A stretch of DNA of 64,000 nucleotides from the NCBI RefSeq assembly GCF_910592395.1, contig NC_088323.1:2542001-2606000 (forward strand). Direction: 5' to 3'. Below, one piece after another: positions 1-64,000 of the stretch. The notes under the pieces are model-generated. The model was not told the origin of the DNA and did not search any database. It worked only from the letters and a program-made list of their open reading frames with translations. A program made the translations under genes and the position numbers. This stretch comes from Lineus longissimus (taxonomy: Eukaryota > Nemertea > Pilidiophora > Heteronemertea > Lineidae). How positions within the stretch are numbered: the stretch's first letter is position 1; every line of letters starts with the position of its first letter.

Positions 1-2917
1 TATTGCAAATGTCCTGGAGATATAGCCCAAAAGGAGATATTTGTTTGTTGAATTCGACACTAAAAGCCTCTGCAAATCTATCGATTCATTTCAGGACTAA
101 TTCTGAGTGACATAACTAACTACTGCGTTAGTTCAAAAATTCACAACACATACAACTTATAAAAGGGCCTCGCAAACTAGTTCTATCATTCTTCACGGTT
201 GGTTTTTGGTTCGCCCCCAAAGTTTCCCCAACAGATTGCAATTTTTCAGATTTGGTTTTTACCCGGAACAGCAGAAATACGAGTTCGCCAGATATATAAT
301 TGGGATTTGAGGAAGCTGGTCACTTGTTAGCATACTTATGCTCACTTTGCCTTAAGAGTACTGGGAGAGAATAGGGTCAAGATATCAAAAACACTGTCCA
401 GTTTCACACAAACATGGCTATATTTCTTAGAAACCATCACCTACAATTATCAAACTGTTTACGAGTCAAAAACACGGCACATCGTGTTTTGTGAAGAGAT
501 ATTAGTACGCCCATTGCGTCTTTGGCCATTGAGACAACATGATTGGTATAATTAGCAAGGTCATCAATAACCTAGGTGCGCCAAAATGGCCACCTATCCA
601 AAATTGCCTAAAATCATTGACACTCCCCAATTCAAAATTATTACAATTTGCATAGGACGGCCTTCACGCTCTCAATTTCTTCAAGTCGTAATAAAGTCTG
701 TTTGTGAAGATTTTTTTTCCAATCCATTTTTGTTCTCCTGGTGTTTTACCCGCTCCCTCTTTCTATTAGAAAGAGATACAATGTAGAAGATTTGTTCCGG
801 CAATTTCAATCCCATGAATACCAAATTCCATTTTCCCGTGACAGTGTTCATTTCCCGTGGCTACGAAAATCACCTTCAGAATCATTTTGCTTGGGAAATG
901 CAGCCCTCTATTCGTTCTGTTGTTCACTACCAGGCCTTGTGACTGTACATGTACATACAACATGAAATAACCCGAGCAGAACGTGCTAAACTAAGGATAC
1001 TTTTTTCTTTTGGGGGCCCTGCGGTGGGATTCAGATGAGCGTTTAAATAAGCTGGGGAGGATTACCATCTTCAAACAAAGCACCCGGAATACAAATAAAA
1101 TTGAAACAAGGGTTCTGCGGGGGTGGTACAATCAAATGAATGTTACAGTTGTAATGTTATCTTGAACAAGGACGATTGATAATGGTTGGATTGTGTTACG
1201 ACATTGACATTCAACGTTGGTATTCAGATGGAGTAATCTTATCTGAAGACACCCACGATGTCACCCAGGCGTGTAACACTTTCTTTCTCCGTGTTTCCAT
1301 TGCTCTTCATGTACGGTGGTAACTGAAATCCAGTAATATAATAACAAATTTAAACACTGCTATTAAATGTGTTTAATGTCCCAATTTACCTCATCAGCTC
1401 CAGCATCGCATTGAAATAGACCACAGTTCCGTTTCATCGAATTAAGTTACCGGGGCCGTGACAAGTGTTTCTCACACTGTCATGACTAATGACCAGCAGA
1501 AGCCTGGACCGCAATGTGATAATCTATCAGGACTTGCGTTCCTTGCGGATATGCATTTCCGTCACATTGGATATAAGGTCTGTTGCAGAATGTATCATGG
1601 ATGTTTTATCTTGGTAGTCTAAGCTGATTGGATTAGCCGTCCATATCGCCGGAATCGAAACGCCTACGTTGCTGCTCCCACCTCAATATCTGCTCAACGT
1701 TTTGTTTGTCATATTTGGCCAACGGGCGAGCATTTCATACCAACTATTCAAATTAATTAAGCTTATGATAGTCATGCTTTTAAAGGCCAAGCCTTGCAGA
1801 AACAAGCTGATGAAGTCTATACCTTGCGCTGGGAAGAAGAATTGAGTGTATGATCGAGGCAACCGTGACGTAATACTGAATAGGCTTTCAGAATTAATGC
1901 AGATGATGTCTTTGCTACCGGATTCTGGTGCGACGTTTCCATTCTTCGTCGCAATAGGGTTATTTTCAGATAGTGTAAGTTACAAGAAAATTGACTTCGT
2001 AAAACTTTGATTAATGGTGGAAAGCAATGACTCGTGGGGACGACTTCCTCTGATTGCATCACAAAAACACGGATGGGCAACTAATCCCTGGGTGCAATTA
2101 CATCAGTATTGTCATATAGGTCATGGCCCAAGTGCATTACACAGGCACCCAGTGCACATTTGTCAATAGATTGAGCTTCTAGTCTGAGACTCAGTCGTTT
2201 TTCGTCGAATGTTCTACGATTCATCATAGTCTAGTGTGTTTTAATCATGGTTATGAATCTGGGAGGTTTAATTTTGCATTTGTCAACGGATTGGATGGCA
2301 AATGTCTGTTTGGTACACATTTATTTTCTTTCCTGGTCACTTCTAATTCAGTCCTAGTGATGGGGGTGAATAACCGGTGTTCAATGCTGATCACCCTTTT
2401 CCGCTCAAAATCGTGTGGTGGCGGGTGGCGGGTGGTGTTCATTTTCATTTCATTTTTTCTCAGTTTTTGGCAACCAGAGCGACGTATGTTTAACTCCATT
2501 GCAATCAAAAGGCCTTGGGAAAAATGTATCAAAACATATGATATCAATCGACTTGCGTTTTTGGGACGCCCGTGACGCTAGGCTAATCCCCCGATCACGC
2601 ACTCTCTCCAATTACTACACGACGCCTTGGAATAAGAATAGTACGCCATTGTTATGGAGTTTCTACAGTGCCGTGACTTCAGTCTTTCGCCCTATCACAT
2701 ATCCTGGTCAATTAAGTAAGTTATTTACATCCCTCCCACGCTGTTAATCTATCTGATGCGGCCTTTGCTTGCAAATACTTTCTTTATCATCTGGACAGGA
2801 ATGATACCCTTAGGAGTCATGACAATAACGTAAGTTTCACAAAAGTAAACCTCGACTATTATACACTGCATGTACATTAATTATGCATAACACAGTCGCC
2901 TAGATTCTGGTCGTCTA

Positions 2918-3297
2918 ATGCAAGTATCAATTCGTTTCTTGTCCCCCCCCCCCCCCTCCTCAAGGGTAGTTAAGCTATCACCACTAATCTTTGCCGATGC
3001 TTGAGTAGTATTTATTTTTCCTTTAGTGAAAATTTGGCGAAGCTGGAAAGAATAAGGATGCTAATGTGTCGATGTCTTGTCGAACATACAGCCTTACCCA
3101 GTAAAATTAGTTCGGTTACTTTATATGACGGTGATAACTGATATATTGTTGATGGTGATGTCTTGACGAAAGAAAAAGTAGCATTGGTGAAAAAAGGATG
3201 ATGCTTGAGCCTTAAGATGTCGTTATAGGGTGATAAGGTGTCGTACCCTTGAGGAGGGGGGGGGGGGGGGGTACAAGACACGAATTGATACTTGCAT
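2918..3297. repeat. inverted repeat with poly-C / poly-G arms (hairpin, MITE-like)
   Basis: Bases 2918-2968 read ATGCAAGTATCAATTCG, then a run of 14 C, then CTCAAGGGTA. Bases 3244-3297 are the reverse complement: TACCCTTGAGG, a run of 16 G, then CGAATTGATACTTGCAT. The arms are about 50 bp and nearly perfect apart from run length and a few bases. The 275-bp interior shows weaker pairing next to the arms (TATCACC against GGTGATA). This looks like a foldback or MITE-type insertion. I could not define a target-site duplication. Confidence 0.6.
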
Positions 3298-6200
3298 AAA
3301 TAACCGTTAGAACACTAGCCACGCATATCTATGTTAACTGTGCTTATTAGTACACAAATATCGCCATATTGGTTTATACTACTTTACAGACACGATCGAT
3401 ACCAATGTTCTGTTCGCGTTTCCGATCAAGCTGTAGTGTGTCCGGGCAGCTTGGCTAAGGCAACTGTCAAGAAAGGTCAGGCCACGGAAGTGCTTGCAAC
3501 GTAATGAAGTGGTTGCACAATGGGAAATGGAAAATTTTAAAATATTGTGGGGCGGTGGCAGGGACGAGGGTCTATATTTCATTTTTTTGGCCTGATCAAG
3601 GCATCCAATGCTGTGCTGGCTCAATTGTTTCGCCAGCTGACATGCGGTCGGACCGAGGGGAGGTCCCCATGTAAAGGTTATTTTGTTCTAGGATAGCGGA
3701 CGTTTTTCAGTTACCTGCAAAGTTACCCAACTCCTTGATTAATGTTGCTACATGTGTAGATTTTCATTCGATAAGTAGTTGTCAACCTTTTCAGCTGAGA
3801 AGTATTCTATACACAGACGCCTACTGTAACCAATTCAGTGTCACTGGAACAGTATATTGACACGTATTCCCCTCGTATAAAATGCGTAAAAAAACTTTAC
3901 GCGAAAGCTCTCCTGTGGTAGTGGTACGAGGATCACTTCGGCTAATTATTGCCTTGGAAGAGGTGCTGGCAATTTTTCAGTTCGGTGTTCAGATAGCGAA
4001 TACTTACCCGGTGGAATATAGCTCTATGTAACTGAGTCTGGCCCACCTACTGCCTTGGATAATTGCCTGAAAAACGACCGTTGAAGTGACATTTAGGCTT
4101 GTTTTAGCTGCAAAGGTAAATCGAATTTGTAAAAAGCTTTGCTGTAGGTATTTTTCAATCCCGTACTTATTGTGCAAAAGAGCAACAGACGGGCTTCAAC
4201 TTTTCGGGATTTTTTATTTCAAAAATATGCTGGAGAAGTAACATTCTAGGCTAACAAGATAAAGTTTGAAGTTGAAATGTCTATCAAACAGCTTACCGTA
4301 TCTGAAGTTGCCGTCTTCCGTGAAAACTGATGAAAGCAGGAATGCCAACTTTCCAAAAATAAAACTTAAACAAACACTGTGAACTAGGTGAGACCTACTG
4401 ACAATGATTGCTTGGGAATAGATATGCCTCGTGTGTTCGATAAAGCCGCAGAAGAGAAAGAAAGAAGCTAAATATAAGATACTCTGTCGACGTTTTTGAG
4501 CCAGTTGAGATGAGTATAGACCTGGTACAGGTAAACTAGGCTTTTGTATAGGCGACCTTCAACTGGCCTTTTACGGGTCTGCACAGAATATATTGGCTTT
4601 TAATCGTTTAACACATGTCAACCCCGAGCCGAAGAACGTCTGATTCGAGCTGCACTCAGTATCGGGTGAGCGGGAAAATTGGGTCAATGAAGGATACTTA
4701 GCTCAGACCACGAAGTCGTAGAAAAGGAACGTGGGCTAAATCACGATGACGTACATTTTTCTATCGAGATCAGACAAATCAAACAAAAAATGCATACTTT
4801 ATGAAGCTTTTCTCAAAGACTCCTTTTGCCTGACGTAATAAGGAGCCGAGCCGGAAGCGCTGTAGTTTCATGTTGTACTCCATCATCCAAAGCAGAAGCC
4901 AAAATAACGCAATGTCAACAAAATACGACAAAGTCATGTGAGCTATTCTGATGACGTGGTTGAATAATCTTGTGTCATGATGTTTCGCTTTCAGTCATAA
5001 TGTCCGATAAGCATAGAGGTGAAAACTGACGGTCGTATTAACATGTCGGCAAATCGAGAAAGAAAATCACTCCTGTATTACGTATTGATATCGGTTTGTG
5101 TTTGATAAACTGGTATTTGATGCTACTGGAGTTTGTGAAGCGTTCAGACGTAAATAGGCATGTCCACGTCATACGGGGGCAATTGCCGGAAATCGATAAG
5201 GTTTTCACCAGTGCAATGCCTTCACACGCGACGCCCACTACATGCGTTCTATCACAAATTAATCGAGATGGTGCCGATAGGTGGCCAGCCTGAGTACGTA
5301 GCCACCATTGGCCAATCATGAGCAGTGGCATATGCCAATGGAGACTGTATAGAAGAATGAGACTTCTGATTTCTTCTTTCTCGTGTTTTCAGAACAATAA
5401 GGGAGAAGTCAGAGAAGTTTTAACTTCGTCCCATTTGTCAACATTGAAAAATAACCTTGTAGTGCGAATCGGATGTGTGGTTAAAAAGTAAAAATTACTT
5501 TAAATGTTATCATTTGAATACTGGCTGCAAAGTCACGACGCCTGGGATTTCAGGCGACACATTGACATTTATTTTGCCCAACCAAAGGCAATATCAAAGA
5601 ACTTGATCTACTGCACATGCGTAGTCCATGCATGGATGCCGGTTCGCTTCCGTAATGTGTTACCAAAAATACAAATTTTTGTCTGTAAAGAAAGATAGCC
5701 TCAATTGAAATGCCACATTTGTCTTAGTTGAAATGACATAATATTACGTCAAAGTTATTTGGGGTAAGATAGACGTTATCCGTCGGCTCCCTTGATGCGA
5801 AATCGTCGACGTTAAGTGACATTCTCTAAAGATAACTCGGGCTGGTGACGAACTTGGAACTATTAGCGGCTGAATGACATCCGCCTGAGATGGCTTTCGC
5901 TGGCCTAGCGGTTAAATAGTGTGCGTGGGAGTGAGATAATATCACGTGACTAACGGAGTGACAAGATAATACACTATTGACAGGAATATACAAAGAGCCA
6001 TCTTGATCTTCCGTTATTCTTGTTGTGACACGATGGCTGATGAGAAGATGTGATATACATGTATATATGAATATATAAAATAAAGGGTGAATGACCAAAA
6101 ATGACCTTTCGTATTCGTTCGACCAGGCCACAGCGGTAAGAAGCTGGTGTTATCGTTGTTGACCAATGGCATTAAAAACTTCAGGGGCATTTAAAGGAGT

Positions 6201-6757
6201 ACATGACATTCTGTCTGCTGTTTCTACTTTCACAATATTTCGACCCCTTACCGCACTTTGATTAAGTGCTCTGTGGTCGGTGATAAGATATGCACTGCCA
6301 TTTCCGTCAAAACCCGCCAAGGGAGCTTGTGCTGGGGGACACACTGCTATTAAAAGGGCATTGCTTTGAGCTGGTGCCAATGCTTGGTGCCCTTCAGAGT
6401 TCGGTTTCCTTGAATCAAGAAGACTCGATCGTTGATCGGCTGTGCATAATACGCAACAACCAACTTCAACGAAGAACGCGCAGACCAGGGCCTTCCACCT
6501 GGACTGGGGTAACGTTTCGATATTATAAACGCTACCTCCAAGACCATCAAAGTTGTCGCAGGTCCCACCGTTAGCCAATTTGGGAGGGACAGGCTTGCCG
6601 ATCTAGTCCCGCCGCTCTGTTGAGGATCGATGACAACAAATATGATCTATAAGTAGTCCTTCGCTCCAGCACTCCGCTGGCCGAGTAACCTATTGCGCCC
6701 AGTTCCTCGTGATGACGTCGAGACCAGCGCCGCGCTCATGCTTTGCCATTCTTCCTC

Positions 6758-6766
6758 AATATAAAG
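6758..6766 (+). promoter_or_regulatory. possible TATA box upstream of activin exon 1
   Basis: AATATAAAG lies about 160 bp upstream of the activin start codon, which would leave a short 5' untranslated region if transcription starts near 6790. This is motif matching only. TATA-like strings are common in AT-rich DNA and no initiator element was identified. Confidence 0.2.
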
Positions 6767-6924
6767 TTCAACTGAGCTATTCTTCCCCAGTCAATGGTCT
6801 TCGGCTGTGGGCCAACAAACCTGGGAACACTCTCCTTGAATCGAAAGCATTGTTCGATCTAGACAGCACCGCACTTTAGGATAGCAGCTTCATTAATAAC
6901 CGATTCGCAATCTGTGCCTGAGTT

Positions 6925-7285
6925 ATGGCTGCTATTCCAATTGTGACGCTGATCATTGCTTATCATACTTTGACGAGTGTGGTCTCGGGTTATCATACCC
7001 ATAAACGGAACTGTACGGGTACGGACTGTGTTAACAGGCTCCTTCATCGCCCCAAGTTGACACTGCAGCAGCAAAAGACACTTCGCATCGAAATGATCAA
7101 GGGACAGATTCTCAGTAAACTCAGGATGCACGCAAAGCCAAATGTTACGAAATCTATACCGAGGGTAGCCTTTCATAAAGCTTTGCAGAAACTTAAAATG
7201 AGAGATCCGAAATTGCGAGGGGGCCGAGGTGCAAATGAGGACTATTACGCTCAGATATCAGAAATTGTCAGCTTTTCGGAAGAAG
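6925..7285 (+). CDS. activin-like gene, coding exon 1 (signal peptide and N-terminal prodomain)
   Basis: Encodes residues 1-120 plus one base. The start codon opens a hydrophobic signal sequence (AAIPIVTLIIAYH) ending near VVSG. Next come the CTGTDC pair and an amphipathic helix region (LRIEMIKGQILSKLRM) typical of activin prodomains, which straitjacket the dimer. The exon ends at GAAGAAG with a consensus GTAAGT donor at 7286. The frame stays open past the donor to 7347, but the residues there have no family likeness. Confidence 0.9.
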
Positions 7286-10200
7286 GTAAGTCCCATTTAC
7301 ATCACTTTCCTAAAATTGATGCAGACCACGAACAATTGTGGTTTTGATTTCAGTCGATAGAAGACAGTCTCACAAAAAATGATACAAATATTTCCCCGAT
7401 GTTACTTTTCATCTTTTTTAAGTGACCCTTTCAATGAACTCTAGGAGAATTGGTCACTCTGGTCATGAAAAGTGCAAAAATACATTACATCATTATTAGT
7501 ATGTGTTTCTCAGATGTTCTAAGTTGTGCACCCTCATCAACAGGAATGTACCTACATTCGTTTATACATTTTCGATGTAATGAGATCCCTGTCAAAGCAC
7601 GTGCCAGCATGTGCGCTGATAGCTTAAAAGAGCTATTTCACTGACAGCGGCTCCCCAGATCAATCGGCCAATATAGGACAGCAGGGGGACCCACCGTACA
7701 AGAGCATACAAATGCTGGTCAATATGTGCATACCCCAAATGTTCATAATAAAAGATTGAGAAGTCCTTGCTCCCAATAGGCTATCGTACAAGAACACCTC
7801 TCACTCGAACTGTCCATCATCCAATTATTGCGAAGTGATCATCGACACTCCGTGGATAGCACATAATCGATCGACCCCGTTGAGTGCAGCGTAGATTAGT
7901 TCTCAACCGTATCACAATGTCGATCGTCGGAAGAATATCACAATGGCTGCCATTTTATCGGCCAAGTCGATTGACCTGCAAGATGCCACAAAGGGAGCCA
8001 CCAGAAGATGACAGTATGCGCAGCCCGCGCTCTGCTTTGGCAAAATGCGCCCATTACAGGCGCTTTCCACCCCTACCGGCGGTTTGGACACATCTTGCTC
8101 ATCTTTTTCGCATCAAAAACAAATCAACAGGTCAAGCGCGCTGCAATGGTAAAAACAGGTTGCCATTACCGGCACTCATCGTCCCTGCCGGGAGCTTCAG
8201 GAAGTACAAATCTGATCTTGTCGCAATTTGGAAACCATTGTAAGCGCGGTTCGTTGACCCCTCGATACTATTAAACTTTTTACGACTGCGGCACACTTAT
8301 TTCTAATTTACGACAACGTCCTTGGTTGTAGTATAAAACTTGCTCAACGAATCGTAACCAATGTTTTAACCTTTTTGGTAAATTGTAAAAAAACGTGCAC
8401 CGTGAGCTGGAATTCAGGAGCTTTGGTTTGCTTTATGGCCTGAGTTAAACTTGAATATCATTCAGTCGAGTTTCGATTGGAACGGGGCCAACAATTGCTG
8501 ACATATATTACATTTCATTCGAGGACTTTTGTCAACTGCATGTACTGATTGACATATTTCGTACATGTGTGTGTTTTGATTTTATCGCTTTTGTATTCAA
8601 TTCCTTGACGCTACCTGTTGTAGGCCGACTGAGCATAGGGCTGAATTGGGGATGAGACCTGGTTACCGAGGAGAGGCGGATATGAATACAGGAGAGGCTT
8701 TCAACCCAATTTGATCTGTTGACATTTTTGCACCCCGTAACAATCTGCGAGATGATTTATTCCCGACAGGCGCATGACGTCCAGGAGCCCAGACAGCCAA
8801 TGAGACGCCTATCGGCGATCGAGGTCAATTGGAAATTCAAATTCAAATTCTATTTCATATTTCACACTATCAACGACCTGCGTTTGAAATTTCAGTCGCC
8901 TTAGAAATGGGGAGCGATATCCAGTTTAAAAAGAATTGTGAATTGTATTATATTGTAACTGATCGTACTCATCCTGGTTGTGTCTTTCGTCGAGGTAGTT
9001 TTAATGCCTATCAAGTACTAAGTACACTATACAAATTGGCATATCAGAAGTAGGTTTAACACCATAATGGCCTACTATTCAGGGGTGTAAAGAGCACTTA
9101 CATGTGTTTTCTTTTTAGTTCAAGTACACGTATGAATGAAAACTACGACGTGAGCGTTTTATATACAGGATGTTTGGAAAAAAAACAACAACATTAAAGC
9201 AACTCTTTCCACAGGACAAAATGTTGCTTTAAATAGTCTACGTCACTTCCTCCATGCGTGCCAGAGACATGTAAGTTCAAAAATGATGCTGGCGTCCCAA
9301 GTCGGTGTTCGCTCAACATCTTAATTCAGCCAATTTCTCCACAGAGATGAATTAATTTGAAGTAAACTCGCCGCGCTCAATAGCTCCAAACAACCCCATC
9401 CCCCAGACCCCCACCCTACGCCCCTACCATTCGTACAATTGTACATAAATTGGTCCATTCATTTCGTAAATAAATTTGTCCTACTTGAGTTGCTGCTTCT
9501 TGATCTAAAACCCGATATGTTCCACCAATTACGAGGTCCATTTTGTAAATTTTCAAAATGGTAGTCAATTCGCAAATAAACCAACCACCCACTAACATCC
9601 TGTGCGTATATTTTCATGATTTCAATATAAAACCTGTCGGACTTTGTGTATTAGACCTGCTGACACACTGTCATTGAGAAATTATTAAGAATCAAAAGGT
9701 TAAGTGAAAATGTCAATAGCCTTATTCTGTTGACCTTCGTTTTAGGAAGCGCACAGCACTCAAAATCCGAAAATGATGATCATTTCTTGGAACTGCATCT
9801 AAAACCAATATATCGATCAATATCGTCGGTCAATGTCACTTTGGACTTTCTTTATTTGAAATGACACGAGTAAAATGATCTTATAACGATGAGCACGTAT
9901 CAGTTGAGGAAGTCCACGGTACTATATCGATCATAAAATTTACCGTAAAGCGTTGTTTTTTTTAACTTTGAGTACCATATTCTAGGCCATGTATTCCGTT
10001 ACTCCTCCTCCCACAAAAAGGTCATCAGATTGAATTCACCTTGCATTTACTTTGCAATTAAAAAAAGGTGGCACTTATAACTGTAGTACCAATTATACCA
10101 GATCCTTAAAGATATTTTTTATGCCTTTCTGAAGTTTCAAATCATTGGCCTTTCTGAATTTTCAAGTTCTAAGTCTTAACTCGAGAGTAAAGATAGATAC

Positions 10201-13200
10201 AAATATTGACAATCACCTCTTGGCATCACTAAAACAGATTCGTCCATGTCACCCCAAAAAAGACATTCAAAAATATCTTTTTACGGCGGTGATCTGTGTT
10301 TCTACAAATCAGATCGTTCAGTTTTGGGTCATCACTCCTGGAAGAGACTGGCGCTGGTAATACGCGGGTCCGCGTTGCAACAGTTGGCGCCATGACTTTT
10401 GGGTGAGGCATGTTCACGCAATTAGGAGAATTATGACGAAAACACATTTTTGAGGCAATTAGAGGGCTCCATAAATTATACATCTGAAGCAAACGTCCAA
10501 CAGCTGACAAACATCGCCATAGATCTTTGTCAGCGCAAATTTTCTGTGCTATTTCATGCTTTCAACTCTCCCGTGATGTCAATTACGTACACTCAAGTGA
10601 ACCACGTGAAATCAACTATGCGATAATTCTCTTAATGATGAGCAATGGTGGAAGCTTCCTCAAGACGCATTAGCCACCCCCGCGCTGTATCAGCCATTCG
10701 CCATCGATATTAAATGACTGAGCCATAAATTTAAGCGAAATTAAAGCGGAGTGCTACGACTTCATGATTAGTACCGCCATTAAAATTGATGATGTTTTCT
10801 TAATCAACATTTTTTTGGGGACTATAGGCTGCCAGAAAAGCTCCGGCCTAGTTGATCATGTCCATTTGTAGTGTTGCATTATTTCATATACCTTTCATCA
10901 CTTCGACAGAAGACGTTTGCTTTGTCGAATGGTTGGGAAGGCCGGCGTGATTTTGAACAGTGCCCTCGGCAATGTCGCAGTAACTAATATAAGTCCCGTT
11001 CGCATTCAGTGACACATATTTTAAAAGTTGTCTAGCATTTGGGACACTCCTGCGATATAAAAGGTTTGCAGAAAGCTTGTTGAACTGAAAAGAGAGTATT
11101 AGTTTCCAGTGTCAAACCCTGTTATAGGCTTAGAGGTAACTAGTGCAGTTATTGTATTACGTTGAGAGACAGTTGAGTATGTCCAACATAATAAACAGCT
11201 TTGTATATAGTTTATAAAGCTATATAGTTCAATATAGCATAAAATCGAACGATGCAGTATTAAACTCCAAAAATAATTTCATTATGTTTCTTGACTTGTA
11301 AAACTTAAATGAACTGAATATTCACCAACACACCGTGTGTGTCAAAGATCACAATACAGCCAACTCGTGTCACTCTTGTTAAAAAAGGCTGTTTGCCCGA
11401 GAACTGCCAAACATCCGTTTGAGATATTGAATGCAGCTTTGTGCATGCCCTAATTCTGTTAATTTTCCATCTGAAAGAATCCAAAACATAATTCAAACTT
11501 GTGATATTTCTGTCATCAGAAAATCGACCTACCGCCCATGGCACAATCAGTGACCTTGACCTTTATAGAGAAATTCTAAAGAACTATTTGCCTGTTACTT
11601 CCTGTTTATGGGAAAATAAATATGTGTGCACATCGAGCCTCGGGCTAACTGTTTGAATCGACTGTCCTCGATTCTGCTTTGAATCGACTGTCCTCGATTC
11701 TGCTCAAGCTCAATCTCTTATTTAACCGAATGCAATGATGCTTGTGACACGGTAGGAGTTCAAAGAACAAATGCGATTCTACTTTTAAAGGAAAACATCA
11801 TTTGATAGTTTTATCAGTTTTGAATAATGCGTCTGAATTTTGATTATCATCAACATTTGTTAGTAGGATTATTTACGTGTTGTTACCTTTACTAAACCCT
11901 GTTCTCTTGGAATCTCCTTCCTGTGGCATTGTACCACTTGAGTTTACCCGGGACGTAGCAACCTCAAATCCGTGGGTTCAATGACCATCCAGGCAGTGGG
12001 AAATTGCATCCAATGGCCCATTGGTCGATTGGATGTCCACAAATGCAGACTAGTTGCTCCATTTGACGTCTTACTATACTGACCCACATTCGTCTTAATC
12101 CACACTTGGATTACATTGACTGGCAGAAAAATGTGCATTCAAATATTAACTCATGAGATTATTTTTTCAAGATTCCTTTTTGATGGGGGTCATTGCATAT
12201 ACGCTGTTTGAAATGGTTCGTGTCAATATGACCACCAACATACCCTACACATACACATGTGCAATGCATTGCGTGCATAATGTAAAGTCAGTTGATTATG
12301 GTGCCTTCTGCTGGACTGCTTCAAACCATTTCAAACCATATTCAGTCTGAGAATATAATGCAAGCCCTGCTAAGAATAGACAGATTTTACAACCAGTATG
12401 AGTATGGACGACATCAACGTACAAAGTACGAAGGTCTTATAGTGTCATACGCGACATTCTCGTTAGCATATACCCAGGAATTATGGAATTCTAAAATTCC
12501 CGTTGTCGATAAGATGAATTCCCCTAAAGGTTTGTGCAACCCTTCCCAAAAGGACGTGAGTACGAATGGGATGTCCTAACAATATTCCAACCACTGTCAA
12601 TGTAAACAATATAAACTGGTTATACTGAACTCTCAGCAAGCGTCGGCCCTCTCGACCGAAGTCAACGGTTCATGTGGGGGGCACTGTCATTCTGTTTTTC
12701 AACAAGTTAGTGAAGGAAACAACACATCATTTGAACAATGAATAAATACTTACATTATATTTGGTTATGCCAGTGGTCGATAATTGAGTATTATCAATGT
12801 ATGAAATACCTGATCACAGATGTGTGTGAACCCGGTTTGTGGCCGTTTGTTACATAACTTATGGAAACAGCTACTTGAGAAGGATGTCATTAAACATTGG
12901 AGCCCACTCACGATTCTGATAAGGGAATCTTATGATACACGCAATTATAATTGTATTCGTTGGATTACGCAATTTTGTCCCCATAATGTGTCAACCCTTT
13001 CAGACAAAGAATTTTTAAACCTTTCGCCTGCCAATCCTGAATACATTTTTGAATATCATGTATTCTGAACAACGATCAGGTAAAAAATCACCCGATTTCT
13101 TTTCCACGGTCCATTGTAGCCTACCCTTCAGAGGCTTTAATTAGTGCGAGGACTGTTGTTCTAGCTAGTCGTATATAAACAAAACAACTGAATGTTTATA

Positions 13201-16200
13201 CGACTATATTCTTCTAAAGCATATTTTGCCGGTAAATCAAGTACCGTTTTTTCTTAAAGCCTACAAAGTTGAAGTCAGGTCAGGCTTACTATTGATAACA
13301 AACACACTATCTTCAAAGTGACGCCCACGGCCTGCTCACAGATGACAAAAACATCATCTCCTTCCTTACTCCCCCGTTGACCGTTTCTTGTCAGCAGCAG
13401 CTTAAGGATGACACCGAGCAAGTCCACAGGGGCATTCAATATTCCTATCTTGTTTTATCTTTCTTTTCAACTGTCAAAGAAATATATGTAACCTAATACA
13501 AGGGCACACGCAGCTGCTTTCCGCAGATACTGCGCGGAGTGAGTTTGATGATGACGAGGAAGAGATCAGTGGCATGGTGGGCGCAAACCATGAGCCTGTG
13601 CGTTGCACAATGCAGTACATTGCATTGGGTGGTGAGGGATAAAACGCTCAACAACAATGTGCTGCATGATATGATGCATTGGCTTATGGTGTGAGCTCAA
13701 ATTCCTATATTTATTCTAATAATAGAATAATTACTGTATATACTTAAGAATAAGATAAGAGGATTTGTATCATCAGTCTATGCTATTCCTTCGGCAATGC
13801 CCAAGAATAAGAAGCACAAAGAATATATTGCACCAAAAACTTAAACTGCAAATTCAAGTAGCGCCACTGCTACTGCCAAAAACTATTGCTATCACGTGTA
13901 CGAACGTGAATGCACATAGAACGAGAAGGAGTGCTGACCTCGTGTTCAAGCATTTGACGACACGTTTCACGAATATATTCATTGGTGGCTGTTTAATTTG
14001 CCTTTTGAGATGAATCTATGCGAATTTGACAATTGGTATTATTTGTAAGGTCAGAAAATAGCTTCACTGACTCCATTCTTAAGAAAGCTAGGCCACTTGC
14101 ATTATATTTAGCGCAGTAGAAAGTGTAAACAACACAGACTATACCTTTTCATTACTTCAAAAATGATTGATCATTTTGTACTCGTCTGGGGCATAAGTGT
14201 TGGCTGTCCCATGCGCCAAGTGTACTTTAAATGCTTGATGTATTATCCAATTGACATTACTGAGTGTATGTACATGTACAGGACGACATGTATATATAGG
14301 GTCTTTCAAGTATATCCGAAACACTAACTGATCGTACTTGAGATGAGGGAATCGAATGCTCCAATGTTATGTTGGTTTATTTTGGGGGGGCGGGTTGATT
14401 AGGGGAAGGGTTCTTTCAAAAGCATCGGTGCCATACGACATTCAAAATGGCCGTCACGACAGCCATATTGTTTTTTATTTCCAGCCACTTCGGGAAGAGC
14501 CTTTTATTTGTTGGGATAACCTTTCCTGTGTGTATTGAAGGCTATTATGGGAAGGTTCCTTTCGAAAGTTGGGCAATCCGAGACATCTTCAATTTAGTTT
14601 CCGTCGACTTCGTAGAGAAAGTTTTACCTCATTGGAGAAAATATTTCTTCTTTGGTTCAGAAGTAGCTGATATATTGTCATACCAACAACGTTACCACGT
14701 TTAGTAGTGTAAAGTAAATCTACCTGAAGGTCAGCTTTAAGATGTTTACAACTTAACTCTGACAGTTTTCTCAATTAATTTTATGATTTTGTGCTCATTT
14801 ATTTGATTCTCTCTAGGTAAATATCGTCGTAAATCGTTCTTACACGCGACCTGTCACTCGCTACCATACAAATGTTGCCCATTTTATGAACTGTAAACTT
14901 GGGAAGAGCACCCGTTGATTAATGACAAAAATTATCTTTCAAATTTATGCGTCTGGCCCGGTGCATTAATCAAACATATTTCAAGGTAGCTGGTAAAAAG
15001 CAACCAAGCAATCCATTAATTTTCTAACTGTCACAGGTTCGTTCAGATTATACTCCTTGTTGTGAAATGAAAGCAAATTTGCATGAATATTGTCAACGAT
15101 TCACGTCAGTCTGGATCAAGTGCCAACGTACAGCCTTAGAAAAACATTTTTTTTACTGTTTTGTATTATCAGGATATTCAGACAAACATGATTGTAGTTG
15201 AGCAGTTTAGGGGGAGTGATGTGCATTGTAGAAGAAAAAGCGAACATCACGCCTTTATTCTTATTAATGTAAAGCATATCCTACAAATCGACATATATTT
15301 ACATTATCTTGTTTGAAAGAGAAATAAAATGCAATGAAATGCAATAAAAGGCAGGTGGTGTATTACTATTCTCATGGCTTGACCCATTTTTCACGATCAG
15401 CAGACTTCATACCCACCGGCTCTCAATATTAAAACGACTGTGCAAATATGACTGGCACAAACAGTAACCTACTTGACTTATAACATCTGTTGTATTTACG
15501 GTAAAAAACTTCGCTTTCAAGTAATCACGACGTCTTATATGAGGCGAAAACCAGTGGAATTACAACACCGGCAGTGATGGTGATGAGGGTGATGATGGCG
15601 ATGATGATGACCACGACGTTGATAGCGATGATGATAATGACGATGACGATGACGATGATGACTACGAAGACGACGATGATACAGATAGAAACCCAAGGCA
15701 TCAGCCGGGGGCTTTTAGGCGTTATTTAAAGTAATTCTTAACGTAATATGAGCAGTAGAGCGGCTGAGCACTTAATACAGATAATTTTGTCCGATTTTTA
15801 ACTTGTTTAGCTTGGTATTGCATTATTCTTGCAAACTGATACAAAGGTCATTAAAGACGATCAAAACTTCAATAGAATCAAAGGGAAGAACACACGACAT
15901 TGAAACTGATACACATATTGTACTAAGTTAATAGAGATAAGAAGGAACAGGGTGATTCGATGATTTGTATTTTGCAACTGATAACAAGCAAATAAAATAC
16001 TTTGAATATTTCTGGAATTATATATCGCTATATGTGCATGAGCAAAGGTCATTGATGAACAAACAGTTTATACCATCAGCCAATGACTTTAAGAACAGTT
16101 CTACTCATAACCTCCGTGGCCAAGCCATTTCCCATTTGGCAGTAAAGCATTGATGTGGCCTCGTGTCAAGGGTCGGACGAACTCTGACCAGATGGGCTAT

Positions 16201-19200
16201 ATCTAAAAATACTATATGTATAACTTAATTATGAGTCCTCGTTATTGCCTCAGACAACTTACATTCGGGTTTTGACTTGAGTCATCTAAAAGTGATGATG
16301 CATGTGCAGCTGACCATGCCACCATTACATTCGTGTAGTATTTCTCACTTTCTCTAAGCTACAAAATACCACCTTCCAACTAACTTCATCGTATCTGCGT
16401 CTTATTCAGCTCAACAACAACAGCGTTTCTCATTTCCCACAGGCACAGCCAATTGATTGAAGCAATGCACTCGCAGGGCTTACCACACGGGTGAATTGGG
16501 TTAAAAGCATGCCTTCTGCCAAAAACTGAATCATCTTTCCAATTCCTAAATCCCTTGTGAGAAGATTGTTCCACCAATTGGCTACTAACATCCAAACCTC
16601 CCGTTGTACTACTCTGGTGCTTTGCCAAGAGTACCGCGGTGGTGGTATGCGCCCTAAGCCTAGTTATTCTCCATTGCAACATCGAATACCTAACAGGCTG
16701 CATCATCTCTCGCCATTGCATTGACAGCTCTTAGAAATAAGCACTTTTGAAACTTAAGTAAAAACAAACCTTGCCAAATCAAGTTTAAAAGTGTTATCCT
16801 TCTTTGTGTTGTGGCACCTGGGGGTTTCGTCAAAGGTACCGGCGATATTAGATAACTTCAGCCTGTTTGAAAGATAATGATGAACTGCATGACTGACATA
16901 TCTAGAGTTACACATTGATAAAGAATGTCGAGAAGTAGTCAAGTAAACTTGGTTAAGATCCAAGTTTTTTTTTCTACAACATGATGTGATTCAATTTATG
17001 CACTGCGCAAGGTTTCTTGAATGGTAAGTCAATCACATGTTATCATGAGGCGTTATATTTTTACTTAATTCCAAACGTAGATACGTATTGTATAGTATCT
17101 TTGGTCACCAGTAAACGTGGACATATCTATAAGCTATTTGTAAGTAAAATGTCTGATGGTGTCTTGTGGAAACTGGCAGTGCATGCTTTGATGCGCCACG
17201 ATACCGCCGTGATGACCTCCCATCAGGTAAAGCATCCGGAGAAGATTCGTAAAAGAATCATAGTTAAGGTCTGATTTAGTTTCGTGTTCATGTACAAGCA
17301 CGTGCCTTTAACGATTATAGGAGTAAGATTGCTAGTGACAGTGTAGGATCGTACCGATGGTTGAAATTTTTTTAGCATTAAATGGTTTTGCGCCTAAATG
17401 GGTAGTACTAAACGCAATATCACTAATCGGCAGTTCCTGGGTTTGCCTTTTTTCAGCGATAGTGTAGTAATTTCTGGACTTAGCTGACCTGACCTCATTT
17501 ATAGCCAGATTGACGAAAATCTATTTTTGGTCTTTGTTACCTTCTTGTCCAGCAATTAGAACAGTACTTACGTTTTCTTTGTTACAGCAAATATTTGAGA
17601 AATGTGCTGAACCATATGAAAATACCATCGCACAAAAACTGATCCTCAGGTTGCCTAACATTCGGATGAAGTTCGACGAGAAGTATCAATGTCAAGTACG
17701 CCATTTTAAAGTACAAACAAACTTAACACGTTTTCGACTAGGCCTACTTTTCAATTGGCCTCTTGAACGCACTTGATAGATCCCTTACCCCCACAACTCA
17801 CCCCTCAATACATCATTATATACGTATCGCCAGACCGGGGCTGTTGGGGTACAGCTTGTTATGCTTGGTGACGCCTCGATCGACCACGGTGATGCGTTGT
17901 TGGCAAAGTGTATAATGAATAAGTCCACTGATTGTGTCATAAATAAGTCTGGTTTGCACTCGACAAACACTTAGAGGTTTAAAGCTGAATGAACCGGGCT
18001 ACCCGCCGTAAGATTACAGCTCGTTCAGCTTTAATGCACCTTCTCATCTTTCTAGCAACTTGGTTAATTCTATGTCAATATTCCGCCAAGAGCGACGACC
18101 CAGTGACATCAATTTAAGAGGAAGCAATTTGCCAATACCTTGATAAAATCGAGGAGAAGGAATCTATAATCATTGGTTTTTGTTCCGGGGATTATTGACT
18201 AAAGTCTCGTCAAAGACACGAGTGTGCCAATCATTATATCGAGTTTTATCACGCCAGAACATCCCTAACGGCCAAGTTAGAAAACACAAACGCCCGACCA
18301 CCAAGCGACCCGCACTTGAACATGGCCAAAAGGCCCACATTGCCTTCGACCTTATACGATGATGATGATATTATTATGATGATGAACAGTGCGACAGAAC
18401 GTGGCTAGAAAGTGTTTTGGTTGGTATAATCGGATGACAGACAGGCCTTTTTTCCCATAAGACCCTAACCCCTTTACCTTTCTGAAGAATTTACGTTACT
18501 CTTTGATATATACGATACTAATAAGCCATATCGCTTGTAGCATCTTAAGGGCAACTTACCAACAAGTTCGGCCTCGATGACGATAATCGAGCCTTCCCGG
18601 GAGAGAGCTACACCCGCCCCCACAGGCTGAGTCAAACGGACCACTTTCAAAGCCCTTCTGAATAAAACATACCATGTCATTGCTGATTCGGACATCATAG
18701 CTACTGGCGGAGCAATAATATATATCCATATGATATTTCTTAAGTCATCAGAAGTTATTAGCTTTATATTCATCTGACTCAGATTCGTGTATCTTACCTT
18801 GGCAATAATCCATCAACCGCTCATAATGCCGTACATTCGGAAGTAGCTCGTGACCTTTCGCTGATGTGAATGAACAGATCCTTTTGCAAGTAGGATGAAA
18901 CCGAAAACCTTTGCTAGGTATTTGCACTATCGGACATTTGTCCAAAGATATCGATTGCGAATCGGGTTGACCTGAATTCCATCCAAGGTTGCTAACCGCG
19001 ATAAGTTCTCAGCAAAGATCTTATTTATGTTACTTGGTACAATATTTTCAATGTTCTTGTATAATATCTTAGACTTTAAGGGTTTAGTGACCAGTACATT
19101 ATAGACCGGTCATATTTTGCCCTATAATTTGACGTCTTCAAACGGGATCATTTATAAATCAGGAAATCAGGAATTCAAAACTCCCATCCTCCTCTGAAAG

Positions 19201-22200
19201 GCGATAAGTGGTATTTGTTCGATGCCATGTAAGAATTAGGCATATGTAATTGCGAAAGGCAACTTCAAATCCTTCTGAAGTCGACACTTAACAAAGATTG
19301 AACTGATAATTACGACGAGCTGGTATTATCGATTTGCGCTCTAGAATGCTGACCCAGTTATATTAGAGTAACAGCGATAAGTGTCTCATATTCAATAATC
19401 GATCAAAGTAGAAACCCGTGTAAAATTCCGATTCATACAATTTGATCGTGCCGGGGTGATTGAGATTCAGCTCAGATTCGATTTTTAAAGCTGATTAGGC
19501 ATGATTAAAACATCCAGCGGCTAAGTTAGAAAACGCCCGACCATCAACCGTCCAACTGCACTTGAATCAACGGATTGTTCTTGGCAATTCTCAAAATGGA
19601 TGTCCACGCGCTTTGCAACTAAAATGCATGCGAATCGTTTAAACCATTTTGGTACCTTCTGTGTGTTTGAACGAGTAAGGGTCCCTGCCCATGTTATTTC
19701 CACTAAAAATGCAGCCAAATGTCAGACTGAGTTTCAATCTTGGTATCGATTCGTACTATTGCCTTGACCGAACTGGCGTGACACACTTTCCTTCTAAAGC
19801 AACGGCGAACCAATCAATTTAATGCAAAATCTCACCGAAATCCCCGTTCGTTTGACCTTTTCAACATGATAGACGTGCGATCTCTAAATAGTCCAATTGG
19901 AAGTTAGTCAAAACGGAAAGATCAATTGCAATCACCATCTATCAGGCTCGGATTGATTGGTCGAGTTCATGGACCCTTTCTTCGACTACAGTGCATTCGT
20001 AAATTTTCTGGAGTGAGAATTGATTGGACGAGGTTAGACTTTTACTCAGAGCTACGCATGCCAAACAGGATTTCTTTTATGGTTCTGCATCAGAAGTAAA
20101 ACAAGTTTCTTAAGCGAAGTCCGATAGTTTCTTGCAGGTCCTCGCGAGAGGGATTTTTTCTGCATACATGTATTCCTCAGTTGTTATCATATTTGGTATC
20201 TTAGTTGATGGACACAAAAATTGATAGCCTGGTGGTCGCGCAATATTAACCGCAACATAGAGTACAATTATCTAACCTACTCTGTCAACGAAGTATCAGT
20301 TTCTCGATTGGAGTACGAAGATCTCTGCGAGTGGTTATGTTTTAATGTTAAAACATAATCGTTATATAACGAAGTGGGTCACTAACACGTTAACTTCTCC
20401 ATGTCAAATGTTTTCAAAATAATGAAATCATAAATTGTCCTTTTTTTTCTGAAAGAGGAAACAAGATTGATATGGATGCCCAAAACAGCATCTTAACTCC
20501 CTAAGGTAAATAAAACTCCAACGATATTGGATGCTCTTCCTATCGCAAGAGTTTGTAATATCAGTTGACGTCCCATCAGATATATCTCGGCAGCTCACCG
20601 CACAAGATTGATCAGCTGCTACAGCATTACGTTACAAACTTCTCACTCCGATTTCGTCAATATTATGCGATTTATATCTGTTTCTATATAACCCAATAAG
20701 CTTTGCAATCTTGGTGAATATTGCCAGGTGATTTGGTATACGACTGGATGAAGGTAGTTTAACTATATAAACATCACATGATTATCGCCACGTGATAATT
20801 GTCATAGGGTTACCGTATATCATCGATGTTTTAAATATTGTTGCATCTGCAATTATTTTCTTAGTCGTAGATGAGACAGTGCCGGGGCTGGAGGGTGTAG
20901 AGAGGACTAGGTTCACAGTCATATCTCATCGCCAAGTGTTCCAGCGGCGAGCTCCGTTTTGAAATAACCTCCTTCTTGCCGTTGTTTTTGAGCCAGAGAC
21001 TTTAGAACTAATTTGTTTTGAACTTTGAAACACTTCAAAGGTTTTTCTCTCGGATAACACAAATATCCACCTTTTAGATATTTTTAAAAAGCTTCATTTT
21101 GCATTATCGAAAACAAACAACATCAAGGGTGAACTAAATAGTTTTGTGCGTTCATGATAGCGGCGTTAGAAGTAGTTATGGAATCTATTGAATTGTTATC
21201 ATACTGTTCAGAACTTTGAACATGTGCCATTTAAAGACTAGTTATGGCGCAACATCGAAATTGACAAAAAAGACGCTTCGAGGCATTGCTTATCTGAACA
21301 AAGTCATTTTCCAAAAACAAATACATCTACATGCACCTGCAATGTTCACAAACATTGTTTCATCTCAAATACCAAAGACAACATGTATCCGATTCCAATT
21401 TATCGAAATCAATATTTTTACGTCAATTTGTTTGCAACATGACAATACAGCAGAATGTTTTAAAATTCATCACATTTACCAATAAAGGCGAATCTTGAAA
21501 AAAAACTCCCACTCATCCAAGTAAATGAACAGTTCGTGTAGTCATTGTAGTCAATTGACACACGTGCAGCCCCACAGTTAATGATTTTGCCTCCTCTAGG
21601 TTTTGTGACTTCAAACCATGGGAGTGCCAATATCTATGCTAGAGCAATCTTATCCGAGCAAGGAACACCACTTTTTAGTTTACAGAAATTTCATACTATC
21701 GTCAAATGTGTATTTTCAGCTCCACACAACGACCACAATGCCCTGCAGTTCACGTTCAGCAAAGACGAGATAACGCGCGGGGACCTTGACGTCACGAGTG
21801 CCCATCTTTGGATTCTGCTCCGCTACAAAAAGCCAAAGTTTACCAGAAGGAAACCAAGACGGGTTCTCCTAACAGTCAGCAAAATGACGCAAGATGGCCG
21901 CACTGGTGAGATCGTAGCCTCCTTCCCCGTGACTTCAAAACACTCAAGGTGGCAGAAACTCACCATTCCTGTCGAGGTGATACAAGAAATGTTTAAAGAA
22001 TTGAACACAAAAATACGCTTTCTTGTTAGTTGTGCCGGTTGTGATACGGAGGTGGAACCGGTTTTGGTGAAGAGAAAATCGCGCCGGCCGCGAAGTCGAT
22101 CGAGGGGCCGGCGATTCCGACCTCGGCGAAAAAACAAACTAAACAAGCGGCGGCCATTTTTAATCATTCGAACGCACGTAAAGAAGTCCGCTAGACATAA

Positions 22201-22552
22201 AATCGAGAAACGACACGCAAAATGTGATCCGGAATTCGACAGTTGTTGTAAACAAGAATTATATGTTGATTTTAAAGACTTAGGTTGGGACTGGATTATC
22301 ACCCCTAGCGGTTATAACGCACACTACTGTAATGGCGTGTGTGGTGTAGGTTCAACGCCTGATATGTATGCTACAAGACATTCCACCATAGTTAGTAGGA
22401 TTTTAAAAATCAAACCTGCGGAGGAAAGACTTCAGCCATGTTGCTCGCCGAAATCGATGAAACCGCTGTCTTTATTGTATTTTGACGATAAGTTTGATAT
22501 AGTCAAAGCAGATCTGGATGGTATGGTCGTAAATCAGTGCTCCTGCTCATGA
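6925..22552 (+). CDS. activin / inhibin-beta-like TGF-beta family ligand precursor (2 coding exons)
   Basis: Predicted 397-aa secreted precursor, exons 6925-7285 and 21720-22552. Exon 1 ends after the first base of a codon (GAAG|GTAAGT) and exon 2 starts at the second codon base after TATTTTCAG, so the frames join exactly. Signal peptide is about residues 1-22. The prodomain has a CTGTDC pair near the N-terminus, then ISEIVSF at the end of exon 1, matching the position of the SEIITF block that ends exon 1 in inhibin-beta genes. Exon 2 continues with a VTSAHLWILLR block and a RPFLII block before a basic segment (238-285) and the ligand domain (289-397). The ligand domain has nine cysteines, the set shared by activins, TGF-betas and myostatin/GDF11. 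Activins signal as disulfide-linked dimers through type II/type I receptor kinases and Smad2/3. RPFLII and the FKDLGW context favour activin over myostatin. An oddity is GWDWII where activins usually have GWNDWII. The 14.4-kb intron holds no gene I can see. Confidence 0.92.
11551..11564 (-). promoter_or_regulatory. possible nuclear-receptor site (tandem AGGTCA half-sites)
   Basis: The minus strand reads AAAGGTCAAGGTCA, two overlapping AGGTCA half-sites, the second preceded by TCA as in FTZ-F1/ERR-type extended half-sites (TCAAGGTCA). It lies in the first intron of the activin-like gene. The match is exact, but a single 14-bp site in a large intron may be chance. Confidence 0.25.
11653..11704 (+). 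repeat. perfect tandem duplication, 26-bp unit, two copies
   Basis: The unit TTGAATCGACTGTCCTCGAT followed by TCTGCT is present twice without a mismatch. Each unit contains an internal inverted repeat, GAATCGA facing TCGATTC, so each copy can form a small hairpin. Perfect identity suggests a recent duplication. Confidence 0.85.
15578..15681 (+). repeat. GAT/GAC-rich imperfect trinucleotide tract
   Basis: About 100 bp of interspersed GATGAT, GACGAT, GATGAC and GGTGAT triplets. It is an imperfect microsatellite in the activin intron. The open frame it creates would be Asp-rich low-complexity sequence with no flanking coding evidence. Confidence 0.7.
18257..18325 (+). repeat. dispersed repeat copy A
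   Basis: ACATCC, then AAGTTAGAAAAC, CGCCCGACCA and GCACTTGAA occur in the same order and spacing here and at 19508-19572. Copy A carries a few extra bases (ACAAA) between the second and third blocks. They are diverged direct copies of an unidentified repeat. Confidence 0.55.
19508..19572 (+). repeat. dispersed repeat copy B
   Basis: Second copy of the unit at 18257-18325, same orientation about 1.25 kb downstream, with shared blocks AAGTTAGAAAAC, CGCCCGACCA and GCACTTGAA. The ends of the underlying element could not be fixed from two copies. Confidence 0.55.
20335..20358. repeat. short perfect palindrome
   Basis: TTATGTTTTAA faces TTAAAACATAA across a 2-base loop. Function is unknown; AT-rich palindromes of this size arise readily by chance or cruciform-associated mutation. 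Confidence 0.6.
21720..22552 (+). CDS. activin-like gene, coding exon 2 (prodomain, basic linker, ligand domain)
   Basis: Begins after TGTATTTTCAG and completes residue 121. The frame is open upstream to an ATG at 21581, but the residues before 21720 show no prodomain likeness, and the splice acceptor restores the family sequence. Prodomain about 121-237 ends with VSCAGCD, the CxxC pair seen in activin proregions. Residues 238-265 are an Arg/Lys-rich stretch including RGRR and RPRR, candidate furin sites. Basic KIEKR (281-285) sits just before the first ligand cysteine at 289. The ligand core runs CDPEFDSCC, HYCNGVC, PCC, NQCSCS and ends at TGA. Candidate AATAAA signals are at 22942 and 23225. 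Confidence 0.92.
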
Positions 22553-23224
22553 GCACAGCGAGACTATCTGTGATTGGTTGAACCAGCAACTCAGAAAGAC
22601 AGAGTCATGGTCGCCATTTTTACTGTGGAGGCCGATGTGAATACACATCCCTCTCAGACTAGGTCAGAGGATGTAACGTTGTGACGTCAAGACACGTGAT
22701 TTCATGCTATTGATCCCTTCGGAGGTTCTTCATTGAAAATCAGACTAAATGACTCAACTAGCTCTGACGTAATATCAAACAAGCATTACTTGAGATAAGG
22801 TCTAGCACTATTGATTCTGGTCCGTTGTGCAACTGATTGAGAAACAAAACAATTTTTTGGGCAATGTGCATTTATCACTGAAAACCTTGGCTTTTAGCTA
22901 CAACAATTGAGATGTTTCAGCGAGGGTGTTGCACGTGTCATAATAAATGCTACGGGGAGTGTGTCAGTCATGTCAGTTCTACTTTATGGTATTCCAGGCT
23001 CTCAATGCACACGACGTTATCTCGTGCAATGGCGAGCATACATGTCCGCCCTGTGCACCAATGGCCTGTACATTAAATGGACTCTGCATGTGGAAGTTTT
23101 TACGTAAATACATCGAGGTAAATGCTCTGTGAGTAGTTCATCGAAGCAAACTGACGGGTAATTATGAGATTTTTAATGCTAACGGGTTAAGAGAAAGACA
23201 AATATTTGCTAGCATTGTGACAGA

Positions 23225-23230
23225 AATAAA
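23225..23230 (+). terminator. candidate polyadenylation signal for the activin-like gene
   Basis: AATAAA about 670 bp after the activin stop codon. An earlier AATAAA at 22942-22947 is an alternative. Both rest on the hexamer alone. Confidence 0.25.
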
Positions 23231-24424
23231 AGGCATGGCCTGAGAATGAAATGAACATGGTTTGTAGTAGTGTAAGTAACTTTAATGTAGCGGGCCCTTT
23301 CTTCTCTGCAGCAAACACGCAAGCATCTAATTGCCAAGACTAGAAAGGCATTCACCAATCTGCGTAAGACACGTATTCTAATGTAGTCTACTTATTACTG
23401 TATATCAAAGTGTTGTTCGTGCAAAAAAAAATCTTAGTCAAAGGTTGATCTATTCGCCTGTGTAAAAACTGTTGTATATATTTACAATGAGTCCAAGGTG
23501 GAATTATTCTTTGAAGTTAACTGACCTCATTAGCAGTTCAAATATATATTGTTCAGTTTTGAAAATATATAATGCAGGGTAGAGCTGCCGGCCTTCAAAT
23601 TAAAATTCGACTTTGTACTCAACCTCTTTGATATATACATTAATCTCATTCTTGAGCTTGAATGAAATATTAAACGGTGACTGTACTGTGCTAACGGATA
23701 TTCGCCAATATTGACGGAATATCCCACAGTGTGCACATATGAATTGTGTGGCACTCTCGTTAAATGGGTATGATATAAAGAAACAATGGATATTGGTGAC
23801 GTTTCTTAACATCTTCTCAATTGCGAAACACGACTTATCCGTAAAGTTACGTTCACTGTTGGAGAGTTCCAATCCATCATCAGCGTATTCGGATGGGCCG
23901 TGCGCGGCACAGTCAATTCCCAGAGCGAGAGCTGAACCACATACACCAGGCTATATTTGGCGATTTAAGTGCAGCTGACAGAGGTAAATACAATGTAAAT
24001 CGCGTGAATCTAGCGCGAGTTTAAAATCAGGAATGTATTCAGGGTACCATAGATAGCGATTTTTCAGGGAGCATAGCACACATTACTAAAGACGATTTAC
24101 ATACTGATAGCAGTTCGCCAGCTACTCATCCACGACTCTTATTTGCATAGGGGTATGCAGACGTGCTTTGAATATATTCCTCAATGCATCGGTTGTGAAA
24201 AATCTGCATGTAATGTAAATTTTGTGATGTTTCAAAATGAATGCATTTTCACTCGCGAAACAAAAATCCTTTATGAACCACGCAACAATTAGCTCATATT
24301 TAGAATGTCTAGAACCGAAATAATGTGATGGGGGGGGGGGGGAGCTTAACATCAAGTGGTTTTTTTATGCTATCTTATATTCATGGTGGTGATAAGAATG
24401 ACTTAAGTTATGCTGTCGGGACAA

Positions 24425-24589
24425 TAAAGGGACTCTTATGCTGCGTCGGTTTGTTTCCGATGGCGATGATGGCATGTCAACGCCGACAGGTGGCGCCAGC
24501 AAGTAACCCGGTGTCTACATTTAGCATCATTGCAAATATGCAATATTCCGCTGTTTGGCTGATTTTTTGCCGACATAAGAGTCCCTTTA
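24425..24589. mobile_element. MITE-like element with 15-bp terminal inverted repeats, TA flanks
   Basis: TA is followed by AAGGGACTCTTATG at the left end, and the exact inverse CATAAGAGTCCCTT is followed by TA at the right end; the total is 165 bp. It has no coding capacity. TA flanks are the target-site duplication of Tc1/mariner-type transposases, so it would be a non-autonomous element of that kind. A one-base shift of the ends is possible because the flanks read ATA and TAT. Confidence 0.65.
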
Positions 24590-26110
24590 TCATGGGTAAG
24601 AGTTGCCTCTGTTTGGGGTGAGTGTAACAGGGGAAAAGTAATCTCTCCAACGAATCTCACAAATGATGATCTTGTTTTCTGGGACGTATTGTATAAACAC
24701 TGAGTGGTCGTCATGTGGTGGCCATAATATAATATCACGTACCGTGTCTGAATTAGCTGGTGCATAGACACATGCTTGATAGACGTGATATATGTACAGG
24801 CACCCGTCAACCGGCTTAATCAGTTTAGTTATTGAACAAATGTTTTGGCTAAGTTTGGCCGTAAATTGATGGTTTACATGAACGAATTCATCGTTTGGCT
24901 TATGTACAAAGATGTGTGAATGTCGTATAACATGCTATTATTTATCCAAGACTATTTCCTTTTAGTACAGTATCTTGTCGTCTGTATGATAGTTCTAATT
25001 TGGTTTCACCAGAGGCCCTAGCATGTTATTCTTTCATACTCGGAACTTAACGACGGTTATAGGCTAATCTTAATGGTTATACATAATAAACGTTGCTAGG
25101 TTATTTCTGTGCATTCCCTATGACATCAAATACCATCGAAATCGGGTATTTTTTAAGTAAAAATGAATGATTATGTTTTGGCACTGTCGACTTGTCTCTA
25201 CGTTCATTGCGCTGGGGCGTAATGAATATCTTCAAAATGAGTGCATCCAGCAGCTCAATGGCGGGCACGAGTGTCGATCAGTACCACTTAAACTTGTTTC
25301 AGGAGAAAACGAATAAGTTTGTGTACACGAGCTCCTGTTTAATTAAATATCAATGTCCTTTAAGATGTCTGGTGTATTTACACTCTAAATTAGAATATCA
25401 CAATCGATTTGAGTCTAGAAATAGAATACGTTTAAGCTAACATTTACTGTATGTTTACCCTAAATATTTTAATTCGTTGACCGAATTACCCGGTGACCCA
25501 ATAAAAAGGATGTGAGGCGGTATACTGAACTCTGTTTGTTGTTCTTCGTGCCCTGCATCACGTGCGTCTGCTTGGAAGAGCGACGCTCTTGGAAGAAACT
25601 GACACTATTCCAACAAGCTCTTATTTGTTCGGACGAGGCAGAAAGCAATATAGTCCGCTGACGAATGAGTCCTGACTCAATGACGTATTAAGGTTCAAAA
25701 CAAGGACGAAGAGCTGCAGGGTAGAATAGTCCTAGACTAGCCTGCTTCATTATCCAAATTCGTCCCTGGTGTGGAATTCTGTTCACACCAGATTATACTA
25801 CCTATATTACACCAATAGCGTGGTGCACACATCTTAAGATCCTACATAACCGTATTGCCATCTCTCCAGGAATGGTGGAGTTACTGAGCTGATGATTTGT
25901 TTGCCCAGTCAAAGTCTATCTGCGCCTTTTTAATTCTGGTAAGCTTACTGATAACCGCTGCAAAAGGCGGATACTCTTTTAGTGGCAGCTCTGCAAATGA
26001 TGACTTGGCCAGTTAATCGTATATTTCGAGTGACGGCAACATATTTATGACACTCTTGCGGCAGGTTAGTGATTTAACATCAACCGCAACAGGAAGAGCA
26101 AGTAACCATG

Positions 26111-26707
26111 GTTTAACGGGTAACCGGAAAAACGCCGACCGACCGACCGACCGACCGACCAACCGACTGACCGACTGACCTGCCAACCTACCGTCATATG
26201 CAGTATCCCTTTCGCTTCTCGATAGCACATGTATCTGTGTAGTGCCCAGCGCAATGGACGTGATGGATTCCGACATGTCTGACAACAGCATCTTCAGTCA
26301 ATAATACCGGGAAAACGAGCCCACGCGGTAAGGAACTGATAACGATACTCTAAAGATATGCTTTGTCTACATGGTCGGTGGATATAAAAACATGATTTGG
26401 GCCTAATCTATGCACTGTAGTTTTTCTAATCGAGTGTCTCGACCGATGCAATGCATGAACTGCAACGCGCAATATGCATTTGTTGTCATTTGAGCAGCGC
26501 ACGTGCGCTTGTTTACAATTTCATTTCACATGACCTGCTGCTGTCAGACACGTCGAACTCCATCACGTCCATCGCGCTGGGCACTACACAGATACATGTG
26601 CTATAGAGAAGCGAAAGGGATACTGCTTATGACGGTAGGTTGGCAGGTCAGTCGCTCAGTCGGTCGGTCGGTCGGTCGGTCGGCGTTTTTCCGGTTACCG
26701 GTTTAAC
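26111..26707. repeat. large imperfect inverted repeat with CCGA/TCGG microsatellite in each arm
   Basis: Left arm about 26111-26290 and right arm about 26536-26707 are reverse complements over roughly 170 bp. Each carries a tetranucleotide run, (CCGA)n on the left and (GGTC)n on the right, which differ in repeat number by about 8 bp. The spacer of about 245 bp is not repeated. The outer edge GCAAGTAACCATGGTTTAAC at 26097 also recurs in direct orientation at 26725, and GTTTAACGTGGAT occurs twice at 26701 and 26739. The structure suggests a foldback-type element or an inverted duplication. Confidence 0.7.
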
Positions 26708-27407
26708 GTGGATGCCGTGGAACAGCAAGTAACCATGGTTTAACGTGGATACCGCATCCTCGTGTATCTTGTTAGTAGCTGCAACACTTCATTTTACCGG
26801 CTGACATCAGTAGTTGTATTCCACTGAGTCGCGTACCTGTTATAGTGCCAAGTTGGGATGATACAGATTCATCACACAGCTTTTTTCGCCTCCCATACGT
26901 TGACTGGTGAACACATACCAACACTGAAGGTATACTCATCAACAGCATATCTCTCTTTTACCTGTTTGAGATTTTCCGTACATCTCTTGAGAGAGTTCCA
27001 TCAGATGGGATAGAAGGATTTGGATGGGAAGCTAGCATTTTCGAAGGTAAATAAAATGTAGTTCATTATATCATTGTATACAGCCAATGTGTCCCATCCA
27101 TGTTGCTTCTTGCCCTAATTATCTCTTGCTGAGCGTTTTCCGACGATGTGCTTGGACTTGTACGTGTTGTTTTCTTATTATAAGATGGCCGACACCAATC
27201 CAAGTAAGGTGGGAGTCTATGTTTTCTCGGGTTCTACTTGGCATAGCCGAACGGGAAGCCTAAAGTATAGTTGCCTTTATTATTACGTAATACACCAAAT
27301 ATGTCACTATCCATCAAGCCAAAAAAGGCTAGCGAAGGGCATGAAGGTAGGAAGTTCTCTGAAATAGTATATCCTACCACTGACAGGTTGAACCGTCTTA
27401 GTCCAAG

Positions 27408-30400
27408 ATGGTAGAAGCAGGGAAGGTTGCTGTAATCGTCCTGGGGCTGGCCGCTGCCCTCGGTTACTACCTTACCAGGAACACCAAACTCAAGATTCCT
27501 GTGAGGGCCGAGCCCGATAAGGAATACGATTACATTATTGGTAAGTACATACACACAGCTTAAGGAAAGTTTTCAAAGGGGTCATCACAAAAGTACAGAC
27601 AACACCAAATATTGGAATAGTGATTTTGAAGACATGTAACATCAATTTCTATCGAAATTCAAGTGATAATGAGTAGAAACGACAAGAGGCAAGGGAGAGA
27701 CGATAGGAGAAGAACTGGCTTTAGCTCAACGCCATCGTAAGTGTCGCACTTTTTGGTACAACCGGGCCCACGGTAATGCGTCATCCAGGATCAGAACTGC
27801 TGGCCTTTTCAGCTGATATCTGATGACCAGTTTCAAACGTGAGTGTCATTTCAGTTGGTGGAGGTTCGGCGGGGTGTGTCCTGGCTAACCGTCTGAGCGA
27901 GGACAAGGCGAGTACGGTCTTGTTGCTTGAAGCCGGTGACGAAGGCACAGCAAAGGAGCTGGAGGTGCCGTCAAAAGGAGCGGGTGAGGTCCACGGTCCA
28001 AGGGATTGGAAATACAAGACTGTCAGACAGGAGAATGCATGTGGAAATTGGCCAAATAATGTAGGTGTTTTTCCTTTATTCTTCTTGCTCTATACATGCT
28101 TCCCGAAAATGGTGGCTTGCATTGGAACTAACTTTTCCCCCTTGTCCGTCATTAAAGGCATTCAAGTGTGTTGGTCAACCATGACTATCTCCTTTGTCCC
28201 TCCACCATAAGGCCTAGTTTCCCCTTATGACATCTCTATTTCGGACACTTAGCGCCCCATTTCTGGAAAGGTGTATAAGAACACCGCTATAACCTGATAT
28301 GGTGCATTCATACACGGCAGCCCATCGATGCTTCTCCAAAGTGTTCACATTTGAAAGCATTTTTGACCTCGCGCTAAATCCAGTCTCCAATTTACATTAC
28401 AGGAGTGCCTCCTGCCAAGTGGCAAAACCCTCGGTGGTTCCAGCGCCATCAACACCCTGCTTTACGTCAGAGGCAATAAGGCTGATTACGATGAATGGGA
28501 TAAAATGGGTGCGACTGGTTGGAATTATGATAACGTTCTACCATATTTTATAAAAGCAGAGAATACAGAAGATAAGAAACTAAAGAAATCGCGTAAGTCG
28601 ATACTAGCTTCAAAGCAGCAGTCGTCTGCCTACTCATTACAAGCTGGCTATGTGTGACAAAGATTGACCATTGTACACGAACAGGAGACACGATTACTAC
28701 TATAATGAATGTCCGAATGTATTCTACAATTACACGTTGTGCAGTGCATGTAGATACATATGGACAAGGGGAAGCAGTGGACGTACTGTGTATGAAAATA
28801 TCGCTTCCAGTCACTAGTAGTACGTGTATATGCTATTTGAACTTAACATACTCGCTTCATTTTCGTTGCCCTAAAGAGTCGTTCATAATGAATTTACATG
28901 TACATGTTCATGTACATGTACAAGATTACCATATTAAGTGATGGTGATGATGATGAATATCAGTGACCAATCAATGCAATATTATGTACATGGGCAGGTA
29001 CATGGACGATGAAAGAAACTCAACCTACTTCCTTAGTAAAAATGATGTCCCTTTTTTAATATCTCCGTTCCAGCGTACCACGGAACCGAAGGTCTTCTAA
29101 AAACGTCTCTTGTGAAAAACACACCTCTCGGAGATTATCTTGTAGAAGCAGCAGCAGAACTCAATTTGACTAGTGGTGACTACAATGGTGAAGAACAAAT
29201 CGGTAAGGAATTAAGGTCACACAAGTCTTGGATGACTTTGAAACTAAGGACTAAGAAGCAGAGTGATTCAAATGAAATAAGCGTTTAGGCCGTAATCTAG
29301 TTGTTGGTATATCAATGGGATGTACAGTGGATGGTCGCAAAGTTGTCTATGGTCTGCCTGGACGCCGAAGTTTGCCTTGCTGATTGCACCTCAGTGCATG
29401 CCTCGTTCGTAATATAAAATTGTCACTGCCAATCTTCTTTCCTACTCTCCAGGAGTGCATTATTCGCAGACGACCATTGGTGACGGCATGCGGGCGAGCA
29501 CGTCTCGGATGTACCTCTTCCCAGTCATGCACAGGAAGAACTTACACGTGGTGGTGCATGCCGAGGCTAACAAAGTAAGAGTTTAGACCTCCCTGGCAAA
29601 TCAACCTCACTGGTAACCTAATTGGTCTCACTCCACCGAGGTTCGCTCGAAAATTTCCGGTTGCAGCGCTGATTGAAAAGCTCCTGCATCTTTGCATACC
29701 ACCACCTCTCTTTTTAGGTTCTTTTTAAAGGCCACCTGGCCGTTGGTGTAGAATACGCTACTCCTTTAGATACCCATGTTACCGTGCTGGCAAGGAAGGA
29801 AGTGATCATTTCAGCAGGGGCGATTGGTAGCGCCCGACTACTGCTGTTGTCTGGAGTGGGACCAAAGGACCACCTACAGGAACTTGGTGTAAGTACATAT
29901 CAAAATAGGTGCATCAGCTTGCTTAATGATGATATATTATAGGTATTTATCACAAACAAGAGGGAATTTACCTTGCGTTAGATATCTCATTCATACAGTA
30001 AGGATTTCGTCAGCGCTATGGCTGAGGGAGATCGCCTACCAGGTCAGCTGACCTCTGGTTGTAATTCGGATCTGAAGGCATGGGCAGTTCACCGAAATTG
30101 AGTCCGAAATGCTAATTTTCCGATCGGACCACTGTACCCAAGTACGGCTGTCGTATTCCACTCTCACTGCATGTTGGATTCCCTTACTAGATTTCTGTAG
30201 TTGCTGACCTACCAGTTGGGCAAAACCTGCACGATCACCCGACCACTTGGGGCCCTGAGATCTACATTGACAAACCAATCTCCAACCTGGAAGAAACAAG
30301 ATTTGAATTTCTCGAAGAATTAAAGTACGATTGGTTTCGAACAGGTAGGCCCTGCGATAACCTGAGCACGGAATACAGTGCAACCAGAATACCATTTGAA

Positions 30401-32452
30401 AAGTCATGAGATTCAAGCGATTGCGGTGACAACATGATGGCTCTTCTTGGTCATTCTTGAACCAGCCATCATAGAGTACTCACCAGTTTTGGCCAGTTGA
30501 CCTTGTTTGTGACTGTATTGGAATGATGGTGTAATCCATGGAGGTATAATGAGATCAGACGGATTAGTGTTGTGCGAAATATTCAAGGGCTCTTGTTCTT
30601 ATTGTTAACAGGCGCGTTAGGTAGCTGATTCAGAGGTGATCTGAATCAGATCCACTTCGCCAAAACGTTATGAAAGGTACAAAGGATACGTTGATAACTG
30701 TCCCCTTGCGACACACATAAACAATATTCATCAGACTTAGTTGTTTAACAAGTAAACGTTAAATACCATTAACTTTCAGGCATTCACTCCAAAGGAATGT
30801 TGATTGACAACATGATATGGATCAAAACAAGACTACAGAGAAAACCGCAGCCTGATGTCCAAATTCAGATCTTGCCATTCTTTGCTACTTCAGACGTTGG
30901 TCAGGATGGAATTGTGAGACAATTCAATTGGGATGAAAAGGTTAAGGAACTTTAGGATCGAGCTAGTAAACAAGAACACTGCAAATCATATTTCTTCATA
31001 AGGAAACTGTATGATGCCTGGTATCAATTGAATGTTGTCACAATACCCGACTTGTTGTGGTAACATGACCCGTCACCTTAATGATGCCAGTGTGAATCGA
31101 TCGAATGCACCAGATATTAAAAAAATGGCCGTCATTCACGACAAAGCCTTTCATTTCAGGTAAGGAAGGACTACTACGCCTACAAGAAGGGCCAGCATGG
31201 CTTCACCGCCATGGTCTTCCCCACCCGCGCTGCATCTACTGGACATCTCAAACTCAAGTCAAAATACCCAGACGAAGATCCGCTAATTCATACCAATTAT
31301 CTAGCAAACAGGAATGACGTCAAGCGGATGATTGAAGGTGCGTTTCCCACTTGCGTTCTCTCGAAAACCAAATTTTGATCCGATCTAATTCGTGACTTGG
31401 CTACCAGGTGGCCAAACTGAAAACATAACAATGCTGCGAACAAAAGGCTGTAAGCTCGCCAAATATGGTGCAAATCAGAGTTCGCTTAGTATTTGACACT
31501 TTCCCAAATTCACTGAGCTCAAACTATTAAGATTTCTCAACAAGGCTCGTTGAGCCATTATTTGTCATTGATGTGGACGTGTTCACTTCTTACACATATC
31601 GACTAACAGTCCCTGTCTTCTTCTAGGAATTCGATTCATCGAGAAGCTATTGGCCACCAAAGCAATGAAGAAACTGAGACCTAGATTTCGCGAATCTGTG
31701 AGAAAGATGCCTGGATGTGAGCAACTCGAAGCGGGATTCTCTGACGAATACTGGAAATGTTATTTGAAGCAGAACGTACAGACGATGTACCATCTTGCCG
31801 GGACCTGCAAAATGGGAGGGGTTGGCGACCCTACCGCTGTAGTGGATCCGCAACTTCGGTAAGATACTAGTTAGATAGTATGATTACAAAGTGCGGTATT
31901 TTCCGCATAAATAGAGAGTCTCTCTGCTGATTTTCCCCCAAGAGCTTCCCCTTCTTGAAAATACCTATTGGAGTTGCATTCGCATTTGCTGCAGCAAATA
32001 CGACTCATGGATTACCATTTGTATCGTGACTGTAAAAGTCGCATTGTTCGAATGCCATCTATGAGTAGGTGAAACAAAAGATGTAAATGTCACCTTTGGC
32101 TAACAATAGACGCTGATTATAGTATAGTTCTTGAAAACTTATACAATCCTTTAACATTGACGCACGGGACATCGATATATGCGTATTTATAAGCCTTTCT
32201 GTGGCATGATAAATGTCAAAATGTGAACCAAGTATGGAAACAAGGAAGAATCACATAATTTCTAACGTTCTCGTTTTCAGAGTGAAAGGACTCCACCACC
32301 TGAGAGTAGTTGACGCATCTATCATGCCATTTGTAGTCTCGGGTAACACGAATGCCCCAACTATCATGATCGCTGAAAGAGGGGCTGATCTTATCAAGGG
32401 GTTCAGCTCAGTAGAACCTGTCGATCTCACCAAGAAGAAGAGGACTTATTAA
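27408..32452 (+). CDS. GMC-family FAD oxidoreductase, membrane-anchored (11 exons)
   Basis: Predicted 615 aa. Exons: 27408-27540, 27855-28060, 28403-28592, 29074-29202, 29453-29574, 29718-29888, 30191-30344, 30780-30940, 31160-31337, 31627-31858, 32281-32452. All introns are GT-AG and all junctions keep frame. Residues 7-22 form one hydrophobic segment, read as a signal anchor. Then [19 protein letters not shown] (from about 39) is the FAD-binding Rossmann loop, [11 protein letters not shown] (120-130) is GMC signature 1, [17 protein letters not shown] (293-309) is signature 2 and VGQNLHDHP is the usual conserved block. The C-terminal half carries [10 protein letters not shown] (His about 537) and SGNTNAP (Asn about 583), the His/Asn catalytic pair of choline dehydrogenase-like members. 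GMC enzymes oxidise alcohols, sugars or choline with FAD; the substrate cannot be called here. A membrane anchor separates it from matrix choline dehydrogenase and suggests a glucose/alcohol dehydrogenase-like paralogue. Confidence 0.95.
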
Positions 32453-33673
32453 CCTCAGAGAAAAAAAATTATGACAGTTACATTTTGCTTAATAGATAGC
32501 TCTTCATGTTAAAATCATTATATCGAACTACAAGAGGTGATGGGTGGTCACACGTGTGCAAACCCGCTGCGAACGACACCAAGTTTCTTCACCCAGCGGA
32601 GGCTTTGGAGCGGTATATATTCTGTTGTACTCGTATCAAAAATGGTTGTAGCAGTGATTACGCCATGTTCATTTATTGTCAGTGTATAATAGTCGGAGTC
32701 ACATATTGCTTTTGAATGATGTAGCTTGTAAATTTTGATTTTGATAACAAACTGGTGCTTTCTTGTACAGATCACGCCACATCAGTGTGATATCGACCAC
32801 TTCAAATACATAATGAGTTGCAGGTCGCTTACATGTAGGTCAATACTAAACACACTTATAATGCATCCCTTAGTCAATACCAAAATGTACAATAATGACA
32901 TATTAACACCGATTGGCATAAAAACGGTTTCTTTACCTGATGATTAATTAATTACAACGATTTCTCAACACAAGATTCGTCGTCCATCTGTGATATGACT
33001 TCCGCTAGGTCAATCAACTAATGACGTAAGTTCCGTTAGCATAGTCTGGAGCAAACATGCGATGTGGTCTAACGCTTGTCAAAAATAACCGCCGTCGTCA
33101 AGCAAGATGCTGATAGCCTGGTCGGTTCGCTTTTGAAAAGCATCCCCATTAGATATATGGAAAACTTCTTATCGTGGATGGAATTTCTGGATTTAAAAAA
33201 AATTCCAAACGGAAACCAGGAACGTTATTAACATTAGGTAAGCACATTCGTTAATTTCCTTTAACATATCAACATGTGAAACGGTAAGAAGTCCTGTTCA
33301 GGATATAAGACCAGTTGCTTGCTAATGCACCACTTCGTCGCAAACTTCCTTCTTCCTTCTTTCAGGAAAGCAATGATTAGTCTTCTGGAACTACAAACGG
33401 CATCAGTGGGTGTCTTGCGAAAGTCATTGACCAATAAATCATTCACTCTGATCCCAGATCGAAAATTATAACACTATGAGTAACGATCTTGTTCAGTTTC
33501 GTAAAATGTGTTCATGGCATACCTTCACATGATTTTTACAAGAATCTTGTAGAAGAAACTGAATAAGTATAAAACGATCATCGGGATATTCGACCTGGAC
33601 TTCGTAGTTTTATTGCTTAATCTTACAGGACGAGTGCCATTTGGTAGATTTCATCAAAGTAACAGTCTCCAAG
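32453..33673. other. intergenic spacer between GMC and olfactomedin-like genes
   Basis: About 1.2 kb with no coding domain. It must hold the 3' untranslated region of the oxidoreductase and the promoter of the next gene. I could not identify a convincing TATA box or polyadenylation site. Confidence 0.5.
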
Positions 33674-34199
33674 ATGACGTTGTATACATATCGCATCATC
33701 AGTGTTACCTTCGTTCTGTCCGCTTCCATGATGTCCACAGTCAAAGGACAGGAATGCGCACAAGTCAAGAAGATGTCACTGTTTGCTGATGACTCGGTCT
33801 ACCTGGGTCACACGCTAAAGGTAACTGTCATCGACTGATGCCTAGAACTCCTAGTTGAGTTGATTTTGTAGTCTAAGGGGCGTCGCTTTTACGTCTGGCC
33901 GAACATCCTTTGTCAGTTGCTCTCCATCGAAAAAACAATTTAGCCCCCTCCGCCCTAAACGTTTGGAATAAATGATGTATTACTGGCTAACAGTCTCTGA
34001 CTTTCTTCAACTTCAGATATCAAATGCACGGAGTGTTCTTGAGTGCATTGCACAATGCTCCAGCATGACAAATTGTCTATCATTCCATTATTGTAAGAAA
34101 AGTGGCCTCTGTGAGCTGAACTCAAATGCAGCGAGTACCTTGGCGGCCTTGACCTCAGAACCCGGATGTAGGTACTACACGCAGACTACTGTTGTGGAT
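33674..34199 (+). CDS. olfactomedin-like gene exons 1-2: signal peptide and PAN/apple module
   Basis: Exon 1 (33674-33820) gives the signal peptide and the first module cysteine (QECAQ). Exon 2 (34017-34199) carries LECIAQC, NCLSFHYC, GLCELN and GCRYY, the cysteine spacing of PAN/apple domains, which bind proteins or carbohydrates. Exon 1 ends AAG|GTAACT and exon 2 starts after CTTCAG, both phase 0. I chose the ATG at 33674 because it directly precedes the hydrophobic core. An in-frame start further upstream at 33641 would bury the signal sequence behind 11 extra residues. Confidence 0.85.
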
Positions 34200-37100
34200 G
34201 TAAGTAAACTCTCATCTGGTTGAATTTTTAAATCATCAATATAAACAAAATATCATATGAATGTTTTCCAAACCTATCTGAGTTCGCTATGCGAGTACTA
34301 TCGTTCATTTTCAAGAACGTATACGTAGCCGATAGGCGACTCTGATGCAGACAATCTGCCCTTAAACATAAGGCAGCATACAGCTGCAAAATAGTGAAAC
34401 CGAACGAAACGACTCTTTTTGTTTCAGGAGAACGAGGAGTTTTGCGAGAGGTGTACTGGGAATGGAGGGACATGTCTCTGCAGTGGTAATGCCCAAGAGT
34501 GTCAGTGTCCAGCATATTTTGCTGGTTCCGAGTGCGATTTTCCACTCTTTGACGAGGGTAAGAATGACCAATGCAGCAGCCAATGTAAACACTCTACTCA
34601 ACCTACAACATTTCTTATTCATTTTCATTAAAAAGCAAGATTTCGATATATTTTTTCTCTGAAGGGCGTTATCGGCATTTGTTTGAACATGGCTTTCTTC
34701 TAACATGTCTGGTTTCACTGCGTTTGGCGTGCTTCTGAGCGGGCCCTCCTCCTGTAGGTCTCCTCCAATCTTGCATATGAATTTGAAAACTTTCTGAATC
34801 CCTCTTCTTTCAGCCCGTGCTCACACTGGCCTTGGATTCAAGAGTCTGCAAACTGTTCTTGGCAAGACAATTAGTTGTTCAAGCTTTTATCGGCAGATGG
34901 ATGCTGCCGACCACACGTCGTTTGTCTGCGATGAGCTGATGGTTGATGCAGTACCCCTTGGGGTGGCGACGGATAACTGTGATTCGAACTGGGGAGACGA
35001 AGGTGTGTACAAAGGAAGTTTTTCCAAACTTCTTCGGAAATGTTGCATTGGACTAAAAAGGAGTTTATCAATGTGCTGAATGACGTAAAATTTAAATGAA
35101 ATAGCTGGATGATTGAGTTTCGGCCAACATTATTTGTCTTGTTCGAATTTGAAAAACATTTTCATAAATTCTTTCAGGCGGATCTGCTCCAACTCAAGCC
35201 TCAACAATCCAAGAACAAGCACTAGCAAAGAAGGTTCCCGAAGCACCTGCAGATGCAAAAGGTGCTTATGATGTGCACCTCCATAAAGTTTATTACTTAC
35301 CATTTGTCTCGTTTTAGGTCATGGAATTTCACCAACCAGCGTGGCGAACCATTCTTATTCCGGGGAACTATCAAGTTCGAGTGGAAATCAGCTATATTCG
35401 TCCAGCTCAGCTTCTTACTCGAGTAGTTATGACGTGTCGTCAGGTTACAATGATGAAGTTTCATCTTCAAGTTCCTCAGTCGACTCCCCAAGTGGCCGCC
35501 GGCGCTTGCTCCACTCCGGTTCAAACTTAGACTCAAACGCCGGCCCTGGTAACGAAGTGGAAACTCTAAATCTCAACACCGAGCGAGACCAATCAGAACA
35601 GGCCGGGACATCCGACCAAGATGAAACAATAATCGACACCCATCTACGGAGACGACTGCTCCAGTTATCTGCTGACCCTCTTGAGTTCTCCCACATCTGC
35701 AGTCACGTCCTCGGCGACACCGCACTCCTCCCAGGTGCAGTCATCCAGGAGGTGAGCTACGCCTTGGCGACGGGTGTCCCAAGGTCTCGATACAGTATGA
35801 GCTTAACCGGATGGCGTGAACCAACCACCGAGACCTGCTACCTTCGACGGTTGCGTTGTAAGGTTGCCACGGGTGACGTTAGACCAACTCTTGGTAAGTA
35901 CCCTCTTACTATCTGAGGTGAACCCACGCCATGACCATCGGACAACTTGGTGACGCCAACCCACTGTCAATTCAAAGTGAACATGGCACCAATGTATAAT
36001 ATGTCTTGGCCTACGGTCTATTGTCGGCAGAACTGTAGCAACTATCTCCATTTCAGGTTATTTTCCTTTCATCGCTAAGAACATGACTCCAATCGCCCAG
36101 ACAGGAGAATCCGTTCACCAAATAAACTACGGACTTACACTACAGGACCCCATGGATATGGGTGAGGAAGGCGGTGCCAAGGTCTATTTTCTAGAGTCGG
36201 ACGAACCAGGTTCGGGGATGTGTAAGTACTGCTTACGTCTAAAATTCCGATAACAATATGACAGGACTATTGCTTCGTTTTTCATCCACGCTTCTGCTTA
36301 CCAAACATTTCTCCATAACGTCTGCCACGCGCAATAAAGTTTTCTACCGAATTTCTAAAACTGTTGATTCTGGGCCTTGGCAAGAACTAGCATGTTCAGA
36401 AGATCCTGTGAAAAGAATAGGATTTGTGCGCGCGAATAGCATGTAACTTGTAAATATAATTATCAAGCCTTCGTGTTTTCATCTACAGATATTGCTGTCT
36501 ACGATTCAAGAGCGACACTTCTGAGTGGGGGAAATGCACTCTATGACATTGAAACAGGATTGGGTAAGTTAAAACACAGTTATTGTACACACATTCTGGT
36601 GATCACCTCAGCGGGTTTGTTCAGATTCAGCAATGGCTAACATCACCATCCTCCAATACGGCAGGTCTGCAGTCATCCTTTCTCAGTAAATTCCAGGTAG
36701 AAAATGCTGATACAATTCTTATATGATTCTCAGTCAATATCGCTTTCAGTTTCGTCTTTATGCATGACGTATGCTTATACTTTAATACAAGATACTTGTG
36801 ACATATTTGAAGGTTTAACTAAGAATCTACAAGACAGAAACTGACCTTGTATGAAGGAAAAGAGAGTATATTGTTTATCGTTTTCAGTTGATACCCCAGG
36901 TGGACGATTGATAGAACTCATAGGAACTGGTCACATCGTCTTCAATCGAAGCCTTTATTTCCAAAATGGCGCTTCCTGCGAGATATCTTACTTCGATCTT
37001 GAAATGTTGGTAACAGGGCCGATGCGGACCCTATCTCATTGTGAATTCATCTCGTATTCTACTGGAAATGTTGACACACAGTCCTATGTCGATATGGCAG

Positions 37101-40098
37101 TCGATGCGACAGGGCTTTATGCAGTTTATCGGCACAAATACGGTGGTGGTTTAGTTGCTGACCGGTTAGGTAAGTTGACAAATTCAAATTTTGCTGGACC
37201 TTAAAATTCCTACTCTCTTCCTATCAACAACGGTCAGTCTTAAAAGCCGTATCCACTAGAGTATATAGAATGACGTTAACTTACACGACAGTAACCTGTA
37301 AAACACTATCTTGTTCAAAATGGAACACCAAATCATCTGGATTTGAACCGACTAAGTTCCTTTCTATAGCAGGTGTTGTCAAAGTGATGTAATATTTTCA
37401 TTTTGAATCTTTCAATCTTTCAATAGTCATTGTACATTCATTTCCACCTACAGCATTGCCTATTTTTTTCCATTTAAACTTCAGATCCAGTGACCTTGGA
37501 AACAATCGAATCGACACAAATCCTAGGACTGACGAAGTCCACTGTCATAGATACTTTTGTGATTGGTGGATATCTTCACGTGGTACATGATGACGGCTCC
37601 TCGCCAAACCTTGTAACTCGCCACCAGGTGTCGCAGTACGCGGAATTCCAACTTCCGGGGCAGTTTGAGCGCCTTACAATGACGTCACAAAACGGACAGC
37701 TTCGATTCTTGACTTTCCAGCCGTTCATCCACTCTGTTTACGGATGGGAGTCCGACCTTGCGCTGCAGTACGATGTAGACACATGGACACAGTCAGGTAC
37801 ACCGGGTCCTACTTGTATCAGGGAAATCATACGATGAGGAACTTTGGCATGTAGTTTGACCCGCAAAGTGTCCTTATGAAGTCGACAAGGTCAAAAGTCA
37901 AGGGGCTATGGTCCAAATTACGGTCATGGGCTTACTGCTACGATTTCACAAAGACGTCTTCAATGAGATTCGCGAATATTTTCATTTTAATAGTTTATGA
38001 AAAAAGCTCTCATCATTTCGTCACTGTCCCTTTTTCCAGGTAGCCTATATGAAATTGCTCCAGCAAGTATCATCTGCCAACTGCATTCATCCGAGCGCAT
38101 TTGGATGGTGGAAGACCCCATTGCAATTACAGGCCGAGGACGTGTTTACGTCCTTGCGACTGGGAGTATCGGTAGGTATCCTACCTTGCCTACTTTGCAG
38201 GTCGAAGCGAGATGGCTGCTTGGATCAGGAGACCTCCACCTTCTCTTTGGTCTCATCTCAAAGCGCATCGGTAGTGTTTTAGGGCGTGTTTTGGCCAGGT
38301 TTCCCCAGCCTTACAATAGGCTACGAACGACGAAGGACGAAGTATGTTAATATTTTCGTTGAAATTTTTCTGATTCCTGCTAGGATAGGAATTATTTTTA
38401 TGAGTGCCGCGTAATCGAATTATCACAGGACTTAATGAGACCACAGTTCTTCACCAGTCGTATATATGGATTGGGAAACTGCCTATTGTCTCCGATCACA
38501 ATGCGAACACCTCATTAAGCTTGAACATTTTCCGATATCAGATGGGACTGAACCATATTGGCAAATTCGTGTAACTTTATTTGGCCTTAGCTACCTGGCT
38601 TCTCTCATATGCTTGTTTCAAGTAAGAATATGTTAAGTGGTTCTAACGGAGAAAATGCAGTTCTTTTCCTTTTTTTATCTTTCAGCAATTGGAAACAGGG
38701 TGTTTGTCCACAACAGGGATGAATACTTCTCGGAACAAAGTCCGAGCATTATTGAACAGTGAGTGTTCTTCCTGATGCCCTACTTGATAAAAAATCCAGA
38801 TGTGATTCGTTCAGATCGTATCAAGTTTCGTTTGCATGCGCATATACATCAATTACACAATTCATATAGATTCTTAGTTACTAACACTTTCTATGTATTT
38901 TATGCTTTTTGTCCAGTTTCACTATGCCAATTCAATGTCACGGCGTAACCTTCACCGTATTTTGGGGAAATATCTACTGTTCCTACTACCAGACTGCCTA
39001 CCGATACAACAGAAGGGCGGGGACAACTAAAAAAAGAACCTTGACGACTGCTGTAGTATCCAGCAATCCTGATACACCGTCTGTTTTCGTGGCACTGGAC
39101 GAAAAAGGTGAGACCAACCTTGTACATGAAATGGAAGGTATTACGGCAAAGCACTAGTGAACCGATGCCCGGTGAAGCCATCTAAAATGCCCCTGAAAAT
39201 GTGCAAGTCCTTATTGTATGGTTATTATATGGCTGTATACATTATATGCGTATATAAAGACTATGAACGTCAATAGTGCAGTAAATAATAATGAAATGTC
39301 CATTTAAAAACTTGTCCCTCGGACATTTTAAACTATTACACTCACCCGAAACCGATGCAAAAACCTGAAACAAGCATGATAGTTAAACATCCGATTGTTA
39401 TTTTTACCATAGGTCACCGTTGATGCAATCGCTCTAATTTAATTCAGGGCTCTACCTTATCATAAAGACAACGCAGGGAACGCTGAATGTCTACACCGTG
39501 AACGCTGGTAATCTTCAAATAGAAAGTTGGGTCAAAGCCACTGATTACAGTGCGCGAACACCAAGTCATGTGTTCGTTGCCTCCAGTCACGTGTACGTAG
39601 TGGAGAATCAGGAAGTCGTGTACTGGCAAAAGATCACGAACAGCGAGTAAGTAGACACTGCTAATGATACAACTCTCAGTTCACACATCTTGACCATACC
39701 TGGCATTCAACGTGTTAAACAGCTTCGATGGCCATATTGAATATTCAGCATTTTGAAGACTTTTATGCTATCTGTGTGTGAGACAAGAGGAAAACGGGGG
39801 CTTCAAGTGGCTTCTTTGTCTTGCCGTGTTTGATCCAAGATTATTGCCGTAGGCTGCAACGTTGTCTCATTGAAGAACAGCAGGCGGCTGTGGGAGCTAA
39901 ATGCACTTATTATGCAATGTAATGTGATAGTATCTTCCTTATTGTTCTATTTTCAGCGACTACAGCTCCGATGTTTATCCGATAGAGGGCCTAACTGGCA
40001 ATCTGATGCAAATCAAATATGATTCCAGCAGGAGAACTTTATTTGGAATGGACGCGGTCAACCATGTTAACATCCCAATAGTGTTCACTTGGTACTGA
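33674..40098 (+). CDS. secreted PAN/apple, EGF-like and olfactomedin-like mosaic protein (15 exons)
   Basis: Predicted 959 aa. Exons: 33674-33820, 34017-34199, 34428-34557, 34814-35002, 35178-35261, 35318-35893, 36057-36221, 36489-36563, 36888-37169, 37485-37796, 38040-38171, 38686-38758, 38917-39107, 39448-39646, 39957-40098. All are GT-AG and in frame. Signal peptide is about 1-25 (YRIISVTFVLSASMM core). A PAN/apple-like module follows (28-105), then an EGF-like module (115-148), a two-cysteine-pair region (154-216), a Ser-rich linker (about 245-330) with two RRRLL sites, and two olfactomedin-like regions (about 437-714 and 715-959). Most introns are phase 1, as in shuffled extracellular domains. 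The product is probably an extracellular matrix or cell-surface-associated glycoprotein; olfactomedin domains are beta-propellers that bind proteins at the cell surface. I do not recognise a named orthologue. Confidence 0.9.
34428..34557 (+). CDS. olfactomedin-like gene exon 3: EGF-like module
   Basis: One 130-bp exon encodes CERCTGNGGTCLC followed by ECQCPAYFAGSEC, an EGF-like pattern with seven cysteines rather than six. The extra cysteine may pair with another module or with a partner chain. The exon starts in phase 0 and ends in phase 1. Confidence 0.8.
35318..35893 (+). CDS. olfactomedin-like gene exon 6: Ser-rich linker with two tribasic sites
   Basis: Largest exon of the gene. The first half encodes a Ser/Tyr-rich low-complexity segment (SSSSASYSSS, SSSSSSVDS), likely flexible and possibly O-glycosylated. 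GRRRLL and LRRRLL then lie about 57 residues apart on either side of an acidic stretch. The last part (ICSHVLGDTALLPGAVIQEV and onward) has three cysteines and an ordered-looking composition. Both flanking introns are phase 1, so the exon could be skipped without a frameshift. Confidence 0.85.
36057..37796 (+). CDS. olfactomedin-like gene exons 7-10: first olfactomedin-like region
   Basis: Exon 9 encodes GTGHIVFNRSLYFQNG and VDMAVDATGLYAVYRH, corresponding to the conserved GTG-VVYNGSLY and DLAVDE-GLWVIY blocks of olfactomedin domains. Exon 10 begins with DPVTLETIEST, the usual DP-TLEV continuation, then IGGYLHVVHDDG at the position of the conserved internal repeat. The conserved blocks are weaker than in vertebrate olfactomedins, so this is a divergent member. 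The domain is split over four exons, all phase 1. Confidence 0.75.
38040..40098 (+). CDS. olfactomedin-like gene exons 11-15: second, degenerate olfactomedin-like region
   Basis: Residues about 715-959. VTFTVFWGNIYCSYYQ, VFVALDEKGLYLIIKT and HVFVASSHVYVVENQE follow the order of olfactomedin blocks (start strand, VDE-GL-VI strand, internal repeat strand), ending MQIKYDSSRRTLFGMD like the L-YNP--R-LYAWD block. It is more degraded than the first region. The protein ends NIPIVFTWY followed by TGA at 40096-40098. Confidence 0.6.
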
Positions 40099-42372
40099 GG
40101 CGCCAAACTATGTCGCGATCACATGCATATGCACTATCTTAACCTGATTAGTTATCACTTGGTCTTCAAAGAAAGATACTATTTGTCGAACCAATATGTG
40201 ATGCATACTCCAACCAGTAAATGCCATCGTTGCCAATAACTCTACACTTGATTTTGCGCTAACCTAAAAACTTCATGAATGACAGGAAAAGTCAACGTGT
40301 CATAAAATAATGTATCATTGTCCGTCGGATATTTCCTAACCATCCTTTTGCTGCTGTTGCAAGACTTGTCCTCTCTAAGCCCATTATCTTATCAGCGGTA
40401 ATGGGACAACAAATGACTCCGATCGTCAGCTTGTCACCGTAGCCATTGACACTAATCCTCGAGTTGATTGATGCGCTGGGCGATGTTGGGTAGATGCGGG
40501 ATGAAGGACCGCCGTAGTTCATTGCTAAAGCAGCAAGGAGAAAGAACCACATTTCCCACCAAAAAGCGTTATTTGTAAGTCACGTTTTGCTGCATCGTTG
40601 GCCGAAAGGTATGATTTGTTCCACCCAAAGGTTTGTTATGAAATTCCGCATTCAGTGCTTGGTTCAACTAGCAGTTTTTGTTGGTATAGATCGTCGCACG
40701 CGGCAACACTATCTCCTTTGCCATGTCGGTGCAGCAACGTGACAGTAATGAGTGATCTACGGCGGGGTGCATCACCGCTGTGACAGTAATACTCTGGGTG
40801 ATGGATGTGCATGGCGTGTGGTGCAATCAGCAAGTGCAGAGTGATCAATCTGTGAAGAATCTGTAAACAATTTTGTCTCTTCGTTCCCATATCCCGTTAA
40901 CCGAATGTGTTGGATTGTCTCCCTGACCGACTTGACTTGAAATTCCGAATGGTATGTTGACTTCATCGACAGGCTTAATTACTTCAATTGGATGGGAGTA
41001 TTTCATCCATAAGATATATTCGTAGCTAAGGTTGTTACATTAGACATGCCACGCAAGGATAGGCAGCTGCTTATTTACAGGACATCTGTGTGGTATAAAT
41101 ACAAAATAGGCCTACATTTGACTGTTTGATTTGGCATTGGTAGCATGCGGTCTTCTTTAAGGGCTGCAACAGGCTGTAGGAAGTATTTTGCCTTTGAAAA
41201 AAAGGTTAGCATCGTTAGGTAGATTATCGAGGATTTTATTGAAAAATTAATGACCAACTTTTGTACCATTGTTCAAGCACTTTCGATCTGGTGGGCGCGG
41301 CAGCTATATCCGTAATAGTATTGACACATTTACTAAATGCGTGTATGTCCTGTTTGCAGACTATTTCAAGGCCATAGTTAATTGTTCATGCAGACGATTG
41401 CAATTACTGCATTGCATTTAATTGAGCCGTCATGAGTGAAGCGCATATTCTATAGATTACATTGATGTGTCCTTGCAATTAAAACATGTTATTCTATTGT
41501 CGCTGTCGATTCATTCAGATAAATCTCGAACATTGTTACTGAATTCGCACGGATGACTCTAGTGAAATAAGCGGTCATTGTGTTCCACGTCAACGGTAAA
41601 ATGTTTGGCTTGCACCTTTCACGGGGGCTGTTTAAACCCTTGTAATGGGAATGGTAACACTCCAGCTTAATTAAGCTTAAACAGGTCGATTGTTTACTAC
41701 GAAAACACGAGGCCAAGTCTAAACAGGGTATGACCTTTGGACAAGTTGAACATGTTGATTGGCATCAAGGACCATGTGCATAATATCTAGCTTGAATTTC
41801 ATATTCGGAACCAGACATAGATCGATGAAACGAGAGTATTGACAATAATTTTCTAAATCATTGTGATGAAATGAAACAGAGTTTAACGTGATCATGTCGT
41901 CGTTCCCCTCTGCATTGATGTCTACACATATCAGCTCTAGCTGGCTCATGTTCATGCAGGTGGTCCGGACTCCTACGCCAGTTTGCCAAGATTATGATAA
42001 TGTACATGATGTGTTCCTTGTGGGTCGTTATTGTACCAGGGCTACCGTTGTACTACTAACACTTCCTACAGATAACTCGAACAAGAATGAGGAATATTCA
42101 TTGATGAAATGAAAAATACTCATTTTATTGCAATTATAAATTACTCTTGCATGGAAGTGTACGCACATTCGCAAGGATTACGAGAATTGAGTAGCTTAAT
42201 CAATGATGTCTTGTTGATAACGACGGTTAAGGTCGCCTTATCAATGATGTGATATTGACACATAGCGTTTTGTCATTGGACTCAGAAGAGCCTTTATCAC
42301 ATAAACGGAGATCATTCCAATTGTTTTTTTAAGGAACTTAAAAGGAAGGAAGAAAATTTTGAACCTGCTATG
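40099..42372. other. intergenic region, no supported gene
   Basis: About 2.3 kb after the olfactomedin-like stop. Apart from one short minus-strand frame with a hydrophobic N-terminus (listed separately at 40292-40552), nothing recognisable is seen before the foldback element. Confidence 0.5.
40292..40552 (-). CDS. possible small secreted protein ORF, unrecognised
   Basis: An 86-aa minus-strand frame starts MWFFLLAALAMNYGG, which resembles a short signal peptide, followed by a soluble region with a Cys pair (VICCP) and a basic C-terminal end. It converges on the olfactomedin-like gene with its stop 194 bp from that gene's stop, so it may instead lie in that gene's 3' untranslated region. No domain, no homologue that I recognise, and chance ORFs of this length are common here. 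Confidence 0.15.
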   Translation of the reverse strand: MWFFLLAALAMNYGGPSSRIYPTSPSASINSRISVNGYGDKLTIGVICCPITADKIMGLERTSLATAAKGWLGNIRRTMIHYFMTR

Positions 42373-42428
42373 GAGACTTACGGTGGCCCATTAGGGACAT
42401 CATGTTTTTTTTTAGATTCAAATACGAT

Positions 42429-43192
42429 TTTTTTTTCTCGAATTTTCTCCACGGAATTAAGTATTTTCTCCGCGGAAATAACATTTATCTCCACGGAAAT
42501 AACATTTATCTCCGCGGAAATAAATACTTTTCTCCACGGAATAAAGTATTTTCTCCGCGGAAATAACATTTATCTCCACGGAAATAAATACTTTTCTCCA
42601 CGGAAATAAATACTTTTCTCCACGGAAATAAATACTTTTCTCCACGGAAATAACATTTATCTCCACGGAAATAACATTTATCTCCGCGGAAATAAATACT
42701 TTTCTCCACGGAATTAAGTATTTTCTCCGCGGAAATAACATTTATCTCCACGGAAATAAATACTTTTCTCCACGGAAATAAATACTTTTCTCCACGGAAA
42801 TAAATACTTTTCTCCACGGAAATAACATTTATCTCCACGGAAATAACATTTATCTCCGCGGAAATAAATACTTTTCTCCACGGAATTAAGTATTTTCTCC
42901 GCGGAAATAACATTTATCTCCACGGAAATAAATACTTTTCTCCACGGAAATAAATACTTTTCTCCACGGAAATAACATTTATCTCCACGGAAATAACATT
43001 TATCTCCGCGGAAATAAATACTTTTCTCCACGGAAATAAATACTTTTCTCCACGGAAACAACATTTATCTCCGCGGAAATAAATACTTTTCTCCACGGAA
43101 ATAAATACTTTTCTCCACGGAAACAACATTTATCTCCGCGGAAATAAATACTTTTCTCCACGGAATTAAGTATTTTCTCCGCGGAAATAAAT
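42429..43192 (+). repeat. tandem array of 21-22 bp units, left arm
   Basis: Three unit variants are mixed: AAATAAATACTTTTCTCC, AAATAACATTTATCTCC and AATTAAGTATTTTCTCC, each followed by ACGG or GCGG. Units alternate between CCACGG and CCGCGG, a difference expected from CpG deamination. Order of variants near the outer end matches the right arm unit for unit. Confidence 0.9.
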
Positions 43193-43589
43193 AATTGATT
43201 CCGCTGATATGATTGGTCCTGCATTTTAGAGGACGAGGTCAAGGTGAAACTATTAACCCTTAAACCCCAACCTTGCGGTAGGCTCGGGAACCAAGCTGTA
43301 CAGGCGCTGCCCGCTGGAACACGAGGCCGCTTGTCAATCCCGTTTGACATTGTCAGATCTGACTATACGTGTATAGTGTTGGCATGAAGACTGTGGAAGA
43401 TGTAAGTAACACGATGATTGTCAGATTTGACAATGTCAAACGGGATTGACAAGCGGCCTCGTGTTCCAGCGGGCAGCGCCTGTACAGCTTGGTTCCCGAG
43501 CCTACCGCAAGGTTGGGGTTTAAGGGTTAATAGTTTCACCTTGACCTCGTCCTCTAAAATGCAGGACCAATCATATCAGCGGAATCAAT

Positions 43590-44107
43590 TATTTATTTCC
43601 GCGGAGAAAATACTTAATTCCGTGGAGAAAAGTATTTATTTCCGCGGAGATAAATGTTGTTTCCGTGGAGAAAAGTATTTATTTCCGTGGAGAAAAGTAT
43701 TTATTTCCGCGGAGATAAATGTTATTTCCGTGGAGATAAATGTTATTTCCGTGGAGAAAAGTATTTATTTCCGTGGAGAAAAGTATTTATTTCCGTGGAG
43801 ATAAATGTTATTTCCGCGGAGAAAATACTTAATTCCGTGGAGAAAAGTATTTATTTCCGCGGAGATAAATGTTATTTCCGTGGAGATAAATGTTATTTCC
43901 GTGGAGAAAAGTATTTATTTCCGTGGAGAAAAGTATTTATTTCCGTGGAGAAAAGTATTTATTTCCGTGGAGATAAATGTTATTTCCGCGGAGAAAATAC
44001 TTAATTCCGTGGAGAAAAGTATTTATTTCCGCGGAGATAAATGTTATTTCCGTGGAGATAAATGTTATTTCCGCGGAGAAAATACTTAATTCCGTGGAGA
44101 AAATTCG
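43590..44107 (-). repeat. tandem array of 21-22 bp units, right arm
   Basis: Inverted counterpart of the left array with the same unit variants, about 237 bp (roughly 11 units) shorter. Length difference between arms is typical of unequal exchange or replication slippage in tandem arrays. Confidence 0.9.
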
Positions 44108-44173
44108 AGAAAAAAAAATCGTATTTGAATCTAAAAAAAAACATGATGTCCCTAATGGGCCACCGTAGAGACT

Positions 44174-47100
44174 CGAAAGGTGTGCAGTAAAAGAACACCA
44201 AATTTACAAAGTATATGCACAGCATCGTTAATCTTATATCGACATTCGTTGATAGGACTCGACAATGGCGTTTTTAAAATTGCTGCAATGGCGTAATCGA
44301 AATGAGCTGCTTTACGGGGACCTTGTTATAATCGATGCACATTGTTGACATATAGTTTGTGCTGTTGCAACTAGGTATAGATAAATCACAGGCGTGTATC
44401 AATGTTTGCTATCAGCAAAAAAAAATGCAGAAACTCATAACCGCAATTCCAATTTCAATCAAGAAATGTTTGAAAAAAACGTACGTCTTGAAAAAAGTTC
44501 CTTTTTCGTAGAAATCCATATAATTGTATAGACTGGTAAAGCCACCAAGAATGTTGTTACTCTTCCAGTATATTTGAAAAATGTTCAAAATATTGTTTCA
44601 TGAAAACCCCTGTTGCGGTTTTTTCAAAAACTATCTTGCATTAAATTGGAGCGGGTATCACAATGGTTGGGTGCTATTATGCAAACTTCTCGGGTTTGGA
44701 GTAAAAACAATTACAGCACATTCACTATAGAAAGACAACAATTACAGTTTACTGTTAATTATGACTGAGGCATGTTGCAAAGCAGTGTCATTCCACGAAT
44801 AGATATATATACGCGTAAAATTGTTTGTGCAAAGTTGGTAGATACATTGTAGCTCAATCTGCTGTAAACAATAACGTAATGTTAATATTGGCCTGCATTA
44901 TTTGTAACTTTAACAAGCTTGAGTGGTCTGATGCGATCGGGTAGGTATGAATGACATCGATACACAAAACGTAACATTTCATTGTTAGTCACCAGATAGT
45001 TTGAGATAATTCACGCATGCGCAGTTAAAAGTTCTCGTCTGTTGGCTTTGAATCACCCCGAAGTCTCGTACGAATCCCACGGCTTTTCAAAGAAATTAAT
45101 AAATAATGATTTTGTCCGTTCCTCTAGCCCGTTTCCTCCGCATCTGATTGACAATATTGTTCGTCCGCATCCTAGCGACATCTAGTGGCCACCTGGAAAA
45201 TCAATATGGTAAAGTGGAAAATTCAGTCAATTTCGAAAAGGTGATAGAAAATTAATCGAATACCTCTTAGCCGCAAGGTTCAGGTTATAGTAGATAGCAC
45301 TTTAGCCTATGTCTACTGATCATGATGTGCTATGTATAATGTACAGGGATGTTTCATGTGCATTGACGTGCATTAACCATCATGGCTACGAACTAAGATG
45401 ATTTCTAACAACATAACCAGTATTCAAGCACGAACTTCACGAACTGGCATTTGATTTTATCCAACTTTGTTAAACAATGATATTTGAGCGTGTGATTCGG
45501 CCTTCAGGGGCTTTATCAAAATCCCTTTATATGGCACATCCCTATATTTATGTACACAAGACCATCAGCCCACTTCATCCGATATGGCTTATTAATTACC
45601 CCACGTTAATTACAATATTTGATAATGAGTGCAAATGAGCCGTACATGATTACAATAACCTGCGAATGCACCTGGATTGCATGACACGTCAATAACTGAG
45701 CCGGAAGGTTAATATGCGAATTCATCCAATCCTAGCTAGATTATCATCAATATGCATGTGCTGTACACTCAACACGAGAACATTCGTATATGTAATAACC
45801 CTGTTATTAGCTACTAATCGCCCGATTTCAAGCGCTGAATGACGACATTTCTATTCTTCATATGAAGCAACTCTGAAATTTTCAGCGAAAGAGTTCGAAA
45901 TACAAAAAAAATCAGTCTATATGTGATGACCGACGGAGATTATATGCAACGTCCATATGCATTGGGACGTAACTGCTGTGTACATTTACATAGCTAAATG
46001 GTGGCGATGACTTGTCGGTGCCCCGTGGACGACTGAAGAATACTTCCCATCGCGCTATGATCAATAATTAACTGCTAATTGTTCAATAATGTATTAATTA
46101 GTTGCTGGGTGTCGATTGATAGGGACGATGGGATGTCGGTGCTGAAGAAAGGTCGTCGATCCAGTTCCAGTGAGTGTTATATTATTATTGATAACATCAT
46201 CAGCTTCACTCTAGTGATACTACTGCACAGTTATGGTCTCATCTACGGATGAAATTGATTAGGCACGAGCATTAGGCAGGGGCCAGGTATGTTAGAATAG
46301 GTAATACAAAGGAAATCTCACAGGACATCAACACTATTCACGCTTGGACAAGGAACATATCTTTTGCTAACTCGAGCAGGTCCCATGAGTTTGCAAATTA
46401 CCATCAAATTGACCCCTATCTGGCCACTGCCTAGGAATCATAAAACATATGAGTTACTTGGAAAGAAGAGAGGACGAAATCTTGTGGAGTGGTTATTCGA
46501 TGGGACAACTACTAACGAAAATAATTTTCAAGGGAGGAATACATGTAGCTTGAAATGGCAACATAGATCCATATCGGGATGAAACCAGCTACTCTCGCAT
46601 AAGCATCCTTAATACACACCCCAGTGATTGAGACCACCCGTTTCATTACTCACTCTGACTCTATCACTTTCCCCACCCGAGACATATCAGCAAGTGCCCA
46701 TATCCTGATTTCCTGGTTTTTGTACGCGCGAGAAATAATGGGTATACTTTCTCAAATTGGTCTTGATGAAAATAGCATTCAATCCATCCCGTTTAATAAA
46801 TATGGCCAGCGTATTACCAAATATACTATAAACCCATCAGGGGTTATTACTCGCAACTACAGACATGTCAGGGAGTGATCGTTGGTGAATATTCTCGTTG
46901 TCTGCTGCTCTAAGGACAGGGTGACTAATTGCTTAGAGGGCTAGCCTAGAGTACGTTGGCCTCCATAGGTAGCCAATGGCTGCTTAAATAGCTGTTCCTC
47001 GTTTATTTCTTTTTCTTTTTTTTGGGGGGGGGGGGAGGGGTTCGCATAGATATGGGTAAGTGGCGAAAACACCGCGAATAAACTGCTAACTCGCATGCAG

Positions 47101-47666
47101 GCACCTCAGTCAATTGGGCTCGCATGATAGCAAGCATTGATTAATCTATACTTGATAATAGGCTCATCCGTAAAGGGTTTCGGAAAGCAATTTTGGAAAA
47201 AAGTTCTTTTCACTTTACACGTTTCTCACCTTTCCTTAATTGCTCTATTTGCGTCAAGGGAATGGGTTGTCTACTGATGCAAAAGAGCAAGGTCAAGATG
47301 ATTCTTGAATGGAAATTATATACATACCTCTACTTTTGGGTGTCCTTCGCAAAAGCCGACAAAAGATTCTCGCGCATGGACGGCGTTAACTCTGATTTGT
47401 CCTTCAATAACATCTACAAATAAAGTGATTTTATAAGAGGTGTAAAGTGCAATGTGCACGACATGCATCAGGCATGTAGAGGTTACATGGCTTGAGAAGC
47501 TTCATGATATGACATTTCTATCGACTTAGTTAACTTGTATGATTATAGTATCTTTATATCAAAGGGATTGCTTTTGAAAGCATGATGCAATCCCTTAAAC
47601 AAACGTTTAACAAAAGGTAATCTCAGTGTTTATCAAAATTTGATTGTGTCATTGTCGTCTACATGA
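44174..47666. other. intergenic region downstream of the peptide prohormone gene
   Basis: No coding domain on either strand. A 12-G run lies at 47024-47035. On the minus strand an AATAAA at 47002-47007 (TTTATT on the plus strand) could serve the prohormone gene with a 3' untranslated region of about 660 bp. Confidence 0.5.
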
Positions 47667-48317
47667 TTACATGATGCCTACCTCTCGAATTACTTTTATT
47701 GTCTCTGGATCCATGGGGTTGTCATTGCCTCGCTTATGTGTCTGCTTGGCTTCGATCCACGAACCCAGCGCCCGCTTGAAGTCTAACCAAGAGGCCCTCT
47801 TGTCGTCAGGAGAAGCGCCATTCCGTTTGAAATCTAACCACGATGCCCTTTTGTCGTTGTCGCGCTTAAAATCGAGCCAAGATGCCTTTTTGTCAGTATT
47901 CCTCTTAAAGTCCAACCAAGAGGCCTTCTTGTCTACAGCCCGCTTGAAATCCAACCAAGAAGCACGTTTGTCATTGCTAGCATCTGTGTTTCCGTGTGTG
48001 CGTTTGAAGTCCAACCAACTCGCCCGCTTCTTGAAATCCAACCAACTTGCTCTTTTGTTTTCTAACCAGGGCTTCAAGTCGCCGGTGTTTCCCCGTTTAA
48101 AGTCCAACCAACTTGCTCGCTTCTTTGCAGCGTCGTCACGTTTGAAGTCCAACCAGCTTGCCCGCTTTGCCTCGTCTTGATTTGCGTTGTCACTTTCATC
48201 ATATTCCCGACCACCATTTCGTTTGAAATCGAGCCAACTTGCTCTTTTCTGGCCACTATTGATTTCTGTCAATTTGCTTTCGTCGGCCACACTGTCTGAT
48301 AATCTGTCGCCATTGAC
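47667..48317 (-). CDS. prohormone exon with ten ASWLDF copies
   Basis: Residues 30-245. Begins VNGDRLSDSVADESKLTE, an acidic leader, then the ten repeats. Copies 1-3 are separated by long spacers, copies 4 and 5 are joined by a single KKR, and copies 6-10 are each preceded by DK(R/K). Peptide residues are invariant at the protein level while codons differ. The frame ends VIREVGIM then TAA. A weak donor-like GAG|GTAGGC lies 12 bases before the stop, so a further exon cannot be excluded. Confidence 0.9.
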   Translation of the reverse strand, partial: VNGDRLSDSVADESKLTEINSGQKRASWLDFKRNGGREYDESDNANQDEAKRASWLDFKRDDAAKKRASWLDFKRGNTGDLKPWLENKRASWLDFKKRASWLDFKRTHGNTDASNDKRASWLDFKRAVDKKASWLDFKRNTDKKASWLDFKRDNDKRASWLDFKRNGASPDDKRASWLDFKRALGSWIEAKQTHKRGNDNPMDPETIKVIREVGIM

Positions 48318-50701
48318 CTAGAATACGAAATACAACAGAAGTTACTCTTAACCAAAAAAACACGAAAAAAAGGTCTTCTGAAATATTGAGTCCGTGGCAT
48401 GTTATGCTTGAATCAAATACTGCTTCTGCAAAAGCCGGTCGGCGATATCTTCTCAGTTATGTCTATTGGATTCAACGCCAATATCACTAGAGTTTCCCCA
48501 CAACAAAAAGGATGCCGCGGAACAAGGAAGCATGCCATGTAATGTACTGCAGATACGCCGCCACGCGACAGTGGCTAGCATGCCGAAATATTTATTATTC
48601 AAACAAGAACTATATGCAGGGTCGGTTATTCTTATGAGCTTCCATCTCTCCCTCACTCATAACAGCCTCCCCACACCTATCGTGCAATTGTACTGTGTTG
48701 TTCCCCCATCGGCTTCTAGCCTATGACCCTAATTAAGCGTACTCTCAGCGAGGGGATTTGATTCGTTTTCCGTGTCCCAAGAGAGGACATCATCGCGCAG
48801 AAGAATGCCCAAGGGGGTGCACTCTGTCTCGTCGATCCCTTGGCGGGAGATCGACCGTCTCTCTGCCCAATATAGCAACATGTCTCATGACATAGATAGC
48901 TACTCTGCGCAAGCGGGACGAGGTCTTTTCCAGCCGTTTAATGAAGGTTTACAATTTTGTGCGAATAAAGGATATGAGGAACAATCAAATGAAACTATGA
49001 TAAGATAGTGTTTGTCTAAACACCCTGCTTACTTTAAAATGTGGTTCGATAGATTTCATTATGCTGTCTAAGAAATGTATCGAAGACACAGCATTACTGG
49101 GGCAATATCACACATGATTGTTGACTGACAAAAATGTTAATAGTCAGTCGTTATTGGTAGCCAATTTTCCCAGTTTCCAGGAACTACGATCTGTGATGTA
49201 ATAAGCTTACTTGTCCTGATAAGTTTACCACAATTTTTTTTCTTGACGAGACTGGCCATCAAACATGTACTATATCATGTTTATACTTGACCAGCACTTT
49301 AGACACAACATATCCCAATCCTGTTGTAATGGGTTAGCTAATTACTTAAAAGGTGTAGTATTGGGACAATGTGACTGCAGTTACTCCAACGGCCAGAGCC
49401 ATCGATCATTTCAGTAATATATTGACTCACTGACCGATGTCTCTCCATTGTAAATACCGTTATTGCCGCCGAGACGATAGGTAATGACAAAGTCGGTGAT
49501 ATTGTTGAACAATCATTTAATACCCTGGTCCAACGATCTTCTGCAACTAGCTTGGGTTCGTGTAGCGAAAGCAACTTTTGTATTTACAAGGATGACCAGT
49601 CCGCCTGCACTACCACCTTACATCTATCTTGTGGTAGGCTGATGCCATTTTGTGAAAAATAGGCACACTAGAAAACCACTCAGAAGTTTCTGGCTTGTTT
49701 TCGATGCTACTGTGACTAAAGTAATAAAAAGCATACGTCCAGGAGTAAAAGTTTGCACTTTATTGGGTAGATTCTGTTTTTATAGTTTGTTTGATAGATT
49801 ACTGCATTAGGGTGAGTGATAATTCGCCATATTGTATTCATATTCGTGTCGGCGGTCCAGGTGGACATTGCCTTCTGCTCAAAAAAATGTCTGCCTTGGA
49901 GAAAAGGATCTTAAAAATATTTGACATCAAATAACATGGCCCACGCTTCAAATCGTTTCGACCTCCTGGTACTATCAGGGAGAAATGCCCGACTTGATAC
50001 ATACGCTATTCAAATGCCTGGAATTTCGGCAGATGAGATTGCCCTAGCGTGATACATGATTGTTTTCTCATTTCACCTTGCTTATCATGTAAACAACGCA
50101 AGCGATTAGGGTGGGAACTGGAAATATGGCGGCGACTTTTGCCAGGGGCCAGCTATTGTTTCCTAAACTAGCCCATGGCTTCGTGATGTAATTATTGACC
50201 TGAGAGTCATTTTTCTCGTCAGGCAATCGGCGTGTCTGGGGATGCTGGTTTGGGATAAGAATGTCTATTGAATAACGCGCTGATGGGAAAGAAAATTTTT
50301 TCCCACCCTTCGTTGAAAATGGAAAAATCGCCTACAAAAAACTTCAAGCACAAGCATTCTATTAGTTCAGTCTTGATGACTGGTGTATTCACTGTGAGTG
50401 GTCCGTGTGAGACCGTTTTCCATATAGATTAGGCCTCAAATGATTGTTGTTGAGTAACTGGAAAGAATTACTCTGAATTATGGGAGATATGTTGTGGTTG
50501 TTGCGCACCAAGAATCGACTCCTACTTCAAGCTGATTCCCTTTCTGCGTAGTACGTGGAGGCTGCACAGATTATATGATTATTAATATGGTATATACAGT
50601 GTTACTTACTTCGAACGCTTTGTTCTCCGACGCCACACTTGCATATAAACAGAACAGGCCGGCGAACAGAAGTAATACGTTTTGGGATTTCCGCATTGTA
50701 T
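47667..50701 (-). CDS. multi-copy peptide prohormone releasing ASWLDF (2 coding exons)
   Basis: Predicted 245 aa. Exon with start codon: 50696 down to 50610 (29 residues); second exon: 48317 down to 47667. The first encodes a clear signal peptide (NVLLLFAGLFCLYASVAS) and ends GAA|GTAAGT; it is preceded by a pyrimidine-rich acceptor (CTTCCAG at 50702), so an untranslated exon lies upstream. The second begins after TATTCTAG in phase 0, matching the first. It holds ten copies of ASWLDF, each bounded by KR, KK or KKR dibasic sites, separated by variable, mostly acidic spacers. Prohormone convertase cleavage followed by carboxypeptidase trimming would give free ASWLDF. No Gly precedes the basic sites, so the peptide would not be C-terminally amidated. 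This is the architecture of invertebrate neuropeptide precursors. I do not recognise the family. The C-terminal tail has a degenerate relative (ALGSWIEAK). Confidence 0.88.
48318..50609 (-). other. intron of the peptide prohormone gene
   Basis: 2.3 kb, bounded on the minus strand by GTAAGT at 50609 and TTCTAG ending at 48318, phase 0. No other coding evidence inside. Confidence 0.8.
50610..50701 (-). CDS. prohormone signal-peptide exon
   Basis: 92-bp exon from the acceptor TTCTCCTTCCAG|ATACA to the donor GAA|GTAAGT. The ATG is the sixth base of the exon. The 29 encoded residues are MRKSQN, a hydrophobic run, then SVASENKAFE, with likely signal cleavage after SVA or VAS. The frame agrees with the repeat exon. 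Confidence 0.88.
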
Positions 50702-51640
50702 CTGGAAGGAGAAAGAAGAAGAGAGAGTTCATAGAGAGGAAACAAAAATGTTGCTTATTTGATATCAGGCTGCCCCTGGACTGACAATTATGTGTAGTAG
50801 GGTGTTGACATGTTAGGTATGATCATGATGATCGAATCATCCAATTGACGAGACTGGATCGGAATTCCGCATAGTGTCGTTTCAAATCATGTAAGTAATA
50901 AGGCGGTTATTACTTGGAATACATCTGTTAAGAATCTTAGCAATGCCAGTGTCGCATCAGAATTGTGTTTTGACACGTGGAAGTTGCTCAATTTCACGTG
51001 GTTGTGGACGTGGCGAAATAAGAGTACATCTAATAATTCATCCCATTATCATTGTTTCACCAAAATAATGTGATAAGGTATGATTTTTTCAAATGATAAT
51101 CATTCATTCATATCCTCGTCTGGACATTGTGTGAAGGGGACCTGTTTAAAGTCAAGCATGGACATGTATCAATATAATGCAGATTATACGAATTACAAAA
51201 TAAAAAAATAAAATAAAAATAAAATGTTATGCAAAATGATTTGTTTTCTTTTGTAACCCGTTTACTAAGCTCCCCGATTGGAAGAAGCTATTAGAACCTT
51301 CTAAAAGCTTTTTACCTGGATTTCAGTTTTATGCCAGTATTGACACAGTTCCTCTCTTATTGAATTTAATCTGTGTTGTTTCTGTTTAGTTCGCCAAATA
51401 CGGCCTTAGCATCAAATATTTATTTCAAAACACTAAAAACACATTTGCTTCTTTATTCACCTGGTTCGATGAAATCGATTATTTAAATGACTCTTCGTAA
51501 CCAACTTCAAGTTTGAACGATTGCCAACGTGTGTTAGCGAACTGGATTCGATACCGATTATCAGACATGTTTAGCAAAACCTTACGAACGACGAACTACG
51601 AAGTACCAATGTCTGAGTGTCATAAAGTCTTGCGCGCATT

Positions 51641-51863
51641 TGTGACTCGCTCTACCAAAACTAGGCGCTTGTCGCATCTGAACTCAACAGGTTGATACGG
51701 ACTTGTTGTTCATTTCCCTATTGTAGACCTTTTGTGAAATCTATTACAAACTGATTTGGTCACATTTCACAAAAGGTCTACAATAGGGAAATGAACAACA
51801 AGTCCGTATCAACCTGTCAAGTTCAGATGCGACAAGCGCCTAGTTTTGGTAGAGCGGGTCACA
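51641..51863. repeat. inverted repeat with 100-bp arms and 23-bp loop
   Basis: 51641-51740 and 51764-51863 are reverse complements without an indel and with only a few mismatches (for example CTCAACAGG against CTTGACAGG). The pairing stops abruptly at TGTGAC/GTCACA on the outside. It would form a long hairpin in RNA or single-stranded DNA. No terminal duplication could be defined. Confidence 0.85.
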
Positions 51864-54800
51864 TTTACTATCGCGGCCCTCATGAATCGGTTTTTATAAG
51901 GGCAACGAGGAATCACGGAACCATCATCGATAGAATATGTTTACGCACTGTCCTTCGTAACTCATCGTACATTTGCCAAACCTTCCTGATATTGGGTTAT
52001 TATAAAAATGACAAAGTAAAACAACAGTAACGAAGGCCTATTTTTGAAAGGGGTTTCATTTTGACAGTCAATAAATAGGCCTGTGCGAAATAGTTGCATT
52101 GAAAACAATTTCTGGTCAACGGTAATGCAAATAGCCCAGTTTCCATTATTGAAGTCGAGACCTCATTAAAATGATGACAAATAATTAAATGGCATACAAA
52201 AGGATAACGCTAAATGGTATATTGCATGCTATTACTGCATATGATATCCGTCGATATGGCGAAAACTGTTCAAGAAATCCAATGCAGCGAATTATCATTG
52301 ATTGAAAGAAATGTTATACGGCATTGCACGAAAAAGACACCCAGGAGACCACACTTAACGGCGCCATCCTTCCTTAAAGAACAAACAAACTTCATTTTTC
52401 ATCGAAAAAATCAATCAGTATTGAGAATCATTTCATGTTAGATTCATTAATTGATTCGATTAAACGCAAATTGATAATTAGTCATTTTAATGAAGAGTGA
52501 CACATCGTAATTCAGCCACTGGTAGCTTTTCAGGAGAGAGTGCGTGGCCAGACACGACGTATCGACCGAGAATTGAATTCGAATAAAAAATTGACGATAC
52601 GTTTAAGGCGTCGAGTGACGAGACATCCATCGATCAGTTATTAATGAGGGTAAACGCTAAAGTAAAGAGAAGTCAATGAGAGTTTTTAATTTCAGTTACT
52701 CGTTGTATAGATATCGCATCACAAAAACATCGACTAGGTGCAAAATCACCTAATTGGCTTGTAATTATTTTGCAACACACTGTATATTAGCTAATGATGC
52801 TGTTTGGAGAATTCAGGATGGGGGCTTTAAATGATATGCCAAGGCACTTCGATAAAAGGCTGCACCTTAAAACAATCGGTATAATGTGGGTTGAAAACAA
52901 CTCTCACAGTAGACGCTTTGTTTTTGTATTTCATAATGTTAAAAGGTTTTTAGAATTGAACATTCTATGATATCTGATTATATACAAAGAGAGAAAGATA
53001 TTAGATAATAGGAACTTAGGCGTATGATATGGAAGGGTCCAGTATTAGCTTCTAATAGCACCCAATATCCCGATGCAAGTGTCTTATGAAATATGGGGGT
53101 TCTTCTCCAGTCTCTCCATATTTCAGGTCCGACACAGAAAATTCAAAAACGTTGAAAAGTAATTGTTTCTTGGATAAATCGCAACTGTTCACTACCCTTT
53201 GCTGCTTTTCTCTATCTGGCTGAAAATTACTGGCCATATTGATCTCGGGATCCATTCGTCGGTATTTCTTTCTTACATGAATCCAATAACCTACAAAAAC
53301 ATTGACGGCGCTCGAACCAGAATGATATGCGCTATTTCTAATAATGGCCGCGCCAATCAACTCATCCTAGTAATGATTATTACTAATCAAATACATTTTC
53401 TTACAGATAATCACCGCCATAATCGTCTGACATCCGGAATCTGCACCTAATTGTGTTTTTCTTACACCAGCGAACGCCAATACTGTATTTGGGCGTACTA
53501 ATTCAAGGATAGATAATACCCAGGAAATGATGGCAGGGAACATTATTTTCATTGCTATATGTGATGAGAGGTACCTGCGAGGAACTGCACAGATCTTGAA
53601 TACTATAACAGATCACTTCTTTTAGTAATCATGCATTTGCTTTTCTATTTGCAAGACTCTGCACCGTTTCTCATGTTTACGTACATGTAGGTCAGATAAG
53701 GTTATCGAGTTTCATTTCTTTATGGATTGCACAAACAACAACGTGAAAACCTGCGCGGTAGATTACAATGTAGTTTTGCGGTGCATACAAATAACTCATA
53801 ACAATTTTCTTCTACTAAATACGTATTAGTAATATCAAAATCGGAAAAACGTCGGACAGTTCCAGAAAAAATTGTTCACTAATGAAGCAGGGATAGTGAA
53901 GTAAAAAGTCCCTCACTGCTTTAATGGGACTTTATGATCAAATTATTATCAATCTCAAGAATCCTTTTACTCCCAAAGACACGTGGCAAAATCTTTATTG
54001 AAACATTGTTAAATAAAACTTCTCAAACTTGATACACGTATTTTATTGTATTTTAATGAGATATAACTTTAATAATGTGAATTATGTATTTTTTAAGCGA
54101 TCTTTCCCCGAAAACGATGTACATGTAGCAAAATATTGAATCAGTAAAATCAAATTTGATATCGAATATCAATATGTATAGACAATTTCACTCTTGAATC
54201 AAGATCATTACTTATCCATATACCGCTCTTGTTATTAGAGTATTTATCTTTAAAGTGTCGTAGTCAATTTGTGAGCATGTGGTTTTTTTAATATTGGTCA
54301 ACACCAGTCGGGCAGGTTTGCTTGCCATCAATGGTTTTTATGCATGACTGGCATGACGATGGAACCGTACTCGAGACCGTGTAAGAAAGAAAGAGATCTT
54401 AGTCCGAATCGTTCAGTGTCAATTAGCTTGATTTAAATGCATCAAGAGACCTGAGCCTGATATTTTTCTTAGTACAAAAACAAGGAGAGTGTATTGATTA
54501 CTTATCATATTTCCAGGCTAATCACGTTTTACAAGTGTGAGCAAAATGTAATCCAACCTAGAACAACATCAATGATATCAATACACAAAAACAAATGAAA
54601 TACGGTTAAACATAAGTTTGAATTATCCATGTACATTCTAGCAATTTCCATAGAATTATGTTTAACTGCGCAAATCTAATCTATTTCGATTCAAGTCGCA
54701 AACCAATTAGGCGAATAATTATCAAATGACTACATAGGACTAATAAGGTGTAACGTTTCCTTAATGAAATGTACTTCACTTTATTCCACAGGTTTTTGTA

Positions 54801-56183
54801 ACTTAACTCGACAAATTAAACGCAAATTTTCCCGTCTTTTTATTTCAAAGAATTGTCTCGGGGCGAATAGTTTGAAATAAAGATATCGGTTAAAATGCTC
54901 TGGCGTTACAAGAAACAGTCTGGGCTATCGAATTTAGATAGTTTGAAGAAACAAAAACGTTAAAAATGCCCGCCAACCAAATATTTTCTTCTGCTCCTCC
55001 GTTAGAAGCGAAAGTACTCGACTAGTAACCTTTTCTAGACAAAAAATCAACAAATTAAAGTGCTTTAATGTTTTTGTGCCTTTTTACTCATACCGATATT
55101 CAATTAAGAATATCCTGATCAATAATGCAACTACGCCTGTCTATTCATGTTTGTACTTTAATTCATAAACGAACAAAAATTTGGAGTGTTTTACATAAAG
55201 TATACAAAAGTACTAAAATCCAAGTAAATAAACTCACTTTCCTACCTAGCTAGGATATTAGTTATATACTACAAAACTGTCATCGATCAATCGTTTGTTG
55301 ATATCAGGACTCTTAAATCGATCCTCGAGGCTATATGTTACATAACAATTTTCGCTCCAGCCATCAGAAGGTGAATGATGGCATCGTTAACCGATAAGTT
55401 AAGTATAAGTAGGACAGTTATTTTGTACTCATGTTTGGTTCTATTCAAATGAACTTTCATGATAACACCAATCCGTGATGCTAATTGAATCGAAGATTAC
55501 TGAACCCGCGAGAGTCTGAACTATTAGACTATGTTCCCCGAGCTATTACTTGACCAAACACCTTTACAAATAGCCGGTACCAGTGCAATAACCCTGATGG
55601 ACGGTTTCGCTGTGCACTCAAACCATTGGAAAGACACTATTTATTCACCATGCTGCCTCACAAATGATAAACTCCCTTAAGACCAGTCATGCCGAACGGT
55701 CAAACGGGCTTCATTAAACGAATCTCATCGCATTAGCTGAATCAACGAAGCATTTGTTTTGACAGAATCACGAGTCATCACGGTTATGGAGCGGGAGCAA
55801 CTGCAAATACTACTCGTGATTAAAGCTTTAGAAGTCTCAATGCGTTTTATAACGCAGGAAATGATTTTCGTTACAGATACTCTGATTGTGAGTGAACATT
55901 ACTCGAAATACTCCCAGTGTACGCCATGTTAAACACATTAACAAAGGCGAGTTAATGGGTTAGACGAACACCAGTGGTTGATTGATTAGTTATGACAGGT
56001 ACCAAGCTTGATTATAGATCTATCCATGTAAATAACAATACCAGTATTTCATTGTCGAAACGATTAATGTAATGGTGCATAGACGAATTCTTCTAATCGT
56101 ACATCATGCATACAATATACTCATTCTCTCACCTGGGTTCCCCATCCAAGTAATGGTGAAATTAATAGATGTACATCGGTTAC

Positions 56184-56304
56184 GGGTCACAATAGACTCA
56201 CCGGAATCTATTGTGGCTGGTGAAATTAGGGTGCAAAAACCTAAATGAGTACCATTGACTCCTTTGTTCGCCTACAAATGATTCTGACGAATCTATTGTG
56301 GCCC
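56184..56304. repeat. possible short inverted-repeat element
   Basis: GGGTCACAATAGACTC at the left and GAATCTATTGTGGCCC at the right are inverse to each other with two mismatches, about 120 bp apart end to end. The left end also contains an internal hairpin CACAATAG facing CTATTGTG. Weak evidence; may be a degraded MITE. Confidence 0.3.
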
Positions 56305-59300
56305 ATAAAACGTATATTTGACTCACCGCGTTGCAAATATGAGGCAGCGGTTAAGACGTATTGTAGTCATTAGAGTGTTTTTTCTCCAAGTTTAATTTTT
56401 TCGATATGTCATGATTTTTGTTTCAATCGGTAATTTTTAATTTTCACGAAATGATATCATTCGCGTAATCCACAGTTGAAAGTAGGTCATAGGATGGTGA
56501 AATGTTTGGTTCAAATCTCACCAGATGTATGTAGATTGAATCACAGTATGTTACATTATCTTATAGAGCACAATGTTTTATAGAACTTTCGTAGTAAAAC
56601 TATAATGTGCTTCCACACATCTGTACATCAGCGAGTGACGTCAAACGAGCAAGCCGGAATCCACTTCGGAGCACCTACGCCGTGAATGAACCATTAGAAT
56701 TCACTTCAAAGACCACTCAAGGGATGGCCATAGAATGCAATGAAATCAAATCATGGCAGCCGCCCTTGCGGGTAATCGTGTCGTCGTGCCCATTAGTAGT
56801 CTCCCTGAGCCTACGATCTTTCGCATGTCTTCATGTTGAGAAAGTTATTTGATTTCTGATTTTTATGCCAGTGTGATTTGAATATCGTTCATTGCTGTAC
56901 GTGTACCTCTCCTTCGCATGATAACGTCTATGAAGCCATCTCCCTGTGTCTATGTTTTAGTTTTAGTTTCAGTGTCCACTCGGACCGTGCTTTATTAGCA
57001 AATGCACTATGAGCTATGAAACCTTACAATCTCATTACGTAAGTCACGTAAGAACCAGAAAATAATAGCTGAAGCTGATTCTCACGCCAGTCTCGACATA
57101 AATAATGATAAGTACAAGTAGACGAAGGAAATACGCCAACGAAATTGTCAAAATTTTAGCACGTCCTGGCAGAGAATTCTCGGGTGATGATCCACACTGA
57201 CAGATTTTATACATTCATTTTACAGATTTTAAATATTCTTGAAAGGGTGAAAATACTGGCGGTTAAAGCAATGGATCATATCTCGCCCCACACATTTCTC
57301 ACGTTGTTCTATTTGGAACTACAATCTATGTACAGTATGTTGCGATTCTCAGTTCGATCAGTTTTGGTACTTTAAGACAATCACATACATGTACATAGGT
57401 TGTACCATAAAGTGTGTTTATTTTGATTATGCGACCCCTGTTGTCGGTGAAACGAAACTTTTCGAACAAGATGTTGAGCTGACATCAATATCCCTTTGAT
57501 TATAAGACAAGGTCCATTCGCAGTTGCGGATTTCTGCACAGCAATGTCAATTCTTCAAATAACCCAAACCTGCCCCAACAGTGTTTGACGTATGAAGAAA
57601 ATAGAGAAATCGATTTGATTTTTTTATTCAGCTGTACCGCAACTCGATGCATTTTTGATAAAAATTGCCAGGAAATGATACCGTCATGCCTGGGGTCTAT
57701 CTCTTTGAAATTGAGAGTGTCGATTTGTGCTCAAGCGTATGCTAGCCACGTTAGCAAAGTGATGACTTCCAAGTACATTCGTGCCGTTTGCTATATCAAA
57801 CTGTTAGAGCAAAAAAAGTTATTCGAAAACGAGCAACATCTTAGTTGGTTTATTTCCATCTTTGTTTTGTTTTGGGGTTTTTTTTGGGGGGGGGGGGGGG
57901 CGCAATATGATACAAAAAAAAGGAAAATTTGTGACCTAGATCAGCAGAACACCAAGTTGAAATCACTACAGCATTAGGAAGCTTGCGCGCCGTCTGTGCT
58001 AAAAGTGATTATTAATTTGAAATGAAATGTTCATCTCGGCAGCAAGTTGCACTAATACACTTAGTCAACAATTTGTCAATTTATTGTTCTACCACAAGCA
58101 AGAATTTCACACGATTTGAAAGAAGTTTTGCAAATACTATATTACGGTAGATATGGCGCGCATTGTTCCAATATTTTCCTTTTACCTGACCGCAACGCCA
58201 ATTGGGGGAAGACTAAACTCGTGACAGACCGACTCGTCGGGCGATATTTTGTATAAAGGCATCAGTGCCAGGAGTAATGAAGCAAATAGCACACCAGTCC
58301 TTTGGACGGGAAAACTCGACCCACAGATCAGGAATGGAAGCAATGCGCCATCAGTCCTCTCTTCAAAAGGCCGTGGTGCAATCGAATTCATTCTGGTCAC
58401 CTGAAAACTGTCAATTTGACCACCTTGCTCATGTTCAAGGTTACTCGAAGCATTTCTCTATTAGTTTGTTCCAATGAGACTGTACTCTATCGCCACGTGT
58501 TTAGTTTTAAACTGTAATGGAGACCTTAATAAAGTTAGCTAACGAATTATCGCATCCTTGAGTGTCTGGCATCCGGGGACACTACTAACCCCCTCAATTA
58601 TTCAACAACCCCTGGCAAATTCATCTCAATATGTGACTGGCACTAGTATAACTTAATTCGAGCCCCGTGTATGTTTGGTGCTTGAATTCGTCGATATTTC
58701 ATCCCGCAGGGGAAAGGTTTCATGGCAATCGAAGGAGTCGAAACTGAACCTTCTGTCAACAGAGGTTTAAAAGACGTTTTGGATTGCGAGTGACAAGTTC
58801 AAGTTATCTATGGTCGAATCACATACGCAGGGAAACCATGTTTACCTTATAGTGATGGATTAAGATCGAGGAGGTATGAGACACAAGTTCTATTCATCCA
58901 AACTCAGCACCGTTCACAGATGCAGAGATCTTAAGTTTCAAAACCCGATGCATCTTGTCAAATTGTTGCTCGTCTCTTTCAACGACAGGTATTAAATAAA
59001 TCACTCCAATTTATAAAACAACAGTTTCGTAATTACGGATTGTGATCGCAAAATGCTTCCATAAAAACAACTGACAACTGACAGGTGAGCCATTAATGAA
59101 ATATTCCGATTAGAAATATTGATGAGTAGTAAAGCTATCGTTCGAAGAAGAAGTAAAACTACGATATGGTGTTTCTGGTGATTCTATGACTCTGAGTGTA
59201 TGAACGGATTCGCAGCCTACACAGGCCCGGCACTAAGCGACCTAAACCAGCAATATCCAACACAACACCAAGATTCTGTTGAATTTTAAAGCAAATACTA

Positions 59301-61383
59301 TACATACTAGAGACAAGAAAGTGAACCAATAATCCTGTCGCTTCAAAATGTTTCGCGCCGATGTTTCCCCGTCGCACACAAAATCCAACATATCGCGTTA
59401 CAAAACCACCAACTTGGTTTTTATAAGGCAACTGATATCCGAGTTATCATTTCCTAATCTAATTTCTTTTGTTCAGATTGCGGTTGTTGTCTTTTTACAT
59501 CAGTCGATACACGAATTCCCCTTGATATAAATTCATTGAAACTGGAAGCTGGATACTAATTTTGATACAGAATGTCTACCAATGGAAGTAACCATGGAAC
59601 TAAGGTTAAAGGAAAAATCTTTCCACCTCCAGGATATGCTTTTGCTAAAGAAAGTGCACATAGCTTGTTTTGGTTGTGATCCCTTCATTTGACCAGAATT
59701 AATTACTTTTGCGTCATTTTTGTGCCATCGTCAATTCAAGAAACCGTTCTTTCATTCCAAGCTTCCTGCCACATTCTATTTTTACACTGAACCTTTTGAT
59801 CTAGTCAGGCGTCGGTTGAAGAAGCAGAATGAAGGACTTCATCTCAGCCTTTCATAAGAATTAACGCTGTAAAAAGATGGCTTTTTGCAGTGTGCCTATG
59901 GGTTCAGACGAAACCATTCAGATCAAATATTAGCATTTACTTTGACTCTCTCCACAAGATCCATAGGCTGTTTTTCCCAGCTTTAAGTCGAATGTTTTGG
60001 CGCTTGATTTAGCTTGCGCAGAAAAGGTCATCCTTTTTCCTATAGCATGAGACCTACATCCCTTCCGTAACAGGACAGAATATCGCATTATGTGATGTAA
60101 GCCAATTTGACAAAAGGTCGGTCATCATTGAACATATACACGTCAAGATGAATTGCTCAATCACCCTCCACACACGCACACTCCTTAAAAAGTAAAAAGA
60201 ACATATTGACATCCCCAGTCGAAAATCGAAATGATATCCTTATAAGATGCTTAATTGAAATCGAGTTCAGTTTCTTGTACATGTACGTGCATTGTGCATT
60301 CTTTACTAGATTCTTGTAAGATCTGCTCAACCGCCATGGCCATACAATCATGAGGCAGGAACATATAGACTTAAACAGGTTCCTTTTCCGACAATACTTG
60401 GATCGAGATCAGGGACTTGAGCCTATCCTTGTTTGACTTGTTGCTGTAGAAATAACCTGTCCAGACACTGTTCATTCCTGCGGGATCAGACCTGGCCGGG
60501 GTTTCATGTCGGCAATCAGGAGCGTCGCGTTCTTCCAGATTGTTAGAGCACCTGCGTCACTTTCAAGGGAAGCCAGGCTACATAAGCTGGTTATGTTTAT
60601 ATTTACGGTAAACGTTTTTGCGTCACCTATCGTTTCCCGAAGCTTCATTGCTGATTGCAAGTTTCGTAGCCACATATATTATCCATTCATCCAATTCAAG
60701 TTTTCAAGAAATGTTCTCTTTGCAGACGAGGAATATATACCGATATATACGTCGAATAGTCGAAAATTATAAGGTACTTTTTGTTGTCCATTATCTTATA
60801 CGAACTACCGAGCTAAATTCCCTGAGACATGTCCCCGTGGGGTACTTCGTTTTCATATCATGTCAAAGTAGTCTTAGACTCACCAAGGAGTCATTAAGAT
60901 GACTTCGCAGATAAAAACCTGACATATCATCACGCCGCTTACTACCAGGTTTCCTGGCACTAGACATCTGTTATCCGAGTGAGATCGAATTTATTTAATG
61001 CGTTTAACCTTCGAGGGACCATTAGAGACATGGATGTCATACCACACCTTAATGCCATTACTGAAAGGCCGTCAGAGATTCTATATAGGACGAGTCGTAT
61101 CAACGAAATTATTTTTTTTCATTCATGATTTAAGTTCGGCTCTTTTTTCAATTCAAACCAGAGCTTCTTCTCACCCTCACACATGTAGAACGGAACGTTT
61201 CCGCACCTGTGTGATTTTTTCAAGTAAGTTCTCCAAAGGAACTGGCAGTATCTTTCTTTTCTGTTTCAAACATCAATCGGATGCTGTAAATTTACATGGA
61301 AACACACTTACTCACACTTTAAAATTTTCTTAAATCAAGGCATCCAAATCAATCAAGTTTTCCCGATCTCTTCTACAACTTAA

Positions 61384-61718
61384 AGGGAACTGGAACCGCC
61401 GAGCGATTTATTCAACTTTTCGACTTTCACCGCCCGAGAAAGTCACTCTTCCAACTTTCTATTCGAGTTCAGATTTGTAGCTCCGCCCCCAGTGCCCGAG
61501 CATGCGCAGTTCAATTTGTTATTATTGAGAATCATGTGAGAATCACGTGAGTCATGCGATCTTTCATTCATGAGTTTTCGTAGTAAATTCCATAGTAGTG
61601 ATGTCACTCAATGATTGACAGCTAGGCGTCATGTTTCATTCATGCCTCGTTCTGATCACCCGATACGCGGGAAGTGAAAACGAGGTCATACGAACTGGCT
61701 TGGCGGTTTCAGTTCCCT
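61384..61718. mobile_element. MITE-like element with TTAA target-site duplication
   Basis: The left end TTAA (61380-61383) is followed by AGGGAACTGGAACCGCC; the right end GGCGGTTTCAGTTCCCT is followed by TTAA (61719-61722). The terminal inverted repeat is about 17 bp with one mismatch, and the element is 335 bp. It has no coding capacity. TTAA flanks are the target duplication used by piggyBac and some Kolobok transposases, so it is a non-autonomous element of that kind. Confidence 0.75.
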
Positions 61719-64000
61719 TTAATGATTTAATGGTGTCACGTAAATGAATAAGCACAATAGATATGACACCGCAGGCAATCTTACTCCTACTTCGGCGTTC
61801 GTACAATGTAAGGGTTACAAAACCTGCCTAAGAATGTACTATCCCCGGTACTGATGATTTCAGTTCTGTTCAAGGCACGGAAAGACAGCCAGACTATTCG
61901 TGATTTTGATGATTAATTCGTCATATACCACAGTGGCGTGAATTCCATGATAAACTTCTCAACATCACGCATATCATTCATAGTTGCACTTCGACGAAAT
62001 ATTTTTATTTTGTGCCGATGAATCGGAAACCGACTTTATTACCTTACTACCGGTTGCAAGCGATGATTAGCTGTCGCCTAAAAGCAGCGAATTGGAATTG
62101 ATGATTCGAGAGCAAAAGGAACATTTTCTTGCTTTCGAAAAGAAAACACTTCCAAGAAACACCTTTGCTGCTCACAAAGAACTCGTTGGTAGAATGCACG
62201 TGTTTGAAGGAGTATGAATGTGTAAAAGAAGTGCGAAGGTACAAACATTACGCACATCTTAACCATGCTTACTTCGTTTTCATAAAACATGTAAAACTAC
62301 TTCTAAGTTCAACCATTATTCAAACCCCCACGCACCCCAAAACGCATGCATGTAGTAACATCACAGGTACATGGCGATAAAATGTCCATAACTTTATAAT
62401 ACGATGACTCCTGATTATATTTGCATACTATCAGCACACAACAACAACGGTAATGAAACACTTAAACAATTCACATTCTTAGCACGTTCACCACATTATT
62501 GTTTAGCTCAGAAGAAACTCGCCCTCGATTCATCCCACGCGGGAAACTGTCATGCAATTGGTTATTTCAGGCAAAACACAACCTAACTAGCAATACAGGA
62601 TGGGGTTTCTTCTTGGTGGACTGCTTCTTCATTCTACTTTAGTCGTTCCCAATACCTAGGGAATTTCCCATCATTAGGGTTTCTCGTGATTACACATGTT
62701 CTGGAAGATGCTTCGCCGAATTGGCCGGGCGGAATAGAAAATAAACCTTATGATGTTGAAACGTAGGCATGGACCAACGAAAGCTTTGCACAGGACATGC
62801 CAAATTTCAGTAAAACTTCTTGCAGTGTACTTTAGAGTAGAACTTGCAGCAGATGAACACGCTATTGAAGAAATTACGTTTGTCATGTCCATGGGCCTAA
62901 AATCAATTAATGCTAACTTAAATCCTCAACTATTCATTGTGTTGAACCTAAGATCAGTCGTGCATGAGCCTGATCCTTTGCCGGATTCCAAAGGGCAACA
63001 CGTTTCGCGATGGTCATGTGGCCTGGGCCGACCAGGGGAAATACGTGTAATGATTCACATCGGTCGTAATCTAAGGGCAGAAGTCAATGCCTAATTGTTA
63101 AGGGAAAAATATAATATTTCAACTACCTACTTGCGTATTGCAACAACAACTTCATATAATTATAGACATGCAATATGAATTTAGATACTCTCAAAGCTGG
63201 TGCACCTTATGCTTACTCATTTTAAGTAAAAAACTTGATCCTGGATTTTGCTGACACAATGCCATATGAACGAAGCCAATCCAGGGAAACTATGAATGAA
63301 AGGCCTTAAAATTCTGTAGGAACAAGCTGAGAGGCAAATTGTATTGGAACACTGAAGAATTTAAGTAAAGCGAGAATTAAAAAAGATATCTGCAAACGAT
63401 TAGATCGATACATACATCATATGATTTTATATACATGTTTGCAAACAAAATAGTTATAGATTACTCTGTTCTTCTTCTGGAAAGGTCTATACGAATTTCA
63501 GTACAAGCTGTACGAAGTAAAATGTTTCCTAAAGACGATTTGCCGAGATCAATCTGCAAATTAATTGACAATGAACCTGAAACACTTGTGAATGATATTT
63601 TGACGAAGCTTAGTCAACGTCCTGTTCAGATAACATCTAATTAAAGCAGAATTAGGTTCTCCACTTAATCCCCGCCTCATTTCAGGTCAACTTTACGCAA
63701 TTCATGCATTTGGTTACATTTTTCGTTGTTTATTGGTGTTCGTGCGTGTGATTTAATAAAGTTTAAGTTTTAGCTTTGCAGTAACACTTATTTTAGTAGC
63801 ACTTGTGGAGCTTTGTAATGTATCGGCCTGCATTTTGGTGAAATAGCATGTGTTAATGATATTTGCGGCACTTCATTGCGTGTCGTCGAATGACTTTTCT
63901 GGCATCGCGTCTGGCTTGTAATCAGGAAATTCATCAGAGTGATTTTCTAGTGATGGAATAGGTTGCACCCGCTGTCTACTTTCAATTTTGATTTGGCCTT

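Follow-up and report, generated by a model that had tools for sequence, protein, structure and literature searches.

The window, the whole stretch of 64,000 nucleotides of Lineus longissimus contig NC_088323.1 that was analysed, carries on its minus strand a gene for a predicted secreted precursor with ten identical copies of the hexapeptide ASWLDF. A chromosome-scale assembly of this species has been published (PMC8593623). Three coding exons were located (Table 1; all positions are those of the window), with the ATG of the precursor at 50696, and were joined as a three-exon model on the basis of the splice-site sequences and of the agreement with a database protein. The translation of the joined exons comprises 268 amino acids and is the same at every residue as the protein LOC135500346 of L. 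longissimus (hereafter named P0001), which is stored in the database as 'uncharacterized protein LOC135500346 [Lineus longissimus]'. The call of intron 1 rests on this identity together with the splice-site sequences.

Table 1. Features of the ASWLDF precursor gene. A slash marks the boundary between intron and exon.
Feature	Position	Strand	Description
Pyrimidine-rich stretch	50702..50719	-	Ends in CAG just before ATACAATG; sequence TCTTCTTTCTCCTTCCAG/ATACAATG
Coding exon 1	50610..50696	-	87 nt; start codon, putative signal peptide MRKSQNVLLLFAGLFCLYASVAS, first propeptide residues
Intron 1	48318..50609	-	GT...AG, phase 0; donor GAA/GTAAGT, acceptor TATTCTAG/
Coding exon 2	47682..48317	-	636 nt; acidic spacer, ten ASWLDF copies, ALGSWIEAKQTH peptide and first part of the C-terminal propeptide
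Intron 2	47414..47681	-	GT...AG, phase 0; donor CGAGAG/GTAGGC, acceptor TTTGTAG/
Coding exon 3 and stop codon	47330..47413	-	Encodes MLLKDKSELTPSMRENLLSAFAKDTQK; exactly residues 242-268 of P0001

The phase-0 join of a signal-peptide exon to a repeat exon, proposed in an earlier note on this DNA, was borne out by the donor and acceptor sequences of intron 1. The same note had ended the precursor after 245 amino acids (...VIREVGIM, stop at 47667), an ending that corresponds to read-through into intron 2; exon 2 is left at 47682, and exon 3 supersedes the last four residues (VGIM) of the earlier reading. The range then given for the gene (47667-50701) holds exons 1 and 2, and the last coding exon lies outside it. 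The limits of exon 2 are mirrored in a second protein, P0002, a 223-amino acid sequence encoded by a JGI metagenome contig of 2374 bases, which begins at the residue corresponding to V30 (the first one encoded by exon 2) and loses its similarity to P0001 right after E241 (the last one).

Upstream of the start codon, the pyrimidine-rich stretch could possibly be the 3' splice site of a non-coding exon, which would place an intron in the 5' untranslated region. Polyadenylation-like signals were found at 47007 (AATAAA) and at 46797 (ATTAAA). An inverted repeat at 51641-51863, which lies some 0.9 kb upstream of the ATG and has two 100-nt arms that are 97% complementary and 23 nt apart, resembles a short inverted-repeat mobile element. 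A 178-amino acid open frame on the plus strand (47644-48177) lies opposite the repeat array and is probably its shadow rather than a gene.

Hydropathy of the precursor reached its peak (2.97) at residues 7-17 and did not exceed 0.6 beyond residue 30. This hydrophobic stretch points to a signal peptide, probably cleaved near S23. Within exon 2, the first ASWLDF begins at 48242 and the last one at 47795, and the ten copies occupy protein positions 55, 82, 97, 119, 128, 148, 161, 174, 187 and 204. Every copy is flanked on both sides by KR or KK (10/10), and in none of them (0/10) is the final F followed by Gly, so that both the ten identical copies between dibasic sites and the lack of an amidating Gly, as read in the earlier note, stand. 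When residues 30-268 were shuffled 2000 times, no hexamer appeared more than twice. Besides this array, no other dibasic-flanked A...DF was present within the window.

At the DNA level the ten ASWLDF copies are all distinct, with 2 to 7 differences per 18 bases and no amino acid change among them. The same number of changes was spread at random in 20000 simulations for each of two codon-level consensus sequences, and with both consensuses 0/20000 left the peptide unchanged (means of 21.8 and 21.9 amino acid changes, minima of 13 and 12); the null used here takes no account of the common descent of the copies and gives a rough guide. The Ser codon is AGY in copies 1-5 and TCN in the last five (48242-47778, minus strand), a split which suggests that the array is probably made up of two sub-families and which points to two blocks of copy expansion.

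The comparison with P0002 provided a second view of this constraint. P0002 holds nine copies, eight of ASWLDF and one of ASWLDT; the final F of the core is, then, not absolute (1/9 copies). Identity was counted in the columns between P0001 residues 30 and 241, gap columns being excluded (6 in the core, 4 in the dibasic sites, 12 in the spacers, 1 in the N-terminal part and 1 in the post-repeat part), as were the residues after 241, because P0002 appears to read past the exon end. Counted in this way, the core is identical at 53/54 aligned residues and the dibasic sites at 34/35, against 20/48 in the spacers; the N-terminal part (residues 30-52) is identical at 16/23. The difference between core and spacers indicates that selection acts on the peptide as well as on the sites at which it is cleaved. 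Together with the varied DNA of the invariant copies, it supports what had been proposed in the first reading, namely a precursor of neuropeptide-type layout with selection on the peptide. The part past the last copy (residues 212-241), which contains ALGSWIEAKQ(T/S)HKR, is also well preserved between both proteins (25/30 identical).

Tandem repeats are also found in secreted structural and glandular proteins, and the locus might in principle encode a repetitive protein of this kind with no role as a signalling precursor. However, dibasic sites flank each of the ten copies, and the core is conserved between variable spacers. If the locus is that of the AxxxDF precursor considered below, its peptides have moreover been detected by mass spectrometry, cut at the dibasic sites (PMC8557429). 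A structural or glandular protein is thus a very improbable reading, and a proneuropeptide remains the preferred one.

Thiel et al. 2021 (PMC8557429) reported AxxxDF as a precursor type of both nemerteans and brachiopods. It is among the 18 L. longissimus precursors that yielded, in larvae, 46 peptides predicted between dibasic sites and confirmed by mass spectrometry, and it is described in that paper as lineage-specific, its precursor having been found by BLAST or motif search. The locus agrees with this description in species, in the A-x-x-x-D-F motif and in the position of the peptides between dibasic sites, and no difference was found in this comparison by species, motif and architecture. 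The motif fits all ten copies in P0001 and 8/9 copies in P0002, the other one being ASWLDT. On these grounds the locus is very probably the L. longissimus AxxxDF proneuropeptide gene of Thiel et al. 2021. The earlier note had left the family unrecognised, a view that is not supported, and had stated that its reading would be refuted by a match to a well-described family; AxxxDF, from the same species and with mass spectrometric support, is a family that fits and so provides such a match, although it is named only twice in the main text of PMC8557429, without gene structure. Its suggestion that the peptide may be lineage-specific agrees with the published description.

It is also conceivable that the locus is a separate, undescribed multicopy precursor of L. 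longissimus which matches the motif by coincidence, the published AxxxDF being another gene. The main text of PMC8557429 gives the motif alone, which leaves room for this reading. Against it, the precursor passes the dibasic pattern applied in the screen of that study, which was directed at signal-peptide proteins with at least 5 dibasic sites 5-25 residues apart. The published dibasic regular expression matches P0001 (residues 28-225) and P0002, and also 718/2000 shuffles, and its match was therefore taken as a weak consistency check. The published amidation pattern gave no match in P0001, as expected without Gly. The chance that a random hexamer fits A...DF is about 1.6e-4 (generic residue frequencies), and a coincidental match was judged very unlikely.

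Sulfakinin was grouped with cholecystokinin and gastrin in the comparison with the peptides of that family. The WLDF ending of the L. longissimus peptide is identical to that of medaka gastrin-8, DY(SO3H)RGWLDF-NH2, and W-x-D-F is common to ASWLDF and medaka CCK-8, which ends in WMDF (PMC11211334). Both medaka peptides have an amidated C-terminus and a sulfated Tyr, whereas ASWLDF has neither feature: the amidation Gly is absent in 10/10 copies, and the hexapeptide contains no Tyr for sulfation. The ten copies also speak against membership in this family, and sulfakinin is listed in PMC8557429 as a separate nemertean precursor. Membership was rejected on amidation and on Tyr, and it is extremely unlikely that the locus encodes a cholecystokinin, gastrin or sulfakinin. 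There is a decidedly slim chance that the WLDF core of AxxxDF mimics or descends from the cholecystokinin/gastrin core and would act, unamidated, on a receptor of that group. These estimates are not all exclusive of the identification as AxxxDF, since a relative of cholecystokinin could also be the AxxxDF gene.

A further candidate was tried and rejected. The WLD precursor of Platynereis (Conzelmann et al. 2013, PMC3890597) is an annelid proneuropeptide that has the letters WLD in common with ASWLDF; it is listed there among the precursors whose Cys residues may pair in disulfide bridges, whereas ASWLDF contains no Cys and the sole Cys of P0001, C16, lies within the putative signal peptide. 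The letters 'WLD' do not occur in the paper on the Lineus excitatory peptides (PMC6617912).

Relatives of the precursor were sought in protein searches that required shared five-residue words and whose E values refer to 5.8 billion sequences. No brachiopod AxxxDF protein appeared at E values up to 10, and the connection of the nemertean AxxxDF with that of brachiopods was therefore not reproduced. Besides P0001 and P0002, no relative was obtained at E values up to 10 with the two-exon precursor as query (3572 candidates), with the C-terminal region 205-268 of P0001 (2 candidates) or among the best 7992 candidates, those with most shared words, of a two-sequence profile. No Pfam family matched the two-exon precursor and no solved structure matched P0001, in both cases at E values up to 10. 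Neither ASWLDF nor LOC135500346 was found to be mentioned in the open-licence literature of PubMed Central, where AxxxDF occurs in PMC8557429 and in one unrelated paper on leukaemia.

The precursor gene agrees with a family that has already been published for this species, and the gene itself is not a discovery. What is gained is that LOC135500346, an unnamed database protein, is now linked to a reported peptide family, and that the exon model proposed earlier, right in outline, is corrected.

Established knowledge of neuropeptide processing suggests the most likely fate of the product. The signal peptide would bring the 268-amino acid precursor into the secretory pathway, where prohormone convertases would cleave it at the dibasic sites; the K and R residues would then be removed by a carboxypeptidase. 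Up to ten ASWLDF peptides per precursor could be released in this way, unamidated and with a free C-terminal acid (monoisotopic mass 737.338), and ASWLDF would be secreted to signal through a receptor. No report of a receptor or of a function for AxxxDF was met in the literature covered. According to PMC8557429, the receptors of many neuropeptides that are confined to lophotrochozoan groups are unknown, AxxxDF not being named in that statement. A question of interest is which receptor would recognise a hexapeptide that is unamidated and repeated many times, and whose family is reported from nemerteans and brachiopods.

Other coding features of the window were observed in a domain scan that covered 20 stop-to-stop frames out of the 289 with at least 60 amino acids, all of those described here lying on the plus strand. 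A 333-amino acid open frame at 21551-22549 contains a complete TGF-beta domain at its residues 231-332 (PF00019, 103.6 bits) and is predicted to be an exon of a TGF-beta-type ligand. At 6922-7344 there is a match to the TGF-beta propeptide that is weak, with 16.2 bits against a cut-off of 25.8; the frame may be an exon of a ligand gene, or the match may be due to chance. At 27827-28207, weak matches to Rossmann-type FAD/NAD-binding families were obtained, NAD_binding_8 with 19.2 bits and Lycopene_cycl with 19.1 bits, neither of which reached its cut-off. The frames at 36845-37201 and 37478-37834 match consecutive segments of an olfactomedin-like domain (PF02191), with 41.1 bits and 18.6 bits (the latter below the cut-off), respectively, and are probably two exons of one gene.
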